Source: Pseudomonas prosekii
Lineage (GTDB): Bacteria > Pseudomonadota > Gammaproteobacteria > Pseudomonadales > Pseudomonadaceae
Reading direction: 5' to 3'
Assembly (NCBI RefSeq): GCF_900105155.1
Contig: NZ_LT629762.1
Coordinates: 3,201,001 to 3,265,000 of the forward strand
DNA: 64,000 nucleotides
Shown: positions 1 to 64,000 of the stretch, one piece after another
Layout of the letters: every line of letters begins with the position of its first letter
Position numbering within the stretch: the stretch's first letter is position 1
Program-made: the position numbers and the translations under genes
The notes under the pieces: model-generated
What the model was told of the DNA's origin: nothing
Database searches by the model: none
Seen by the model: only the letters and a program-made list of their open reading frames with translations

Positions 1-116
1 GCGGCTGCCTGGTGGTGTTCCTGTCGGGCGAGGTGCCCCACGAAGTCCTGCCCGCGACCCGCGATCGCCTGTCATTGACCGGGTGGTTTCGCCGGCGCGG
101 CAACGAGCCGTTCTGA
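1..116 (+). CDS. 2OG-Fe(II) oxygenase, C-terminal fragment (partial)
   Basis: An open frame enters from the left edge (frame set by position 3) and ends at TGA 114-116. The 37 visible residues include VVFLSGEVPHEVLP and end in LTGWFRRRGNEPF, which resembles the last strand and tail of prolyl-4-hydroxylase-like 2-oxoglutarate/Fe(II) oxygenases. The visible His in PHEV fits the distal iron-ligand region of that fold, but the HxD part lies outside the window. The next gene starts 3 bp after this stop, so the two are probably co-transcribed. The family call rests on a short tail only. Confidence 0.6.
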   Translation, partial: GCLVVFLSGEVPHEVLPATRDRLSLTGWFRRRGNEPF

Positions 117-118
117 TC

Positions 119-604
119 ATGCAAAAGATTCTGGTAAGCCGCTGCCTGCTCGGTCACCGCGTGCGCTACGACGGCGGCGCGAGTGGGCCGTTTGATCTGT
201 TGGACCAGTGGATCGCCGAAGGTCGGGTGGTGCCGTTGTGCCCGGAAGTCGCGGGCGGGCTGCCGACGCCGCGCGCGGCGGCGGAAATACCGGGCGGGCA
301 GGGCGCTGAAGTGCTCGATGGCCAGGCCTCGGTGATCACCACCGACGGCGAGGACGTCAGTGCGGCGTTTCTGTCGGGGGCATGGCAGGCGCTGGAACTG
401 GTGCAAAAGCACGCGATCCGGATTGCCGTGTTGAAGGCCCACAGCCCGTCGTGCGGAAATGTGCTGACCTATGACGGCACGTTCAGCGGCGTGAAAGTCG
501 CCGGCGAAGGCGTGACCGCGGCGCTGCTCAAGCGCCATGGCGTGCAAGTGTTCAGTGAGCTGGAGTTGATTGAGGCGGCGCTGGCTTTGAGAGCTTTGAG
601 CTGA
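119..604 (+). CDS. DUF523 family protein
   Basis: The protein is 161 aa if it starts at ATG 119, where the family's usual opening (MQKILVSRCLLG) begins; an upstream in-frame start at 83 overlaps the previous gene and is less likely. The conserved Cys/Arg pattern of DUF523 is visible: CLLG near residue 8, VPLCPEVAGG near residue 40 and the Cys-containing HSPSCG near residue 105. DUF523 is a small, widespread bacterial family of unknown function, sometimes fused to DUF1722. The gene follows the oxygenase fragment by 3 bp and is followed immediately by a long tandem array, so its transcript probably runs into that repeat DNA. Confidence 0.85.
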   Translation: MQKILVSRCLLGHRVRYDGGASGPFDLLDQWIAEGRVVPLCPEVAGGLPTPRAAAEIPGGQGAEVLDGQASVITTDGEDVSAAFLSGAWQALELVQKHAIRIAVLKAHSPSCGNVLTYDGTFSGVKVAGEGVTAALLKRHGVQVFSELELIEAALALRALS

Positions 605-610
605 TCCTGA

Positions 611-1750
611 ATCCACCCCTCACCCTAACCCTCTCCCCGGAGGGTAGAGGGGACTGACCGAGTCGTCCTTGGAGCTACATCGACCTGAATTACCGAGTTG
701 GACTCGAGTCTTGAAAAAAGCAGGTCTACTGCGATCAAACGCCGAACTCAGGCCTTGAAGACCATGGAGATCGGCTCCCTTTCCCCTCTCCCCAAAGGGT
801 AGAGGGACTGACCGAGTTGTCCTTGGAGCTACATCGACCTGATTACCGAGTTGAACTCAAGTCTTGAAAAAAGCAGGTCTACTGCGATCAAACGCCGAAC
901 TCAGGCCTTGAAGACCATGGTGATCGGCTCCCTTTACCCTCTCCCCAGAGGGTAGAGGGGACTGACCGAGTTGTCCTTGGAGCTACATCGACCTGATTAC
1001 CGAGTTGAACTCAAGTCTTGAAAAAAGCAGGTCTACTGCGATCAAACGCCGAACTCAGGCCTTGAAGACCATGGAGATCGGCTCCCTTTCCCCTCTCCCC
1101 AGAGGGTAGAGGGGACTGACCGAGTTGTCCTTGGAGCTACATCGACCTGAATTACCGAGTTGGACTCGAGTCTTGAAAAAAGCAGGTCTACTGCGATCAA
1201 ACGCCGAACTCAGGCCTTGAAGACCATGGAGATCGGCTCCCTTTCCCCTCTCCCCAAAGGGTAGAGGGACTGACCGAGTTGTCCTTGGAGCTACATCGAC
1301 CTGATTACCGAGTTGAACTCAAGTCTTGAAAAAAGCAGGTCTACTGCGATCAAACGCCGAACTCAGGGCTTGAAGACCATGGAGATCGGCTCCCTTTCCC
1401 CTCTCCCCAGAGGGTAGGGGGGACTGACCGAGTTGTCCTTGGAGCTACATCGACCTGAATTACCGAGTTGAACTCAAGTCTTGAAAAAATGCAGGTCTAC
1501 TGCGATCAAACGCCGAACTCAGGCCTTGAAGACCATGGAGATCGGCTCCCTTTACCCTCTCCCCAGAGGGTAGAGGGGACTGACCGAGTTGCCCTTGGAG
1601 CTACATCGACCTGAATTACCGAGTTGAACTCAAGTCTTGAAAAAAGCAGGTCTACTGCGATCAAACGCCGAACTCAGGCTTTGAAGACCATGGAGATCGG
1701 CTCCCTTTCCCCTCTCCCCTCTGGGGAGAGGGTTGGGGTGAGGGGTGGAT
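611..1750. repeat. Tandem array, about seven 154-bp units, bounded by 28-bp inverted repeats
   Basis: The landmark GGAGCTACATCGACCTGA starts at about 671, 825, 979, 1133, 1287, 1441 and 1597, giving a 154-bp period (156 for the last step). Each unit has a GC-rich edge (CCTCTCCCC..GAGGGTAGAGGGGACTGACCGAG) and a core containing TTGAAAAAAGCAGG and CCATGGAGATCGG. The array is closed by near-perfect inverted repeats: 611-638 (ATCCACCCCTCACCC, then TAACCCTCTCCCC) and its complement at 1723-1750. No convincing gene is seen inside; short open frames there are repeat translations. Related to the array at 15761-16598. Confidence 0.95.
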
Positions 1751-1768
1751 CTAAAGGCCTCAAAAATC

Positions 1769-2356
1769 TCAGGGCTTGGGCTCTACACTCGTATCCGCCC
1801 CGAACCATTTCTGCGTCAACGCCTCCAGGCGGCCATCGGCCTTGATCCGTTGCAGCGCGTTGTCCAGGCTCGCGTGAAACGCCGGGTTACCTTTCTGGAA
1901 CGGAATCGCCAGGCTCACCGGCTCGCTGGCCTTCGGCGCCTCGGCGTTCAACGATTGCACCAGCAGCATCGACTGCGGTTGCGCCGGTTTCTGCGCGATC
2001 AATTGCGCATCGGTGTGGCTGTAAGGCTGGCTGAAGTCGAAACGATCCTTGAGTTCCGCGGTCATTGCTATGTGGTTGATGGCGACGTCGTACTTGCCGG
2101 TTTCGACGCCGGGCAGCAGGTCGCCGTTATCGGTGACGACGAAATCGGCGCGCACATCCAGCTCATTGGCCAGCAACTGACCCAACTCGACTTCGAACCC
2201 GGTCAGTTTGCCGTCGTCCTTGAAATTGAAGGGCGGTGTATTAGCCTCTAAAGCGATGCGCAATTCACCGCGATCGAACACATCGTCAATCAGTTCGGCA
2301 TGAGCCAGCGGGCTCAAAAGGGGTAGCAGGCAGATCAGGCCAGGCAAAAAGCGCAT
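1769..2356 (-). CDS. Periplasmic solute-binding protein, shortened (amino-acid ABC type, family 3)
   Basis: A 195-aa secreted protein with signal peptide MRFLPGLICLLPLLSPLAHA. ATG 2356 is preferred over GTG 2362 because AGGAG sits 5 nt upstream of the ATG, whereas the GTG lies in that ribosome site. Lobe 1 is typical of family-3 solute-binding proteins: RIALEANTPPFNF, LTGFEVELG and YDVAINHIAMTAELKDRFDF. The family usually has about 250 residues; here roughly 60 residues of lobe 2 are missing between SHTDAQLIAQ and SLAIPFQKGN, although the C-terminal helix (LDNALQRIKADG..KWFG) is present. No ABC permease or ATPase is adjacent. It may be a scavenging or sensory binding protein, or an internally deleted one. 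Confidence 0.75.
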   Translation of the reverse strand: MRFLPGLICLLPLLSPLAHAELIDDVFDRGELRIALEANTPPFNFKDDGKLTGFEVELGQLLANELDVRADFVVTDNGDLLPGVETGKYDVAINHIAMTAELKDRFDFSQPYSHTDAQLIAQKPAQPQSMLLVQSLNAEAPKASEPVSLAIPFQKGNPAFHASLDNALQRIKADGRLEALTQKWFGADTSVEPKP

Positions 2357-2491
2357 GGTCACTCCTTTGAATTCATTATTGCGATGCTCTGATTCAGGCT
2401 CGCTTTGCTATGGTTGTCGAGGTCCTTCGACAACGAATGGCCGTGAAGTTGTCACGGCCGTGCGGATTTTACGGAAAAACTGGAGAAGAGA

Positions 2492-2923
2492 ATGAAAACG
2501 TTCATGTCACGAGCAGCGTTGGCTGGCCTGTTGATGGGTGCTTCGATGCTGGCAACGGCCGCCACTCCGGCCCCCAAGGGCGCTGAAGCGTTCATTGTTT
2601 CCCCGGAAGACGGCGCCACCATCAAACAGGACGCGGTAATCAAGTTCGGCGTCAAGGACATCTCCCTGGCGCCGGCCGGTGACTCGACTGCGCATTCAGG
2701 TCACCACCATTTGCTGATCGACACCGCGCCGATTGCCGCCGGTCAAGTCATCCCGGCAGATGCCAAACATGTGCATTTTGGCAAAGCGCAGACGGAAGTG
2801 AAGGTTTCCGATCTGAAACTGACTCCAGGCAAACACACTTTGCAGCTGGAGTTGGGCGACATGGGACACATGGCTTTCGAGCCGCCAATCGTTTCGAAAA
2901 AGATCACCGTCAACGTCGAATGA
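2492..2923 (+). CDS. DUF4399 domain-containing periplasmic protein
   Basis: A 143-aa protein with a cleavable signal peptide (MKTFMSRAALAGLLMGASML, cleavage near ATA-AT). The mature part is one DUF4399 beta-sandwich domain, recognised by FIVSPEDGATIKQDAVIKFG, the His cluster HSGHHHLLID (residues 67-77) and KHVHFGKAQTEV. The repeated His residues suggest metal binding, but I know of no demonstrated function. The AGAGAAGAG stretch ahead of ATG 2492 serves as ribosome site. A strong terminator follows, so the gene is probably monocistronic. It converges on serA. Confidence 0.85.
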   Translation: MKTFMSRAALAGLLMGASMLATAATPAPKGAEAFIVSPEDGATIKQDAVIKFGVKDISLAPAGDSTAHSGHHHLLIDTAPIAAGQVIPADAKHVHFGKAQTEVKVSDLKLTPGKHTLQLELGDMGHMAFEPPIVSKKITVNVE

Positions 2924-2937
2924 TGTTTTCGCAAGCA

Positions 2938-2970
2938 TGAAAAAGGGAGCCTGAAGGCTCCCTTTTTTTA
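2938..2970. terminator. Bidirectional intrinsic terminator between DUF4399 gene and serA
   Basis: AAAAAGGGAGCC-TGAA-GGCTCCCTTTTTTT: a GC-rich stem with a 4-nt loop, an A-run on one side and a T-run on the other. It sits 16 bp after the plus-strand stop and 16 bp beyond the minus-strand stop of serA, so it can end both transcripts. Confidence 0.92.
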
Positions 2971-2985
2971 TCGCTCAAGCAACTG

Positions 2986-4215
2986 TCAGAACAACACGCG
3001 GCAACGAATGGTGCCGTTGATGTGCTGCAGTTTCTCCTGGGCGATTTCCGAGTAATCGGCGTCGACGTCGATCACGACGTAGCCGACTTTCTCGTTGGTC
3101 TGCAGGAACTGACCGGAAATGTTGATACCGTTTTCGGCAAAAACCTTGTTGATCTCGCTCATCACACCCGGAATGTTCTCGTGGATGTGCAGCAAACGGT
3201 GCTTGCCAGGGTGAGCCGGCAGGGCCACTTCCGGGAAGTTGACCGACGACACCGACGTACCGTTGTCGCTGTACTTGACCAGTTTTTCCGCCACTTCCAG
3301 ACCAATGTTGGCTTGCGCTTCAGCGGTGGAGCCGCCGATGTGCGGGGTCAGGATCACGTTGTCGAGGCCACGCAGCGGGCTTTCGAACTCTTCGTCGTTG
3401 GAGCGTGGCTCCACCGGGAAGACGTCGATGGCTGCGCCGATCAGGTGCTTGTCCTTGATCGCGTCCGCCAGTGCTTCGAGCTCGACCACGGTGCCGCGCG
3501 CAGCGTTGATCAAAATGCCGCCCTTCTTGATGGCGCGGATTTCTTTCTCGCCGATCATCCACTGGGTGGCGGCGGTTTCCGGAACGTGCAGGGTGACGAT
3601 GTCAGACATGCCGAGCAGATCGGTCAACTTGCCGACCTGCGTCGCGTTGCCCAACGGCAGCTTGGTCACGGTGTCGTAGAAGAACACCTGCATGCCCAGG
3701 CCTTCGGCCAGAACCGACAACTGCGTGCCGATCGAGCCGTAACCGACGATGCCGAGCTTTTTGCCACGGATCTCGAAAGAGTTGGCCGCGCTCTTGATCC
3801 AGCCGCCACGGTGGCAGGAAGCGTTTTTCTCAGGGATGCCGCGCAGCAACAGGATCGCTTCGGCCAGCACCAGCTCAGCCACGGAGCGGGTGTTGGAGTA
3901 CGGCGCGTTGAACACGGCGATACCGCGTTCGCGGGCAGCGTTCAGGTCAACCTGGTTGGTGCCGATGCAGAAACAGCCGACGGCGACGAGTTTCTTCGCG
4001 TGATCGAAGATTTCTTCGGTCAGTTGCGTGCGGGAGCGAATGCCGATGAAGTGTGCATCAGCGATCTTTTCCTTCAACTGGGCTTCCGGCAGAGAACCGG
4101 TGAGGTACTCGATGCTGGTGTAGCCAGCCGACTTGAGAACGTCGACAGCCGATTGGTGGACGCCTTCGAGAAGAAGGAACTTGATCTTGCTCTTATCGAG
4201 AGAAGTCTTGCTCAT
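2986..4215 (-). CDS. serA: D-3-phosphoglycerate dehydrogenase
   Basis: The first enzyme of L-serine synthesis: it oxidises 3-phosphoglycerate to 3-phosphohydroxypyruvate and, in this type, also reduces 2-oxoglutarate to D-2-hydroxyglutarate. The 409-aa length and layout match the E. coli-type enzyme. The Rossmann motif GIVGYGSIG is near residue 158, the catalytic His is in LTPHIGGSTAEAQ near residue 292, and a C-terminal ACT domain (HENIPGVMSEINKVFAENGINISGQ) binds serine for feedback inhibition. It is divergent from the D-2-hydroxyglutarate dehydrogenase gene, which fits the known metabolic pairing. Intergenic DNA 4216-4419 should carry both promoters. Confidence 0.97.
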   Translation of the reverse strand: MSKTSLDKSKIKFLLLEGVHQSAVDVLKSAGYTSIEYLTGSLPEAQLKEKIADAHFIGIRSRTQLTEEIFDHAKKLVAVGCFCIGTNQVDLNAARERGIAVFNAPYSNTRSVAELVLAEAILLLRGIPEKNASCHRGGWIKSAANSFEIRGKKLGIVGYGSIGTQLSVLAEGLGMQVFFYDTVTKLPLGNATQVGKLTDLLGMSDIVTLHVPETAATQWMIGEKEIRAIKKGGILINAARGTVVELEALADAIKDKHLIGAAIDVFPVEPRSNDEEFESPLRGLDNVILTPHIGGSTAEAQANIGLEVAEKLVKYSDNGTSVSSVNFPEVALPAHPGKHRLLHIHENIPGVMSEINKVFAENGINISGQFLQTNEKVGYVVIDVDADYSEIAQEKLQHINGTIRCRVLF

Positions 4216-4419
4216 CTGCGTAAACCTGTATCCCGGAGAAAAATGGCAGGAAATAGCCAGCAGACGCTGACCCGGACGGCAGGAAAGCCGTCGCCGCAGA
4301 ATAGCCGTTGGGCACTACCCTGCGGGGTCGGTATGCTAGCATACGCACCCCGCTAAACACTCATTCCTGCGACGTGAAGCGTTCTCAGGATGACCATGAA
4401 TTGTTCGAGAGTTCTGTCG

Positions 4420-5814
4420 ATGACCAATCCTGCCCTGATTGAAGAGCTGAAGACCCTGGTTGAGCCTGGCAAGGTCCTGACCGACGCCGACTCCCTGAAT
4501 GCTTACGGTAAGGATTGGACCAAGCATTTCGCCCCCGCCCCGACGGCCATCGTGTTTCCCAAGACCACCGAACAGGTCCAGGCCATCGTCCGTTGGGCCA
4601 ACACCCGGAAAGTGGCGCTGGTGCCATCCGGCGGTCGCACCGGGCTTTCCGCCGCTGCCGTGGCGGCGAATGGCGAAGTGGTGGTGTCGTTCGATTACAT
4701 GAACCAGATCCTCGAAGTGAACCTGACTGACCGCACGGCCGTTTGCCAGCCCGGCGTGGTTACCGAGCATCTGCAGAACGTCGCCGAGGAAAAAGGCTTG
4801 TATTACCCGGTAGACTTCGCGTCGGCGGGTTCGAGCCAGATTGGCGGCAATATCGGCACCAATGCCGGCGGGATCAAGGTGATTCGCTACGGCATGACCC
4901 GCAACTGGGTCGCCGGCATGAAAGTCGTCACCGGCAAGGGCGATGTGCTGGAACTCAACCGCGACCTGATCAAGAACGCCACCGGTTACGACCTGCGTCA
5001 GCTGTTTATCGGCGCTGAAGGCACGCTGGGTTTTGTCGTCGAAGCGACCATGCGCCTCGACCGCGCGCCGAAGAACCTCACCGCTATGGTCCTCGGCACC
5101 GCTGATTTCGACTCGATCATGCCGGTGCTGCACGCCTTCCAAAGCAAGCTCGACCTGACCGCATTCGAATTCTTCTCCGACAAGGCCCTGGCCAAAGTCA
5201 TGGCGCGCGGTGACGTGCCGGCGCCGTTCGAGTCCGATTGCCCGTTCTACGCATTGCTGGAATTCGAAGCGACCACTGAAGAAGTGGCCAACCACGCGTT
5301 GGAAACCTTCGAGCACTGCGTTGAGCAAGGCTGGGTGCTCGACGGCGTGATGAGCCAGAGCGAAACCCAGTTGCAGAACCTCTGGAAGCTGCGCGAGTAC
5401 ATCTCCGAAACCATCTCGCACTGGACGCCGTACAAAAACGACATTTCGGTCACCGTGTCGAAAGTCCCGGCGTTCCTCAAGGAAATCGACGCGATCGTCG
5501 GCGAACACTACCCGGACTTCGAAATCGTCTGGTTCGGCCATATTGGCGACGGCAACCTGCACCTGAACATCCTCAAACCGGAAAACCTCAGCAAGGACGA
5601 GTTCTTTGCCAAGTGCGCGACCGTCAACAAGTGGGTGTTCGAAACCGTCGAGAAGTACAACGGCTCGATTTCCGCCGAACATGGCGTGGGCATGACCAAG
5701 CGTGATTACTTGACCTACAGCCGCTCGCCGGTTGAGATCGAGTACATGAAAGCCGTGAAAGCGGTGTTCGACCCGAACGGCATCATGAACCCGGGTAAAA
5801 TTTTCGCGGTTTGA
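4420..5814 (+). CDS. D-2-hydroxyglutarate dehydrogenase (FAD-binding oxidoreductase)
   Basis: A flavoenzyme of the FAD_binding_4/FAD-oxidase_C (GlcD-like) family, 464 aa from ATG 4420. An in-frame ATG at 4390 would add ten residues that do not look conserved. The PP-loop FAD site is seen in ALVPSGGRTGLSAAAVA and in SSQIGGNIGTNAGGIKVIRYG; the substrate/metal region is WFGHIGDGNLHLNI and ends in EHGVGMTKRDYL and NPGKIF. In Pseudomonas this enzyme reoxidises the D-2-hydroxyglutarate made by SerA to 2-oxoglutarate, pulling serine synthesis forward. Its position back to back with serA supports that role over generic glycolate or lactate oxidation. The next gene follows after 37 bp. Confidence 0.9.
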   Translation: MTNPALIEELKTLVEPGKVLTDADSLNAYGKDWTKHFAPAPTAIVFPKTTEQVQAIVRWANTRKVALVPSGGRTGLSAAAVAANGEVVVSFDYMNQILEVNLTDRTAVCQPGVVTEHLQNVAEEKGLYYPVDFASAGSSQIGGNIGTNAGGIKVIRYGMTRNWVAGMKVVTGKGDVLELNRDLIKNATGYDLRQLFIGAEGTLGFVVEATMRLDRAPKNLTAMVLGTADFDSIMPVLHAFQSKLDLTAFEFFSDKALAKVMARGDVPAPFESDCPFYALLEFEATTEEVANHALETFEHCVEQGWVLDGVMSQSETQLQNLWKLREYISETISHWTPYKNDISVTVSKVPAFLKEIDAIVGEHYPDFEIVWFGHIGDGNLHLNILKPENLSKDEFFAKCATVNKWVFETVEKYNGSISAEHGVGMTKRDYLTYSRSPVEIEYMKAVKAVFDPNGIMNPGKIFAV

Positions 5815-5851
5815 TTTTCGAACTTAAGCGCTACGCAATAGGAGTCGGGAA

Positions 5852-6517
5852 ATGAGCTATCAGCACCAGTATGTCGACGGCACGCGTATTCACTTCCCGC
5901 TGGGGAAAGTGGTGTGCATTGGCCGTAACTACGCCGAACACGCCAAGGAACTGGACAACCCGGTGCCTACCGAGCCGTTGCTGTTCATCAAGCCGGGCAG
6001 TTGCGTGGTGCCGCTGGAAGGCGGTTTTGCGATTCCGACCGAGCGTGGCTCGGTGCATTACGAAGCGGAAATTGCGGTGTTGATCGGCAAGCCGCTGTCG
6101 ACCAAGCCGAGCCGTGAAGAAGTCCTCGACGCGATTTCCGGCATCGCCCCGGCGCTCGACCTGACCTTGCGCGACAAGCAGGCCGAGCTGAAATCCAAGG
6201 GTTTGCCGTGGGAAATCGCCAAGTCGTTCGATGGCGCCGCTGTGATCGCGCCGTTCGTGGCCGCCAGCACCTTCGCTGACCTCACCGACATCGGCATTCG
6301 CCTGACCATCAATGGCGACGTGCGCCAGGACGGCAACAGCAAAGACATGCTCAACCCGATCGTGCCGATGATCCAGTACATGGCCGGCTGCTTCTCGCTG
6401 CAGGCCGGTGACGTGATCCTGACCGGCACCCCGGTCGGCGTCGGTCCGCTGAACGTTGGCGACGAACTGGTGCTGGAATTGCCCGGCGCAAGCAGCTTCA
6501 ACAGCAACGTCCGCTAA
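5852..6517 (+). CDS. Fumarylacetoacetate hydrolase family protein (acylpyruvase/oxaloacetate type)
   Basis: A 221-aa FAH-fold enzyme of the short YcgM/FAHD1 type, starting at ATG 5852 behind AGGAG. Family signatures are VVCIGRNYAEHAKEL (residues 20-34), the metal-binding Glu pair in VHYEAEIAVLIGK and an Asp in ALDLTLRDKQ, then WEIAKSFDGAAVIAPF and TGTPVGVGPL near the end. Relatives hydrolyse acylpyruvates, decarboxylate oxaloacetate or tautomerise it; the sequence does not decide which. It probably shares a transcript with the preceding dehydrogenase. Confidence 0.85.
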   Translation: MSYQHQYVDGTRIHFPLGKVVCIGRNYAEHAKELDNPVPTEPLLFIKPGSCVVPLEGGFAIPTERGSVHYEAEIAVLIGKPLSTKPSREEVLDAISGIAPALDLTLRDKQAELKSKGLPWEIAKSFDGAAVIAPFVAASTFADLTDIGIRLTINGDVRQDGNSKDMLNPIVPMIQYMAGCFSLQAGDVILTGTPVGVGPLNVGDELVLELPGASSFNSNVR

Positions 6518-6537
6518 CCGAAACAACGCAAAACCCT

Positions 6538-6625
6538 GTGGGAGCGAGCTTGCTCGCGATAGCGGCCTGTCATTCGACATCTCTGTTGACTGACACGGCC
6601 TCATCGCGAGCAAGCTCGCTCCCAC
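6538..6625. repeat. REP doublet (inverted pair)
   Basis: GTGGGAGCGAGCTTGCTCGC at 6538 and its inverted partner GCGAGCAAGCTCGCTCCCAC ending at 6625, with about 45 bp between them. This is the typical fluorescens-group REP pair, itself made of imperfect palindromes. Confidence 0.93.
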
Positions 6626-6771
6626 ATTCGTTTTTGAGGATGCGCGCAAAGGTGTTTTCGCCATTTCCCGTTTTTTTCACATCCCATCCGGATAATTCTC
6701 CGGTGCCTGGCCGCTGAGCCAGCCCTGATTGTGCTATTACCCTTAGCCTGAATTTCTGGAACGCATTCCCG

Positions 6772-7701
6772 ATGGCCACCCGACCGCTTCCAACTGCACA
6801 AACTTCCCGCCGTCCACGCTTTTTCATGCGCTGGTATTACTGGTTGTTGCTGGTGATCGTTGCGGGTTACGGCTTGGCGTTTGCGATGCATTGGGACGAC
6901 CGTGGCCTGCTGTGGGTGCTCGAGCGTTTCGAGAGCCCGACCGAGCGCAAGGAAAGCATCTGGCTGCCGGATTACCAGGCAGTGATCGATGGCAAAGCGC
7001 TGCCGGGCATGGAAAAGGACGAGGCGTCCGACCTCGCTTACAACCCGCAAACCAAAACCCTGTTTGCCGTCATGGGCAAAAATCCGTTCCTGGTTGAGCT
7101 CAATCTGCAGGGCGACGTGCTGCGCAAAATGCCGCTGGTGGGCTGGAGCAATCCGGAAGGCCTGACGGTAATGGCCAATGGTTTGATCGCCATCACCGAT
7201 GAGCGCGAACACCTGCTGTCGATCGTCAAGATCGATGCCGACACCCGCGAACTGCAACGCGACAACTTCCCCAAATATGACCTCGGCACGTCTGTGGATC
7301 AGAACAAAGCGTTCGAGGCGGTCGCCTGGGATTCGCGCAATCAACAACTGTTGCTCGGCGAAGAACGCCCGCCCGCGTTATTCACCTGGAAAAGCGACGG
7401 CAGCCAGACGCTCAGCGGCGACAAGCAGAAACTCGCCAGCAACGAACTGGACATCCGTAACCTCTCGGCGCTGGCCATCGACCCGCGCACCGGGCACACC
7501 CTGGTGTTGTCGGCCGACTCGCACCTGTTGCTGGAACTGGACGAGACGGGCGAGCAGGTCAGCTTCATGACCCTGCTCGGCGGCTTCAACGGTTTGAAAA
7601 AAACCATCCCCCGCGCCGAGGGCGTGACCATGGACGAGGCGGGCACGCTGTACATGGTCAGCGAGCCGAATCTGTTTTATCGCTTCGAAAAACAGAAATA
7701 G
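6772..7701 (+). CDS. SdiA-regulated domain protein, membrane anchored (copy 1)
   Basis: A 309-aa protein with an N-terminal membrane anchor (residues about 20-40, WYYWLLLVIVAGYGLAFAM) followed by an SdiA-regulated/YjiK beta-propeller domain in the periplasm. Propeller-like repeats carry the recurrent phrases EASDLAYNPQTKTLFAVMGKNP, GWSNPEGLTVMANG, DQNKAFEAVAWDSRNQQLLL and PRAEGVTMDEAGTLYMVSEPNLFYRF. The biochemical role of the family is not established. The following gene at 7831 is a paralogue with the same architecture, so this is a tandem duplication. No enzyme motif is visible. Confidence 0.85.
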   Translation: MATRPLPTAQTSRRPRFFMRWYYWLLLVIVAGYGLAFAMHWDDRGLLWVLERFESPTERKESIWLPDYQAVIDGKALPGMEKDEASDLAYNPQTKTLFAVMGKNPFLVELNLQGDVLRKMPLVGWSNPEGLTVMANGLIAITDEREHLLSIVKIDADTRELQRDNFPKYDLGTSVDQNKAFEAVAWDSRNQQLLLGEERPPALFTWKSDGSQTLSGDKQKLASNELDIRNLSALAIDPRTGHTLVLSADSHLLLELDETGEQVSFMTLLGGFNGLKKTIPRAEGVTMDEAGTLYMVSEPNLFYRFEKQK

Positions 7702-7830
7702 CCTACAGCGCAAGGGTGGCGCGCGGGCGCAGGTTAAGGTAAATCTGCTGCACCGCGGCAATAGGCCATTAAGCTTCAGTTCAGACAGCCGTGGTATTTC
7801 ATCCGCCCGCCCTGTTTTCGAGCTGCCCGA

Positions 7831-8748
7831 ATGCGCCGACTTGCCCGCCCCAAACCACTGGTTTCAATCTTTCTGGTGATTGCCCTGATCGCGCTGGTCG
7901 CGATCGGTCAATACATGCGCCTGTTCGAACGCGCCTGGTTCAATCTGCAAGTGGCTTGGCATCCTTACGGCGAGCAGTCGATTGGCCTGGACCAGTATCG
8001 GGTGGTGATCGAGGCGCAGGTGATCGACGGGCTCGACGACGATGTCTCGGCGCTGACTTACGATCCGGTGCGCAAAAGCCTGTTCACGGTGACCAACAAA
8101 AATGCCGAACTGGTCGAGATGTCGCTGGAGGGCAAGATCCTGCGACGCATCGCGCTGATCGGCTTCGGCGACGCGGAAGCGGTGGAGTACATCAGCGCCG
8201 ACACCTACGTGATCTCCGACGAGCGCCAGCAGCGCCTGATCAAGATTCATCTGGAAAAAGACACGACGTTCCTCGACGCCGATGACGCCGAACAGATGAC
8301 CCTCGGTGTGCACATGAGCAGCAACAAGGGTTTCGAAGGCCTGGCGTATGACTCGGTGGGCAAGCGCCTGTTTGTCGCCAAGGAACGCGACCCGATGCTG
8401 ATCTACGAAGTGCAGGGCTTCCCGCATTACAACCCGGAAAAGTCCTACGCGGTGCACGTGGTCAACAACCCCAAGCGCGATGCCGGGATGTTTGTGCGTG
8501 ACCTGTCGAGCCTGCAATACGATGAGCGCAGCGGCCATTTGATGGCGCTGTCGGATGAATCGCGGCTGATTATCGAAATGGACGTGGACGGCCGACCGTT
8601 GAGCACGATGTCACTGAACAAGGGGCGTCAGGGGCTGAAGCGGACAGTGCCGCAGGCGGAAGGGATTGCGATGGACGACGACGGCGTGTTGTACCTCGTC
8701 AGCGAGCCGAACCTGTTTTACACCTTCAAAAAACCGGCGCAACCCTAG
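7831..8748 (+). CDS. SdiA-regulated domain protein, membrane anchored (copy 2)
   Basis: A 305-aa paralogue of the gene just upstream, with one N-terminal membrane segment (LVSIFLVIALIALVAIGQYM, residues about 10-30) and the same propeller domain: VSALTYDPVRKSLFTVTNKN, GFGDAEAVEYISADTYVISDERQ, SNKGFEGLAYDSVGKRLFVAKE and VPQAEGIAMDDDGVLYLVSEPNLFYTF. The tails of the two copies are nearly superimposable (VSEPNLFY), while the middle has diverged, so the duplication is old. The 129-bp gap before it could hold its own promoter. Confidence 0.85.
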   Translation: MRRLARPKPLVSIFLVIALIALVAIGQYMRLFERAWFNLQVAWHPYGEQSIGLDQYRVVIEAQVIDGLDDDVSALTYDPVRKSLFTVTNKNAELVEMSLEGKILRRIALIGFGDAEAVEYISADTYVISDERQQRLIKIHLEKDTTFLDADDAEQMTLGVHMSSNKGFEGLAYDSVGKRLFVAKERDPMLIYEVQGFPHYNPEKSYAVHVVNNPKRDAGMFVRDLSSLQYDERSGHLMALSDESRLIIEMDVDGRPLSTMSLNKGRQGLKRTVPQAEGIAMDDDGVLYLVSEPNLFYTFKKPAQP

Positions 8749-8766
8749 CCGTCACCCCAAAACCCT

Positions 8767-8847
8767 GTAGGAGCAAAGCTTGCTCGCGAACAACGAAAAC
8801 GCGGTCCGTCAGACACACCGCTGTTCGCGAGCAAGCTTTGCTCCTAC
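8767..8847. repeat. REP doublet (inverted pair)
   Basis: GTAGGAGCAAAGCTTGCTCGCGAA at 8767-8790 and its inverted partner ending CTTTGCTCCTAC at 8847. It lies between the convergent SdiA-regulated gene and rpiA and may also act as a transcription stop. Confidence 0.92.
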
Positions 8848-8861
8848 AAGAGCGCTATGCG

Positions 8862-9533
8862 TCAGGCCTTGAGGGTTTTCACGCCTTCAGGGGTGCCCAG
8901 CAACAGCAAGTCCGCCGGGCGCGCCGCGAACAGGCCGTTGGTGACGACGCCGACAATCGCGTTGATCTGCTTTTCCAGTTCGACCGGATTGGTGATCTGC
9001 ATGTTGAACACATCAAGAATGATGTTGCCGTTGTCGGTCAGCACGCCTTCGCGGTAAACCGGGTCGCCGCCCAGTTTCACCAGCTCGCGAGCGACGTGGC
9101 TGCGGGCCATCGGGATCACTTCGACTGGCAGCGGGAACTCGCCGAGCACCGACACCAGTTTGCTGCCGTCAGCGATGCAGATGAAGGTCTTGGCCACTGC
9201 CGCGACAATCTTCTCGCGGGTCAGGGCTGCGCCGCCGCCCTTGATCAGGTTCAGGTGCGCGTCGCTTTCATCGGCGCCGTCGACGTAAAACTCGAGGTCG
9301 CTGACGGTGTTGAGTTCATACACCGGAATGCCGTGGCCCTTGAGGCGCGCGGCGGTGGCTTCGGAACTGGCGACGGCGCCGTCGAATGCGCCCTTGTGCT
9401 TGGCCAGTGCGTCGATGAAGCAGTTGGCGGTGGAGCCGGTGCCGACCCCGACGATGCTTTTGTCGTCGAGTTTCGGGAGGATGAAGTCGACGGCGGCCTG
9501 AGCCACTGCCTGTTTGAGTTGATCCTGAGTCAT
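8862..9533 (-). CDS. rpiA: Ribose-5-phosphate isomerase A
   Basis: Interconverts ribose-5-phosphate and ribulose-5-phosphate in the non-oxidative pentose-phosphate pathway. At 223 aa it is the usual size of RpiA. Diagnostic motifs are [16 protein letters not shown] (phosphate-binding loop), the active-site [28 protein letters not shown] (Asp, Glu and Lys residues) and [11 protein letters not shown]. It is divergent from ilvA across 318 bp that contain a long inverted repeat; this rpiA/ilvA arrangement is common in Pseudomonas. Confidence 0.97.
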
Positions 9534-9601
9534 GCGGGCTCCGAAGCGGGCAAGGGGAGAACGGAAAGGCCGGCATTATAGGCTGATGGGTTGCGCGTGT
9601 C

Positions 9602-9767
9602 CCTGTGGCGAGGGGGTTTACCTGTGGCAAGGGGGTTTACCCCCGTTCGGCGGCGTAGCCGTCGTAAAACCTGCTGGGCAGATTTTGTCTGAAGGAATGA
9701 AGGGGAGCGCTTCGCGCTCCGACGGGGGTAAACCCCCTCGCCACAGGTAAACCCCATCGCCACAGGT
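9602..9767. repeat. 166-bp element with about 45-bp terminal inverted repeats
   Basis: The left arm 9602-9647 (CCTGTGGCGAGGGGGTTTAC, CTGTGGCAAGGGGG.., TTTACCCCCG) is matched by the inverted right arm 9721-9767. Each arm itself holds two copies of the CCTGTGGCGAGGGGGTTTACC word. Between them is about 70 bp ending in a short hairpin (GGAGCGCTTCGCGCTCC, 9704-9720). It occupies most of the 318-bp rpiA-ilvA divergent spacer; apart from this element and the flanking promoter-size DNA I see nothing there. Confidence 0.9.
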
Positions 9768-9851
9768 AAAACCCCCGGTTTAGTGTGGTCGCTCGGGCGA
9801 AAGCCGGGTTAGACTCCTTGGCCCTGCCAACCCGCTCAGTGATGCTTTCCG

Positions 9852-11366
9852 ATGCTCGAACAGTACGTCAAGAAGATCCTCACCTCGCGCGTTTATGACG
9901 TTGCCGTAGAAACCCCGTTGCAGACTGCTCGCCAGCTCTCCGAGCGGCTGGGCAACAGCATTTGGCTCAAACGTGAAGACTTGCAGCCGGTGTTCTCGTT
10001 CAAGATTCGCGGCGCTTACAACAAGCTGACGCAACTGAGCGACGAAGAACGCGCGCGTGGCGTGGTCACCGCATCGGCGGGCAACCACGCGCAAGGCCTG
10101 GCCCTGGCGGCCAAGGTATTGGGCGTGAAAGCGACCATCGTCATGCCCAAGACCACCCCGGAAATCAAAGTCGAAGGCGTGCGTTCGCGTGGCGGCAAAG
10201 TGGTGCTGCACGGGGATTCGTTCCCGGAAGCCCTGGCCTACTCGCTGAAACTGGTCGACGAAAAAGGCTACGTCTACATCCACCCTTACGATGATCCGCA
10301 CACCATTGCCGGGCAGGGCACGGTGGCGATGGAGATTCTGCGCCAGCACCCGGCGCCGCTGGACGCGATTTTCGTCCCGGTCGGCGGCGGCGGGCTGATT
10401 GCCGGCATCGCCGCTTACGTGAAATACCTGCGCCCGGAGATCAAGATCATCGGCGTCGAGCCGGACGACTCCAATTGCCTGCAAGCAGCAATGGCCGCCG
10501 GCGAGCGCGTGGTGCTGCCGACCGTGGGCATCTTTGCCGACGGCGTGGCGGTGGCGCAGATCGGCCATCACACCTTTGAAATCTGCAAAGACTATGTCGA
10601 TGAAGTGATCACCGTCAGCACCGATGAAATCTGCGCAGCGATCAAGGACATCTACGACGATACCCGCTCGATCACCGAACCTGCCGGCGCCCTCGGCGTG
10701 GCCGGGATCAAAAAGTACGTCGAGCAGCGCGGCGTCAGCGGGCAGACTTTCGTCGCCATCGACTCCGGGGCCAACGTCAACTTCGACCGCTTGCGCCACG
10801 TCGCCGAGCGCGCCGAACTGGGCGAGGGCCGCGAAGCCATCATCGCCGTGACCATCCCCGAGAAACCGGGCAGCTTCAAGGCGTTCTGCGAAGCCATTGG
10901 CAAGCGCCAGATCACCGAATTCAACTACCGCTACAACACCGGCAGCGAAGCGCACATCTTCGTTGGCGTGCAGACCCACCCGGACACTGATCCGCGCACT
11001 GCGCTGATTGCCAGCCTCACCGAGCAGGGTTTCCCGGTGCTCGACCTCACCGACAACGAACTGGCCAAGTTGCACATCCGCCACATGGTCGGTGGCCGCG
11101 CGGCACAGGTGGTCGATGAAGTGGTGCTGCGTTTTGAGTTCCCGGAACGTCCGGGTGCGTTGTTCAACTTCCTTAACAAACTCGGCGGGCGCTGGAACAT
11201 CTCGATGTTCCACTACCGCAACCATGGCGCGGCGGACGGCCGAGTGGTCGCCGGCCTGCAAGTGCCGCACGACGAACGCCATCTGGTGCCCGCGGCGCTG
11301 GAAGAAATCGGCTACCCGTATTGGGATGAAAGCGACAACCCGGCCTATCAGTTGTTTCTTGGCTGA
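9852..11366 (+). CDS. ilvA: Threonine ammonia-lyase, biosynthetic
   Basis: A PLP enzyme converting L-threonine to 2-oxobutanoate, the entry to isoleucine synthesis. The 504-aa size fits the long, allosteric biosynthetic form. The PLP lysine is K51 in SFKIRGAYNK, and the glycine-rich phosphate loop is VPVGGGGLIAG near residue 180. Two C-terminal ACT-like regulatory modules (starting AIIAVTIPEKPGSFKAF and VVLRFEFPERPGALFNFLNK) provide isoleucine/valine control. ATG 9852 gives the conserved opening MLEQYVKKILTSRVYDVA. ilvD lies 26 kb away in the same window, but not in an operon with it. Confidence 0.97.
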   Translation: MLEQYVKKILTSRVYDVAVETPLQTARQLSERLGNSIWLKREDLQPVFSFKIRGAYNKLTQLSDEERARGVVTASAGNHAQGLALAAKVLGVKATIVMPKTTPEIKVEGVRSRGGKVVLHGDSFPEALAYSLKLVDEKGYVYIHPYDDPHTIAGQGTVAMEILRQHPAPLDAIFVPVGGGGLIAGIAAYVKYLRPEIKIIGVEPDDSNCLQAAMAAGERVVLPTVGIFADGVAVAQIGHHTFEICKDYVDEVITVSTDEICAAIKDIYDDTRSITEPAGALGVAGIKKYVEQRGVSGQTFVAIDSGANVNFDRLRHVAERAELGEGREAIIAVTIPEKPGSFKAFCEAIGKRQITEFNYRYNTGSEAHIFVGVQTHPDTDPRTALIASLTEQGFPVLDLTDNELAKLHIRHMVGGRAAQVVDEVVLRFEFPERPGALFNFLNKLGGRWNISMFHYRNHGAADGRVVAGLQVPHDERHLVPAALEEIGYPYWDESDNPAYQLFLG

Positions 11367-11405
11367 GCGGCTACGCTGATGGGCAAGCCCTGAGGAAATC
11401 GAACC

Positions 11406-11831
11406 ATGGAAACGTTAACCGCCCTGAAAATGGCGCACACCGCGGCCACGGCAATACTGTTGGGCTGTGCGCTGGGCTTGGGGATCTGGGTTTGGCAAAC
11501 GCGACGTAGTGGTGATGCGACTGCTGCGGCCCGCACCTTGCAACGGCCACGGGTGTTTGTCTGGCTGCTGATGGGCCTGGCATTGCTGAGCATGCCGTTT
11601 ACCGGTTGGTGGATGGTGCATCTGGTGGGCTGGCCGCTGGGGCAGACGTGGATTCTGGCGTCGAGCGTGCTCTACACCGTTGCGGCGCTGGCGTGGTTCT
11701 GGCTGCTGGTGCGGTTGAACAAACTGCGCAAGGCGCCGAGCGGCGTGGGCAAATTCACCTTCGCGTTGGCGTTGTTCAGTTTTGCCTGCCTGATCGCAAT
11801 CGCCGGATTGATGGGCGCCAAACCGGTTTAA
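11406..11831 (+). CDS. DUF2269-like integral membrane protein
   Basis: A 141-aa hydrophobic protein with four predicted membrane segments: residues about 7-28, 46-68, 77-99 and 115-136. It opens METLTALKMAHTAATAILLG, and the His next to the first segment and the WWMVHLVGWPLG loop resemble the DUF2269 family. Function is unknown. It starts 40 bp after ilvA and may be transcribed with it. The downstream DNA is a duplicated REP-plus-gene-tail block. Confidence 0.7.
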   Translation: METLTALKMAHTAATAILLGCALGLGIWVWQTRRSGDATAAARTLQRPRVFVWLLMGLALLSMPFTGWWMVHLVGWPLGQTWILASSVLYTVAALAWFWLLVRLNKLRKAPSGVGKFTFALALFSFACLIAIAGLMGAKPV

Positions 11832-11841
11832 CACGAATCAA

Positions 11842-12232
11842 TATGTAGCAGCTGCCGAGGTACGAGGCTGCGTTGCGTGTCCGCAGGACCGCCCTCGGGG
11901 GCCGCTGCGCAGCCCGACGCAGCCTCGTGCCTCGGCAGCTGCTACAAAGGGTTTCAGTCGCGCAATGACATGACAGGCCAACCGCGCTTCTCGGCTTCGG
12001 CGCGCAGGTTTGGATCAGGGTCTACGGCCAAAGACACGATCCCTATGTAGCAGCTGCCGAGGTACGAGGCTGCGTTGCGTGTCCGCAGGACCGCCCTCGG
12101 GGGCCGCTGCACAGCCCGACGCAGCCTCGTGCCTCGGCAGCTGCTACAAAGGGTTTCAGTCGCGCAATGACATGACAGGCCAACCGCGCTTCTCGGCTTC
12201 GGCGCGCAGGTTTGGATCAGGGTCTACGGCCA
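11842..12232. repeat. Direct 189-bp duplication: REP palindrome plus 3' end of the HAD gene
   Basis: Copy A (11842-12030) and copy B (12044-12232) are both 189 bp and differ at one base (11909 G versus 12111 A), separated by 13 bp. Each begins with the inverted pair GTAGCAGCTGCCGAGGTACG .. CTCGGCAGCTGCTAC. Each then carries 77 bp that, in copy B, are the last 25 codons plus stop of the HAD gene (12156-12232). Copy A therefore holds a dead duplicate of that gene tail at 11954-12030. This fills the 324-bp gap between the DUF2269 and HAD genes. Confidence 0.96.
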
Positions 12233-12812
12233 CCGGATGCGTCACCTGCTCCAGCAACGGCAGATCATTCATCGAATCGCTGTAGAAATAGCTGTCTTCC
12301 AGCGAGTGCCCGGTCTCTTCCAGCCAACGGCTCAAGCGCGTGACCTTGCCTTCGCGAAAGCACGGGATGTCGGTGCTGCGCCCGCTGTAGCGGCCATCGA
12401 TCATCTCGCATTCGGTGGCGATCAAGGTGTCGACACCCAGGCGCTGGGCAATCGGCGCGGTGACGAAGCGGTTGGTCGCGGTGATGATCACCAGTTTGTC
12501 GCCGGCCTCGCGGTGTTTGGCGAGCAGCGCCATGGCTTTGGGCAAGACGATCGGTTCGATGCAATCGCGCATGTAGTCGAGGTGCCATTGATCCAGCGTG
12601 GCCATCTCGGTGCGGCCGAGGATTTCCAGGCAGAAGTTCAGGTACTCGGCGTTATCCAGCTTGCCCGCCAGGTAATCCTGGTAGAACTCGTCGTTGCGCG
12701 CCTTGTAGGTCACGGCGTCGAGAAAGCCGCGTTCGCACAGGTAATCGCCCCAGGCGTGATCGCTGTCACCGCCCAAAAGCGTGTTGTCCAAGTCGAATAA
12801 AGCCAGGCGCAT
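12156..12812 (-). CDS. HAD-superfamily phosphatase (SerB/CicA-like; possible histidinol-phosphatase)
   Basis: A 218-aa HAD hydrolase of subfamily IB. Motif I is [13 protein letters not shown] with catalytic Asp8 and Asp10, motif II is LVIITATN, and the motif III/IV region is REGKVTRL and [15 protein letters not shown]. The order HAD-rppH-ptsP matches PA0335-PA0337 of P. aeruginosa; I recall PA0335 being reported as a histidinol-phosphate phosphatase, which would fill a gap in histidine synthesis, but the sequence alone supports only a small-molecule phosphatase. The last 77 bp of this gene are duplicated downstream (11954-12030). Confidence 0.88.
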
Positions 12813-12955
12813 TGCAGTTACTCGCTGAAAAGTCTGTAGAAAGGCGCCCAGAATACGGACTTTTCACACAAGTGCACATAAGGTCGGTCGGCGCGTTGCT
12901 GCCTTCACAACCTTTGTGGAACAATGCGGCGACATGCGTTTGCGAGGTTGTTGCC

Positions 12956-13435
12956 GTGATCGACCCCGATGGTTTCCGCCCCAATGTCGGGATTATTCTC
13001 ACGAATGATGCCGGCCAGGTGCTATGGGCTCGCCGTATCAATCAAGATGCCTGGCAGTTTCCACAGGGTGGTATCAACCCCCAGGAGACGCCGGAAGACG
13101 CCTTGTATCGCGAGTTGAACGAAGAAGTGGGCCTGGAGCGCGAAGATGTTGAAATTCTCGCCTGCACCCGGGGCTGGTTGCGCTATCGTTTGCCGCAACG
13201 TCTGGTCCGTACCCACAGCCAACCGCTGTGCATCGGCCAGAAACAGAAATGGTTTCTCCTGCGCCTGATCTCCAACGAGCAGCGGGTGCGGATGGATTTG
13301 ACCGGTAAACCGGAATTCGATGGCTGGCGCTGGGTCAGTTATTGGTATCCGTTGGGTCAGGTGGTGACATTCAAGCGCGAGGTGTATCGACGCGCTCTCA
13401 AAGAGCTTGCCCCGCGCCTTTTAACGCGCGACTGA
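12956..13435 (+). CDS. rppH: RNA pyrophosphohydrolase
   Basis: A Nudix hydrolase that removes pyrophosphate from the 5' end of RNAs, triggering RNase E decay. The start is GTG 12956, giving 159 aa and the conserved opening (M)[14 protein letters not shown]; the frame is open further upstream but that part is not protein-like. The Nudix box [20 protein letters not shown] (residues about 38-57) continues as VGLE and is complete. ptsP follows after 22 bp, the usual rppH-ptsP operon of gamma-proteobacteria. Confidence 0.95.
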
Positions 13436-13457
13436 CGACGGAGTTCGACCCCGAGCC

Positions 13458-15737
13458 ATGCTCAATACGCTGCGCAAGATCGTCCAGGAAGTTAACTCCG
13501 CCAAGGATCTCAAGGCGGCGTTGGGGATTATTGTGTTGCGCGTCAAAGAGGCCATGGGCAGCCAGGTCTGCTCGGTCTATCTGCTTGACCCGGAGACCAA
13601 CCGCTTCGTGCTGATGGCCACCGAGGGCTTGAACAAGCGCTCGATCGGTAAAGTCAGCATGGCGCCCAACGAAGGTCTGGTTGGCCTGGTCGGGACGCGT
13701 GAAGAACCCCTGAACCTCGAAAACGCTGCGGATCACCCGCGCTACCGTTACTTCGCCGAAACCGGTGAAGAACGCTACGCCTCATTCCTCGGTGCACCGA
13801 TCATTCACCACCGCCGCGTCGTCGGCGTGTTGGTCATCCAGCAAAAAGAACGCCGCCAGTTCGACGAAGGTGAAGAAGCCTTCCTCGTGACTATGAGCGC
13901 GCAGCTCGCCGGGGTTATCGCCCACGCCGAAGCCACCGGTTCGATCCGCGGCCTCGGGCGTCAGGGCAAAGGCATCCAGGAAGCCAAGTTCGTCGGCGTG
14001 CCGGGCTCGCCGGGCGCCGCTGTCGGCACCGCCGTGGTCATGCTGCCGCCGGCCGATCTGGACGTGGTGCCGGACAAGAACATCACTGACATCGACGCCG
14101 AACTGGCGTTGTTCAAGACTGCCATCGAAGGCGTGCGCGCCGACATGCGCGCGTTGTCGGCGAAACTCGCCACGCAGCTGCGCCCGGAAGAACGTGCGCT
14201 GTTCGACGTCTACCTGATGATGCTCGACGATGCCGCGCTCGGCAGCGAAGTCACCACCGTGATCAAGACAGGCCAGTGGGCCCAGGGCGCGTTGCGTCAG
14301 GTGGTCACCGATCACGTCAACCGTTTCGAATTGATGGACGACGCCTACCTGCGTGAGCGCGCCTCGGACGTCAAAGACCTTGGCCGACGCCTGCTGGCCT
14401 ATCTGCAGGAAGAGCGCCAGCAAAACCTGGTCTACCCGGAAAAAACCATTCTGGTCAGCGAAGAGCTGACGCCGGCCATGCTCGGCGAGGTGCCGGAAGG
14501 CACGCTGGTCGGTCTGGTGTCGGTACTCGGTTCGGGCAACTCGCACGTCGCGATTCTTGCCCGCGCCATGGGCATTCCGACGGTCATGGGGCTGGTCGAC
14601 CTGCCGTACGCCAAGGTCGATGGCATCGACCTGATCGTCGACGGCACCAAAGGTGAGGTCTACACCAACCCCAGCGAAGTGCTGCGCAAGCAGTTCGCCG
14701 AGGTGGTCGAAGAAGAGAAACAACTGGCGCTGGGCCTCGATACCCTGCGCGACCTGCCGTGCGTGACCCTCGATGGTCACCGCATGCCGTTGTGGGTCAA
14801 CACCGGCCTGCTGGCGGACGTGGCGCGTGCGCAGAAGCGTGGCGCCGAAGGTGTCGGTCTGTACCGCACCGAAGTGCCGTTCATGATCAACCAGCGCTTC
14901 CCGAGCGAAAAAGAGCAATTGGCGATCTATCGCGAGCAGCTCTCGGCGTTCCACCCGCAACCGGTGACCATGCGCAGCCTGGACATTGGCGGTGACAAGT
15001 CGCTGTCGTACTTCCCGATCAAGGAAGACAACCCGTTCCTCGGCTGGCGCGGGATTCGCGTGACCCTCGACCACCCGGAAATCTTCCTGGTGCAGACCCG
15101 CGCCATGCTCAAGGCCAGCGAAGGCCTGAACAACCTGCGGATCTTGCTGCCGATGATCTCCGGCATTCATGAATTGGAAGAAGCGCTGCACCTGATCCAC
15201 CGCGCCTGGGGCGAAGTCCGCGACGAAGGCACCGACGTGCCGATGCCGCCGATTGGCGTGATGATCGAGATTCCGGCGGCGGTGTACCAGACCAAGGAAC
15301 TGGCGCGGATGGTCGACTTCCTGTCGGTCGGCTCCAATGACTTGACCCAGTATCTGCTGGCCGTGGACCGCAACAACCCACGGGTGGCCGACCTCTACGA
15401 CTACCTGCACCCGGCAGTGCTGCAAGCCTTGCAGAACGTGGTGCGCGACGCGCATGCCGAGGGCAAACCGGTGAGCATCTGCGGCGAAATGGCCGGTGAC
15501 CCGGCGGCGGCAGTGTTGTTGATGGCGATGGGTTTCGACAGCTTGTCGATGAACGCCACCAACTTGCCGAAAGTGAAATGGATGCTGCGCCAGATCAACC
15601 TGAGCAAAGCCAAGGAGCTGCTGGCGGAGTTGATGACCATCGACAATCCGCAAGTTATCCACAGCTCGCTGCAATTGGCGCTGAAGAATCTCGGGTTGGC
15701 GCGGTTGGGCAATCCGGCTCCGGCCAAAACCCTCTAA
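13458..15737 (+). CDS. ptsP: PTS-Ntr enzyme I (phosphoenolpyruvate-protein phosphotransferase)
   Basis: The first phosphocarrier of the nitrogen-related PTS: it takes phosphate from PEP and passes it to NPr and then EIIA-Ntr, affecting nitrogen, potassium and carbon-storage control. The 759 aa comprise an N-terminal GAF domain (residues about 1-165, LRKIVQEVNSAKDLKAALGI), the swivelling His domain with the active His in GSGNSHVAILARAMGIPTVMG (near residue 365), and the PEP-binding TIM barrel (TEVPFMINQRFPSE, LDIGGDKSLSYFP, EMAGDPAAA). The GAF domain separates it from ordinary sugar-PTS enzyme I. Cotranscribed with rppH. Confidence 0.97.
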   Translation: MLNTLRKIVQEVNSAKDLKAALGIIVLRVKEAMGSQVCSVYLLDPETNRFVLMATEGLNKRSIGKVSMAPNEGLVGLVGTREEPLNLENAADHPRYRYFAETGEERYASFLGAPIIHHRRVVGVLVIQQKERRQFDEGEEAFLVTMSAQLAGVIAHAEATGSIRGLGRQGKGIQEAKFVGVPGSPGAAVGTAVVMLPPADLDVVPDKNITDIDAELALFKTAIEGVRADMRALSAKLATQLRPEERALFDVYLMMLDDAALGSEVTTVIKTGQWAQGALRQVVTDHVNRFELMDDAYLRERASDVKDLGRRLLAYLQEERQQNLVYPEKTILVSEELTPAMLGEVPEGTLVGLVSVLGSGNSHVAILARAMGIPTVMGLVDLPYAKVDGIDLIVDGTKGEVYTNPSEVLRKQFAEVVEEEKQLALGLDTLRDLPCVTLDGHRMPLWVNTGLLADVARAQKRGAEGVGLYRTEVPFMINQRFPSEKEQLAIYREQLSAFHPQPVTMRSLDIGGDKSLSYFPIKEDNPFLGWRGIRVTLDHPEIFLVQTRAMLKASEGLNNLRILLPMISGIHELEEALHLIHRAWGEVRDEGTDVPMPPIGVMIEIPAAVYQTKELARMVDFLSVGSNDLTQYLLAVDRNNPRVADLYDYLHPAVLQALQNVVRDAHAEGKPVSICGEMAGDPAAAVLLMAMGFDSLSMNATNLPKVKWMLRQINLSKAKELLAELMTIDNPQVIHSSLQLALKNLGLARLGNPAPAKTL

Positions 15738-15760
15738 ACCTGCGGCGACTCTAACATCGC

Positions 15761-16598
15761 CCCCTCACCCCAGCCCTCTCCCCATGGGGGAGAGGGGGAA
15801 AGGGAGCCGATCTCCATGCTGTTCAAACCCTGAGTTCGACTCGATTTCCTCGGTCGCAAAATATCAAAAAAACAACTCGGTCAGTCCCCTCTACCCCCTG
15901 AGGAGAGGGGGAAAGGGAGCCGATCTCCATGCTGTTCAAACCCTGAGTTCGACTCGATTTCCTCGGTCGCAAAATATCAAAAAAACAACTCGGTCAGTCC
16001 CCTCTACCCACTGGGAAGAGGGGAAAGGGAGCCGATCTCCATGCTGTTCAAACCCTGAGTTCGACTCGATTTCCTCGGTCGCAAAATATCAAAAAAACAA
16101 CTCTGTCAGCCCCCTCTACCCCCTGGGGAGAGGGGGAAAGGGAGCCGATCTCCCTGCTGTTCAAACCATGAGTTCGACTCGATTTCCTCGGTCGCAAAAT
16201 ATCAAAAAACAACTCGGTCAGTCCCCTCTGCCCCGTGGGGAGAGGGGGAAAGGGAGCCGATCTCCATGCTGTTCAAACCCTGAGTTCGACTCGATTTCCT
16301 CGGTCGCAAAATATCAAAAAAACAACTCGGTCAGTCCCCTCTACCACCTGGGGAGAGGGGGAAAGGGAGCCGATCTCCATGCTGTTCAAACCCTGAGTTC
16401 GACTCGATTTCCTCGGTCGCAAAATATCAAAAAAACAACTCGGTCAGCCCCCTCTACCCCCTGGGGAGAGTGGGAAAGGGAGCCGATCTCCATGCTGTTC
16501 AAACCCTGAGTTCGACTCGATTTCCTCGGTCGCAAAATATCAAAAAAACAACTCGGTCAGTCCCCTCTACCCCCTGGGGAGAGGGTTAGGGTGAGGGG
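15761..16598. repeat. Tandem array, seven 113-bp units, bounded by 23-bp inverted repeats
   Basis: AGGGAGCCGATCTCC starts at 15801, 15914, 16026, 16139, 16251, 16364 and 16477, a 112/113-bp period. Units contain GAGTTCGACTCGATTTCCTC, then GGTCGCAAAATATC and an A-run, then CAACTCGGTCAGTCCCCTC. The ends are CCCCTCACCCCAGCCCTC.. at 15761-15783 and its inverted match GGGGAGAGGGTTAGGG.. at 16576-16598. This fills the 885-bp gap between ptsP and the TANGO2 gene. An open frame at 15784-16509 is a repeat translation and is not called. Related to the array at 611-1750. Confidence 0.95.
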
Positions 16599-16622
16599 TG
16601 GTTCTAACTGACTCCACAAAAG

Positions 16623-17369
16623 CTAAGCCCTGATCTCCACTTCCCCCAGATGCCCGCCATACGGCCCAAAGCTGCGCTCAACCATCAACCGCGTGCCATC
16701 CGCCTGCACGATCAATGCAGTACTCGCCCGCGTCCCGTACGTCGGGCTCGCAATAAACACGCTCGACAACAACGTCTCCGTTGCCAAGCCAACCCCGGTA
16801 TCCGGCAATTCGGTAAACGGCGCAGTTTGCGCATCGCTCAAAATCGCCAGCAACGCCTCGGGCTGCGGATCGTCCAGCCGTTCGCTCAGCGCCGCTTTCG
16901 CCTTCAACACCTTCGGCCACGGCGTATCCAGCCCCGCGTTCGATAACCCATAAACCCCCGACTTAAGCATCACCGCTTCGCTGTTGTGCGCGTTGAAGTG
17001 CCACAGTTCGTTGGCATTGCCGACCAGCAGGTTGAACCCGGCGTATTCCAGCGAACGCCCGACCACATCGCTTAAATAGTCATCGATCGACATCTCGCCA
17101 GTCAGAAAACCCGCGACCAGTTCACCGCGCGACTTCAACGACGCCGGCTGCCCCGGATCACGGATATTGGTCAGCGCCGCAAAGCGCCCGTTGGCGCCAA
17201 TCCCCAGCCAGGTGCCGCCGGCCTCGAGGTCGCGGCCCGCATGCACGCCGGGCGCGTGCGGCCATTGCGCCAGGGGTTGGGTGGGTCGCGCATAGAACTC
17301 GTCGCGGTTAGCCGCGACGATCAGCGGCTGGGGATGATCCGGCCGCCAGGCAAAGACAATCAGGCACAT
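16623..17369 (-). CDS. NRDE/TANGO2 family protein
   Basis: A 248-aa protein opening MCLIVFAWRPDHPQPLIVAANRDEFYARPT. The Cys2 and the Asn-Arg-Asp-Glu motif are the hallmark of the NRDE/TANGO2 family. Further conserved parts are GRDLEAGGTWLGIGANGRFAALTNIR and GLSNAGLDTPWPKV. The N-terminal Cys pattern resembles Ntn-hydrolases; eukaryotic relatives have been linked to haem and lipid handling, but the bacterial role is unclear. It is divergent from the TauE/SafE gene and ends 24 bp from the tandem array. Confidence 0.88.
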   Translation of the reverse strand: MCLIVFAWRPDHPQPLIVAANRDEFYARPTQPLAQWPHAPGVHAGRDLEAGGTWLGIGANGRFAALTNIRDPGQPASLKSRGELVAGFLTGEMSIDDYLSDVVGRSLEYAGFNLLVGNANELWHFNAHNSEAVMLKSGVYGLSNAGLDTPWPKVLKAKAALSERLDDPQPEALLAILSDAQTAPFTELPDTGVGLATETLLSSVFIASPTYGTRASTALIVQADGTRLMVERSFGPYGGHLGEVEIRA

Positions 17370-17501
17370 AAGGTGGTCCTTGTGTGTTTTTTGCCCACTC
17401 TACGCAGACATTGCGCGCGCATCCATCGCCATCCAGTAGAGCTTGAGGCCATGCATCCGTTACCATGCCGCTCCTATTTCGGGATGCGCGAGAAGACAGC
17501 A

Positions 17502-18284
17502 ATGGAATTTCTGCTCTATCTGGCGCTGGGCGCCTGTGCAGGCGTGTTAGCTGGATTGTTCGGGGTTGGTGGAGGGATCATCATCGTCCCCGTGCTGGTG
17601 TTCAGTTTCACGCTACAAGGTTTTGACGCGTCGATCCTGACGCATTTGGCGGTCGGTACGTCGCTGGCGACGATTATTTTTACCTCGGTGAATGCGGTTC
17701 GCGAGCATCACCGGCGCGGCGCGGTGCGCTGGCCGATTTTTGCCTGGATGACCGTCGGCATTCTCATCGGCGCCGGATTCGGCGCGTTGACCGCCGAGGC
17801 GATTTCCGGCCCGCACTTGCAGAAGATCATCGGCGTTTTTGCGTTGATCATCGCCGTGCAGCTGGCATTGGACTTCAAACCCAAGGCCAGCCGAACCGTG
17901 CCGGGCAAAGTCGGTCTGACCATCGCCGGCAGTTTCATTGGCTGGGCCTCGGCGATTTTCGGCATTGGCGGCGGCTCGCTGACCGTGCCGTTCCTGACCT
18001 GGCGCAGCGTGCCGATGCAGCAAGCGGTGGCGACTTCATCGGCCTGCGGGCTGCCGATCGCGTTGGCAAGTGCATTAAGTTTCATGATTCTGGGCTGGCA
18101 CGATCCGTTGCTGCCGGCTCATAGTCTCGGTTTTATCTATCTGCCGGCGCTGTTGGGGATCGCCCTGACCAGCATGGTCTTCGCCCGCTTCGGCGCGCGA
18201 CTGGCGCACAATTTGTCGCCGCGCCTGCTGAAAAGATTGTTCGCCGCACTGTTGTTCTGCGTGGGCGTGAATTTCCTGCTCTGA
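17502..18284 (+). CDS. TauE/SafE (TSUP) family membrane permease
   Basis: A 260-aa permease with about eight membrane segments, starting at ATG 17502; the frame is open upstream but that part overlaps the divergent neighbour. Two family repeats are visible: GACAGVLAGLFGVGGGIIIVPVL at the N-terminus and GSFIGWASAIFGIGGGSLTVPFL in the middle. The family exports sulfite, sulfoacetate or related organosulfur anions, though substrate cannot be read from sequence. lgt begins 94 bp downstream on the same strand. Confidence 0.88.
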   Translation: MEFLLYLALGACAGVLAGLFGVGGGIIIVPVLVFSFTLQGFDASILTHLAVGTSLATIIFTSVNAVREHHRRGAVRWPIFAWMTVGILIGAGFGALTAEAISGPHLQKIIGVFALIIAVQLALDFKPKASRTVPGKVGLTIAGSFIGWASAIFGIGGGSLTVPFLTWRSVPMQQAVATSSACGLPIALASALSFMILGWHDPLLPAHSLGFIYLPALLGIALTSMVFARFGARLAHNLSPRLLKRLFAALLFCVGVNFLL

Positions 18285-18378
18285 CGCACGGCACAATCCT
18301 GGCTTAATCCTGGGGTGACAGCGTCCCCCGGGAATTTTGCTTCAAGTCTTTCGGTTTCAACTCTAACGAGGAGTCGCA

Positions 18379-19185
18379 ATGCTGCCTTACCCGCAGATCG
18401 ACCCGGTGGCCCTGGCCATCGGTCCGCTGAAAATCCACTGGTACGGTCTGATGTACCTGATCGGCATCGGCGGCGCCTGGCTGCTGGCGTCGCGCCGGTT
18501 GAACCGTTTCGACCCGACCTGGACCAAGGAGAAACTCTCCGACATGGTCTTCTGGATGTCGATGGGCGTAATCGTCGGCGGGCGTCTGGGCTACGTGTTG
18601 TTCTACGACCTGAGCGCCTATCTGGCCAACCCGACCCTGATTTTCGAAGTGTGGAAGGGCGGCATGTCGTTCCACGGCGGCTTCATCGGCGTGATGCTGG
18701 CGGCATTGTGGTTCGGTAAAAAGAACGGCAAGTCGTTCTTCCAGTTGATGGACTTCGTCGCGCCAATGGTGCCGATCGGCCTCGGTGCCGGGCGCATCGG
18801 CAACTTCATCAACGCCGAATTGTGGGGCAAGCCGACCGACGTTGCCTGGGCGATGGTCTTCCCGACCGACCCGGCACAACTGGCGCGTCACCCATCGCAG
18901 CTGTACCAATTTGCGCTGGAAGGCGTGGCGTTGTTCGCGATCCTCTGGATCTTCTCGCGCAAGCCACGGCCGACCATGGCGGTGTCCGGGATGTTCGCGC
19001 TGTTCTACGGCATCTTCCGCTTCATCGTCGAATTCGTCCGCGTACCGGATGCGCAACTGGGCTACCTGGCGTGGGGCTGGCTGACCATGGGTCAGGTGCT
19101 GTGCGTGCCGATGGTGCTCGCCGGTCTGTTCCTGATCTGGCTGGCGTATCATCGCGCCCCGGCGGCACCGGCAGCCGCCGTATAA
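18379..19185 (+). CDS. lgt: Prolipoprotein diacylglyceryl transferase
   Basis: An inner-membrane enzyme that attaches diacylglycerol from phosphatidylglycerol to the lipobox Cys of prolipoproteins, an essential step. It is 268 aa with seven membrane segments and the Lgt signature [20 protein letters not shown] near residue 135, plus the conserved FHGGFIGVM and [15 protein letters not shown] 18379 lies behind ACGAGGAGTC. thyA starts 50 bp downstream, the usual lgt-thyA operon. Confidence 0.97.
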
Positions 19186-19235
19186 ATTCGAATACCGGGG
19201 GCGACGGCTCCCGGGTTCAAGGACACAGGTAACTC

Positions 19236-20207
19236 ATGAAGCAATATCTCGATCTGGTGGCGCACGTCATCAAGAACGGCACCAAACAAGCCAACCGCAC
19301 CGGCGTCAACACCATCAGCTTCCCCGGCGCGATGCTGCGGTATGACCTGAAAGAAGGTTTCCCGGCGATTACCACGCGCAAAATGGCCTTCAAATCGGCG
19401 ATTGGCGAGATGTGCGGTTTCCTCCGTGGCGTCAACAACGCCGCTGAATTCCGCGCCTTGGGCTGCAAGGTCTGGGACCAGAACGCCAACGAAAACGCGC
19501 AGTGGCTGGCCAACCCGTTCCGTCAGGGCGCAGACGACCTCGGCGAAATCTACGGCGTGCAATGGCGCAAATGGCCGGCGTACAAGCAGATCCCGGTGAG
19601 CAATAAAGCCGCGATCGAGCAGACGCTGGGTCAGGGCTATCGGCAGATTGCCGAGGGCGAAGAAGACGGTCAGGCCTACGTCGTGCTGTACAAGGCCATC
19701 GACCAGGTCCGCCAGTGCGTCGATACGATCATCAAGGATCCGGGCAGCCGCCGCATTCTGTTCCACGGCTGGAACGTTGCGCAGCTGGATGAAATGGCCT
19801 TGCCGCCGTGCCACTTGCTGTACCAGTTCCACCCGAACGTCGAGACCAAAGAGATTTCGCTGACGCTGTACATCCGCTCGAATGATTTGGGCCTGGGCAC
19901 GCCGTTCAACCTCACCGAAGGCGCGGCGCTGCTGAGCCTGATCGGGCGCCTGACCGGCTACACGCCGCGCTGGTTCACCTATTTCATCGGTGATGCGCAC
20001 GTCTACGAAAACCATCTGGACATGCTCAATGAACAGCTGACCCGCGAGCCGTTCCCGATGCCGAAACTGGTGATCAGCGACCGCGTGCCGGCGTTTGCCG
20101 AAACCGGCGTGTATCAACCGGAATGGCTGGAATTGGTCGAACCGAGCGATTTCTCGCTTGAGGGTTATCAGCACCACGCGCCGATGACCGCGCCAATGGC
20201 GGTCTAA
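19236..20207 (+). CDS. thyA: Thymidylate synthase
   Basis: Makes dTMP from dUMP with methylene-tetrahydrofolate. At 323 aa it is longer than the 264-aa E. coli enzyme, the extra residues forming an insertion between about 80 and 150, as in other Pseudomonas. The catalytic Cys is in [12 protein letters not shown], the dUMP-binding residues are in the [10 protein letters not shown] region, and [18 protein letters not shown] is also conserved. It depends on DHFR, encoded by folA 13.7 kb downstream in this window. Confidence 0.97.
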
Positions 20208-20225
20208 AGAACGATCAAAGACTCT

Positions 20226-20313
20226 GTGGGAGCGAGCTTGCTCGCGATAGCGGCCTGACAGTCAACATAGATGTTGAATGTGATGGCCTCATCGCGAGCA
20301 AGCTCGCTCCCAC
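20226..20313. repeat. REP doublet (inverted pair)
   Basis: GTGGGAGCGAGCTTGCTCGC at 20226 and its inverted partner ending at 20313, placed between the convergent thyA and cadR genes. Confidence 0.93.
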
Positions 20314-20331
20314 ATTTGTTCCAGGGTGGTC

Positions 20332-20781
20332 TTAATGCCCGTGGCTTCTGCCCACGTGCGAATGCTCAACCTCCGTCGCCACCACCCCGCCGCTGACTTC
20401 CAGGCGCTGCAAAATCCCGCATTGATCGGCTTCCGGCCCTTCGCCGCAGCGTTGGCGCAGGTCGAGCAGTTGCGCCTGTAACGCCATCAACCCGTCGATC
20501 CGCGCTTTAACGTGATGAATGTGTTCATCGATCAACGCGTTGACGTTTTCGCACTGGTCCTGCGGGCTGTCGCGCAACGCCAGCAGGCTGCGGATTTCTT
20601 CCAGGGTCATGTCGAGCGTGCGGCAATTGCGGATAAACGTCAGGCGTTCGGCGTGGGCCTGAGTGTAGACGCGGTAATTGCCGTCGCTGCGAGCCGGCTC
20701 GGGCAGCAGGTTTTCCCGCTCGTAATAACGGATGGTTTCCACCGCGCAGTCGGTGAGTTTTGCCAGTTCGCCGATCTTCAT
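20332..20781 (-). CDS. cadR: MerR-family metal regulator, CadR type
   Basis: A 149-aa MerR regulator starting at ATG 20781 (MKIGELAKLTDCAVETIRYYEREN, the winged-helix DNA-binding start); the longer open frame beyond this runs into cadA. The dimer helix (residues about 75-110) is followed by the metal loop RQRCGEGPEADQCGI, and an additional Cys stands before the helix in DQCENVNAL, the three-Cys pattern of CadR/PbrR. The tail HSHVGRSHGH is His-rich, as in Pseudomonas CadR. It is divergent from the metal ATPase and controls it through the dyad at 20808-20828. Confidence 0.92.
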   Translation of the reverse strand: MKIGELAKLTDCAVETIRYYERENLLPEPARSDGNYRVYTQAHAERLTFIRNCRTLDMTLEEIRSLLALRDSPQDQCENVNALIDEHIHHVKARIDGLMALQAQLLDLRQRCGEGPEADQCGILQRLEVSGGVVATEVEHSHVGRSHGH

Positions 20782-20804
20782 TGCAACAATCTCCAAAAGG
20801 TTGC

Positions 20805-20835
20805 TTGACCCTATAGTGGCTACAGGGTCTTTACT
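20805..20835 (+). promoter_or_regulatory. cadA promoter with MerR-type operator in a 19-bp spacer
   Basis: A -35 box TTGACC (20805-20810) and a weak -10 TTTACT (20830-20835) are separated by 19 bp, the over-long spacer typical of MerR-activated promoters. The dyad ACCCTATAG-TGG-CTACAGGGT (20808-20828, one mismatch between arms) fills the spacer. It lies between divergent cadR and cadA. Confidence 0.85.
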
Positions 20836-20865
20836 TGGCAACAGGCACCTTTCCGGACGCGACCA

Positions 20866-23172
20866 ATGAGCGATTCCCTGCACACGCACAAACCTGATGC
20901 TACCGACGATTGCTGCAGCAAACCGCAGCCCGTGGCCAAGCACGACCACGGCAGACATGAACATGATCATGGCCATAGCGATGGACATGAGCACGGCGCC
21001 CAAGCCGATTCCTGCTGTTCATCGAAAGTCGCTGCGCCCTCGCTGGTGCAATTGACCGAAGCGCCGACGGCGGGCGCACGTCTGAGCAGCTTTCGCATCG
21101 ACGCGATGGACTGCCCGACCGAGCAGACGCTGATCCAGAACAAACTCGGCAAGCTGTCGGGCGTGCAGCAACTGGAATTCAACCTGATCAACCGCGTGCT
21201 GGGCGTCACTCATGACTTGCCGAGCAACGCGCCGATCATCGACGCGATCAAGTCGCTGGGCATGGTCGCCGAGCCGCTGGAAGAGGGCGTCGACGCGCCG
21301 GCAGCGGTTGTCGAGAAAAAACATTGGTGGCCGCTGGCGCTGTCCGGTGTCGCCGCGCTGGGCGCCGAAGTCATCCATTTCACCAACGCCGCGCCGAACT
21401 GGGTGGTGGCGATCATCGCGCTGGTGTCGATCCTCAGCGGCGGCCTCGGCACCTATAAAAAGGGCTGGATTGCCCTGAAAAATCTCAACCTGAACATCAA
21501 CGCGCTGATGAGCATCGCGGTGACTGGCGCGATCCTGATCGGCCAGTGGCCGGAAGCGGCAATGGTGATGTTCCTGTTCACCGTCGCCGAGTTGATCGAG
21601 GCGAAATCCCTCGACCGTGCGCGCAATGCCATCGGCGGCCTGATGCAGATGACCCCCGAGCAAGCCACGGTGCAGCAGGCCGACGGCAGTTGGCTCGAGC
21701 AAGATGTCAAAGCCATCGAACTCGGCGCGCGCGTGCGCGTGAAGCCCGGTGAGCGCATTGGCCTCGACGGTGAAGTGGTTTCCGGGACCTCGACCATCGA
21801 TCAGGCGCCGATCACCGGCGAAAGCTTGCCGATCGAGAAAACCATCGGCGACAAAGTCTTCGCCGGCACCATCAACCAGGCAGGTTCGCTGGAATACAGC
21901 GTGACGGCAGCGGCGAATAATTCGACCCTGGCGCGGATCATCCACGCGGTCGAACAAGCGCAAGGTGCGCGCGCGCCGACTCAGCGTTTCGTCGATCAGT
22001 TCTCGAAAATCTACACGCCAGCAGTGTTCGTGCTGGCGTTGGCGGTGGCGGTGATTCCGCCGCTGTTCATGGCTGCCGCGTGGTTCGACTGGATCTACCG
22101 CGCGCTGGTCTTGCTGGTGGTGGCTTGCCCGTGTGCGCTGGTGATTTCGACGCCGGTGACAATCGTCAGCGGCCTTGCGGCGGCGGCGCGCAAAGGCATT
22201 CTGGTCAAGGGCGGCGTGTACCTGGAGGGCGGTTACAAGCTCGATTACCTGGCGTTGGACAAGACCGGCACGATCACCCACGGCAAACCGGTGCAGACCG
22301 ACTATTTGTCCCTCGACCCGACTGCCGACGAAACCGCCCCGGCCATTGCGGCTGCGCTGGCCGGTCGTTCCGATCACCCGGTGTCGCTGGCCATCGCCAA
22401 CGCGGCTGTGGATAAGCAATTCGCGCCGCGGGTTGTGGATAACTTCGAAGCCTTGGCCGGGCGCGGTGTGCGCGGCGAAATCGACGGTCAGGTCTACCAC
22501 TTGGGCAACCACCGACTGGTTGAGGAGCTGAACCTTTGCTCCCCAGCGCTGGAAGAGAAGCTGTTTGCTCTGGAAAAACAGGGTAAATCCGTGGTGCTGC
22601 TGCTCGACCAGTCCGGCCCATTGGCGCTGTTTGCCGTGGCCGATACGGTGAAAGAGTCCAGCCGCGAAGCGATCCAACAGCTTCACGACTTGGGCATCAA
22701 AACCCTGATGCTCACCGGCGACAACGCCCACACCGCGCAGGCGATTGCCGCACAAGTCGGCATCGACGAAGCCAAAGGCGATTTGCTGCCGACCGACAAA
22801 CTGCAAGCAATCGAAGCGCTTTATGCACAGGGCCATAACGTCGGCATGGTCGGCGACGGCATCAACGATGCGCCGGCGCTGGCCCGCGCCGAGATCGGTT
22901 TTGCAATGGCCGCTGCCGGCACCGATACCGCGATTGAAACCGCTGATGTCGCCCTGATGGACGACGATCTGCGCAAGATCCCGGCGTTCATTCGCCTGTC
23001 GCGGCAGACGTCGAGCATCCTCAAACAGAACATCGCCCTTGCCTTGGTCATCAAATTGATCTTTCTTGGGGTAACCTTCGCCGGGATCGCCACCATGTGG
23101 ATGGCGGTATTTGCCGACATGGGCGTGAGCCTGTTGGTGGTGTTCAACGGTTTGCGCCTGTTGCGCAAATAA
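20866..23172 (+). CDS. cadA: Heavy-metal P1B-type ATPase (Cd/Zn/Pb exporter)
   Basis: Exports divalent soft metals (Cd, Zn, Pb) across the inner membrane using ATP. The 768 aa comprise a Cys/His-rich N-terminus (DDCCSKP.. HDHGRHEHDHGHSDGHEHG.. DSCCSS, residues 14-50), an HMA domain with MDCPTEQT (residues about 80-87), the CPC motif in VVACPCALVISTP, the phosphorylated Asp in DKTGTITHG, SDHPVS and the hinge GDGINDAPALARAEIG. MDCPTE together with CPC points to Zn/Cd/Pb rather than copper. Regulated by the adjacent cadR through the shared operator. Confidence 0.95.
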   Translation: MSDSLHTHKPDATDDCCSKPQPVAKHDHGRHEHDHGHSDGHEHGAQADSCCSSKVAAPSLVQLTEAPTAGARLSSFRIDAMDCPTEQTLIQNKLGKLSGVQQLEFNLINRVLGVTHDLPSNAPIIDAIKSLGMVAEPLEEGVDAPAAVVEKKHWWPLALSGVAALGAEVIHFTNAAPNWVVAIIALVSILSGGLGTYKKGWIALKNLNLNINALMSIAVTGAILIGQWPEAAMVMFLFTVAELIEAKSLDRARNAIGGLMQMTPEQATVQQADGSWLEQDVKAIELGARVRVKPGERIGLDGEVVSGTSTIDQAPITGESLPIEKTIGDKVFAGTINQAGSLEYSVTAAANNSTLARIIHAVEQAQGARAPTQRFVDQFSKIYTPAVFVLALAVAVIPPLFMAAAWFDWIYRALVLLVVACPCALVISTPVTIVSGLAAAARKGILVKGGVYLEGGYKLDYLALDKTGTITHGKPVQTDYLSLDPTADETAPAIAAALAGRSDHPVSLAIANAAVDKQFAPRVVDNFEALAGRGVRGEIDGQVYHLGNHRLVEELNLCSPALEEKLFALEKQGKSVVLLLDQSGPLALFAVADTVKESSREAIQQLHDLGIKTLMLTGDNAHTAQAIAAQVGIDEAKGDLLPTDKLQAIEALYAQGHNVGMVGDGINDAPALARAEIGFAMAAAGTDTAIETADVALMDDDLRKIPAFIRLSRQTSSILKQNIALALVIKLIFLGVTFAGIATMWMAVFADMGVSLLVVFNGLRLLRK

Positions 23173-23187
23173 GCATGAGGAACGGTT

Positions 23188-24051
23188 GTGCTGAGTGCCG
23201 AGCTGAAGGCGTTTTACATGGTGGCCCGCCTGGGCAGCATTACCCTGGCAGCGAAGAAGCTCGGCTTGAGCCAACCGACGGTGACCACGCAGATTCGCAA
23301 TCTGGAAAGTCAGTATTCGGTTGAGCTGTTCTACCGTGGCGGCCGCCGTCTGAGCGTCAGCGACGAGGGCGCGCGGTTGCTGCCGATGGTCAAGACGCTG
23401 TTGCAGCAGGAAGCCGATATCGAGTTTTTCCTGCGCAACAGTGGTCAGCTCCAAGGCACGTTGCGCATCGCCGCGACGGCGCCGTATTACATTCTGGATC
23501 TGGTGAAAGCCTTCCGCGAGCGCTTGCCGCACGTCGAAGTTTCGGTGGAAATCGGCAATTCGCAGCAGGTGCTGGAAGCGCTGGAGGATTACCGCGTTGA
23601 TGTCGCTGCGTCATCGCAACTGCTCGACGACGCGCGGCTGATCCGCCGGGTGCTCGGCAGCGATCCGCTGGTGTTGGCGGTGCATCGTAATCATCCGTTG
23701 GCGGTGCACGAGCATGTGCCGCTGAGTGCGCTGGCCGGGCATACCTTGCTGATGCGCGAGTCGGGTTCGACCACGCGGCGGCTGACCGAGGAATTGCTCG
23801 CGGGCGCCGGTGTAGGTTTCGGGCCGTTGTTGGAGATCGGCAGCCGCGAGTCGATTCGCGAAGCGGTGCTGCGCAATATCGGCATCAGCATCATTGCCCG
23901 CCAGGAGGTGCCGCACGATCCGCAATTGCGCGTGCTGACCATCGAGAATGCGCCGCAGATTCCTGAATACCTGTACTGCCTCAAGGAACGCAAAAGCGCG
24001 CGGCTGCCGGCGGCGTTCCTCGGATTGGCGCAGGAAATGGCGCCGGCCTGA
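23188..24051 (+). CDS. LysR-family regulator of phosphonate (aminoethylphosphonate) catabolism
   Basis: A 287-aa LysR regulator starting at GTG 23188 behind ATGAGGAAC. The HTH is at the N-terminus (AELKAFYMVARLGSITLAAK.. LSQPTVTTQIRNLE), followed by an inducer-binding domain (GTLRIAATAPYYILDLVKAF). The sequence and the position directly before a 2-aminoethylphosphonate-type ABC operon match the family named TIGR03339 (AEP-catabolism-associated LysR). It is 15 bp after cadA, but is functionally tied to the genes that follow. A REP pair separates it from them, so the operon probably has its own promoter in 24142-24274. Confidence 0.85.
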   Translation: MLSAELKAFYMVARLGSITLAAKKLGLSQPTVTTQIRNLESQYSVELFYRGGRRLSVSDEGARLLPMVKTLLQQEADIEFFLRNSGQLQGTLRIAATAPYYILDLVKAFRERLPHVEVSVEIGNSQQVLEALEDYRVDVAASSQLLDDARLIRRVLGSDPLVLAVHRNHPLAVHEHVPLSALAGHTLLMRESGSTTRRLTEELLAGAGVGFGPLLEIGSRESIREAVLRNIGISIIARQEVPHDPQLRVLTIENAPQIPEYLYCLKERKSARLPAAFLGLAQEMAPA

Positions 24052-24076
24052 AATCTTTATTGCCTTTAATGGCCTC

Positions 24077-24141
24077 ATCGCGGGCAAGCCACGCTCCCAC
24101 AGGATTTGCACAGTCCTGTGGGAGCGAGGCTTGCCCGCGAT
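24077..24141. repeat. REP doublet (inverted pair)
   Basis: ATCGCGGGCAAGCCACGCTC.. (24077-24100) and its inverted match GTGGGAGCGAGGCTTGCCCG.. (24118-24141) with a short 17-bp loop, between the LysR gene and the ABC ATPase gene. Confidence 0.92.
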
Positions 24142-24274
24142 GGCGTCAGTTCAGGCACCGCATGACTTCAACCCAAATCCCCGAATACCACTATCAGTCG
24201 TTTTTGCCTCGCTGCCACATGACGGACGCATTACAAACCTAGGATGGGCTTCATCTGCTTGATGAGGTCTGTCC

Positions 24275-25351
24275 ATGAACCACTCGAACGCAACTGCCCT
24301 GACCAACCCCGGCGCGCCGATGAAAGTGCGTGGCGTGCAGAAACGCTTCGGTGCGTTTACCGCGCTGGACAATGTTTCGCTCGACGTCGCCGCCGGTGAA
24401 CTGGTGTGCCTGCTCGGCCCGTCGGGTTGCGGCAAAACCACTTTGCTGCGCTGCATCGCCGGCCTGGAGAAACAGGACAGCGGCGAGCTCTACCTCGGTG
24501 ATCGCGACGTTTCCCACCTCGCCCCGCAGGCTCGGGACTACGGCATTCTGTTTCAGTCCTACGCGCTGTTCCCCAATCTGACCGTCGAAGCGAACATTGC
24601 CTACGGCCTCGCCGGCAGTGGTCGCGACGAAGTGCGCAAGCGCGTCGGGCAAATGCTTGAACTGGTCGGCCTGCTCGGCAGCGAGAAAAAGTACCCCGGC
24701 CAATTGTCCGGCGGCCAGCAACAGCGTGTAGCGCTGGCTCGCGCTCTGGCCCCGGCGCCTTCGTTATTGCTGCTCGACGAACCGATGTCAGCCCTCGACG
24801 CCCGCGTTCGCGAGCACCTGTGCACCGAGCTGCGCCAATTGCAGCGCAACCTCGGCGTGACCACGTTGATGGTCACGCACAATCAGGACGAAGCGATGCT
24901 GATGGCCGATCGCATCGCCGTGATGAACAACGGCAAAGTCGAGCAATACGCCACGCCGCAGGAAATCTACGATCGCCCGGCGACGCCGTTTGTCGCGGAA
25001 TTTGTCGGTCAGGGTAACTGGCTGCCGTTCCAACGCAGCAGCGACAGCCATGCGCAGGTCGGCGGAATGAACATGCGTCTGGCCGACGGCAGCGCGAAAA
25101 CCTCGTCCGGTCGGCTGTTCTGTCGTCCGGAAGCAATCAACGTCAACCCGCCCGTGCACGAAGAAAACCTGTTCCCGGCCAAGGTTCGCGAGATCACTTT
25201 TCTCGGCAATCGCTGCCGCATGAGTTTCGAACTCGATCAGTTGCCGGGCCACGCCTTGCTCGCCGAACTGGCGCCGGAAGCCATGCCACGCCTCGGCGCG
25301 CAGCACATCATGGTCGCTTTGCCACCGCGCAGCCTGCAGGTGTTCGCCTGA
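24275..25351 (+). CDS. ABC transporter ATP-binding protein, 2-aminoethylphosphonate type
   Basis: The 358-aa ATPase of an ABC importer. Walker A is LLGPSGCGKTTLLRC (near residue 48), the signature is LSGGQQQRVALARAL (near residue 145), Walker B is LLLLDEPMSALD, and the switch His is in LMVTHNQDEAM. A C-terminal TOBE-like domain follows (residues about 250-358). It resembles the PotA/FbpC class and, in this gene context, the putative AEP transporters (PhnT-type). The stop overlaps the permease start by 1 bp, indicating translational coupling. Confidence 0.88.
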   Translation: MNHSNATALTNPGAPMKVRGVQKRFGAFTALDNVSLDVAAGELVCLLGPSGCGKTTLLRCIAGLEKQDSGELYLGDRDVSHLAPQARDYGILFQSYALFPNLTVEANIAYGLAGSGRDEVRKRVGQMLELVGLLGSEKKYPGQLSGGQQQRVALARALAPAPSLLLLDEPMSALDARVREHLCTELRQLQRNLGVTTLMVTHNQDEAMLMADRIAVMNNGKVEQYATPQEIYDRPATPFVAEFVGQGNWLPFQRSSDSHAQVGGMNMRLADGSAKTSSGRLFCRPEAINVNPPVHEENLFPAKVREITFLGNRCRMSFELDQLPGHALLAELAPEAMPRLGAQHIMVALPPRSLQVFA

Positions 25352-27075
25352 TGAGCGCGAACCTCGCGCTGCCGATTGCGCACAAGCAGGTTCGGCAGAC
25401 TTCGCGCGCCGAGCTTGGTGATCGGTTGTTCGTGGTCGGCGGCAAAGTGCTGTTGCTGATGTTGCTCGGTGTCGCGGTGTTGATGCCGTTGCTGGCGATC
25501 TTCTGGCGCGGCTTCAGCGCCGAAGCCGGGCAGGGCGGTGGTCTGGTCGCTGCGCGAGAATTGCTGAGCAGCGCAAATTTTCACTGGTTGCTCGGCAATA
25601 GCCTGAAAGTTTCCCTCAGCGTCGCGGCGATTGTCGTACCGCTGGCCTACCTGTTTGCCTACGCGTTGCAGCGCACATTGATTCCCGGCAAAGGCATTTT
25701 TCGCGGCATCTCGCTGCTGCCATTGATGGCGCCGTCGATGCTGCCGGGGATTGCCCTGGTTTATCTGTTCGGCAACCAAGGCATGTTGCGCGGACTGCTC
25801 TCGGACAATATCTACGGCTTCTGGGGCATTGTCCTCGGCGAGGTCATCTACACCTTCCCACACGCCTTGATGATTCTGCTGTCAGCGCTTTCGCTGGCGG
25901 ACGCGCGATTGTTCGATGCGGCGTCGAGCATGGGCGCCAGTCCGGCGAAAGCCTTTCGCAGCATCACCTGGCCGGCGACGCGTCAAGCCGTGTTCGCCGC
26001 GTTTTGCCTGGTGTTCACCCTGACCATCACCGACTTCGGCGTGCCGGTGGTGGTCGGTGGCGACTATCAAGTGCTGGCGCTGGAAGCCTACAAAGCCGTG
26101 GTCGGCCAGCAACAATTTGGTCGCGGCGCGTTGATCGGCATGGTTTTGCTGCTGCCGGCGCTGCTGAGTTTTGGCGTCGATGCCTGGCTGCGGCGGCGCC
26201 AGGGCGATGCCATGAGCGGTCGCGCGCAAGTGTTCCAACCGGCGCCGTCGAAGCTGCGCGATGGCTGTTATCTGGCGCTTGTGTTGCTGATTTGCGCGGT
26301 GTTGCTGCTGGTGTTCGGCATGGCGGTGTTCTCGTCGCTGGTGAAATTCTGGCCGTACAACCTGTCGCTGTCGCTCAACCATTACCAGTTCAACGACACG
26401 GCGGGCGGCGGCTGGCTGGCCTACGGCAACAGCGTGAAAATGGCCTTGGGCACCGCGTTGATCGGCAGCGTGCTGATCTTCACCGGCGCTTACCTGATGG
26501 AAAAAACCAAGGGCCAGCGCGGCCTCAACCTGACGCTGCGCATGCTCAGTTTTATCCCGATGGCGGTGCCGGGGCTGGTGCTGGGTTTGGGTTACGTCTT
26601 CTTCTTCAATCTCAGCGGCAACCCGTTGCACGTGCTCTACGGGACCATGACGCTGCTGGTGGTGTGCACCATTGCGCATTATTTGACCACCGCGCAAATG
26701 ACCGCGACCACCGCGCTGCGCCAACTCGACGCCGAGTTCGAAGCCGCCGCGCTGTCGCTGAAAGCGCCGCTGTATCGGCATTACCTGCGCGTCACCGTGC
26801 CGATTTGCCTGCCGGCGCTGCTGGACATCGTGCGCTATTTGTTCGTATCGGCGATGACCACGGTTTCGGCGGCGATCTTCCTCTACAGCCCCGACACCAT
26901 CCTCGCGGCGGTGGCGGTGCTGAATATGGACGACGCCGGCAATGTCGGCGGTGCGGCGGCGATGTCGACCCTGATTCTGTTCACCTCGGCGGGCGTGTCG
27001 CTGCTGCTGGCCTGGGCATCGCGCGGTTTGCTGCGCCGCTCCCAGGCCTGGCGGCAAACCGCGCCCGGCCACTGA
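25351..27075 (+). CDS. ABC transporter permease, 2-aminoethylphosphonate type (fused two-domain)
   Basis: A 574-aa inner-membrane permease made of two fused permease domains (residues about 30-280 and 300-570, around 12 membrane segments), like FbpB/SfuB. The EAA-like loops are FDAASSMGASPAKAFRSITWP in the first half and FEAAALSLKAPLYRHYLRVTVP in the second. It belongs with the putative AEP permeases (TIGR03262 type). It starts within the stop of the ATPase gene (TGATG at 25349-25353), and the binding-protein gene follows after 33 bp. Confidence 0.88.
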   Translation: MSANLALPIAHKQVRQTSRAELGDRLFVVGGKVLLLMLLGVAVLMPLLAIFWRGFSAEAGQGGGLVAARELLSSANFHWLLGNSLKVSLSVAAIVVPLAYLFAYALQRTLIPGKGIFRGISLLPLMAPSMLPGIALVYLFGNQGMLRGLLSDNIYGFWGIVLGEVIYTFPHALMILLSALSLADARLFDAASSMGASPAKAFRSITWPATRQAVFAAFCLVFTLTITDFGVPVVVGGDYQVLALEAYKAVVGQQQFGRGALIGMVLLLPALLSFGVDAWLRRRQGDAMSGRAQVFQPAPSKLRDGCYLALVLLICAVLLLVFGMAVFSSLVKFWPYNLSLSLNHYQFNDTAGGGWLAYGNSVKMALGTALIGSVLIFTGAYLMEKTKGQRGLNLTLRMLSFIPMAVPGLVLGLGYVFFFNLSGNPLHVLYGTMTLLVVCTIAHYLTTAQMTATTALRQLDAEFEAAALSLKAPLYRHYLRVTVPICLPALLDIVRYLFVSAMTTVSAAIFLYSPDTILAAVAVLNMDDAGNVGGAAAMSTLILFTSAGVSLLLAWASRGLLRRSQAWRQTAPGH

Positions 27076-27108
27076 CTCACACCCTCAACTCAAAAACAGG
27101 AAAAGATC

Positions 27109-28134
27109 ATGTTCAAGCCCCTGGCCCTGGCCGCTGCTGTCCTCACCGCTTTCAGCCTGAACGCCTTCGCGGCGAAAACCGAGTTGACGGTGTACACCGC
27201 CCTCGAAGCCGAACAACTGAAGACCTACAAAGACGCGTTCGAGAAAGCCAACCCGGACGTTGAAATCAAATGGGTGCGCGATTCGACCGGGATCATCACC
27301 GCCAAATTGCTCGCCGAAAAGGCCCGTCCGCAAGCCGATGCAGTGTGGGGACTGGCGGCGTCGAGCCTGGCGATTCTCGATCAGCAAGGCATGCTGCAAA
27401 GCTACGCGCCGAAGGACCTCGACAAGATCGGCAGCAACTACCGCGATGCCGCCAACCCGCCAGCCTGGGTCGGCATGGACGTCTGGGCCGCGACCATTTG
27501 CTTCAACACCGTCGAAGCCGAAAAGCAGGGCTTGAGCAAGCCGCTGAGCTGGCAGGACCTGACCAAACCCGAATACAAAGGCAAGATCGTCATGCCTAAT
27601 CCGGCCTCGTCCGGCACCGGTTTCCTCGACGTCAGCGCGTGGCTGCAAACCTTCGGCGAGAAGCAGGGCTGGGCGTACATGGACGGCTTGCACCAGAACA
27701 TCGGCCAGTACGTTCACTCCGGTTCCAAGCCTTGCAAACTGGCGGCTTCGGGTGAGTTTCCGATTGGTATTTCGTTCGAATACCCGGCGGTTCAGTTGAA
27801 GCGCCAAGGCGCGCCGCTGGACATAATCCTGCCGAAGGAAGGCCTCGGTTGGGAGATCGAAGCGACCGCGCTGATCAAGGGTTCGCAACACGAAGAAGCG
27901 GCGAAGAAGCTCGCGGACTTCTCGGCAAGCCCGGCGGCGATGGAGTTGTACAAAGAGAACTTTGCGGTGCTCGCGCAACCGGGGATTGCCAAGCCGCAAA
28001 CCGAGTTGCCAGCCGATTATGAGCAGCGTTTGATCAAGAATGACTTTGCCTGGGCCTCGAAGAATCGCGACGAAATCCTCGCCGAATGGCGCAAGCGCTA
28101 CGACGGCAAGTCCGAGAAAGTCGTCGCCAAGTAA
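27109..28134 (+). CDS. Periplasmic binding protein, 2-aminoethylphosphonate type
   Basis: A 341-aa extracellular solute-binding protein with signal peptide MFKPLALAAAVLTAFSLNAFA. The mature fold is the FbpA-like class: ELTVYTALEAEQLKTYKDAF, VKWVRD-like IKWVRDSTGIITAKLLAEK, and PADAVWGL-like PQADAVWGLAASSL. It is the third part of the importer and resembles the putative AEP-binding proteins (TIGR03261). An AAAAGATC stretch precedes ATG 27109. Ligand could be AEP, its hydroxylated or N-methylated forms, or another small phosphonate. Confidence 0.87.
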   Translation: MFKPLALAAAVLTAFSLNAFAAKTELTVYTALEAEQLKTYKDAFEKANPDVEIKWVRDSTGIITAKLLAEKARPQADAVWGLAASSLAILDQQGMLQSYAPKDLDKIGSNYRDAANPPAWVGMDVWAATICFNTVEAEKQGLSKPLSWQDLTKPEYKGKIVMPNPASSGTGFLDVSAWLQTFGEKQGWAYMDGLHQNIGQYVHSGSKPCKLAASGEFPIGISFEYPAVQLKRQGAPLDIILPKEGLGWEIEATALIKGSQHEEAAKKLADFSASPAAMELYKENFAVLAQPGIAKPQTELPADYEQRLIKNDFAWASKNRDEILAEWRKRYDGKSEKVVAK

Positions 28135-28159
28135 GATCTTTATTGGCTGAAAGGGCCTC

Positions 28160-28225
28160 TTCGCGGGCAAGCCTCGCTCCTACAGGGGGACGCGATTCCC
28201 TGTAGGAGCGAGGCTTGCCCGCGAA
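28160..28225. repeat. REP doublet inside the phosphonate operon
   Basis: TTCGCGGGCAAGCCTCGCTC.. (28160-28183) and inverted GTAGGAGCGAGGCTTGCCCG.. (28202-28225), 18-bp loop. It sits between the binding-protein gene and the FAD enzyme gene and may lower or stabilise the distal or proximal part of the transcript. Confidence 0.92.
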
Positions 28226-28253
28226 GGCGGCTTCAAATTCAGGACATCTCTCA

Positions 28254-29387
28254 ATGACACAACACCACGACATGCTCATCGTCGGCGCCGGGATTCTCGG
28301 TTTGTCCCACGCCTACGCCGCCGCCAGACGCGGGCTGAAAGTCGCCGTTTTCGAACGCAGCGAAACCCCGCTCGGCGCCTCGGTGCGCAACTTCGGTCAG
28401 GCGCTGGTCACCGGCCAGCCACCTGGGCCGATGCTCGAACTGGCCAAGGCGAGCCGCGACATCTGGGGGCATTGGGCCAACGTCGCCGGGCTGCAACTCA
28501 AGCGCAACGGCTCATACCTGTTCGCCCGCAGCGAAGCTGAAGAGCATTTGCTGGAAGCCTTTTGCGCCGGCCGCGCCGTTGAACACAACTACAACGTCGA
28601 ACTGTTGCGCGGTGCCGCGTTACGCGATCTGTACGGCGGCCAGTTCAGCCATCATCGCGCGGCGCTGCACGGGCTGGACGATCAACAGCTGTATTCGCGC
28701 GAAGCCATTCCGGCGCTGATCAACTATCTGCACAGCGAACTCGGCGTCGAGTTTCACTTCTCGACGCTGGTGCGCGACATCGAGCCCGGCCGCTTGCACA
28801 GCACCGCCGGCCATTTCAGCGCCGAACAGATCATCGTCTGCTCCGGCCACGATTATCAGACGTTGCTCGCCGAGCCGATTGCCGCGCTCGCCCCGCAAAT
28901 CTGTCGTCTGCAAATGCTGCGCGCGCGGCCGCTGCTCACTCTCAACCTGCAACACGCGTTGCTCACCGGGTTGAGTTGCGTGCACTACGGCGCCTTCGCC
29001 GACTTGCCGGAAGCCGCCGCCGTGCAAGCGCAAATCCTCCGCGAGACGCCGCACCTGCATGACAACGGCATCCATCTGCTGATCAGCCCGACGCCTTACG
29101 GCGAACTGATCATCGGCGATTCCCACCATTACGGCCGCGATCCGTCGCCATTCAACGCCGAGCAAGTCGACAACTGGATGATCGAACTGGCCGAACAAAC
29201 CCTGGACTGCCGGATTCAGGTGATCGAGCGATGGCAGGGCGTCTACGGCGCAAGAGGGCCGGGACCGTTCTCGTTCCTGCGCCCGCAACCCGGTGTCAGC
29301 GTGGCGCTGATGCATTCCGGGGTCGGCATGAGCGTCGGGCCGGCGCTGGCTGAGCGCAATGTCGCGATGTTGCTGGGAGAGGTTTGA
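28254..29387 (+). CDS. FAD-dependent oxidoreductase, phosphonate-operon type (TIGR03364-like)
   Basis: A 377-aa DAO-fold flavoenzyme. ATG 28254 precedes the FAD dinucleotide motif DMLIVGAGILGLSHAYAAARRG (residues about 5-26), and VFERSETPLGASVRNFGQ follows. The C-terminal GVYGARGPGPFSFLRPQPGV and GVGMSVGPALAERN complete the FAD site. It resembles glycine/sarcosine-oxidase-like enzymes, and its position between an AEP-type importer and a PhnZ-like oxygenase matches the phosphonate-associated family TIGR03364. A plausible job is oxidation of an amino- or N-methylamino-phosphonate. The stop shares one base with the next start. Confidence 0.85.
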   Translation: MTQHHDMLIVGAGILGLSHAYAAARRGLKVAVFERSETPLGASVRNFGQALVTGQPPGPMLELAKASRDIWGHWANVAGLQLKRNGSYLFARSEAEEHLLEAFCAGRAVEHNYNVELLRGAALRDLYGGQFSHHRAALHGLDDQQLYSREAIPALINYLHSELGVEFHFSTLVRDIEPGRLHSTAGHFSAEQIIVCSGHDYQTLLAEPIAALAPQICRLQMLRARPLLTLNLQHALLTGLSCVHYGAFADLPEAAAVQAQILRETPHLHDNGIHLLISPTPYGELIIGDSHHYGRDPSPFNAEQVDNWMIELAEQTLDCRIQVIERWQGVYGARGPGPFSFLRPQPGVSVALMHSGVGMSVGPALAERNVAMLLGEV

Positions 29388-29953
29388 TGACACGCCACGA
29401 GCAAGTAATCGCCGAGGTTTTCGCACTGTACGAACGCTTCGGCGACAGCGATTACATCGGCGAACCGGTGTCGCAAATCGAGCACATGTCGCAAGCCGCT
29501 GAACGGGCGATGGCCGAGGGTTTCGACGACGAAGTGGTGCTCGCGGCGTTTTTCCATGACATCGGTCACATTTGCGCCGAGCACGCGCCAAACATGGGCG
29601 GTTTCGGCGTGGTCAGCCATGAACGGCTGGGCGCCGATTACCTGCGCCGCGCCGGTTTCAGCGAACGCCTGGCGCGGTTGGTGGAATATCACGTGCAAGC
29701 CAAGCGTTACCTGACGCTGAAACAGCCGGGTTATTTCCAACGCTTGAGCGAAGCCAGCCGTCGCACGCTGGACTATCAGGGCGGCGTGATGACGCTGGCC
29801 GAGGCCGACGATTTCGAGCGCGATCCGTTATGCGCGATCAGCCTGCGCATGCGCCAGTGGGATGAGCAAGCCAAGGAAATGCACGTGCCGGTGATAGACC
29901 TTGCGTTGTTGAAGGACAGGGCGTTGCGGCTTTTGTCTGGCGTGACCTGCTGA
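29387..29953 (+). CDS. PhnZ-like HD-domain oxygenase (phosphonate degradation)
   Basis: A 188-aa HD-domain protein (TIGR03276-like) starting at ATG 29387, overlapping the previous stop. The mixed-valence diiron ligand set of PhnZ is complete: His33, His57-Asp58 (FFHDIGH), His78, His102 and Asp159. The PhnZ-specific Tyr23 and Glu26 (DYIGE) and Lys106 (YHVQAK) are also present. PhnZ cleaves the C-P bond of 2-amino-1-hydroxyethylphosphonate to glycine and phosphate with oxygen. The PhnY hydroxylase that normally makes the substrate is not in this window. Confidence 0.9.
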   Translation: MTRHEQVIAEVFALYERFGDSDYIGEPVSQIEHMSQAAERAMAEGFDDEVVLAAFFHDIGHICAEHAPNMGGFGVVSHERLGADYLRRAGFSERLARLVEYHVQAKRYLTLKQPGYFQRLSEASRRTLDYQGGVMTLAEADDFERDPLCAISLRMRQWDEQAKEMHVPVIDLALLKDRALRLLSGVTC

Positions 29954-30037
29954 ACCGTCGCACAGGACATTCGGAAACGCCGGATGGATTGCTCTGCCGT
30001 TGCGCTGCAAGCTGGGTTTTTCCAGGAGGACGCACGG

Positions 30038-30460
30038 ATGCGTTATTTGCAAGTGGTGGCGCAGGATCGAAGCGCGCAGGGCGTCGGGGATTTTCTGCTT
30101 TTCCGGTTTTATGAGGATGACCGGCTGTTGCGCGAGGCGACGGCGGCGGAGTTGCTGCGCCTCAAGGTGCTGGGTAAAACCTATTTGAAATGCGCGTGGT
30201 TCAACATTGGGGAAGGCGAGGAGCGACACCTGCGGATTTTCTCGCAGAACCCTTCAGGCGATGGCACGGCGGAAACGGTGCGGCTGCATTTTCATGACGG
30301 CGCGCAGATTGCCTATAAGGCTGCTGCGCATGATCAGGATAACGACGGCAGGCTGGAAGTGATTTTGAGTTCGGATGTCGACAATGACGGGCACTCGAAC
30401 CGCACCGATCGAAGTCGGGTGACGGCGTTGGTGAAACAGTATTTGCAGATCAATTGGTAA
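30038..30460 (+). CDS. Hypothetical protein with Asp-rich calcium-loop-like segments
   Basis: I do not recognise this 140-aa protein. The start is ATG 30038 behind CCAGGAGGACGC, a strong ribosome site; an upstream in-frame start at 29984 has none. There is no signal peptide or membrane segment. The C-terminal half has two acidic loops 17 residues apart, DQDNDGRLEVI and DVDNDGHSNRTD, that resemble dockerin or EF-hand-type D-x-D-x-D-G calcium sites. It follows the phosphonate operon by 84 bp, but no functional link is evident. The DNA after its stop is a repeat array. Confidence 0.7.
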   Translation: MRYLQVVAQDRSAQGVGDFLLFRFYEDDRLLREATAAELLRLKVLGKTYLKCAWFNIGEGEERHLRIFSQNPSGDGTAETVRLHFHDGAQIAYKAAAHDQDNDGRLEVILSSDVDNDGHSNRTDRSRVTALVKQYLQINW

Positions 30461-30467
30461 CACCACC

Positions 30468-31092
30468 CTGTAGCAGCTGCCGAGCCCGCGAGGCTGCGTC
30501 CGAGGACGAAGTCCTCGCCAATCCGGTGTGCGCGGTGTACCTGAACATGCGCGGTGATTGGTTTTACGACTGCTGCGCAGCCGAACGCAGCCTCGCGTTG
30601 CTCGGCAGCTGCTAAAAGGGGTTATGGGTTTAGGGCTTTCTCGGCTAGCGCTTCAATTCGTTTTGGCCGCTCACCCTGACCGACGACCACTGCGCACGCG
30701 CCCTGTAGCAGCTGCCGAGCCCGCGAGGCTGCGTTCGAGGACGAAGTCCTCGCCAATCCGGTGTGCGCGGTAAACCTGACATGGCGCGGTGACTGGTTTT
30801 ACGACTGCTGCGCAGCCGAACGCAGCCTCGCGGGCTCGGCAGCTGCTACAAGGGGTTATGGGTTTACGACTTTCTCGGCTAGCGCTTCAATTCGTTTTGG
30901 CCGCTCACCCTGACCGACGACCACTGCGCACGCGCCCTGTAGCAGCTGCCGAGCCCGCGAGGCTGCGTTCGAGGACGAAGTCCTCGCCAATCCGGTGTGC
31001 GCGGTAACCTGAACATGCGCGGGGATTGGTTTGGCGACTGCTGCGCAGCCGAACGCAGCCTCGCGTTGCTCGGCAGCTGCTACAAGGGGTTA
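30468..31092. repeat. Tandem 235-bp repeat: REP palindrome plus degenerate 3' tail of the GTPase gene
   Basis: Units start CTGTAGCAGCTGCCGAG at 30468, 30703 and 30937 (periods 235 and 234). Each has an inverted pair (GTAGCAGCTGCCGAGC.. / ..GCTCGGCAGCTGCTA). The first two are followed by a decayed copy of the last codons of the minus-strand GTPase gene; the third runs into the real gene at 31090. Stops in the copies lie at 30622-30624 and 30856-30858, and the copied tails read ..RIEALAEKALNP and ..RIEALAEKVVNP. This occupies the whole 629-bp gap; no true gene is seen in it. Confidence 0.94.
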
Positions 31093-32463
31093 TGGGTTTA
31101 CGACTTTCTCGGCTAAGGCTTCAATTTGTTCTTGCCGCTCAGCCTGGCTCAATTTGGCATGGGGGTTGAGCGACGACCATTGTGGATGCGCGCGGGCCTT
31201 GTTCAATGCTTCCGGCAGTTTGCCTTCGCGCCAGGTTTTGTCCTGCGGCGTTGCGACCTGGATGCTGTCCATCGCCGCGTGCCCGCGCAGGTTCAATGCT
31301 TGCACCAACTGACGCTGACGCAGCGCCAACAGGCGCAGCACGCTGTCATCGACGGTCAATTCGCGCTGACCTTTGATCTTGCCCAGCAATCGGCTGCCAT
31401 AACTGCGCGCCGTTTGCAGGGCGCCGCCGGCAATCGCTCCGGCCAGGGCCGCCGCGCCGAGGGTCAGGCCGCCGACCAGCAGATCGACGCCAGCCCCCGC
31501 CGCCGCGCCCGCCGCAATCCCGCCGCCGACCCGCACACCCAATTGCTTGAGGGTTTCGGGGTTGAACAAGTCATCACCCCAACGCCCGTCCAGCAGCGGC
31601 AAGTCGCTGGCCGCCGCATCTTGCGGGCGAAAGGCGTAGAGCTTGAGCAGCGCCTCGACGCAACGCTGTTCGCGTTGGCGCACGGCTTTGCGCAATTCGC
31701 TGATCGCTTGTTGTTCCTCTGCAGCTTCGCTGACCACACTGCGCCGGCACGCCGCGCAATCGATCAGCAACTCGGCAATCAGCCGCGCCGCACTGTGCTG
31801 ACGCGCGAGGCGTTGCGCTTGTTGATCGGCAATCAAGCGCTCGAGTTGCGGCCGCGCGTTTTCCAGCAGCAGCGCCAGGCTTTCATACAGTCGGCGCTCG
31901 CCGTCCTCGGGCGGGGCGACGCTGTCAAACCGCACCAGCGCATGCAAACCCAGGCGCGCCAAGGCTTCGCGCCAATCAGCTTCGCGCTGGTGGGCGCTGC
32001 TGACGAAGTTCAGCACCGGCAGCAACGGTTTGCCGCAACTGGCCAGCACTTCGAGTTCGTCGCGGTACTTGGCCAGCACCGGCTCGCGGGCGTCGATCAC
32101 ATAGAGGCCGGCGTCCGAGGCCAGCAGTTGCCGCATCACTTTGGCTTCCTGCTCGAAACGCTGCCGGGCTTCGCTGCTGTCGAGGAACCGCGCGAGGCGC
32201 GCCGGGCCGTCGAGGCGTTCGCCGGGACGTTCCAGGCGTTCGAGATAATCGAGCAGGGCAATCGCGTCTTCCAGCCCCGGCGTGTCGTAGAGGTCGAGCA
32301 ACGGCTCGCCGTCGACCGACAGCCGCGCGCCTTCGACATGCCGCGTGGTGCTTGGCCGATGCGACACCTCACCGAAACCGACGTCGCGGGTCAGGGTGCG
32401 TAGCAGCGAGGTTTTGCCGACGTTGGTGTGGCCGACCACCGCGAGCTTCAAAGGCTTAGTCAT
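31090..32463 (-). CDS. GTPase with DUF3482 domain
   Basis: A 457-aa protein. The N-terminal Era/EngA-like GTPase (residues 1-200) has P-loop VVGHTNVGKTSLLRTL, a G2 Thr in STTRHVEG and G3 LYDTPG; a canonical NKxD is not obvious (LPVLNFV occurs at the expected place). The C-terminal DUF3482 region (residues about 200-457) contains a Gly/Ala-rich helical stretch, GGGIAAGAAAGAGVDLLVGG, suited to membrane insertion. It overlaps the upstream DUF2868 gene by 8 bp; the pair is conserved in Pseudomonas but its role is unknown. A decayed duplicate of its 3' end lies downstream. Confidence 0.87.
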   Translation of the reverse strand: MTKPLKLAVVGHTNVGKTSLLRTLTRDVGFGEVSHRPSTTRHVEGARLSVDGEPLLDLYDTPGLEDAIALLDYLERLERPGERLDGPARLARFLDSSEARQRFEQEAKVMRQLLASDAGLYVIDAREPVLAKYRDELEVLASCGKPLLPVLNFVSSAHQREADWREALARLGLHALVRFDSVAPPEDGERRLYESLALLLENARPQLERLIADQQAQRLARQHSAARLIAELLIDCAACRRSVVSEAAEEQQAISELRKAVRQREQRCVEALLKLYAFRPQDAAASDLPLLDGRWGDDLFNPETLKQLGVRVGGGIAAGAAAGAGVDLLVGGLTLGAAALAGAIAGGALQTARSYGSRLLGKIKGQRELTVDDSVLRLLALRQRQLVQALNLRGHAAMDSIQVATPQDKTWREGKLPEALNKARAHPQWSSLNPHAKLSQAERQEQIEALAEKVVNP

Positions 32464-33826
32464 GACCGGTCTCCAGCCAATTCATCGGCGCGCAATCGGC
32501 GAACGGCAAGTCCAATTGTTCCAGCGCTGCGTGCCAGTCGCCGAGGCGCGCGGCATCCAGCGCTTCGCCGGGCGGCGCTTGCAGCAGCCAGACGCGGGTG
32601 GCGCTGGCGTTGCGCGCCAGTTCGCCGATCAACGCCAAGCTGCCGCGATCCGGCGAGCGCCGTGGATCGCAGGCAATCGCCAGGCGCGCCGGGGGAAACC
32701 GACTCAATTGTTCGAGGAGTTTGTGTCGCGATTCGCGGCTGTCGAGAATGCCGGCATTGCTCACCGATTTCGGCAATTGCGGCGGCCATGGGCGTTGCTC
32801 GTCCAGTTCGATGGCGACCAGCAGCGCGCCATCACTTTGCAAAGCACTGACGCCGCTTTCGACGCGGTGCAGTTGCTCCGGCGCGGCGTCGCTGATGCCC
32901 AGGCGTTCGCTGGTGGGCATCAGGCGTTCGCGCAATTGCGCGTAGCCCGGCAGGGTCGGGTCCAGACGCAGCGCCGCGCGCCCGCGTTTCCAGCGCCAGC
33001 GGCACAGCAGCATCAGCACCAGTCGTGGCAGTACGCCGTAGATCAGCACGGCGCCGACCAGCCAGATAGCCCAGCTCTGACGCACCAGTTCGCGGTTGTA
33101 ATCGGTGTCGAGGGTCACGCGAATCATGTCCACCCGCGGCGCGCTCCAGCCCAGCGCGTGCGGCACGGCGGCGAGGGCGTCGGTGAGCGCGGCAAAAAAG
33201 TCGGCGCCAAACAGCGTGCTTTCCCAGATGAAGTCGTAGCGCCGGGTCGCCATCATCAGCACCAGCATGCTCAACGTGCTGAGCATGATCAGCAGCCACA
33301 AACCATTGACCAGCGAGCCCAGCGCCCAGCGATTGAGTTTGTGCCGTTGCAGCAACAGCAGCAGGGCCGGCGGCAGTTGCGCGGCTTTGGCGTCGCGGGC
33401 GAATTTTTCGCTGAGCCACAACCACAACCGGCCGAGCGCGGCGCCGTGTTCACCGGCGAACACCAAACCCAGCGCCCAACTGATCATCAGGATCAGGTTC
33501 AAACCGAGCAGCGTGCCCAGCGCCCAGAATATGTTGACCGGTTGTGAACCGTTGCCCAGCGCCGAAAACGCCAGGCCGGCGCCGCTGACGAGGGCCAGCA
33601 CGACCATCAGCACCAGCGCCAGTCGCGCCCCTTGCAGCCAGTGCTTGAGGGCGCCGGTGAGGCCGTCGCGCTCGGCCAGCCACAAGGCGCGGCGCTGAAT
33701 TCGCGTCGGCAGGTCGCCGCCCGCGCTGCGGGCCAATCGGTTGGCTTCGAGATCGTCGAGAGGGCCGGCGTGTTCTTCGCGCAAGCGAATGGTTTCCGTC
33801 AGCCAGAGGTTATTCAGTTCAGTCAC
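32456..33826 (-). CDS. DUF2868 domain integral membrane protein
   Basis: A 456-aa membrane protein opening MTELNNLWLTETIRLREEHA. Membrane segments are seen at about residues 88-112 (LALVLMVVLALVSGAGLAF), 125-150, 205-230 and 295-315, followed by a large soluble C-terminus. The family (DUF2868) has no known activity. Its stop lies inside the start of the DUF3482 GTPase gene, so the two proteins are made from one message and probably work together at the membrane. It is divergent from folA, 85 bp away. Confidence 0.85.
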   Translation of the reverse strand: MTELNNLWLTETIRLREEHAGPLDDLEANRLARSAGGDLPTRIQRRALWLAERDGLTGALKHWLQGARLALVLMVVLALVSGAGLAFSALGNGSQPVNIFWALGTLLGLNLILMISWALGLVFAGEHGAALGRLWLWLSEKFARDAKAAQLPPALLLLLQRHKLNRWALGSLVNGLWLLIMLSTLSMLVLMMATRRYDFIWESTLFGADFFAALTDALAAVPHALGWSAPRVDMIRVTLDTDYNRELVRQSWAIWLVGAVLIYGVLPRLVLMLLCRWRWKRGRAALRLDPTLPGYAQLRERLMPTSERLGISDAAPEQLHRVESGVSALQSDGALLVAIELDEQRPWPPQLPKSVSNAGILDSRESRHKLLEQLSRFPPARLAIACDPRRSPDRGSLALIGELARNASATRVWLLQAPPGEALDAARLGDWHAALEQLDLPFADCAPMNWLETGHD

Positions 33827-33911
33827 GCGGCTTCCCGTCGCTCAAATGAACGCTGAGCATAACCGCTGTGGCGCTTATCGGGGTATGGGAGGCTCTGGTA
33901 TCCTCGCCGAC

Positions 33912-34424
33912 ATGACTAAATCACTTCCCCTCAGCCTGATCGCAGCCCTCGGTGAAAACCGCGTGATCGGCGTCGATAACAGCATGCCCTGGCACTTGCC
34001 GGGGGATTTCAAATACTTCAAGGCTACGACCCTCGGCAAGCCGATCATCATGGGTCGCAAGACCTGGGATTCGCTCGGGCGGCCGTTGCCGGGCCGGTTG
34101 AACATCGTGGTCAGCCGTCAGGCCGATCTGCTGCTGGAAGGCGCGGAGGTTTTTTCGTCGCTGGAAGCTGCGGTGGTTCGCGCCGAAGAGTGGGCGAAGG
34201 CGCAGGGCGTCGATGAGTTGATGCTGATTGGCGGCGCGCAGTTGTATGCGCAAGGTCTGGCGCAGGCCGATCGGCTGTACCTGACCCGCGTGGCGTTGAG
34301 CCCGCAGGGGGATGCGTGGTTTCCGGAGTTTGATCAGCAGCAATGGAAACTGGTGTCGAACGTCGAGAACCCGGCGGTGGATGACAAACCGGCGTACAGC
34401 TTTGAGGTGTGGGAGAAGGCCTGA
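33912..34424 (+). CDS. folA: Dihydrofolate reductase
   Basis: Reduces dihydrofolate to tetrahydrofolate using NADPH, restoring the cofactor used by thyA. It is 170 aa from ATG 33912 (MTKSLPLSLIAALGENRVIG). The Met20-like loop and catalytic acid are in NSMPWHLPGDFKYFKATTLG (acidic Asp in GDFK), and the NADPH-binding residues are in IIMGRKTWDSLGRPLPGRLN and LMLIGGAQLYAQ. The frame is open to 33741, but that part overlaps the divergent neighbour and is not conserved-looking. Confidence 0.96.
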   Translation: MTKSLPLSLIAALGENRVIGVDNSMPWHLPGDFKYFKATTLGKPIIMGRKTWDSLGRPLPGRLNIVVSRQADLLLEGAEVFSSLEAAVVRAEEWAKAQGVDELMLIGGAQLYAQGLAQADRLYLTRVALSPQGDAWFPEFDQQQWKLVSNVENPAVDDKPAYSFEVWEKA

Positions 34425-34429
34425 AAAGC

Positions 34430-34512
34430 TTCGCGAGCAAGCCTCGCTCCTACAGGATTGGCGCCATTTCCTAGACGGCGCATAACCTGTAGGAGCGAGG
34501 CTTGCCCGCGAA
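34430..34512. repeat. REP doublet (inverted pair)
   Basis: TTCGCGAGCAAGCCTCGCTC.. (34430-34453) and inverted GTAGGAGCGAGGCTTGCCCG.. (34489-34512), directly after folA and before the end of the convergent symporter gene. Confidence 0.92.
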
Positions 34513-34537
34513 GGGGCCCGCTCAGGCGATGAGAATC

Positions 34538-35929
34538 TTAAGCGTGAGCCAACGCCCCATGCTCATCCGCATCCAGCAGCTGTTTATCAGTTTGCTGCAT
34601 CACCTGGCTGGTAATCGCCCCGGCGGTGATCGAACCGCTGACGTTCAACGCCGTGCGGCCCATGTCGATCAGCGGCTCGACCGAAATCAGCAACGCCACC
34701 AGTGACACCGGCAGACCCATCGCCGGCAGCACGATCAACGCGGCAAACGTCGCGCCGCCACCCACGCCCGCCACACCGGCCGAACTCAGCGTCACAATCG
34801 CCACCAGCGTCGCGATCCACAGCGGATCCAGCGGGTTGATGCCAACCGTCGGCGCGACCATCACCGCCAACATCGCCGGGTACAAACCGGCACAACCGTT
34901 CTGGCCAATCGTGGCGCCAAACGAGGCAGCGAAACTGGCGATCGATTGCGGGATGCCCAGACGCGTGGTCTGCGCTTCGATGCTCAGCGGAATGCTCGCC
35001 GCGCTGGAACGGCTGGTGAACGGAAACGTCAGCACCGGCCAGATCTTGCGGAAGAAGCGCAGCGGGTTGATCCCGGCCGCCGACACCAGCAAACCGTGGA
35101 CCACGAACATCAGGCCCAGGCCGATGTACGACACCACGACAAAACTGCCGAGCTTGATGATGTCTTGCAGGTTGGAACCGGCGACCACTTTGGTCATCAG
35201 CGCCAGCACGCCGTACGGGGTCAGCTTCATCACCAGACGCACCAGACGCATCACCCAGGCTTGCAGGGTGTCGATGGCGTTGATCACTTTCTGACCTTTT
35301 TCGACGTCATCCTTGAGCAATTGCAGCGCCGCGACCCCGAGGAACGCGGCGAAGATCACCACGCTGATGATCGACGTCGGCTTGGCCCGCGCGAGGTCGG
35401 CGAACGGATTCTGCGGGATGAATGACAGCAGCAACTGCGGCACACTCAGGTCAGCGACCTTGCCCGCGTAATCGCTTTGAATGATTTGCAGGCGGGCCAT
35501 TTCCTGGGTACCGGCGACCAGGCCTTCAGCGGTCAGGCCAAACAGGTTGGTCAAACCGATACCGATCAGCGCCGCGATGGCGGTGGTGAACAGCAGCGTG
35601 CCGATGGTCAGGAAACTGATTTTGCCCAGCGACGAAGCATTGTGCAGACGGGCCACGGCGCTGAGGATGGAAGCGAACACCAGCGGGATCACGATCATTT
35701 GCAGCAACTGCACGTAACCGTTGCCGACCAGATCGAACCAACTGATCGAGGCTTTGAGCACCGGGTTGCCGGCGCCATAAATCGTGTGCAGCGCCACACC
35801 GAACGCGACGCCGAGCGCCAGCGCGAGCAGGACTTTTTTCGCCAGGCTCCACGAGGTGTGACGGGTTTGTGCCAAGCCAAAGAGCAGGGCGAGGAACACC
35901 AGCAAGTTGAGAATCAGTGGCAGATTCAT
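34538..35929 (-). CDS. tcyP: L-cystine/dicarboxylate symporter family transporter
   Basis: A 463-aa DAACS-family (SLC1-like) transporter with about eight membrane helices and two re-entrant loops. The Ser-rich re-entrant segment is [19 protein letters not shown], and the substrate/cation motifs are [20 protein letters not shown] and [18 protein letters not shown]. Length and motif variants match the TcyP/YdjN L-cystine transporter more than DctA or GltP, which carry different SSSAATLP- and NMDGTA-type motifs. No regulator is adjacent. Confidence 0.8.
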
Positions 35930-36183
35930 AAAAACTCCGAAAGCGACTTGTGCCAGCTACCTTCCGGGGCAGCTGCGAACCGGCAAGCCTAACAGCTTGA
36001 TATCTAATGAATTAATACCGAAATCGGAGGTTGACTGTCGTTTTTGGAATAAGCGCGTGTCGTTGTCAGGGATGCAGCTGGCGCGATGGGGACGCAAGCG
36101 GTCGCGGGCAGGCGAGAACTGTCACGGTTTTTTGCTAGCGTCGATGTCTTTGAATCAGCGTCTCTTCACAAGGAAGCACGCAC

Positions 36184-37251
36184 ATGAAGTTCGCACCGAA
36201 AATGCTGGCTGTCGCGCTGGGACTTGGTTTGGGCTTGAGCCTCGCCGCGCAGGTCTCCGCCACTGATCTGAAACACTGGCCGCTCGATCAGGCCAAGGCG
36301 CTGGACGCGATGATCGCGGCCAATGCCAACAAGGGTAACTTCGCGGTGTTCGACATGGACAACACCAGTTACCGCTACGACCTCGAAGAGTCGTTGCTGC
36401 CGTTCATGGAAAACAAGGGCCTGATCACCCGCGACACCCTCGACCCGTCGCTGAAACTGATCCCGTTCAAGGACACCGCCGAGCACAAGGAAAGCCTGTT
36501 CAGTTACTACTATCGCCTCTGCGAAATCGACGACATGGTTTGTTATCCGTGGGTCGCCCAGGTGTTTTCCGGCTTCACCCTCAAAGAGCTCAAGGGTTAT
36601 GTCGATGAGCTGATGGCCTCCGGCAAACCGGTGCCGAGCACGTATTACGAGGGCGATGTGGTCAAGACCATCGAGGTCCAGCCACCGAAAGTCTTTACCG
36701 GCCAGGCCGAGCTGTACAACAAGTTGATGGAAAACGGCATCGAGGTTTACGTGATGACCGCCGCGTCCGAGGAACTGGTGCGCATGGTCGCGGCCGATCC
36801 GAAGTACGGCTACAACGTCAAACCGCAGAACGTCATCGGTGTGACCACACTGCTCAAGGACCGCAAGACCGGCGAACTGACCACCGCGCGCAAGCAGATC
36901 ACCGCCGGCAAATATGACGAGAAAGCCAACCTCGATCTCGAATTGACCCCGTACCTGTGGACCCCGGCGACCTGGATGGCCGGCAAACAAGCGGCGATCC
37001 TGACTTACATCGACGAGTGGAAAAAACCGATTCTTGTCGGCGGCGATACACCGACCAGCGACGGTTTCATGTTGTTCCACGGCGTGGACGTGGCCAAGGG
37101 CGGCATCCATTTGTGGATCAACCGCAAGGACAAATACATGACCCAGATAAACGGCATGATGGCCAAACACGCGGCGGCGCAAGCGAAAGAAGGCTTGCCG
37201 GTGACGGCGGACAAAAACTGGGTGATCGTCAAACCGGAAGAGATTCAGTAA
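36184..37251 (+). CDS. pchP: Phosphorylcholine phosphatase, secreted HAD type
   Basis: A periplasmic HAD phosphatase hydrolysing phosphorylcholine, part of choline release from host or environmental lipids. It is 355 aa with signal peptide MKFAPKMLAVALGLGLGLSL (cleavage near VSA-TD). Motif I is FAVFDMDNTSYRYDLEE with the catalytic Asp pair, motif II VYVMTAASEE, and motif IV GGDTPTSDGFML. The central block SLFSYYYRLCEIDDMVCYPW and TPYLWTPATWMAGKQAAILTY agree closely with what I remember of P. aeruginosa PchP (PA5292), which sits elsewhere in that genome. An ideal terminator follows. Confidence 0.93.
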   Translation: MKFAPKMLAVALGLGLGLSLAAQVSATDLKHWPLDQAKALDAMIAANANKGNFAVFDMDNTSYRYDLEESLLPFMENKGLITRDTLDPSLKLIPFKDTAEHKESLFSYYYRLCEIDDMVCYPWVAQVFSGFTLKELKGYVDELMASGKPVPSTYYEGDVVKTIEVQPPKVFTGQAELYNKLMENGIEVYVMTAASEELVRMVAADPKYGYNVKPQNVIGVTTLLKDRKTGELTTARKQITAGKYDEKANLDLELTPYLWTPATWMAGKQAAILTYIDEWKKPILVGGDTPTSDGFMLFHGVDVAKGGIHLWINRKDKYMTQINGMMAKHAAAQAKEGLPVTADKNWVIVKPEEIQ

Positions 37252-37256
37252 CAGGC

Positions 37257-37291
37257 AAAAAAATACCCCGCACTGGGCGGGGTATTTTTTT
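37257..37291. terminator. Bidirectional intrinsic terminator between pchP and ilvD
   Basis: AAAAAAATACCCCGC-ACTG-GGCGGGGTATTTTTTT: a strong stem with a 4-nt loop, flanked by A and T runs, midway between the convergent stops of pchP and ilvD. Confidence 0.93.
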
Positions 37292-37307
37292 GTTCGACGG
37301 TTAAGCG

Positions 37308-39149
37308 TTACAGGCCGTCGAGCATTGCTTTGTTACGCACGGCGCCCTTGTCGGCGCTGGTGGCCAGCAGGGCGTAGGCTTTGAGCGCGGTGGTGACTTT
37401 GCGTGGACGTTTTTCCACCGGTTTCCAGCCTTTCTGATCCTGCTCGACCCGGCGTGCGGCCAGTTCTTCGTCGCTGATCAACAGGTTGATCGAGCGGTTG
37501 GGAATGTCGATCAGCACCTTGTCGCCGTCCTGCACCAGACCAATCGCGCCGCCGGCAGCGGCTTCCGGCGATGCGTGACCGATGGACAGGCCCGACGTGC
37601 CGCCAGAGAAACGGCCGTCAGTGAGCAGGGCGCAGGCTTTGCCCAGGCCTTTGGATTTCAGGTACGACGTCGGGTAGAGCATTTCCTGCATGCCCGGGCC
37701 GCCCTTCGGACCTTCGTAACGGATGATCACGATGTCGCCGGCCTTCACTTCGTCAGCGAGGATGCCGCGTACGGCGCTGTCCTGGCTTTCGAAGATTTTC
37801 GCGTTGCCTTCGAACACGTGGATCGACTCGTCGACGCCGGCGGTTTTCACCACGCAACCGTCCAGCGCGATGTTGCCGTACAGCACGGCGAGGCCGCCCT
37901 CTTGCGAGTAGGCGTGCTCGACGCTGCGGATGCAGCCGTTTTCACGGTCGTCGTCGAGGGTTTCCCAACGGGTCGACTGGCTGAACGCAGTTTGCGTCGG
38001 GATGCCCGCCGGACCAGCCTTGAAGAAATGGTGCACGGCTTCGTCGTTGGTCTGAGTGATGTCCCACTTGGCGATGCCTTCGGCCATGGACGTGCTGTGC
38101 ACGGTCGGCAGGTCGGTGTGCAGCAAACCGCCGCGCGCCAGCGAACCGAGGATGCTGAAGATCCCGCCGGCGCGGTGTACGTCTTCCATGTGGTACTTCT
38201 GGATGTTCGGCGCGACTTTGCACAGTTGCGGTACGTGGCGCGAGAGGCGGTCGATGTCCTTCAGGTCGAAGTCGATCTCGGCTTCCTGGGCGGCGGCCAG
38301 CAAGTGCAGGATGGTGTTGGTGGAACCGCCCATGGCGATGTCCAGGGTCATGGCGTTCTCGAACGCCTTGAAGTTGGCGATGTTGCGCGGCAACACCGAC
38401 TCGTCGTTGTCGGTGTAGTAGCGCTTGCACAGCTCGACGATGGTGCGGCCGGCTTGCAGGAACAGTTGCTCGCGGTCGCTGTGGGTGGCCAATGTCGAAC
38501 CGTTGCCCGGCAACGCCAGGCCCAGGGCTTCAACCAGGCAGTTCATCGAGTTGGCGGTGAACATGCCGGAGCACGAACCGCACGTCGGGCAAGCGCTGCG
38601 CTCGTACTCGGCGACTTTCTCGTCAGAAGCGCTGGAGTCGGCGGCGATGACCATGGCATCGACCAGATCGAGGCCGTGGCTGGCCAGTTTGGTCTTGCCG
38701 GCTTCCATCGGGCCGCCGGAAACGAAGATCACCGGGATGTTCAGGCGCAGGGACGCCATCAGCATGCCAGGGGTGATCTTGTCGCAGTTGGAGATGCAGA
38801 CGATGGCGTCGGCGCAGTGGGCGTTGACCATGTACTCGACGGAGTCGGCGATGATCTCGCGGCTCGGCAGCGAATACAGCATGCCGTCGTGGCCCATGGC
38901 GATGCCGTCATCCACGGCGATGGTGTTGAATTCTTTGGCGACGCCACCGGCGCGTTCGATTTCGCGGGCGACCAGTTGGCCGAGGTCCTTGAGGTGGACG
39001 TGGCCCGGTACGAACTGGGTGAACGAGTTGGCAATGGCGATGATCGGCTTTTTGAAGTCGTCATCTTTCATCCCCGTGGCGCGCCACAGTGCGCGCGCGC
39101 CGGCCATGTTGCGACCGTGGGTGGATGTTTTCGAGCGGTAATCAGGCAT
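37308..39149 (-). CDS. ilvD: Dihydroxy-acid dehydratase
   Basis: An Fe-S enzyme that dehydrates 2,3-dihydroxy-3-methylpentanoate and -butanoate in isoleucine and valine synthesis. The 613-aa length is typical of the [4Fe-4S] IlvD class. The opening is [20 protein letters not shown]; cluster-binding Cys occur in [13 protein letters not shown] and [20 protein letters not shown]; the C-terminal substrate region is [20 protein letters not shown]. It is the last backbone gene before the 39.2-43 kb insertion. Confidence 0.97.
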
Positions 39150-39407
39150 GGAACACTCCGGGCGGCTAATCAGGTGCTAAAGGGGAAGTGAGCTTCTATG
39201 AACGTCTGGAACACTCAGAAATGGCCGTGTGTCCGGAAGTTGCCGATGACTTTGCGGGATCGCCGCTTGCCTCAGCCTGAGCTCATAAACCCGCCGGGGG
39301 ATGAATGGCGATGAATCTCGCGATTCTACACCGCTGGCGTCAGGAGGGAATGCCGGAAAGTACCGATCCAGCGCTGACGCCGTGTGTGGAATGACGACCG
39401 GCAGTGT

Positions 39408-40613
39408 TCACCCGGCCGTCAGCGCCCGATGCCGCCGGGTGATCAGCGCATTCAAGATGATCGCGCTGGCGCTCAATAGCAGAAAGCTCACCGCCAGAGT
39501 GGTCTGCAAATCAGTTGCGCTGAGGTTGATCAACGCGCTGATCAGTCCGCCGAAGATGAACACCAGTGTGTTGCCCGCCGACGCCGACGTGCCGGCCCTG
39601 TCCGGGAATATCTCCATGGCTTTCGAGGTCGCGACCGGCCGCGCAATGGTGGTGCCGGCAGTGCAGATGATCATCGGAACCAGCACCGTCGGCGTCGACA
39701 ACCCGAGCAGTTTCGACAATATCAGCATGACCAGCCCCGAAAAGAAGATCAGGCCAAGGCCGACGATGATCAGCGTGTTCGGCGCGATCCGGCCGCCGAG
39801 GATCCGCGCGATGATCCCGCCAATGATGTACGCCAGCCCGTAAAGCAGCAGCGTCAGCGAGAATTCGTAGGGCGAGAGCTGCAATTGATCCATGAAAATC
39901 AGCGGCGAGATGACGATGAAGGAGAAATGGCAGGCGAATGCAATGGCGGCAATCAACCAGTAACCGGTGAAACCGACGTCGCGGTAAACCACCCGGTATG
40001 ACTGGACGATACCTCGGTGCATAACGTTGGTCGGGCGCTGGTTCTCAAGGAAGAAGCAGGCTTTGAGAAACACCGCGCCGGCCAGCGCGATGAACACGAC
40101 AAAACTTCCAGGCCAGTCGAGCGCTTGTTGCAGCAACGTGCCGGCCAGCGGCGATATGGAAATGAAAATTCCGCTGGCGGTGACCATGAGGATTCTCAGC
40201 CGATCGCGCTCCTTGCCCGCGAACAAGTCCTGAACCAGCGCCTGGGTCAGCACAAAACATCCGCAGCCGATGGCCTGGATCATCCGGAACAGCAGGAACC
40301 AGGAATAATCGGTGGCTAACAGGCAGCCTGTCGCGCCGATTATCGATACCGCCATGCCCGCCAACAGCAAGCCCTTGCGCCCCATGCGGTCCGACAGTGG
40401 CCCGATCAGCAGTTGCGACAACGAAATGCCGACGGCGAACAGGCTGATGGAAAACGCGATGTCGGCGGGGCTGGTGCGGAAGTGCTCAGCCAATGCCGGA
40501 AATGAAGGCAACAGCACGTCCAGCGGAAAGACCCCGAGCAACACCATGGTCATCAGCAGAATGACCGCGACACGGCGTTTTTTAACACTCACAGCGGCGT
40601 TGTCTTCATTCAT
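39408..40613 (-). CDS. MFS exporter of the peptide locus (Bcr/CflA type)
   Basis: A 401-aa major-facilitator transporter with 12 membrane helices, starting at ATG 40613; the upstream extension to 40724 lies inside the oxygenase gene. Motif A-like LLIGPLSDRMGRKGLLLAG follows helix 2, and PFPDVLLPSF-like FPLDVLLPSFPALA is in helix 1, both typical of Bcr/CflA drug exporters. It overlaps the diiron oxygenase gene by 8 bp, so it is translationally coupled to the modifying enzymes. I infer export of the cluster product and possibly self-protection. Confidence 0.85.
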   Translation of the reverse strand: MNEDNAAVSVKKRRVAVILLMTMVLLGVFPLDVLLPSFPALAEHFRTSPADIAFSISLFAVGISLSQLLIGPLSDRMGRKGLLLAGMAVSIIGATGCLLATDYSWFLLFRMIQAIGCGCFVLTQALVQDLFAGKERDRLRILMVTASGIFISISPLAGTLLQQALDWPGSFVVFIALAGAVFLKACFFLENQRPTNVMHRGIVQSYRVVYRDVGFTGYWLIAAIAFACHFSFIVISPLIFMDQLQLSPYEFSLTLLLYGLAYIIGGIIARILGGRIAPNTLIIVGLGLIFFSGLVMLILSKLLGLSTPTVLVPMIICTAGTTIARPVATSKAMEIFPDRAGTSASAGNTLVFIFGGLISALINLSATDLQTTLAVSFLLLSASAIILNALITRRHRALTAG

Positions 40614-41577
40614 CAATGAGCCCTGCCTGCGCGAAAAGTTGTCGATTGCCGGGCAGGTCAAAAAATCCCGCCGTGTGCAGTGCCTTAAGCGTGGCGCCCG
40701 CCCCTGAACGCGCACGCGCTGCAACGGCGTTCATGCCCGTCAGGCCACCGAGGATGTCGGTGATGCAAACGGCATCCAGTTCGGCGCTGAGCAGGCTTTC
40801 CCTGAGCCATCGGTCATCGATTTCAAAAAACAGCAGGATGATTTCCACCAGCCAATGGGCGGCGAGGGTGCGCCGGGTGCCGGGCAGGTTCAGCCACACG
40901 TAATGGAACACTTGCGCAAAATAGCGACTGTGCCGAGCCTCGTCCGTGAGGTGATCCCTGAGCATTTCCTGAACACCGGACACCAGCAGGTCGCGGCACA
41001 GATCAAGCAGTTCGCGGGCGATGATCGTCTCCGAGACGAAACCGACCAGGAACAGCGCCAGCGCTTTGTGTTCGTTAGGGGCTCGGGCGAGCAGGTCGTT
41101 GAGCCGGGTGATTCGTCGTGGCATCAACGGCCGCGAGGTGATCCCGTACAGGTCGGCAATCTGCTCGGCGACGCTGTTGGAGAACAGCGCATGGAATCCT
41201 TCGTCGGTGTAGAGCTGTAACCCGGCGGTTTTCATGCGCAGCGGGATAGCGACGCCGAGTTCGTCGTGGACGATGGTTTCCACCGCGCGATTGACGATGC
41301 GGTGTTCCAGCAACGTGGTGTAGTCGAGGAAATACACCAAGTGATTGGCCGTCAGGCGATGAACCACCGCTGGGCCGGCAGCCTGGATACTCGGGTGATC
41401 GAGATAGGGCAGGAAACCCGGCGGAAACCAGTGCCGGTGGAGCAATTGGCGCTCCAGTTCCGGCGGTGATGGCAATAGATAGGTGTTGCCGCTCGTGCGC
41501 ACTGACGCGCGGTTGTTCCAGTCGCCAAGGGTAAAGTGCCCGACCGGGAACTCCGCCGCCGCAGGGTTGGTAGTCAT
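40606..41577 (-). CDS. AurF-type diiron oxygenase of the peptide locus
   Basis: A 323-aa protein of the p-aminobenzoate N-oxygenase (AurF) family, starting at ATG 41577, which overlaps the preceding stop as ATGA. All seven expected diiron ligands can be placed: Glu91, Glu126, His129 (EGFH), Glu183 (VSETIIA), His209, Glu213 and His216 (HLTDEARH). Their spacing closely follows AurF (first two Glu 35 apart; HxxxExxH). Relatives oxidise amines to hydroxylamines, nitroso or nitro groups. Substrate is unknown; the adjacent 23-aa peptide or a residue released from it is an inference. Confidence 0.85.
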   Translation of the reverse strand: MTTNPAAAEFPVGHFTLGDWNNRASVRTSGNTYLLPSPPELERQLLHRHWFPPGFLPYLDHPSIQAAGPAVVHRLTANHLVYFLDYTTLLEHRIVNRAVETIVHDELGVAIPLRMKTAGLQLYTDEGFHALFSNSVAEQIADLYGITSRPLMPRRITRLNDLLARAPNEHKALALFLVGFVSETIIARELLDLCRDLLVSGVQEMLRDHLTDEARHSRYFAQVFHYVWLNLPGTRRTLAAHWLVEIILLFFEIDDRWLRESLLSAELDAVCITDILGGLTGMNAVAARARSGAGATLKALHTAGFFDLPGNRQLFAQAGLIDE

Positions 41578-42650
41578 TGTTGCTGTCTCTGGTTCAGCAA
41601 CGCTTTCAGTTCCTTGCACATCACTTGCCCGTCGCTGCGGCCACAACCGACGAAAAACAACGGTTGTTCAGCATTGTCTTCAAGTCCGAGCAGCGCTTCG
41701 ACCTGATCGTCTTTCAGCGCGCCGGTCAGCCAGGTGCCCAAACCGAGGGAAGTAGCGACCAGTTGAAAGGTCTGGGAGATATGCCCGGCCTCGACGTAGG
41801 CCATTCGGTAGGCGCGCGAGTGTTGGTACTTCCACCACAACTTGTCGAAACGCGCGCTGATAAACAGACCGACCGGCAAGTTGTTGATGAAGTGTTGCCC
41901 GCACAAGAGTTGGCCCAGCGGCGCAACCGGCAAGGGATTGACGAAGCTCAGGGCGTGATCGGCTGCGTGGTAGGCGTAGAGTCCGGGTTCCAGGCACTCG
42001 ACGTTTTGCACGTGCACAAACCCTTCGCAGGCATTCAGTCCTCCACCCGAAGGGCTGCTGCGGCGTGCGCCGAGGCCGTCGGCGACTGAGTCGTCGAGAT
42101 CGTCTTCACGCTCTTTCAGATGGCCGAGCGACAGATAGAGCAGGGTGCTGAGGTGGTCGAGCGATACCGCGTCTCCAGTGAAAGAGCGGCAGGTTTTCCG
42201 ATTGACCAGGGCATCGGCCAGATAACCTTCCGGCAGGCGTGCAGGGGCGGGCAGGGCAATCAGCTTGCCGGTCGCGTGGCGGGTGTTATCCGCACCTGAG
42301 CCGCTGGAGGCCAATACTTCGTTGCAATGGTCCAGATAATGTCTCGACCATTCATGAATGTTCTTGGGTGTATATTCGCAAGGTATGTTTTTAGTGCCGA
42401 TATGAAATATCTTTGATAGTTCATCCCAGCCCCATTCGATTGCTCGCTGGGTGGACGTTATCAATATTCCAGTATTGAGAAACTGTGTGTCGATTATATT
42501 GTTGGTGTCGAACGCTCGGGGGTTGTCGATAAGTTGCGCGAGTCGCGTCGAGTATTCGAGGTTGAGTTCAAATTGCTTGTGGTTGCGGTAATCCCAGACT
42601 ATTTGACCGGGCGTGCGGGGAAGCATGAAGAGATGTGGGTTTATCTGCAT
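41574..42650 (-). CDS. SagB/ThcOx-family FMN dehydrogenase of the peptide locus
   Basis: A 358-aa protein. The N-terminal helical region (residues 1-140, with VWDYRNHKQFELNLEYSTRL near residue 18) is typical of SagB-type enzymes. The nitroreductase domain (residues about 145-358) has NRKTCRSFTGDAVSLDHL, RRSSPSGGGLNA (196-207), AGHISQTFQLVA (288-299) and SLGLGTWL (301-308). SagB enzymes oxidise azolines to azoles with YcaO partners, but no YcaO is here and the nearby peptide has no Cys or Ser. The first third is AT-richer than the backbone. No strong ribosome site is seen at ATG 42650. Confidence 0.85.
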   Translation of the reverse strand: MQINPHLFMLPRTPGQIVWDYRNHKQFELNLEYSTRLAQLIDNPRAFDTNNIIDTQFLNTGILITSTQRAIEWGWDELSKIFHIGTKNIPCEYTPKNIHEWSRHYLDHCNEVLASSGSGADNTRHATGKLIALPAPARLPEGYLADALVNRKTCRSFTGDAVSLDHLSTLLYLSLGHLKEREDDLDDSVADGLGARRSSPSGGGLNACEGFVHVQNVECLEPGLYAYHAADHALSFVNPLPVAPLGQLLCGQHFINNLPVGLFISARFDKLWWKYQHSRAYRMAYVEAGHISQTFQLVATSLGLGTWLTGALKDDQVEALLGLEDNAEQPLFFVGCGRSDGQVMCKELKALLNQRQQQ

Positions 42651-42683
42651 GAAGGGCTGTTCGCTCTGGCGGGGCCATAGAAA

Positions 42684-42712
42684 ACGCTGGGTAAGCCGGC
42701 ACTCCCCAGCGT
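42684..42712 (-). terminator. Hairpin after the peptide gene (attenuator or processing element)
   Basis: Read on the minus strand: ACGCTGGG (42712-42705), a 13-nt loop, CCCAGCGT (42691-42684), then a short T-run (TTT, C). It lies 9 bp past the peptide stop and 33 bp before the dehydrogenase start. A partial terminator here would give more peptide mRNA than enzyme mRNA, as is common in RiPP operons. Confidence 0.65.
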
Positions 42713-42721
42713 CTCATTTAC

Positions 42722-42793
42722 TTATCGGGCTTTCGGTGCAACCAGAAAAGCCAGGTTAGCGATTTTGTTGGTTTCCAGAGTAACTGCTTTCAT
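42722..42793 (-). CDS. 23-residue peptide, candidate modified-peptide precursor
   Basis: A 24-codon gene: ATG at 42793, TAA at 42724-42722. AAGGAG stands 8 nt upstream, a near-ideal ribosome site, and a sigma70-like promoter lies about 50 bp further up. The peptide starts MKAVTLETNK, continues with IANLA and ends FLVAPKAR. It has three Lys, one Arg, one Glu, two Thr and two Asn, and no Cys, Ser, Trp, Tyr or His. It directly precedes a SagB-type dehydrogenase, a diiron oxygenase and an exporter. PqqA-type precursors are of similar size, but the sequence is not PqqA. Its role as a precursor is inferred; a regulatory leader peptide is the main alternative. Confidence 0.72.
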   Translation of the reverse strand: MKAVTLETNKIANLAFLVAPKAR

Positions 42794-42845
42794 GTTGTGA
42801 ACTCCTTGTAAGTAATAGTGAGTGCCACTCCTTGGTGACAACTCA

Positions 42846-42873
42846 ATCATAGTTTGTAATGAGTTCTTATCAA
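42846..42873 (-). promoter_or_regulatory. Sigma70-like promoter of the peptide gene
   Basis: On the minus strand, -35 TTGATA (42873-42868), a 16-bp spacer and -10 TATGAT (42851-42846), predicting a transcript start near 42839 and a leader of about 45 nt before the peptide ATG. The surrounding DNA is AT-rich compared with the backbone. Confidence 0.7.
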
Positions 42874-43087
42874 GGAGAATATCGGTAGGAAATATCCAGT
42901 AATTTTGTGGGAGCTATCTTATGGGAGGTAAGTGCGTGTAAGTCTAATTCTTCAATTTGGAAGATATAGCGAAACTTCCTGCACGTTAGTAGGACGGCAA
43001 GTGTAAGACGCAGAGGATAACTGGAAGGGGATTTCGATGGCGGAGAATGAGCGGGGAGCCTGCTGGCCCCCCGTCAAACCGGCGTAA

Positions 43088-44284
43088 TCAGCTGTTTGGC
43101 AGCAGACGACAGGTGATGCTTTTGATGTAGCGGGTTTCGGCGATGGCTGGGTGAACCGGGTGGTCCGGGCCCTGACCGCCACGTTCGAGCATCTGGATGT
43201 TGCGATCCAGGTGACGGGCGCTGGTCAGCAGGATGTTCTGCAGGTCATCTTCCGGCAGGTGCATCGAGCACGAAGCGCTGACGAGGATGCCGTCCTTGGT
43301 CAGCAGGCGCATGGCTTGCTCGTTCAGGCGACGGTAAGCGCCTTCGCCGTTCTTCATGTCTTTCTTGCGTTTGATGAAGGCCGGCGGATCGGCAACGATC
43401 ACGTCGAAACGTTCTTCGCTGGCCTTCAGCTCTTTCAGGGCTTCGAACACGTCGCCTTCGATGCAGGTCATTTTCTCGGCAAAGCCGTTCAGCGCAGCGT
43501 TGCGCTCGACGCCGTCGAGGGCGAAGGCCGATGCATCGACGCAGAACACTTCGTTGGCGCCGAAAGCGGCAGCCTGCACGCCCCAGCCACCGATGTAGCT
43601 ATAGAGGTCGAGGACGCGTTTGCCTTTGACATACGGTGCCAGGCGCGCGCGGTTCATGCGGTGGTCGTAGAACCAGCCGGTTTTCTGGCCCTGAATGACC
43701 GGCGCTTCGAACTTCACGCCGTTCTCTTCCAAGGCAACCCATTCCGGCACCAGGCCGAACACGGTTTCGACGTAGCGGTTGAGGCCTTCGGCGTCGCGCG
43801 CGGCGGAATCGTTCTTGAACAGAATGCCGCTTGGCTTGAGCACTTGGGTCAACGCGGCGATCACGTCTTCTTTATGCGCTTCCATGGTCGCCGAAGCGAT
43901 TTGCACCACGAGGATGTCGCCGAAACGGTCGACTACCAGGCCCGGCAACAGGTCGGAATCACCGTAGACCAGACGATAGAACGGCTTGTCGAACAGGCGA
44001 TCGCGCAGCGACAACGCGACGTTGATGCGGTGCACCAGCAGCGATTTGTCCAGCGGCAACTTGATGTCGCGCGACAGCAGGCGCGCACAGATCAGGTTGT
44101 TCGGGCTCATGGCGACGATGCCCAGCGGCTTGCCGCCGGCAGCTTCGAGGATCGCCTGATCGCCGGCCTTGAAGCCGTGCAAAGGAGTCGCGGCTACATC
44201 GATTTCGTTGCTGTAGACCCACAAGTGGCCGTTTCGCAGGCGACGGTCGGCGTTGGCTTTGAGGCGCAGGCTAGGCAGGGACAT
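43088..44284 (-). CDS. rlmI: 23S rRNA (cytosine1962-C5)-methyltransferase family protein
   Basis: A 398-aa class I SAM methyltransferase. The N-terminal PUA domain (residues about 1-80: LPSLRLKANADRRLRNGHLWVYSNEI) is followed by an EEHD-like middle domain and the catalytic domain: SAM motif VLDLYSYIGGWGVQAAAFGA (near residue 225) and DVIVADPPAFIKRKKDM. The catalytic Cys is in VSASCSMHLPEDDL. RlmI methylates C1962 of 23S rRNA in E. coli. Here it marks the right flank of the inserted peptide locus. Confidence 0.9.
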   Translation of the reverse strand: MSLPSLRLKANADRRLRNGHLWVYSNEIDVAATPLHGFKAGDQAILEAAGGKPLGIVAMSPNNLICARLLSRDIKLPLDKSLLVHRINVALSLRDRLFDKPFYRLVYGDSDLLPGLVVDRFGDILVVQIASATMEAHKEDVIAALTQVLKPSGILFKNDSAARDAEGLNRYVETVFGLVPEWVALEENGVKFEAPVIQGQKTGWFYDHRMNRARLAPYVKGKRVLDLYSYIGGWGVQAAAFGANEVFCVDASAFALDGVERNAALNGFAEKMTCIEGDVFEALKELKASEERFDVIVADPPAFIKRKKDMKNGEGAYRRLNEQAMRLLTKDGILVSASCSMHLPEDDLQNILLTSARHLDRNIQMLERGGQGPDHPVHPAIAETRYIKSITCRLLPNS

Positions 44285-44368
44285 GACGTCGCTCCGGAAA
44301 AAAGAGCGGGAGTATAGCGTGTTGTGCCAGGCGGGTGGCCGGGTAGCGATGAAACGCTGATGACGCTT

Positions 44369-44436
44369 TCGCGGGCCAATCTCACCCCTACAGGGAAATG
44401 CATTCCAAAGGTAGGAGCGAGGCTTGCCCGCGAAAG
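44369..44436. repeat. REP doublet, left arm degenerate
   Basis: The right arm GTAGGAGCGAGGCTTGCCCG.. at 44412 is intact; the left arm (TTCGCGGGCCAATCTCACCC.., 44369-44392) has several changes. It lies between rlmI and pfpI. Confidence 0.82.
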
Positions 44437-44448
44437 CGATTCAGGATG

Positions 44449-44988
44449 TTACGCCGACAGCGCGCCGATCAACTCGCGGTTGAACGCCGGGATGTCATCC
44501 GGCTGGCGGCTGCTGATCAGGTTGCCGTCCTTGACCACTTCCTGATCAACCCAATGCGCGCCGGCATTGACCAAATCGTCCTTGAGGGTTTTGAAACTGG
44601 TCATGGTTTTGCCATTGACCAGCCCGGCCGAGATCAGCAGCCAGCCACCGTGGCAAATCACTGCGATTGGCTTGCCCGCCGAGGCACCGGTCTTGACCAA
44701 GTGCTGGGCATCTTGATCAATACGAATTGTGTCGGAATTTTGCACGCCGCCGGGCAGCACCACGGCATCGTATTGCTCGATATGGGCAGCCTTGAAGGTC
44801 AGATCAACCTTGAAATCGTCCGCCGGTTTGTCGTGGTTCCAGCCTTTGACCTGGCCTTCCTCGGCCGAGAGGATGTCCACTTTGGCGCCCGCCTGCTCCA
44901 GCGCCTGCTTGGGTCCGGTCAGTTCGACTTGCTCGAAACCGTCGGTGACCAGAATCGCGACGCGCTTGCCATTCAGGGAATTGGACAT
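44449..44988 (-). CDS. DJ-1/PfpI family protein
   Basis: A 179-aa class I glutamine-amidotransferase-fold protein. The nucleophile elbow Cys is in KPIAVICHGGWLLISAGL, with the neighbouring His (CHG) usual in PfpI/YhbO-type proteins and the N-terminal acidic residue in VAILVTDGFEQVELTGPKQA. Relatives are described as stress-protective glyoxalase/deglycase or protease-like enzymes. A PfpI gene occupies this place in the PAO1 order (PA0355), consistent with a vertically inherited gene. Confidence 0.9.
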   Translation of the reverse strand: MSNSLNGKRVAILVTDGFEQVELTGPKQALEQAGAKVDILSAEEGQVKGWNHDKPADDFKVDLTFKAAHIEQYDAVVLPGGVQNSDTIRIDQDAQHLVKTGASAGKPIAVICHGGWLLISAGLVNGKTMTSFKTLKDDLVNAGAHWVDQEVVKDGNLISSRQPDDIPAFNRELIGALSA

Positions 44989-45163
44989 TGGATAAGCTCC
45001 TGACTTGAGTGGGAATTTGTCGCTGGCCGAAGCGCAATCGCCTCGCCGGCATTACAAACTCCGAAGCCTTATCGCAAATGAAAGTTCCGACGATGTGCCC
45101 ACCGGTGTGTCGGGTGGTGGTTTTTAAAGGTTAGAATCCCCGCCTGTCCAAGAGTGTGTACTT

Positions 45164-46033
45164 ATGTCCCAAGAGCTGACGTCCGAACAGATCCAACAGT
45201 CCCTGCAAGGGATCAGCGTGCCGGCCCAGCCGCAGATCATGGTGGATCTGCAGATGGAGCAGTACATGCCCGATCCGGACCTGGAAGTGATCGCTAAGTT
45301 GATCGCCCAGGACCCGGGCCTCTCCGGGGCGTTGCTGAAAATCGTCAACTCGCCGTATTACGGCTTGAGCAACAAGATCGCCTCGATCCAGCGTGCGGTG
45401 AACCTGCTGGGCAGCCGTTCGATCATCAACCTGATCAACGCGCAATCGATCAAAGGCGAGATGAACGACGACACCATCGTCACGCTCAACCGCTTCTGGG
45501 ACACCGCGCAAGATGTGGCGATGACCTGCCTGACGCTGGCCAAACGCATTGGCTCGCAGGCCGGCGACGAGGCGTATGCGCTGGGCCTGTTCCACGATTG
45601 CGGCGTGCCGCTGATGCTCAAGCGTTTCCCCGAATACATGAAAACCCTGGAAGAGGCCTACGCCAACGCGAGCCCTGAGTGCCGGGTGGTCGACACCGAA
45701 AACCGCGTGTTCAACACCAACCACGCCGTGGTCGGGTACTACACCGCCAAATCCTGGCGCCTGCCGGAACACATCACCGCCGCCATCGCCAATCACCACA
45801 ATGCGCTGGCGATTTTCAGCGACGAGTCGGCGCGCAACACGCAACTGAAAAACCTGCTGGCGATCCTGAAAATGGCCGAGCACATTTGCGCGTCGTACCG
45901 GGTGCTGGGCAACCAGAACGAAGACCACGAATGGAACAGCATCGGCCCGCTGGTGCTCGATTACGTCGGGCTCTCGGACTACGATTTCGAAACCCTCAAG
46001 CAAACCATTCGCGACCTCGGTGCTCATCACTGA
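45164..46033 (+). CDS. HDOD domain protein
   Basis: A 289-aa protein consisting largely of one HDOD domain. Typical elements are IAKLIAQDPGLSGALLKIVNSPYYG (residues about 45-69), IQRAVNLLGSRSIINLI and ALGLFHDCGVPLMLKRFPEYM; the HD pair is present in FHDCG, but other metal ligands of true HD phosphohydrolases are not evident. HDOD proteins are usually signalling scaffolds without catalysis. It starts 130 bp upstream-open from pfpI on the other strand, and mutM follows after 42 bp. Confidence 0.9.
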   Translation: MSQELTSEQIQQSLQGISVPAQPQIMVDLQMEQYMPDPDLEVIAKLIAQDPGLSGALLKIVNSPYYGLSNKIASIQRAVNLLGSRSIINLINAQSIKGEMNDDTIVTLNRFWDTAQDVAMTCLTLAKRIGSQAGDEAYALGLFHDCGVPLMLKRFPEYMKTLEEAYANASPECRVVDTENRVFNTNHAVVGYYTAKSWRLPEHITAAIANHHNALAIFSDESARNTQLKNLLAILKMAEHICASYRVLGNQNEDHEWNSIGPLVLDYVGLSDYDFETLKQTIRDLGAHH

Positions 46034-46075
46034 GGCGCAGCATTTTTGCTCAAAAGCGTCTGATCCGAGAGCCCC

Positions 46076-46888
46076 ATGCCTGAATTGCCGGAAGTCGAAA
46101 CCACCCGCCGCGGCATCGCCCCGCACCTCGAAGGCCAGCGCGTCAGCCGGGTGATCGTGCGTGATCGACGGCTGCGCTGGCCGATCCCCGAAGACCTCGA
46201 CGTGCGCCTGTCTGGCCAGCGCATCGTGCTGGTGGAGCGCCGCGCCAAATACCTGTTGATCAACGCCGAAGTCGGCACGTTGATCAGCCATTTGGGCATG
46301 TCGGGTAATTTGCGTCTGGTGGAAGTCGGCTCGCCGGCCGCCAAGCATGAGCACGTCGACATCGAACTCGAATCCGGCCTGGCCCTGCGCTACACCGACC
46401 CGCGCCGGTTTGGCGCGATGCTCTGGAGCCTCGACCCGCTCAACCACGAATTACTGATTCGCCTGGGCCCGGAGCCGTTGACCGAGCTGTTCGACGGCGA
46501 GCGTCTGTTCCAGCAATCGCGCGGGCGCTCGATGGCGGTCAAGCCGTTCATCATGGACAACGCGGTGGTGGTCGGCGTCGGCAATATTTACGCGACGGAA
46601 GCGTTGTTCGCTGCCGGCATCGATCCGCGTCGCGAAGCCAAGAGCATTTCCCGTGCGCGTTATCTGAAACTGGCAATCGAGATCAAACGCATCCTCGCCC
46701 ACGCCATCGAACGTGGCGGCACGACGTTGCGCGACTTTATCGGCGGCGACGGTCAGCCGGGTTATTTTCAGCAGGAATTGTTTGCTTACGGGCGCGGCAG
46801 CGAGCCGTGCAAAGTTTGCGGCACGCTGCTGCGCGAGGTGAAGCTCGGCCAGCGCGCCAGCGTGTTTTGCCCGCGCTGCCAGAGCTGA
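46076..46888 (+). CDS. mutM: Formamidopyrimidine-DNA glycosylase
   Basis: Removes 8-oxoguanine and formamidopyrimidines and nicks the abasic site. It is 270 aa. The N-terminal catalytic Pro and Glu are in [14 protein letters not shown] (Met removed), the conserved Lys is in ERRAKYLLI, the H2TH region is [20 protein letters not shown] and the C-terminal zinc finger is CKVCG..FCPRCQ. All essential parts are present. Confidence 0.97.
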
Positions 46889-46942
46889 TTCGCCCGACGG
46901 TCTATAGTCAGTGTTCTCACTGCCTAGCCGAAGGACCGTGCC

Positions 46943-47266
46943 ATGATTTCGTTTCGCACCTTTGTCGTTGCCCTGCTGCTGAGCGTCGGCCCGCCCGCGC
47001 TGGCGGCTGAACACGGCAGCGGCGACCCGCGCTACACCATCCAGAACCCTCCGGCGTTTGCCATGATCGGCGACTTGCTGATCGCCCGACCCTTGCTGGT
47101 CGCGGCGACGGTGATAGGCGCGGGGGTGTTTGTGGTGTCGCTGCCATTTACCGCGCTGGGCGGCGGCGTGGGGGATGCGGGGCAGGCGTTGGTGGTCGAT
47201 CCGGCGAGAGCGGCGTTTGTCAGGTGCCTGGGGTGTATCGGGGAAGGGTTCGAGCAGCGCGAGTGA
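46943..47266 (+). CDS. Small exported/membrane protein, function unknown
   Basis: A 107-aa protein with a signal peptide ([20 protein letters not shown], cleavage near ALA-AE) and one membrane segment ([20 protein letters not shown], residues about 49-68). It ends [15 protein letters not shown] with two Cys. A gene of this type follows mutM in other Pseudomonas and is sometimes labelled multidrug transporter, which its size does not support. The AAGGAC ribosome site precedes ATG 46943. Confidence 0.75.
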
Positions 47267-47300
47267 AGGCAGTTGGATTTCAGGTGTGGCGGATGGCCTC

Positions 47301-47365
47301 ATCGCGAGCAAGCTCGCTCCCACAGGTATAGCGCGGTCCATGTGGGAGCGAGGCTTGCCCGCGAA
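47301..47365. repeat. REP doublet (inverted pair, mixed subtypes)
   Basis: ATCGCGAGCAAGCTCGCTCC.. (47301-47323) and GTGGGAGCGAGGCTTGCCCG.. (47342-47365). The two arms belong to slightly different REP variants. Confidence 0.9.
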
Positions 47366-47390
47366 GGCGCCCTGACAGACGCCAAAAGCC

Positions 47391-48311
<921 letters not shown>

Positions 48312-48339
48312 CTATAGACGACGGCCAACTTTGGTTTTT

Positions 48340-49935
48340 TCACGGGTTTTTCAGGCGTTCGGCCAGCGCTGTGGCCAGTTGCGCGGTCAGGCCGTAGACC
48401 GACAATTGCGGGTTCGCGCCAATGCTGGTGGGGAACAGCGAGCCATCGTGGATCGACAGATTGCCGAGCTGATGATGGCGGCCAAGACTGTCGGTTACCG
48501 CGTATTTGGGGTCTTCGCCCATCGCGCAACCGCCCATCACGTGCGCGCTGCCGAGGCGTGTGCGGTACAACTCAAGGCTCAAGCCGTCGATCAAACTGCG
48601 CGCCTCGGCAAACGTTTTCACGTAGCGCGCATCGGCGTGCATCGGCATCACCGCTTTCGCGCCACCGGCGAACTGGATCTCGGCCATGCTGTGAAACGCC
48701 CGGCGCAAACCGTCCCAGGTGTAGGGCGAGACCTGATAGTCGAGCACTGGCGTGCCGTCGCCGCGCAATTCGACGCTGCCGCCGACGCTGTCCGGGTGAA
48801 AGCCGTCGCGCAGCAAGGCGAGCATGGCGTGGGTGTGCGGCAGGTTCTCCATGTGTTGCGAATTTTCCTGGCCGAAGCCGCCAAGCAAAGTCGCCGCCAA
48901 TGCCGGTTGCAGCGGCGGCACTTCGAGCTTGTAAGACATTTTGCCGGTGGTGCCGTCCTGCCATTGAAAGTGGTCGGTATAGATTGACTGCGGCGCGCCG
49001 TAAAACGGGTTGATCACCTCATCGAACAGCCCGGCCGACATATTCACCAAGTGCAAAAACGTGCGTTTGCCGAGCCGCTCGTGCGGGTCCGGCGCCTCGG
49101 AACGCAGCAGCAGCGCCGGGCTATTGATCCCGCCGCCGGCCAGCACGTAATGCCGCGCCTTGACCGTGATGGTGCGCCCGGTGGGCGCGACGCAGCGCTC
49201 ATCCATCGCCGCGCATTCGAGGCCAGTGACCTTGCCGTTGTTGATCGACAACTTCTCGGCGCGCGCCAGGTACAGCAGCTCGCCGCCGTTTTCCAGGGTC
49301 GCCGGGATTGTCGTCACCAGCATTGATTGCTTGGCGTTGGTCGGGCAACCCATGCCGCAATAACCGAGGTTCCAGCAGCCGCGCACATTGCGCGGGATCA
49401 CGTGCCAGCTATAGCCGAGTTGCTCGCAACCTTTGCGGATCACATCGTTGTTGGCGTTGGGCGGGACTAGCCACGGGGCGACGCCGAGGCGCTGTTCCAT
49501 TTTCTCGAACCACGGCGCCATTTCGGCGGGGCTGTGACCTTTGACCTGGTGTTCGCGCGCCCAGTGTTCGAGGGTCGGCTGCGGGGTGCGGAAGCTTGAT
49601 GTCCAGTTGATCAGCGTGGTGCCGCCGACTGCGCGACCCTGGAGGATGGTGATCGCGCCGTCCTTGCTCATGCGGCCGATGCCTTCCTGATACAGGCTGG
49701 CGTAGGACTGGTCTTCGAGCATCTTGAAATCGCTGCTGGTGCGCAGCGGGCCTTCTTCGATCAGCAACACTTTATAGCCAGCGGCGCTGAGGATTTCTGC
49801 GGTGGTGCCGCCGCCGGCGCCGCTGCCGATGATTGCCACGTCCGCTTCCAGCGTCAGGTCGCCGGCCAGTTGCGCGCCTTTATAGGTTTTCCAGCCACGG
49901 GCCAGGCCTTCGCGAAACGGATCGGGTACGGGCAT
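48340..49935 (-). CDS. GMC-family oxidoreductase (cholesterol-oxidase/alcohol-dehydrogenase-like)
   Basis: A 531-aa flavoprotein of the glucose-methanol-choline family. The FAD motif is VAIIGSGAGGGTTAEILSAAG (near residue 33), followed by VLLIEEGP and GGTTLINWTSSFR. The C-terminal active region contains HVMGGCAMGEDPKYAV and SIGANPQLSVYGLTAQ. No signal peptide is seen. With the Tat protein and aldehyde dehydrogenase that precede it on the same strand, it suggests a long-chain alcohol to aldehyde to acid pathway at the membrane. Confidence 0.88.
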   Translation of the reverse strand: MPVPDPFREGLARGWKTYKGAQLAGDLTLEADVAIIGSGAGGGTTAEILSAAGYKVLLIEEGPLRTSSDFKMLEDQSYASLYQEGIGRMSKDGAITILQGRAVGGTTLINWTSSFRTPQPTLEHWAREHQVKGHSPAEMAPWFEKMEQRLGVAPWLVPPNANNDVIRKGCEQLGYSWHVIPRNVRGCWNLGYCGMGCPTNAKQSMLVTTIPATLENGGELLYLARAEKLSINNGKVTGLECAAMDERCVAPTGRTITVKARHYVLAGGGINSPALLLRSEAPDPHERLGKRTFLHLVNMSAGLFDEVINPFYGAPQSIYTDHFQWQDGTTGKMSYKLEVPPLQPALAATLLGGFGQENSQHMENLPHTHAMLALLRDGFHPDSVGGSVELRGDGTPVLDYQVSPYTWDGLRRAFHSMAEIQFAGGAKAVMPMHADARYVKTFAEARSLIDGLSLELYRTRLGSAHVMGGCAMGEDPKYAVTDSLGRHHQLGNLSIHDGSLFPTSIGANPQLSVYGLTAQLATALAERLKNP

Positions 49936-49984
49936 GTTCGGCTTCTCTTTTTATTTTGGATTGTGTGGTGAGGCGGCGGACGTC

Positions 49985-50077
49985 ATCGCGAGCAAGCTCG
50001 CTTCCACATTGGAATTGCTGTGTTAACACAACCTGATTAGCAACCCACACCCCTGTGGGAGCGAGCTTGCTCGCGAT
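49985..50077. repeat. REP doublet (inverted pair)
   Basis: ATCGCGAGCAAGCTCGCTTC.. (49985-50007) and GTGGGAGCGAGCTTGCTCGC.. (50055-50077), inside the alcohol/aldehyde oxidation gene group. Confidence 0.92.
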
Positions 50078-50093
50078 GGGGGCGACACAATTT

Positions 50094-50639
50094 TCAAACC
50101 GTCGGCGGCCCCGGATACCCGCAATGCGCCCACGACTCCTTGCGGCTGTACCACGCCATCATTACCAGTTGCAGCAACGAGCTGTGGCCCATGCGCAGCA
50201 GGTTCAACGAGCTGTTTTCCCAGCGCTCGAGGAAATGCCGAATCGCCTGCGCCGAGGCATTTTCCCAACTGCCCCAAACCCCGGTCAGCGGCCCACGGGT
50301 CACGGTCATGCCGAGCACATCGAACAGCTGGCGAGTCAGCTTGAGCATTTCCGGCGACAGGTGATCAAGGCTGTTATCCAGATTTTGCAACGTGCCATCG
50401 ACGGCGCTCGGCAGGTTCTCGACCGCCACGGCGCCGTCGAGCATCACCGGAATCAACGCGCGCAGAAACAGCAGATCGCTCCTGCGCAGCGTGGCGAAAC
50501 CGTCCGCAGCAACGCTCGACGAACAGCCGCTAAGGCTGGCGCCGAGTCCGGCAGTGGCCAGAAAAGCACTGGCGCCGAGGCTGAATTTGAGCAAGTCGCG
50601 GCGGGACAGCGCGGGGGAATCGGACAGGCTAGGGCGCAT
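50094..50639 (-). CDS. Tat-exported lipoprotein-like subunit of the GMC oxidoreductase
   Basis: A 181-aa protein with a twin-arginine signal (LSRRDLLKFSLGASAFLATA, residues about 11-30), followed by LSGC, which could serve as a lipobox. The mature part resembles the small gamma-type subunits that accompany GMC dehydrogenases (LRRSDLLFLRALIPVMLDGA). Cotransport with the cytosolic-looking GMC partner through Tat is plausible but inferred. It lies between the GMC gene and the aldehyde dehydrogenase gene, all on the minus strand. Confidence 0.8.
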   Translation of the reverse strand: MRPSLSDSPALSRRDLLKFSLGASAFLATAGLGASLSGCSSSVAADGFATLRRSDLLFLRALIPVMLDGAVAVENLPSAVDGTLQNLDNSLDHLSPEMLKLTRQLFDVLGMTVTRGPLTGVWGSWENASAQAIRHFLERWENSSLNLLRMGHSSLLQLVMMAWYSRKESWAHCGYPGPPTV

Positions 50640-50667
50640 TATTGTTATTACCCGACGGTCTGCAGCG

Positions 50668-52098
50668 TTAGCGGATAAACAGCTTCTGAATCAGTTTCTG
50701 AATCGATTTGCCATACGGCGGATAGATCAGCTTCGCCGCGTTGAAGCGTTGTTTGATCAGCACACCTTTGGCTTTGCTGAACGTCAGGAAACCTTCGTGG
50801 CCGTGGTAATGGCCCATCCCCGACGCGCCGATGCCGCCGAACGGCATGTCGTCCTGAGCAACATGCAGCAACGTGTCGTTGAGGCACACGCCGCCGGAAT
50901 GAGTCTCGTGGAGCACGCGTTGTTGTTCGCGTTTGTCGTAGCCGAAGTAGTACAGCGCCAGTGGCCGAGGTCGCTGATTGATGTAGGCAAACGCCTGATC
51001 GAGGTCGGTGTACGGCACGATCGGCAGCAGCGGGCCGAAGATTTCGTCCTGCATCACGGTCATCTCATCGCTGACATTCAGCAGCAGACTGTGGGCCATG
51101 CGCCGGCCCTGACCTTGCTCGAACAACGGAATCAGCAATGCGCCCTTGCTGGTGGCATCGCTGACATAACCGTTGAGCCGCGCCAGTTGTCGGTCATTGA
51201 TGATCGCGGTGTAGTCCGGGTTGTCGGCGAGTGTCGGATAAAACCCGCGAACCGCCTGGCGATAGGCTTCGACGAACGAGCCGACGCGGTCCTCGGGGAC
51301 CAGCACGTAATCGGGCGCGACACAGGTTTGCCCGGCGTTGAGAGTCTTGCCGAACGCGATGCGCTCGGCGGCGTCCTTGAGCGGCACGTCGCGGGAGACG
51401 ATGGCGGGGGATTTGCCGCCCAGTTCCAGAGTCACCGGCGTGAGGTTTTCCGCCGCCGCGCGCATCACGTGTTTGCCGATGCTGGTGGCGCCGGTAAACA
51501 ACAAATGATCGAAGCGCAGCCGCGAGAACGCGACGCCGATGTCCGCTTCGCCGAGGACCACGCACACCAGGTCTTCAGGGAAGATCCGCGCCAGTAACGC
51601 TTTGAGCAGCAAGCCGGTGGCCGGGGTCGATTCGCTGAGTTTGAGCATCACCCGATTACCCGCCGACAACGCGCCCACCAACGGCCCGATGGCCAGGTAC
51701 AGCGGATAATTCCACGGCACGATCACGCCGACCACGCCCAATGGCTGATAAACCACTTTGGCCGAGGCCGGTTGAAATGCGAGGCCGACTTTGCGCCGCG
51801 AGGCTTTCATCCAGCCCTTGAGGTGCTGGCTGGCGTAGTGAATGCCGTGCAGGCTCGGCATCAGTTCGGCGAGCAGGGTTTCATCGGCGCTGCGATGGCT
51901 GAAATCCTTGCTGATCGCCTCGATCAACGCCTGGCGCTCATCGCTCAACAAGTCGCGTAGTGCCTTGAGCCATTGCTGGCGCTGGGCGGCGGGCGGCATC
52001 GGGTTGGCGGCGTACGCGGCGCGCTGTGAATTAAACAAGGTCTGGAGCTCTTCCAACGGCTGCTGTAAGTTCTGCAAATAAGCGATGTCGGCAGTCAT
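50668..52098 (-). CDS. Coniferyl aldehyde dehydrogenase-type ALDH
   Basis: A 476-aa NAD(P)-dependent aldehyde dehydrogenase. The catalytic Glu is in VTLELGGKSPAIV, and the nucleophilic Cys is in LNAGQTCVAPDYVLVP near residue 250. The opening region (LEELQTLFNSQRAAY) and C-terminus match the class-3-like CalB group acting on coniferyl and fatty aldehydes. It is divergent from a TetR gene across 148 bp that hold two palindromes, so TetR control is likely. Confidence 0.9.
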   Translation of the reverse strand: MTADIAYLQNLQQPLEELQTLFNSQRAAYAANPMPPAAQRQQWLKALRDLLSDERQALIEAISKDFSHRSADETLLAELMPSLHGIHYASQHLKGWMKASRRKVGLAFQPASAKVVYQPLGVVGVIVPWNYPLYLAIGPLVGALSAGNRVMLKLSESTPATGLLLKALLARIFPEDLVCVVLGEADIGVAFSRLRFDHLLFTGATSIGKHVMRAAAENLTPVTLELGGKSPAIVSRDVPLKDAAERIAFGKTLNAGQTCVAPDYVLVPEDRVGSFVEAYRQAVRGFYPTLADNPDYTAIINDRQLARLNGYVSDATSKGALLIPLFEQGQGRRMAHSLLLNVSDEMTVMQDEIFGPLLPIVPYTDLDQAFAYINQRPRPLALYYFGYDKREQQRVLHETHSGGVCLNDTLLHVAQDDMPFGGIGASGMGHYHGHEGFLTFSKAKGVLIKQRFNAAKLIYPPYGKSIQKLIQKLFIR

Positions 52099-52130
52099 GG
52101 AAGGCTCCGGATTTTTATTCTGATAAGAGG

Positions 52131-52201
52131 CTTTTTAGAGTCTAAGCTCTAGAAAGTCAAACGACTTCCTGACGCAGCTTTGTTTTATCCGTTTACGGAT
52201 A
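52131..52201. promoter_or_regulatory. Two palindromic operator candidates between the ALDH and TetR genes
   Basis: Inverted repeat 1 is CTTTTTAGAG-TCTAAG-CTCTAGAAAG (52131-52156, one mismatch). Inverted repeat 2 is TATCCGT-TT-ACGGATA (52186-52201, perfect). Both are in the divergent spacer and suit a TetR dimer; which one is the TetR site cannot be told. Confidence 0.6.
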
Positions 52202-52246
52202 GGCCGTAAGATGCGCGTCACCGCACTCTGAATTAAAGCTCAAGCC

Positions 52247-52918
52247 ATGGCCCCCAGGATCAAAACCAGCGAGCGCATCGTGCAGAACAGCTTGGAGCTG
52301 TTCAATCAGCAGGGTGAGCGCAGCATCAGCACCAACCACATTGCCGCCCACATGGAAATTTCCCCGGGCAACCTGTACTACCACTTCCCGAACAAGCAGG
52401 CGATTATCGCGGTGCTGTTCAGTGAGTATGAAACCCTGGTGGACAGCTTTTTGCGTCCGCCGCAGGGGCGAGGTGCCACGGTTGAAGACAAGCGCTATTA
52501 CCTCAAAGAGCTGCTGTCGGCGATGTGGCGTTATCGGTTCCTGCACCGCGACCTCGAACATTTGCTCGAGAGCGACCCGGATCTGGCCGCGCGTTACCGG
52601 CGTTTTTCCCAGCGCTGCGTGATTCAGGGCTCGGCGATTTACCAAGGGTTTGTCGAGGCCGGGATCCTCAAAATGGACCGCGTGCAGATTGAATCCCTGA
52701 CCATCAATGCCTGGATCATCCTCACCTCGTGGGTGCGTTTCCTGTGCACCACGCGCGAAAACTCCAACCACTTGAGCGAGCAGGCGATCAAACGCGGCGT
52801 GTATCAGGTGCTGGTGCTCGAAGCCGGGTTTGTTACCGATGAGGCGCGGCACGAGGTCAACACGCTGTTTGAAGAGTTTTACGTGCCACTCGCCCAGGCT
52901 CTGGAAGAAGTGCAGTAG
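52247..52918 (+). CDS. TetR/AcrR-family regulator
   Basis: A 223-aa regulator with an N-terminal TetR helix-turn-helix (TSERIVQNSLELFNQQGERSISTNHIAAHMEISPGNLYYHFPNK, residues about 5-48) and a ligand domain of about 170 residues in which RDLEHLLESDPDLAARYRRF is characteristic of one Pseudomonas group. It probably represses the divergent aldehyde dehydrogenase operon in response to an aldehyde or acyl compound. The rhodanese gene follows after 33 bp. Confidence 0.9.
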   Translation: MAPRIKTSERIVQNSLELFNQQGERSISTNHIAAHMEISPGNLYYHFPNKQAIIAVLFSEYETLVDSFLRPPQGRGATVEDKRYYLKELLSAMWRYRFLHRDLEHLLESDPDLAARYRRFSQRCVIQGSAIYQGFVEAGILKMDRVQIESLTINAWIILTSWVRFLCTTRENSNHLSEQAIKRGVYQVLVLEAGFVTDEARHEVNTLFEEFYVPLAQALEEVQ

Positions 52919-52951
52919 GATCAGCCATCGACTCAAGCACAGGAGCCCGTT

Positions 52952-53806
52952 ATGCCCATTGCGCAACTGATCAGCCCGCAAGCGTTGGACCTGAAAAAGG
53001 AGCAGCCTGGGCTGGTGATCCTGGATTGTCGTTTTGCCCTCGAAGACCCGGACTACGGTCAGCGCAGTTATGCCGAAGGGCACATCGCCGGTTCGAGTTT
53101 CGCCGATCTTGAGCGTGATCTCAGCGGACCAGTGAGCCGCGGCGTCACCGGGCGCCACCCGTTGCCGGCAACCGAAGACTTTATCGAGCGTCTGCAAGCC
53201 TGGGGCGTCAACGCCGACAGCGACGTGGTTTTGTATGACGACGGCCTCGGTGCTTTCGCCGCGCGGGCCTGGTGGTTGCTGGCGTGGCTGGGCAAACGCG
53301 ACGGCGTGTTTATTCTCGATGGCGGGCTCAAGGCCTGGCACGCGGCGGGGCTGCCGCTGAGTCTGGACGCGCCGTCGATTGTCCGTGGCACGTTCAGCGG
53401 CACGCCGGATGAAGCGTTGCTGCTCAGCGCCGAACAACTCCAGCAACGTCTCGGCCAACCTCAACTGACCTTGCTCGATGCCCGCGCCTTGCCGCGTTTC
53501 AAGGGTGAAGTGGAACCGATCGACCCGATCGCCGGGCACATTCCCGGCGCGCAGTGCGCGGCGTTCACCGACAACCTTGGCAGCGATGGACGTTTCCTGC
53601 CGGCCGAGCAACTCAAGCAGCGTTTCGCCGCAAAACTCGGCGATCGTTCACCAACAGAGTTGGTCGCGTATTGCGGCTCGGGCGTGACGGCTTGCCACAA
53701 TTTGTTCGCGTTGTGCCTGGCGGGTTATCCGTTGGCGGCGTTGTACGCCGGGTCGTGGAGCGAATGGATCAATCAGCCCGCGCGGGGCATCGCCACCGGC
53801 GAATGA
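52952..53806 (+). CDS. Two-domain sulfurtransferase (rhodanese/3-mercaptopyruvate type)
   Basis: A 284-aa protein with two rhodanese domains. The first is inactive (residues about 5-125: LVILDCRFALEDPDYGQ, EGHIAGSSFADLERDLSG) and the second carries the active Cys in VAYCGSGVTACHN near residue 240. The loop CGSGVTA favours 3-mercaptopyruvate sulfurtransferase (SseA) over thiosulfate rhodanese, which has CRxGxx. Cytoplasmic; no signal peptide. Confidence 0.9.
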   Translation: MPIAQLISPQALDLKKEQPGLVILDCRFALEDPDYGQRSYAEGHIAGSSFADLERDLSGPVSRGVTGRHPLPATEDFIERLQAWGVNADSDVVLYDDGLGAFAARAWWLLAWLGKRDGVFILDGGLKAWHAAGLPLSLDAPSIVRGTFSGTPDEALLLSAEQLQQRLGQPQLTLLDARALPRFKGEVEPIDPIAGHIPGAQCAAFTDNLGSDGRFLPAEQLKQRFAAKLGDRSPTELVAYCGSGVTACHNLFALCLAGYPLAALYAGSWSEWINQPARGIATGE

Positions 53807-53817
53807 TCCGATCCCCT

Positions 53818-53905
53818 GTAGGAGCGAGCCTGCTCGCGATCGCGGTAGGTCATTCAGCACAAATGTTGACTGACCCGGCGCTATCGCCAGCAGGCTCACT
53901 CCTAC
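53818..53905. repeat. REP doublet (inverted pair)
   Basis: GTAGGAGCGAGCCTGCTCGC.. (53818-53840) and inverted ATCGCCAGCAGGCTCACTCC.. (53883-53905), between the convergent sulfurtransferase and YheT-type genes. Confidence 0.9.
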
Positions 53906-53929
53906 ATTGGGTTTCGTGTCGGGCTTGGA

Positions 53930-54997
53930 CTATTGGCGATGTGCGGCAGTCAGCCATTGCGGGATGCGCCGTTCGAGGTAGTAGCCCGGCTGGCGCAGCG
54001 ATCCGTCGACGAAGCCGACGTGCCCACCCTTTGGCTGCAACTCGAATTGCGTTGACGCCGACAATTCCTCTGCGAGCGGCAAGCTGTGGGGGAACACAAA
54101 CGGGTCGTCAGCCGCCTGGATGATCAGCGTCGGCGTGCGAATTTCGCCGAGGAAATAGCGGCTCGAGGCGCGGCGATAGTAATCGTCGGCATCGACAAAA
54201 CCATGCAGCGGCGCGGTGATCCGGCCGTCGAAATCCCAGAACGTGCGCATGTTCTCCAGCGAACCCAGCGCGGCCAGTGCCGCCAATCCATCCTCGCGCC
54301 CGTCATGCTGAAACTGACGCTGCTTGTTCTTGATGTAGGCGACCATCTCGCGCATGAAGTGCGCCTGATACACCTTGGAAAATCCTTTGCCGATCCGGTC
54401 GGCGCACTGATCGAGGCGAAACGGCACCGACACTGCGACGGCGCCGCGCACGCCGCTGTCGCTGCCGGTTTCGCCCAAGTATTTGAGCAACACATTGCCG
54501 CCCAGCGAATAGCCGACCGCGTATAACGGCGCGAGCGGGCGTTTGGCTTTCAGGTGTTTGATCGCTTCGGCGAGGTCTTCACTGGCACCGGAATGGTAGC
54601 TGCGCGGCAACAGGTTCGGCTCGCCCGAGCAGCCGCGCCAGTTCAGCGCGACGCTGGCCCAACCCTGCGCCGCCAGGACTTTTTGCAGGCCGGCGACGTA
54701 GGGCGAATTGGATGAGCCGGTCAACCCGTGCAACACCAGAACCAACGGTGCGTCGGCGCTGTGCGGGCCGTGCCAGTCGAGGTCGAGGAAGTCGCCGTCC
54801 TCCAGCCACAGGCGTTCGCGATCTCGCTGGATATGCGTGGTTTTGCGCCATAGCGGGCCCCACAAGGTTTGCAAGTGCGGATTGCTCAGGCCGAAGGCCG
54901 GGGTGAAACGTTCGTCAGGCTGGTACAAGTTGGTTCTCTGCAAGGTAAAACAGTCGGCGGCAGGGCGGAAACGCGCTGCCCTACAGCCTGTATTCAT
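53930..54997 (-). CDS. YheT-family alpha/beta hydrolase
   Basis: A 355-aa hydrolase starting at ATG 54997; the open frame continues upstream into the M16 gene but that part is not conserved-looking. The fold signature is SNPHLQTLWGPLWR, LVLHGLTGSSNSPYVAGLQ and the nucleophile elbow AVGYSLGGNVLLKYLGE. The acid is in ADDPFVFPHSLP and the His in KGGHVGFVDGSL. The family (YheT/EMB8) contains esterases of unknown natural substrate. The start is 5 bp after the M16 stop, so the gene is downstream in the same operon. Confidence 0.88.
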   Translation of the reverse strand: MNTGCRAARFRPAADCFTLQRTNLYQPDERFTPAFGLSNPHLQTLWGPLWRKTTHIQRDRERLWLEDGDFLDLDWHGPHSADAPLVLVLHGLTGSSNSPYVAGLQKVLAAQGWASVALNWRGCSGEPNLLPRSYHSGASEDLAEAIKHLKAKRPLAPLYAVGYSLGGNVLLKYLGETGSDSGVRGAVAVSVPFRLDQCADRIGKGFSKVYQAHFMREMVAYIKNKQRQFQHDGREDGLAALAALGSLENMRTFWDFDGRITAPLHGFVDADDYYRRASSRYFLGEIRTPTLIIQAADDPFVFPHSLPLAEELSASTQFELQPKGGHVGFVDGSLRQPGYYLERRIPQWLTAAHRQ

Positions 54998-55002
54998 GGC
55001 GC

Positions 55003-56463
55003 TTAACTTGCCACAGTCGCGGTGTCGGCGCGACACATACTCTGCGGCGCAACCTCTGCCGGGGCTGGCAAAGGCAACTGCGCGACGCTCGGGCCGACGG
55101 TCACCACCGACCATTTGCCGGGATCAACATGGCGGTTCAGCGCCGCTTTGATTTCAGCGAGGGTCAGATCGCGAGCCTGCAAAGTCGAATAGTCCAGATC
55201 CAGCGGCAAGTCGCGCTCATTGATCTCGACCAGACGCGACAGGATGTGCGTGTTGCTGGCGCTGGTCAGCGCACTGTTGCTGCGCAAATAACCCTTTGCA
55301 TCATCCAGTTCCTGCTGCGTCGGACCTTGCACCAGGAACTCGCGATAAAGCTCTTTGACCAACGCCACCGTGCCGTCGCGGTACTGCGGCTGCGTGTTGA
55401 ATTCGATCACCGCCAGACCGGCTGCGTGCAGCGGCGGTGACTTGAGTTGCGCGGTGTAGGTGAGGCCACGTTTTTCACGCAGTTCGGTCATCAATCGGGA
55501 GCTGACACGCTGCCCGCCGAAGATTGCATGCGCCACCCGCAGCGCTGCGTAATCCGGGTGCTGGCGCGGCACACTCAGTTGGCCGAGAACGATGTGCGTC
55601 TGGTTCGACGCACGCTCGATATGCCGCGTGGCGGCGGTTTCGATTGGCTGTGGAAGCGGCGTCGCCGGCATCACGAGCGCATTTGCCGGCAAGGCATTGA
55701 TGATCTGCAAACTGATCGTCTGCGCCTGCTCCAGCGTCAGGTCGCCGACCAGCGTGATCAGCACATTCGCCGCGCTGTAGGCCTGACGATGAAAGGCCTG
55801 AACCTGGGCAATCGACAATTTGCCGAGACTTTCCGCCGTGCCAAACACCGGTTGTGCATAAGGGTGACCGGCCAGCAGTGCCTCTTTGAGGGCCTGATGG
55901 ATTTGCAGGTCGGGGTTCTGCTGTTGGACTTTGAGCAACTCGGTTATCTGGGTTTTCACCCGAGCGAGGGATTTTTCGCTGACCACTGGCTGGCCGAGCA
56001 TCTGCGTAAACAATTGCAGCGCCGGTTCGCGTTTGTCGTCGGCGGCGAGGCTGCGCAGTGACAGCGAAGCGCGGTCGTAGTGGATGTTCATGTCGAGCTT
56101 CGCGCCCAAGCCATCAAAACTTTCGAGGATCGCCGGCAGGTCTTTGCCCGCGACACCTTGGTTGATCGAGTTGAAGGCTGCTGCAGCGAGCCCCGGGTGT
56201 TCGCCGTCCTGCGCGCTGCCGGCGGCGAAGCTGACATGTACGTCGAGGATCGGCAGTTCCGGGGTGCGGATAAACAGCACTTTGCCGCCGGCAGGGGATT
56301 TTCAGCCGTGGATGTTCAGGTTGCGCGTGGCGATCGGTTGCTGGTCCAGTTCTGCCAGCGATTGCAGACGCGAAGAGGCGGGTTGGTCGGAGGCAAACAC
56401 TGGCGCGACAGCCAGGCAATTGAGCAACAGCAAACCCAGCGCCGTTACGGTGAACGTATTCAT
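55003..56463 (-). pseudogene. M16 peptidase, non-catalytic partner, interrupted by an in-frame TGA
   Basis: The reading frame begins at ATG 56463 with a signal peptide (MNTFTVTALGLLLLNCLAVA) and runs to 55003, 487 codons. Codon 54 is TGA (56304-56302), in the sequence NLNIHG-stop-KSPAGGKVLF. The intact paralogue at 58571-60061 has NLDVQNWTTAEGAKVLF here, so TGG to TGA of a Trp codon is the likely change. Residues after the stop are in frame and well conserved (HPGLAAAAFNSINQG; no HxxEH). A GTG at 56280 could restart translation, but without a signal peptide. The ATG overlaps the catalytic partner's stop (ATGA). Confidence 0.85.
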
Positions 56464-57821
56464 GGTTGTGCTCCAACGAGGACGTGGGCGGTGCTCAGGC
56501 GTTGCCGGGTGAAATAGGTCGCGGCGGCTTGCTGGATATCTTCGGGCGTCACCTGTTTCAGTTGATTGACCTCGTCGTCCATTTCACGCCACGACACGCC
56601 GATGCTTTCGAAGGAACCCAAACGGTCAGCCTGATCCTCGATGGCGTCGCGGCCGTAAAGCCGTTTGGCGATCAATTGCGTGCGCGCGCGTTCCAGTTCT
56701 TCTGCGCCGGGAGGGTTTGTCTTGAATTCGTCGAGTAACTGCCAGATGCGTTTTTCCGCCTCGTCGAGGCTTATGGTTTGCCGAGTGTGAAGTTCGGCGT
56801 CGAGAGTAAAGAGGCTGTCGCCGCGAAACAGCGCGTTGTATTCGGAGGTAGTCGCCGAAAACAGCCGTTCGCCGAATTGCAGGCGTTTGCGCACACGCGA
56901 ACTGTCGGAACCAGCCAGCAGGGTGCTGAGCAGGGTCAGCGCATGCACGGTTCGCTGGTTTTGCGCGGTGCCAAAGCTCGGTACGTTGAACGCCATTAGC
57001 AGCCGTGGTGCGGCAATCGGCTGATGCAGGATGATCCTGCGTTCGCCCGGTTCGGCGAGTTCGAGGACGGTTCGGGTGGTGACAAAAGGTTTGGCCGGCA
57101 GCACGCCGAAATAGCGTTCGACCAGCGGTTTTACCCGTTCCAGCGTTACGTCTCCGACGATCACCAACGTCGCGTTCCCCGGCGCATAACGTGCCTGATA
57201 CCAGTCGCGCAGTTCGGCGGCATTCATGCGTTGCAGGTCGTGCATCCAGCCGATGATCGGCGCGCCATAGCTGCTGGCCGGGTAGGCGAGGCTGTTGAGA
57301 TGATGTTGCGCGGTGGCGTTGAAATCATCGTCGACGCGTAGACGGCGTTCAGCCTGAATGACCGCCAGTTCCGGGACGAAATCCTCGGCGCGCAAGTGTG
57401 CGGTCGACATCATGTCCGCCAGCACTTCAAAGGAAACGCCCAGTTGGTGCGGCAGCAGGGTTTGGTAATAAGTGGTGACGTCTTTGTCGGTGAAGGCGTT
57501 TTGCGCAATGCCCAGCGTGTCGAAAATGCTCGATGCTTCGCCCGCGCAGAGTTTGCTGCTGCCCTTGAAGAGCATGTGTTCGAGCGCGTGAGACAGGCCG
57601 GACTGGCCCGGTGGTTCGTCGGCGGAACCGACCTTGAACCAGAGCTGCGAGGTCACCACCGGCGCGCGATGGTCTTCGCGCACGACGACTCTCAAGCCGT
57701 TGCTCAGGGTGAATTCATGCGTGGGTTGTACGGTGGATAGCGCGGATTGCGCGGGTTCGGCGAGGGCCGAGAAGGGCAGTAGCCAGGCAAAAAGCAGCAT
57801 CCTGCTGCATAAGATGTTCAT
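56460..57821 (-). CDS. M16 zinc peptidase, catalytic subunit (second copy)
   Basis: A 453-aa periplasmic metallopeptidase with signal peptide MNILCSRMLLFAWLLPFSALA. The inverted zinc motif HxxEH is intact in QSGLSHALEHMLFKG (near residue 80), with the distal Glu region following about 75 residues later (ELAVIQAERRLRVDDD). It is a paralogue of 60054-61409 and is coupled by a 4-bp overlap to its now-interrupted partner gene. With that partner broken, whether this protein is active alone is uncertain. Confidence 0.9.
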   Translation of the reverse strand: MNILCSRMLLFAWLLPFSALAEPAQSALSTVQPTHEFTLSNGLRVVVREDHRAPVVTSQLWFKVGSADEPPGQSGLSHALEHMLFKGSSKLCAGEASSIFDTLGIAQNAFTDKDVTTYYQTLLPHQLGVSFEVLADMMSTAHLRAEDFVPELAVIQAERRLRVDDDFNATAQHHLNSLAYPASSYGAPIIGWMHDLQRMNAAELRDWYQARYAPGNATLVIVGDVTLERVKPLVERYFGVLPAKPFVTTRTVLELAEPGERRIILHQPIAAPRLLMAFNVPSFGTAQNQRTVHALTLLSTLLAGSDSSRVRKRLQFGERLFSATTSEYNALFRGDSLFTLDAELHTRQTISLDEAEKRIWQLLDEFKTNPPGAEELERARTQLIAKRLYGRDAIEDQADRLGSFESIGVSWREMDDEVNQLKQVTPEDIQQAAATYFTRQRLSTAHVLVGAQP

Positions 57822-57834
57822 CCGTGTTCATCCC

Positions 57835-57931
57835 AGTGGTTTGCCGAAATTGGCTAAACCACTGTGGAGAACCGGAGGGCAACGCGTGCGGTAACTATGT
57901 ACCGCACGCGCCAGGCACTTTCATGCCTGGC
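57835..57931. terminator. Three consecutive hairpins between rsmD and the second M16 pair
   Basis: AGTGGTTT../..AAACCACT (57835-57863), CGCGTGCGGTA/TACCGCACGCG (57883-57910, 11-bp arms, 6-nt loop) and GCCAGGCA/TGCCTGGC (57910-57931). They lie in the 135-bp gap after rsmD on the minus strand. No T-run follows, so Rho-independent termination is doubtful; an RNA-processing or boundary role is possible. Confidence 0.55.
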
Positions 57932-57956
57932 GAATAACGGGCTCGGTTTGGACAGC

Positions 57957-58571
57957 TCAGTTAGCCGGCGCGCTACGCTGCCACAGCGCGTAATACACGC
58001 GACCGGATTTCTGCTCGCGGTGCAGGCGCCAGTTGCCCGGCAAGCCCAGCGACGACGGGGCGTTTTCGCTTTCGGTGTAGACCCACGCGTCATCGGCCAG
58101 CCATTGGCGCTCTTCGAGCAAGGCGCACACACCCGGCAACAAGTCCTGATTGAACGGCGGGTCGAGGAACACCACGTCATACGCGGTTGCAGTTTGGGTT
58201 TCCAGGTAGCGCAAGGCATCGGCGGTTTGCACCTGGCCGGTGGTGCAGCGCAGGGTGCCCAAGTGTTCCTTGATGCTCGAAACCGCGATGTTGCTGGCGT
58301 CCAGCGCCTGGCCCATGGCCGCGCCGCGCGACAGCGCTTCGAGGAACAACGCGCCGCTGCCGGCGAACGGATCCAGCACCTTGGCCCCGGCGATGTATGG
58401 CGCGAGCCAGTTGAACAGGGTTTCACGCACCCGGTCCGGGGTCGGACGCAGGCCCGGCGCGTCGGGGAAGCTGAGCTTGCGGCTGCCCCATTCGCCACCA
58501 ATGATGCGCAATTGATTCACGCCGTTATGCACGTTGTGAACAGGTTTTTTTGGACGCGATGGACTGGCCAT
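57957..58571 (-). CDS. rsmD: 16S rRNA (guanine966-N2)-methyltransferase
   Basis: Methylates G966 in 16S rRNA during 30S assembly. It is 204 aa with the RsmD opening LRIIGGEWGSRKLSFPDAPGLRPTPDRVRETLFNWL, SAM motif VLDPFAGSGALFLEALSRGA and catalytic DVVFLDPPFNQDLL (DPPF). The start shares one base with the stop of the preceding M16 gene (TAATG), so the gene is the third member of the M16-M16-rsmD operon. Confidence 0.96.
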   Translation of the reverse strand: MASPSRPKKPVHNVHNGVNQLRIIGGEWGSRKLSFPDAPGLRPTPDRVRETLFNWLAPYIAGAKVLDPFAGSGALFLEALSRGAAMGQALDASNIAVSSIKEHLGTLRCTTGQVQTADALRYLETQTATAYDVVFLDPPFNQDLLPGVCALLEERQWLADDAWVYTESENAPSSLGLPGNWRLHREQKSGRVYYALWQRSAPAN

Positions 58572-60061
58572 TAATGCTCCGGAACCCCGAGCGGCTGCTC
58601 GGCAGGTTTATCAGATGGGGCCGGTAACGGCTTTTGCGGCACGGTCGGGCCAGCGCTGACGATGACCATTTTGTCCGTGCTCAAGTGTTTGTTCAGTGCA
58701 GTTTTGACTTGCTCGACGGTCAGGCTCTGGGACTGTTGCATGAAGTCTTCCAGATAACTCAGCGGCAAATTGTAGAAACCCATGGCGCCGAGCTGGCCGA
58801 CGATATCGGCGTTGCTGGCAGTGGACAGCGGGAAGCTGCCGGCCAGTTCACGCTTGGCGTCGTCGAGTTCTTTTTGCGTCGGACCGGTTTTAAGGTAGTC
58901 GGCGAGCACGTCTTGCACCAGTTTCAAGGTGCCTTCGCTCATTTCCGCGCGCGTCTGCAAATTGATCATGAACGGGCCGCGCGCCTGCATCGGGCTGAAA
59001 CCCGAATACACGCCGTAGGCCAGACCGCGCTTCTCGCGCACTTCGCTCATCAGGCGCGTGCCGAAACCGCCGCCACCGAGGATCTGGTTGCCCAGCGACA
59101 GTGCCGCGTAGTCCGGGTCATCACGGTCGATGCCCAATTGCGCGAGCATCAAATTGGTCTGCTTCGACGGAAACTCGATGTGACCGATGCTCGCCTTGGG
59201 TTCGGTCGGCTGCGCAATCTTCGCCAGCGCCGGGCCTTTTGGCAGGGTGCTGGAGACTTGCGCGGCAATCGCTTCGGCCTCGGCGCGCGAAAGATCGCCG
59301 ACCAGCGCAATCACCACGTTGCCGCCAGCGTAGGCTTTCTCATGGAACGCGCGCAGCTGGGCGAGGGTGATCGCCGGAATGGTTTTCGCCGTGCCGTCGC
59401 TGGAGCTGGCGTACGGGTGGTCGCCATACAGGCGCTTCATCAACTCGATGCCGGCGAGTTTGCCGGGGTTCTGCTTCTGGTATTCGAAACCGGCGAGCAG
59501 TTGGTTTTTGATCCGCGCGAACGAGTCGGCAGGGAAGGTCGGTTTGCCGACCACTTCCGAGAACAGCTTCAGGGCAGGTTCACGTTTGTCCGCTGCGCTC
59601 AAACTGCGCAACGACGCCACGGCCATGTCCTTGTAGGCACCGTTGCCGAAATCCGCGCCGAGGCCTTCAAAGCCCTGCGCGATGGCGCCGACGTCTTTGC
59701 CGGCCACGCCTTCGTTGAGCATGGCATTGGTCAGCATCGCGAGGCCCGGCGCATCGCCGTCCTGGCTGCTGCCGGCAGCGAAGATCAGGCGCATGTCGAA
59801 CATCGGCAGTTCGCGCGCTTCAACGAACAGCACTTTCGCGCCTTCGGCGGTGGTCCAGTTCTGCACGTCGAGGTTACGGTGGCTCGGGGCCTTGCCGTCG
59901 AGTTCGGCCAGCGACTGCAATTTCTGGCTGGACTTGGCGTTGTCGAGCGCTTCGCTGGCGGTCGACTCGTCGGGGCGCAACAGGTAAACGGTGGCCGAGC
60001 CGATCAACGCAACGAGTATCAGCCCGATCAGCGCCAGGCGCGGTTTTTTACGCTCACTCAT
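58571..60061 (-). CDS. M16 peptidase, non-catalytic partner subunit (first copy, intact)
   Basis: A 496-aa protein anchored by an N-terminal membrane segment (LALIGLILVALIGSATVYLL, residues about 9-28). It starts at ATG 60061, giving MSERKKPR and an 8-bp overlap with the catalytic gene. It has the M16 fold, but at the zinc-motif position reads DAPGLAMLTNAMLNEG, with no HxxEH. The C-terminal domain (EVREKRGLAYGVYSGFSP) is the R/Y-containing region typical of the regulatory partner in two-subunit M16 proteases. Confidence 0.92.
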   Translation of the reverse strand: MSERKKPRLALIGLILVALIGSATVYLLRPDESTASEALDNAKSSQKLQSLAELDGKAPSHRNLDVQNWTTAEGAKVLFVEARELPMFDMRLIFAAGSSQDGDAPGLAMLTNAMLNEGVAGKDVGAIAQGFEGLGADFGNGAYKDMAVASLRSLSAADKREPALKLFSEVVGKPTFPADSFARIKNQLLAGFEYQKQNPGKLAGIELMKRLYGDHPYASSSDGTAKTIPAITLAQLRAFHEKAYAGGNVVIALVGDLSRAEAEAIAAQVSSTLPKGPALAKIAQPTEPKASIGHIEFPSKQTNLMLAQLGIDRDDPDYAALSLGNQILGGGGFGTRLMSEVREKRGLAYGVYSGFSPMQARGPFMINLQTRAEMSEGTLKLVQDVLADYLKTGPTQKELDDAKRELAGSFPLSTASNADIVGQLGAMGFYNLPLSYLEDFMQQSQSLTVEQVKTALNKHLSTDKMVIVSAGPTVPQKPLPAPSDKPAEQPLGVPEH

Positions 60062-61409
60062 GAGTCGTCTCCTCTGGCAGTACATGGGCGACGCTGAGAC
60101 GTTCGCGGGTGAAATACAGCTTGGCGGCTTTCTGGATGTCTTCCGGGGTCACGCTTTCGAGATCGGCGAGTTCGGTGTCCATCAATTTCCACGACAGGCC
60201 GACGGTTTCCAGTTGGCCGATAGCGGTGGCCTGGCTGGTAATCGAATCACGCTCGTAGACCAGACCGGCAATCACTTGGGCGCGCACGCGTTCCAGTTCT
60301 GCAGCGGACGGCGCGGTAGTTTTCAGTTGATCGAGCAACTTCCACAACCCGGCCTCGGCTTGCGCAATGGTTTTGTTCATTTGCGTGTTCGGCGTCGCCG
60401 ACAACGTGAACAGGCTGTCGCCGCGGGTGTAGGCGTCGTAGCTCGACGAACCGCCGGACACCAGCTCCTCGCCGCGCTCCAGTTGTGTCGGGATGCGACC
60501 GCTGTAGCCGCCATCCAGCAGCGCCGAGATCAGGCGCAAGGCGTTGACCGAACGTTTGTCCTCGGCGGTGGCGATGCTCGGCACGTTGAAGGCGAGCATC
60601 AGGCTCGGCAACTGAGTCTGCACGTGCAAGGTCATCAAGCGTTCGCCGGGCTCGGCGAGTTCCAGCGGAATTTTCGCTGGCGGAACGTCGCGCTTGGCGA
60701 TCGGGCCGAAATAGCGCTGGGCGAGGGTTTTCACTTCGTCCGGGGTGACGTCGCCGACTACCACCAGCGTGGCGTTGTTCGGCACGTACCAGGATTGATA
60801 CCAGTGGCGCAGCTCTTCGACCTTCATGCGGTCAAGGTCAGCCATCCAGCCGATGGTCGGCGTGTGATAGCCGCTGGCCGGGTAAGCCATGGCTTTGAAG
60901 CGTTCGTAAGCCTTGGCCATTGGCTTGTCGTCGGTGCGCAAGCGACGTTCTTCTTTAATAACCTCGATCTCGCGGCTGAATTCGTCGGCCGGCAAGCGCA
61001 GATTGGCCATGCGGTCGGCTTCCAGTTCGAACGCCACGCCGAGGCGGTCGCGGGCCAGGACCTGGTAGTACGCGGTGAAGTCATCGCTGGTGAAGGCGTT
61101 TTCTTCGGCACCGAGGTCGCGCAGGATCAGCGACGCTTCGCCGGGGCCGACTTTGTCGCTGCCCTTGAACATCATGTGTTCCAGCGCGTGGGACAAACCG
61201 GTCTGGCCCGGCGTTTCATAGCTTGAGCCGACCTTGTACCAGACTTGGGACACCACCACCGGCGCACGATGGTCTTCGCGCACGACGACCTTCAAGCCGT
61301 TGTCGAGGGTGAATTCATGAGTGGGTTGTGGATCGGCAGCCAGGGCCGAGAGGGGCAGACAAACTGTGCTGAGCAGCAGGCCTGCGGCGCGGCGGGCTAG
61401 AGCATTCAT
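60054..61409 (-). CDS. M16 zinc peptidase, catalytic subunit (first copy)
   Basis: A 451-aa secreted peptidase with signal peptide near residues 1-24 (ALARRAAGLLLSTVCLPLSA). The inverted zinc motif HxxEH is in QTGLSHALEHMMFKG, with the distal Glu in EIEVIKEERRLRTDDK. It is the first gene of the operon M16 catalytic - M16 partner - rsmD, divergent from ftsY as in PAO1 (PA0372-PA0370). Likely substrates are misfolded or signal-type peptides in the periplasm. Confidence 0.93.
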   Translation of the reverse strand: MNALARRAAGLLLSTVCLPLSALAADPQPTHEFTLDNGLKVVVREDHRAPVVVSQVWYKVGSSYETPGQTGLSHALEHMMFKGSDKVGPGEASLILRDLGAEENAFTSDDFTAYYQVLARDRLGVAFELEADRMANLRLPADEFSREIEVIKEERRLRTDDKPMAKAYERFKAMAYPASGYHTPTIGWMADLDRMKVEELRHWYQSWYVPNNATLVVVGDVTPDEVKTLAQRYFGPIAKRDVPPAKIPLELAEPGERLMTLHVQTQLPSLMLAFNVPSIATAEDKRSVNALRLISALLDGGYSGRIPTQLERGEELVSGGSSSYDAYTRGDSLFTLSATPNTQMNKTIAQAEAGLWKLLDQLKTTAPSAAELERVRAQVIAGLVYERDSITSQATAIGQLETVGLSWKLMDTELADLESVTPEDIQKAAKLYFTRERLSVAHVLPEETTHE

Positions 61410-61754
61410 ACGTTTTTAAACCTTTGGGGCTGCCTGCTTGTTCTTAGCGTCAGCGGGCGAGAGGGTGCTAGGATACTGGTCCGTTTTACTGGCGGCCACG
61501 CCTGTGAGCCCTTTTATCGGGCGACAGGTTGTATGGGTTCCCGGCAGAAGCTTTGAGTTTGTCCGCTAAACTCAACGTTTTCGCCGACGATGCCGGTCCA
61601 GTCCTTCGTGTTAGTCGACCTTTGAGGTGCCCTTGGCACTTCGACAAATTGTTGCGCGTGAACAAGCTGGGTGAATCGCAGTCTGTTCTGCATCGAATAT
61701 TTATTTGCCGGGGCGCCCCTTGGGCGCTTCGCTACCGTGAGATAGCCGTCCTCC
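61410..61754. other. Divergent spacer between the M16 operon and ftsY
   Basis: This 345-bp stretch has no convincing gene. It contains an inverted repeat TTGAGTTT-GTCCGCT-AAACTCAA (61553-61575) with 8-bp arms and a 7-nt loop, and a GC-rich imperfect hairpin just before ftsY (GGGGCGCCCCTTGGGCGC, about 61710-61727). Promoters for both directions must lie here, but I cannot point to one with confidence. Confidence 0.6.
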
Positions 61755-63347
61755 ATGTTTGGTTCCAACGACGACAAGAAGACCCCAGCTGCGGCTGGCA
61801 AGAAGAAAGGCCTGTTCGGATGGCTGCGCAAAAAGCCGCAGGAACCCGTGGTCGAACAGCCGCAGCCGATTCCTGAGCCCGCTCCCGAGCCGGTGATAGA
61901 GCCCGAGCCGCTTATACCCGAGCCGCTTATGAAAGAAGAACCGGCGCCGATCGTTCTGCCGATCGCCGAACCGGTGCTGCAACCGGCTGCCGAGGCTGAA
62001 GCAGCATCTTTGCCAGAGCCTGAACGTGAGCCGCAGGCGGAAATCGCCGCCGCGCTGCCATTGACGCCGGTCGCCGAGCCTTGGCTGACCTTGCCGGTGG
62101 CGGAAGAACCGGTGGCGCTGGTTGAAGACGAGCAGGCCGCGCACATCGCGCCGCCGATTCCTGCGCCGATTGCGTTTACCCCTGAGCCGGTTCAGGTGCC
62201 AGTCATCGAGCTGGCTCCCGCGCTGATGCAGATCTCCGAACCTGCACCTGTTGCGCCGGAGCCGGAAGCGCCGGTATTCGCCGTGCCGGCTGCCCCGATT
62301 GTGGTGACGCCAGAGCCAGCACCAGCACCAGCACCCGTTATCGCCCCGGTGATTGCTGACGCACCGGTCGCCATCATCGAAACCCCTGCCGAAGCGCCGC
62401 GCACCGAGGAAACCAAAGCCGGTTTCTTCGCTCGCCTCAAGCAAGGTCTGTCCAAGACCAGCGCCAGCATCGGCGAGGGCATGGCCAGCCTGTTCCTCGG
62501 CAAGAAGATCATCGATGACGAGCTGCTCGAAGACATCGAAACCCGTCTGCTGACCGCCGACGTTGGCGTCGAAGCGACCTCGGTAATCATTCAGCGCCTG
62601 ACTCAGAAAGTCGCGCGCAAAGAGCTGGCCGATGCCGACGCGCTGTACAAATCCCTGCAAGCGGAACTGGCGGCGATGCTCAAGCCGGTTGAACAGCCGC
62701 TGAAAATCAATGCGCAAAACAAGCCTTTCGTGATTCTGGTGGTTGGCGTCAACGGCGCCGGCAAAACCACGACCATCGGCAAACTGGCGAAGAAGCTGCA
62801 ACTGGAAGGCAAGAAAGTCATGCTCGCCGCCGGCGACACCTTCCGCGCCGCTGCCGTCGAGCAATTGCAGGTCTGGGGTGAGCGCAACAAGATTCCGGTG
62901 ATCGCCCAGCACACGGGCGCCGATTCGGCTTCGGTGATCTTCGACGCCGTGCAGGCCGCCAAGGCGCGCGGCATCGATGTGTTGATCGCTGACACCGCCG
63001 GCCGTCTGCACACCAAAGATAATCTGATGGAAGAGTTGAAAAAGGTTCGCCGGGTTATCGGCAAACTCGACGCCGACGCGCCACACGAAGTGCTGTTGGT
63101 GCTCGACGCCGGGACCGGCCAGAACGCCATCAACCAGGCCAAGCAGTTCAACCAGACCGTGCAACTGACCGGCCTGGCGCTGACCAAACTCGACGGCACC
63201 GCCAAGGGCGGGGTGATTTTCGCCCTGGCCAAACAGTTTGGTTTGCCTATCCGCTACATCGGTGTCGGTGAAGGCATCGATGACTTGCGCACTTTTGAAG
63301 CAGAACCCTTTGTCCAGGCATTGTTTGCCGAGCGGGAGCGTTCATGA
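61755..63347 (+). CDS. ftsY: Signal recognition particle receptor FtsY
   Basis: The SRP receptor GTPase that docks ribosome-SRP complexes at the inner membrane. The 530 aa comprise a long acidic Pro/Ala/Glu-rich A domain (residues about 20-215, with PEP and APAPAP-type low-complexity runs), an N domain (FARLKQGLSKTSASIGEGMA) and the G domain with VVGVNGAGKTTTIGKLAKKL, the ATLAAGDTFRAAA-like MLAAGDTFRAAAVEQL, DTAGRLHTKDNLMEEL and TKLDGTAKGG. The A domain is longer than in E. coli, but such length is usual in Pseudomonas. ftsE overlaps its stop. Confidence 0.97.
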   Translation: MFGSNDDKKTPAAAGKKKGLFGWLRKKPQEPVVEQPQPIPEPAPEPVIEPEPLIPEPLMKEEPAPIVLPIAEPVLQPAAEAEAASLPEPEREPQAEIAAALPLTPVAEPWLTLPVAEEPVALVEDEQAAHIAPPIPAPIAFTPEPVQVPVIELAPALMQISEPAPVAPEPEAPVFAVPAAPIVVTPEPAPAPAPVIAPVIADAPVAIIETPAEAPRTEETKAGFFARLKQGLSKTSASIGEGMASLFLGKKIIDDELLEDIETRLLTADVGVEATSVIIQRLTQKVARKELADADALYKSLQAELAAMLKPVEQPLKINAQNKPFVILVVGVNGAGKTTTIGKLAKKLQLEGKKVMLAAGDTFRAAAVEQLQVWGERNKIPVIAQHTGADSASVIFDAVQAAKARGIDVLIADTAGRLHTKDNLMEELKKVRRVIGKLDADAPHEVLLVLDAGTGQNAINQAKQFNQTVQLTGLALTKLDGTAKGGVIFALAKQFGLPIRYIGVGEGIDDLRTFEAEPFVQALFAERERS

Positions 63348-64000
63348 TTCGTTTCGAACAGGTCGGTAAACGCTACCCGAACGGTCACGTCGGCTTGCAT
63401 GAGCTGAGCTTTCGAGTCCGTCGAGGCGAATTCTTGTTTGTTACCGGCCATTCCGGCGCCGGTAAAAGCACCTTGTTGCGGCTGCTGCTGGCCATGGAGC
63501 GTCCGAGCACCGGCAAACTGCTGTTGGCCGGGCAAGACCTGAGCACCATCAGCAACGCGCAGATTCCTTACCTGCGGCGGCAGATTGGCGTGGTGTTCCA
63601 GAATCACCAGTTGCTGTTCGATCGCACCGTGTTCAACAACGTCGCGTTGCCGTTGCAGATTCTCGGTTTGTCCAAAGCCGAGATCGTCAAGCGCGTGGAT
63701 TCGGCGCTTGAGCGCGTGGCGCTGTCGGATAAAACCGATCTGTACCCCGGCGACCTGTCGACCGGTCAGCAACAGCGCGTCGGCATTGCCCGCGCCATCG
63801 TCCATCGCCCGGCCCTGCTGTTGGCGGACGAACCGACCGGTAACCTCGACCCGCGTCTGGCGGCAGAAATCATGGGCGTGTTCGAAGACATCAACCGTCT
63901 GGGCACAAGCGTATTGATCGCCAGCCACGACCTGGCACTGATCGCGCGCATGCGTCACCGCATGCTGACCTTGCAACGCGGCCGCTTGATCGGCGACGGG
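63344..64000 (+). CDS. ftsE: Cell-division ABC ATPase FtsE (cut by the window edge)
   Basis: 219 codons are visible from ATG 63344, which overlaps the ftsY stop as ATGA; the family is about 220-225 aa, so only a few codons are missing. Walker A is VTGHSGAGKSTLLRLLL (near residue 35), the signature is LSTGQQQRVGIARAIVHRP and Walker B LLLADEPTGNLDP. With FtsX it controls septal murein hydrolases. The order ftsY-ftsE is the classic cell-division operon. Confidence 0.96.
   Translation, partial: MIRFEQVGKRYPNGHVGLHELSFRVRRGEFLFVTGHSGAGKSTLLRLLLAMERPSTGKLLLAGQDLSTISNAQIPYLRRQIGVVFQNHQLLFDRTVFNNVALPLQILGLSKAEIVKRVDSALERVALSDKTDLYPGDLSTGQQQRVGIARAIVHRPALLLADEPTGNLDPRLAAEIMGVFEDINRLGTSVLIASHDLALIARMRHRMLTLQRGRLIGDG

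What the first reader, a model, noticed from the sequence alone, without database searches (positions are those of the whole stretch)
39408..42873. Candidate minimal RiPP-like cluster: 23-aa peptide, SagB-type dehydrogenase, AurF-type diiron oxygenase, MFS exporter
Seen: a promoter, a 72-bp peptide gene with a strong ribosome site, a hairpin, then three enzyme/transport genes joined by 4- and 8-bp overlaps, all minus strand. Known: SagB/ThcOx enzymes are flavin oxidases of peptide natural products, AurF enzymes N-oxygenate amines, and Bcr/CflA exporters often move such products. Inferred: the peptide is processed to a small oxidised product. The set lacks YcaO, radical SAM, LanM and protease genes, so it does not match a RiPP class I know.
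Basis: partly seen in the sequence, partly recalled or inferred. Interest (0 to 1): 0.92.

Follow-up and report, generated by a model that had tools for sequence, protein, structure and literature searches.

The report
Oxidised mini-peptide pathway in Pseudomonas
A four-gene Pseudomonas unit appears to make a 23-residue peptide, oxidise it with a flavin enzyme and a two-iron enzyme, and export a small product; relatives that lack the iron enzyme also lack one particular asparagine in the peptide, which hints at where that enzyme acts.

Summary
On the minus strand lie a 23-aa ORF, a conserved RNA hairpin, a SagB-type dehydrogenase, an AurF-family diiron protein and a Bcr/CflA-like exporter. The short ORF is a real gene: a matching ORF precedes the SagB gene in 141 of 141 unique loci with intact SagB, and it is under purifying selection in its own frame only. 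Its start, roughly MKx[IV]x[LIVM]E, stays with SagB even where the partner genes change (AurF, carbamoyltransferase, methyltransferase or none). N13 is present in 128 of 128 loci with AurF and absent in the 12 Pseudomonas loci without any AurF match and in two loci from other families; the main AurF-less group may be a single evolutionary event. One distant precursor carries its core twice. Best reading: a new RiPP-like class with a very short leader and no YcaO in the unit; SagB dehydrogenates the peptide, AurF oxygenates it at or near N13, host proteases release a small product, and the MFS pump exports it. Chemistry and product are not shown. Nearest published precedent: the PflD nitroreductase domain, which makes dehydro-Phe (PMC12636437).

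The parts
42846..42873 (-). predicted sigma-70 promoter (TTGATA, 16 nt, TATGAT)
   Evidence: 10 of 12 consensus bases; 2 sites found against 1.6 expected, so weak alone; the stretch is kept in L003, L004, L005 and L010
42823..42840 (-). 5' hairpin TGTCAC-CAAGGA-GTGGCA just after the -10 box
   Evidence: 3 of 6 pairs with double changes in 21 sequences; found by script before the ATG
42802..42807 (-). ribosome binding site AAGGAG
   Evidence: sequence
42722..42793 (-). 23-aa precursor peptide gene, stop codon included
42681..42715 (-). hairpin between peptide and SagB genes, loop AGTGCCGGC
   Evidence: 8 of 9 pairs with double changes in 23 sequences, covariation 0.709 against 0.241 in shuffles; model match unique in the genome
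41574..42650 (-). SagB-type FMN dehydrogenase, 358 aa, with an N-terminal domain of RRE-like strand-helix order
40606..41577 (-). AurF-family diiron oxygenase, 323 aa
39408..40613 (-). MFS exporter close to Bcr/CflA, 401 aa

Best explanation
A RiPP-like pathway with an unusually short precursor. Shown: a conserved, selected peptide gene that goes with SagB, and usually with AurF and MFS genes. Inferred: (1) the N-terminal strand MKxIxLE is a minimal leader bound by the RRE-like N-terminal domain of the SagB enzyme; (2) the FMN dehydrogenase oxidises the core behind it, most likely by Calpha-Cbeta desaturation, as no YcaO is in the unit to make azolines; (3) the AurF-family diiron enzyme oxygenates the peptide at or next to Asn13; (4) housekeeping proteases, perhaps TldD/PmbA-type, trim it; (5) the MFS pump exports the small product. 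The hairpin behind the peptide gene would keep precursor abundant and enzymes scarce.
For: Peptide before SagB in 141 of 141 unique intact-SagB loci; dN/dS 0.40 in frame against 1.03 and 3.25 in the shifted frames. N-terminal motif kept while partners change: AurF and MFS; MFS only (L221, L222, L247, L248, L288-L290); carbamoyltransferase and MFS (L249); methyltransferase and carbamoyltransferase (L251, L252). N13 in 128 of 128 with AurF, 0 of 12 without any AurF match, nor in L308 and L309. L308 precursor repeats its core. Seven AurF ligand positions invariant in 48 homologues; model nearest to AurF 2jcd. SagB model nearest to the peptide oxidase ThcOx and to BmdC, whose N-terminal domain is RRE-like (PMC8795117, passages). 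Precedent for desaturation by such an enzyme without YcaO: PflD (PMC12636437, passages). Three TldD/PmbA-family matches in the genome.
Against: No chemistry or product is shown. The AurF-less group fits one origin, so N13 and AurF may have been lost together only once; the type C and D peptides are longer and their position 13 may not be equivalent (type C has N at 11 and 12). No RRE found by profile searches; SagB model only moderate, pLDDT 78.8. Codons 2-14, which hold the proposed leader, are less constrained (0.51) than codons 15-23 (0.18) in the 23-aa class. Type D peptides have Q, not E, at position 7. AurF enzymes are known on small aryl amines (recalled), not on peptides. One YcaO gene exists elsewhere in the genome.
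Confidence: 0.68

Rival explanations
1. The short ORF is a regulatory leader peptide: ribosome stalling or attenuation on it, with the hairpin, controls a small-molecule oxidation and export operon, and SagB and AurF act on some other metabolite.
For: Position before a hairpin that has a T-rich tail in 59 of 129 loci; the hairpin covaries and keeps its loop; exporters are often under such control (recalled).
Against: The invariant residues sit at fixed distance from the start, while length varies (21-26 aa, one frameshifted 36). Residue 13 follows the presence of AurF. Related SagB genes follow 33-58-aa peptides with the same start and one with a doubled core.
Confidence: 0.12
2. The peptide is a small subunit or activator of the SagB enzyme, as AlbB is for the cyclodipeptide oxidase AlbA, and the real substrate is another small molecule.
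For: AlbAB filaments are among the structural matches of the SagB model (8uc3); the peptide goes with SagB in every intact locus.
Against: Only the start is common to all types, the rest is remodelled with each partner enzyme; the duplicated core of L308. AlbB is a far larger protein (recalled).
Confidence: 0.08
3. The peptide is the substrate, but AurF N-oxygenates another group, such as the Lys side chain or the new N-terminus after trimming, and N13 only serves binding.
For: AurF-family enzymes N-oxygenate amines (recalled; PDB matches are AurF and CmlI); K at position 21 in 110 of 129 loci.
Against: Position 21 is not invariant, N13 is; the seven AurF-less type B peptides also end in Lys.
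Confidence: 0.3

Closest known systems
pfl and pos RiPP clusters of Pseudomonas (PMC12636437, passages; Os17 OS3 cluster, PMC7726476, outline and passages)
   Same: Pseudomonas; precursor peptide with a YcaO-free nitroreductase/SagB-type enzyme; transporter; no protease in the cluster; the PflD nitroreductase domain makes Z-dehydro-Phe
   Different: Precursor about 85 aa of nitrile-hydratase-leader type in Os17; SagB domain fused to an MNIO in a 650-aa protein; HEXXH enzyme and GNAT; no AurF
Thiazole/oxazole-modified peptides with SagB/McbC/ThcOx dehydrogenases
   Same: SagB family by TIGR03605 above cut-off; fold near ThcOx and McbC
   Different: No YcaO or docking protein in the unit; the window's peptide has no Cys or Ser
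TIGR04511 'putative peptide maturation dehydrogenase'
   Same: Best NCBIfam model for this SagB (163.6 bits) and for the type C/D ones tested
   Different: All below the curated cut-off of 240
AurF and CmlI arylamine N-oxygenases
   Same: Fold and metal-ligand positions
   Different: 20-23% identity in the structural matches; encoded with a peptide gene, not with an arylamine pathway
PQQ biosynthesis (PqqA, 22-24 aa; recalled)
   Same: Precursor of similar size before its enzymes
   Different: No radical SAM enzyme; no E-x3-Y pair in the window's peptide (motif recalled)

Membership tests
RiPP pathway (general) | small conserved gene-encoded precursor beside modifying enzymes | tested here: met
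   141 of 141 unique intact-SagB loci; purifying selection in frame
RiPP pathway (general) | leader and core division, with leader recognition | tested here: inconclusive
   start kept and rest remodelled, but no RRE by profile search
RiPP pathway (general) | post-translational modification of the precursor | not testable with these tools
   needs mass spectrometry
Azole peptides (TOMM/LAP) | SagB-family dehydrogenase | tested here: met
   TIGR03605 115 bits, cut-off 78.4
Azole peptides (TOMM/LAP) | YcaO cyclodehydratase in the cluster | tested here: not met
   none among the four products and two flanking proteins; one YcaO gene elsewhere in the genome
AurF family | PF11583 above cut-off, fold and seven ligand positions | tested here: met
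   that these positions bind iron is recalled from AurF
AurF family | N-oxygenation of an aryl amine | not testable with these tools
   substrate unknown
pfl/pos RiPP class | MNIO fused to the nitroreductase, plus HEXXH enzyme | tested here: not met
   358-aa SagB with only a nitroreductase domain; no HEXXH gene in the unit
Attenuator or arrest leader peptide | conserved residues anchored to the stop codon | tested here: not met
   invariants E7 and N13 at fixed distance from the start, variable length
Attenuator or arrest leader peptide | terminator-like hairpin downstream | tested here: inconclusive
   scan found none; T-rich tail in 59 of 129 loci

The most novel reading that the evidence does not exclude
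A new RiPP class: a seven-residue leader (MKxIxLE) recruits a SagB dehydrogenase that works without YcaO, and an AurF-family diiron enzyme oxygenates the invariant Asn13 of a ribosomal peptide. Swapping the partner enzymes (AurF, carbamoyltransferase, methyltransferase or none) behind the same leader-SagB pair yields different exported small products.
Probability: 0.42. Interest if true: 0.86.

Novelty: new variant of a known kind. Interest (0 to 1): 0.74.

Why it matters
If true, it is one of the smallest precursor-enzyme systems known, puts an AurF-type diiron oxygenase on a ribosomal peptide, and says what some SagB enzymes without YcaO do. The set is small enough to rebuild in E. coli, and nature supplies a control: relatives without AurF and without N13. 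It is common: strong matches to this AurF (E below 1e-30, broken copies included) occur in 84 of 298 sampled genomes of the genus (my count of the listing). Outside the genus no AurF of this kind was found among 368 other genomes of the class or in the phylum sample (299 genomes, 4 matches, all in the genus).

Tried and rejected
Rfam: no match at E up to 1 for window 42600-43090. Hairpin as a genome-wide repeat: rejected, one strong model match in the genome, the second (E 0.95) being the same place on the other strand; the typed pattern with up to 3 mismatches hit 14 places against 10 for the reversed control, only this one without mismatch. My own first view that most copies lack a T-rich tail was too strong: 59 of 129 have one. 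Identity with the Os17 OS3 / pfl cluster: rejected, different precursor and enzymes. A12 as an invariant: rejected, L292 has E12 N13. RRE by profile: nothing. Nitrilobacillins (PMC13060819, passages): different enzymes. Literature: the searches listed no paper on a SagB plus AurF peptide cluster; the library holds open-licence PMC papers only.

Dropped rows and biases. Hairpin alignment A5 holds 23 of the 30 loci prepared; left out were L003 and L015 (near copies) and L033, L050, L051, L054, L060 (hairpin or loop differs). A6 holds 21 of the 30. The pattern required E7 and the A-N pair, so its 129 of 129 there is circular; one search used a looser pattern (position 7 E or Q, positions 12-13 free). 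One search removed exact copies only (same first 400 nt of SagB), so near relatives remain, and put 20 further rows aside as lacking an intact SagB; one of its 13 rows without intact AurF (L039, broken frame) still has N13. AurF-bearing loci were recruited mostly by AurF, the others by SagB or by the flanking methyltransferase. Type B rests on 7 loci.
Full report
WHAT IS THERE. The window lies in a single-contig genome of 6,091,955 bases; the 80 kept relatives of its AurF in named genomes are all Pseudomonas.

IS THE SHORT ORF REAL? An AurF search of 298 genomes of the genus gave 84 with E below 1e-30 (my count). Loci were fetched, and a scan of the genome-contig collection gave 142 relatives, of which the best 80 were kept. 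In a first pass over 141 loci, copies included, the ORF was missing in four: L035 (no SagB, broken AurF), L036 and L098 (contig end), L041 (broken SagB); 117 of 141 have the full set between the methyltransferase and ilvD. Removing copies left 129 loci with 88 distinct peptides; in the 23-aa class dN/dS is 0.40 in frame (0.51 for codons 2-14, 0.18 for codons 15-23) against 1.03 and 3.25 in the shifted frames (pairs are not independent). A later pass with a looser pattern found the peptide in 141 of 141 unique loci with intact SagB, with 20 rows put aside. Control: M..[IV].[LIVM]E occurs in 112 of 13,371 distinct short ATG ORFs; 108 of the 112 lie within 400 nt before a SagB match on the same strand, and of the other four one is the frameshifted peptide of a broken locus, L045.

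A NATURAL EXPERIMENT. Of 30 genomes with only weak AurF matches, the same chromosomal site held a SagB in 2, only an MFS in 10 and neither in 18. With SagB searches this grew to seven genomes with peptide, SagB and MFS but no AurF at that site: MNAIVLESKALAAFALIGMPK (L221), MNAIFLESKALAAFALIGMPK (L288), MKTVILESKELAAFSLIGMPK (L248), MEKINLEHKTSVGFHVMLGTSK (L222), MAKIKLEHEVSAGHHTMLGTLK (L289), MEKIKLEQAVSAGHHALLGTSK (L290), MKKVQLEKNLAVHHHAMLSTPK (L247). They keep [IV]4, L6 and E7 (K2 in only two of them), and none has N13. Compare L032 and L293, which have AurF: ESKALANW against ESKALAAF. Over all unique intact-SagB loci, the 128 with AurF have N13 in 128, E7 in 128 (pattern-conditioned) and A12 in 127; of the 13 without an intact AurF, L039 (broken AurF frame) has N13 and 12 do not. 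In the SagB tree the forms with and without AurF make one supported group (100/99); the AurF-less ones fit a single origin (78/99; 81% of 200 bootstrap trees; 41/2 and 42% with four of them). The association is thus strong in number but perhaps one event.

OTHER PARTNERS. Elsewhere in the genus, SagB relatives (32-40% identity) follow longer peptides with a similar start: MKRVTIEPTLNNQSNDAYQTPHFSIK... before SagB, a carbamoyltransferase and an MFS (L249; L250 alike), and MKKIIMQSHLSSLSNDAYHILV... or MRKINLQTRLTALSNNAYNTL... before SagB, a methyltransferase and a carbamoyltransferase (L251, L252; L291 alike by ORF order), the last type with Q at position 7. Among 244 genomes of the order, three outside the genus matched the SagB profile. 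L308 has MKKVEVEMKKFCALMPVMKKSNVETKKFCALMPVMQKK, with its core twice; L309 has MKRVYIEDTAPYALGVAVAVYTTC; L310 showed no such peptide; no AurF match in the three. A core repeated behind one start motif is what a precursor, rather than a regulator, would show.

ENZYMES. The AurF model (pLDDT 91.8) matches AurF 2jcd at E 3.6e-7; seven E/H positions are invariant in 48 homologues, and that they are the iron ligands is recalled from AurF. The SagB model is moderate (78.8); its best matches are ThcOx, BmdC and other nitroreductase-family proteins (by sequence). Its N-terminal order of three strands and then helices resembles the RRE-like domain described for BmdC (PMC8795117, passages); profile searches found no RRE. 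A WWKYxHSRxY motif is in 80 of 80 SagB proteins checked; its likeness to the Lys-Tyr motif of azoline dehydrogenases is recalled.

RNA FEATURES. Between peptide and SagB a 9-bp hairpin covaries (8 of 9 pairs with double changes in 23 chosen loci; covariation 0.709 against 0.241 in shuffles, 0 of 500 as high), and GnGCCGGC stands within 70 nt of the stop in 101 of 129 loci. Its model has one strong match in the genome and it is not in Rfam. A T-rich tail is present in 59 of 129, so partial termination or processing are both possible. Against a special fold: the window's 203-nt leader folds no better than 13 of 200 shuffles. A second hairpin lies just after the predicted -10 box. An abundant, stable peptide mRNA with weaker enzyme expression would fit; this is inference.

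MECHANISM, WITH STATUS. Leader recognition by SagB: inferred from motif-SagB pairing. Dehydrogenation of the core: inferred from the family and from PflD, whose nitroreductase domain makes Z-dehydro-Phe, in a preprint that calls YcaO-free nitroreductases of RiPP clusters rare and uncharacterised (PMC12636437, passages). AurF action at or near N13: inferred from co-occurrence. Trimming by TldD/PmbA-type proteases: three such matches in the genome, role assumed. Export by MFS: inferred from the family. A YcaO gene lies about 0.33 Mb away; a part for it is not excluded.

VERDICT. A well-supported candidate for a new RiPP-like class, built of known enzyme families, with a testable residue-to-enzyme assignment. 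Rated a new variant of a known kind, since nothing chemical has been shown.

Noticed in passing
L249, L250, L251, L252, L291: Related peptide-SagB units with a carbamoyltransferase, and in L251 and L252 also a methyltransferase, whose peptides share an SN[DN]AY stretch; probably a sister class.
   Followed up: partly
L308:4408-5650: A SagB relative in another family of the order, preceded by a 38-aa peptide with its core (KKFCALMPVM) twice.
   Followed up: partly
L223-L232 (MTase-ilvD site): Ten genomes keep only the MFS gene at the site, probably remains of lost units; others have nothing between the two flanking genes but 262-1401 nt.
   Followed up: partly
L039 and L257 (genome G189): This genome has two copies of the unit with the same peptide MKEVKMESSKLANLAHLVRKAQ, one with a broken AurF frame.
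   Followed up: no
window 42681-42715 (-): A hairpin with an almost invariant GnGCCGGC loop; a conserved loop is unusual for a plain terminator and may bind something.
   Followed up: partly
G061, G108, G079, G083, G183, G220 (list): Weaker SagB-profile matches in open frames of 655-737 codons, the size of the pfl/pos MNIO-nitroreductase fusions; identity not checked.
   Followed up: no
G000:C1:3576776-3577783 (-), outside the window: A YcaO-family gene in an open frame of 734 codons, with no link to the unit seen.
   Followed up: no
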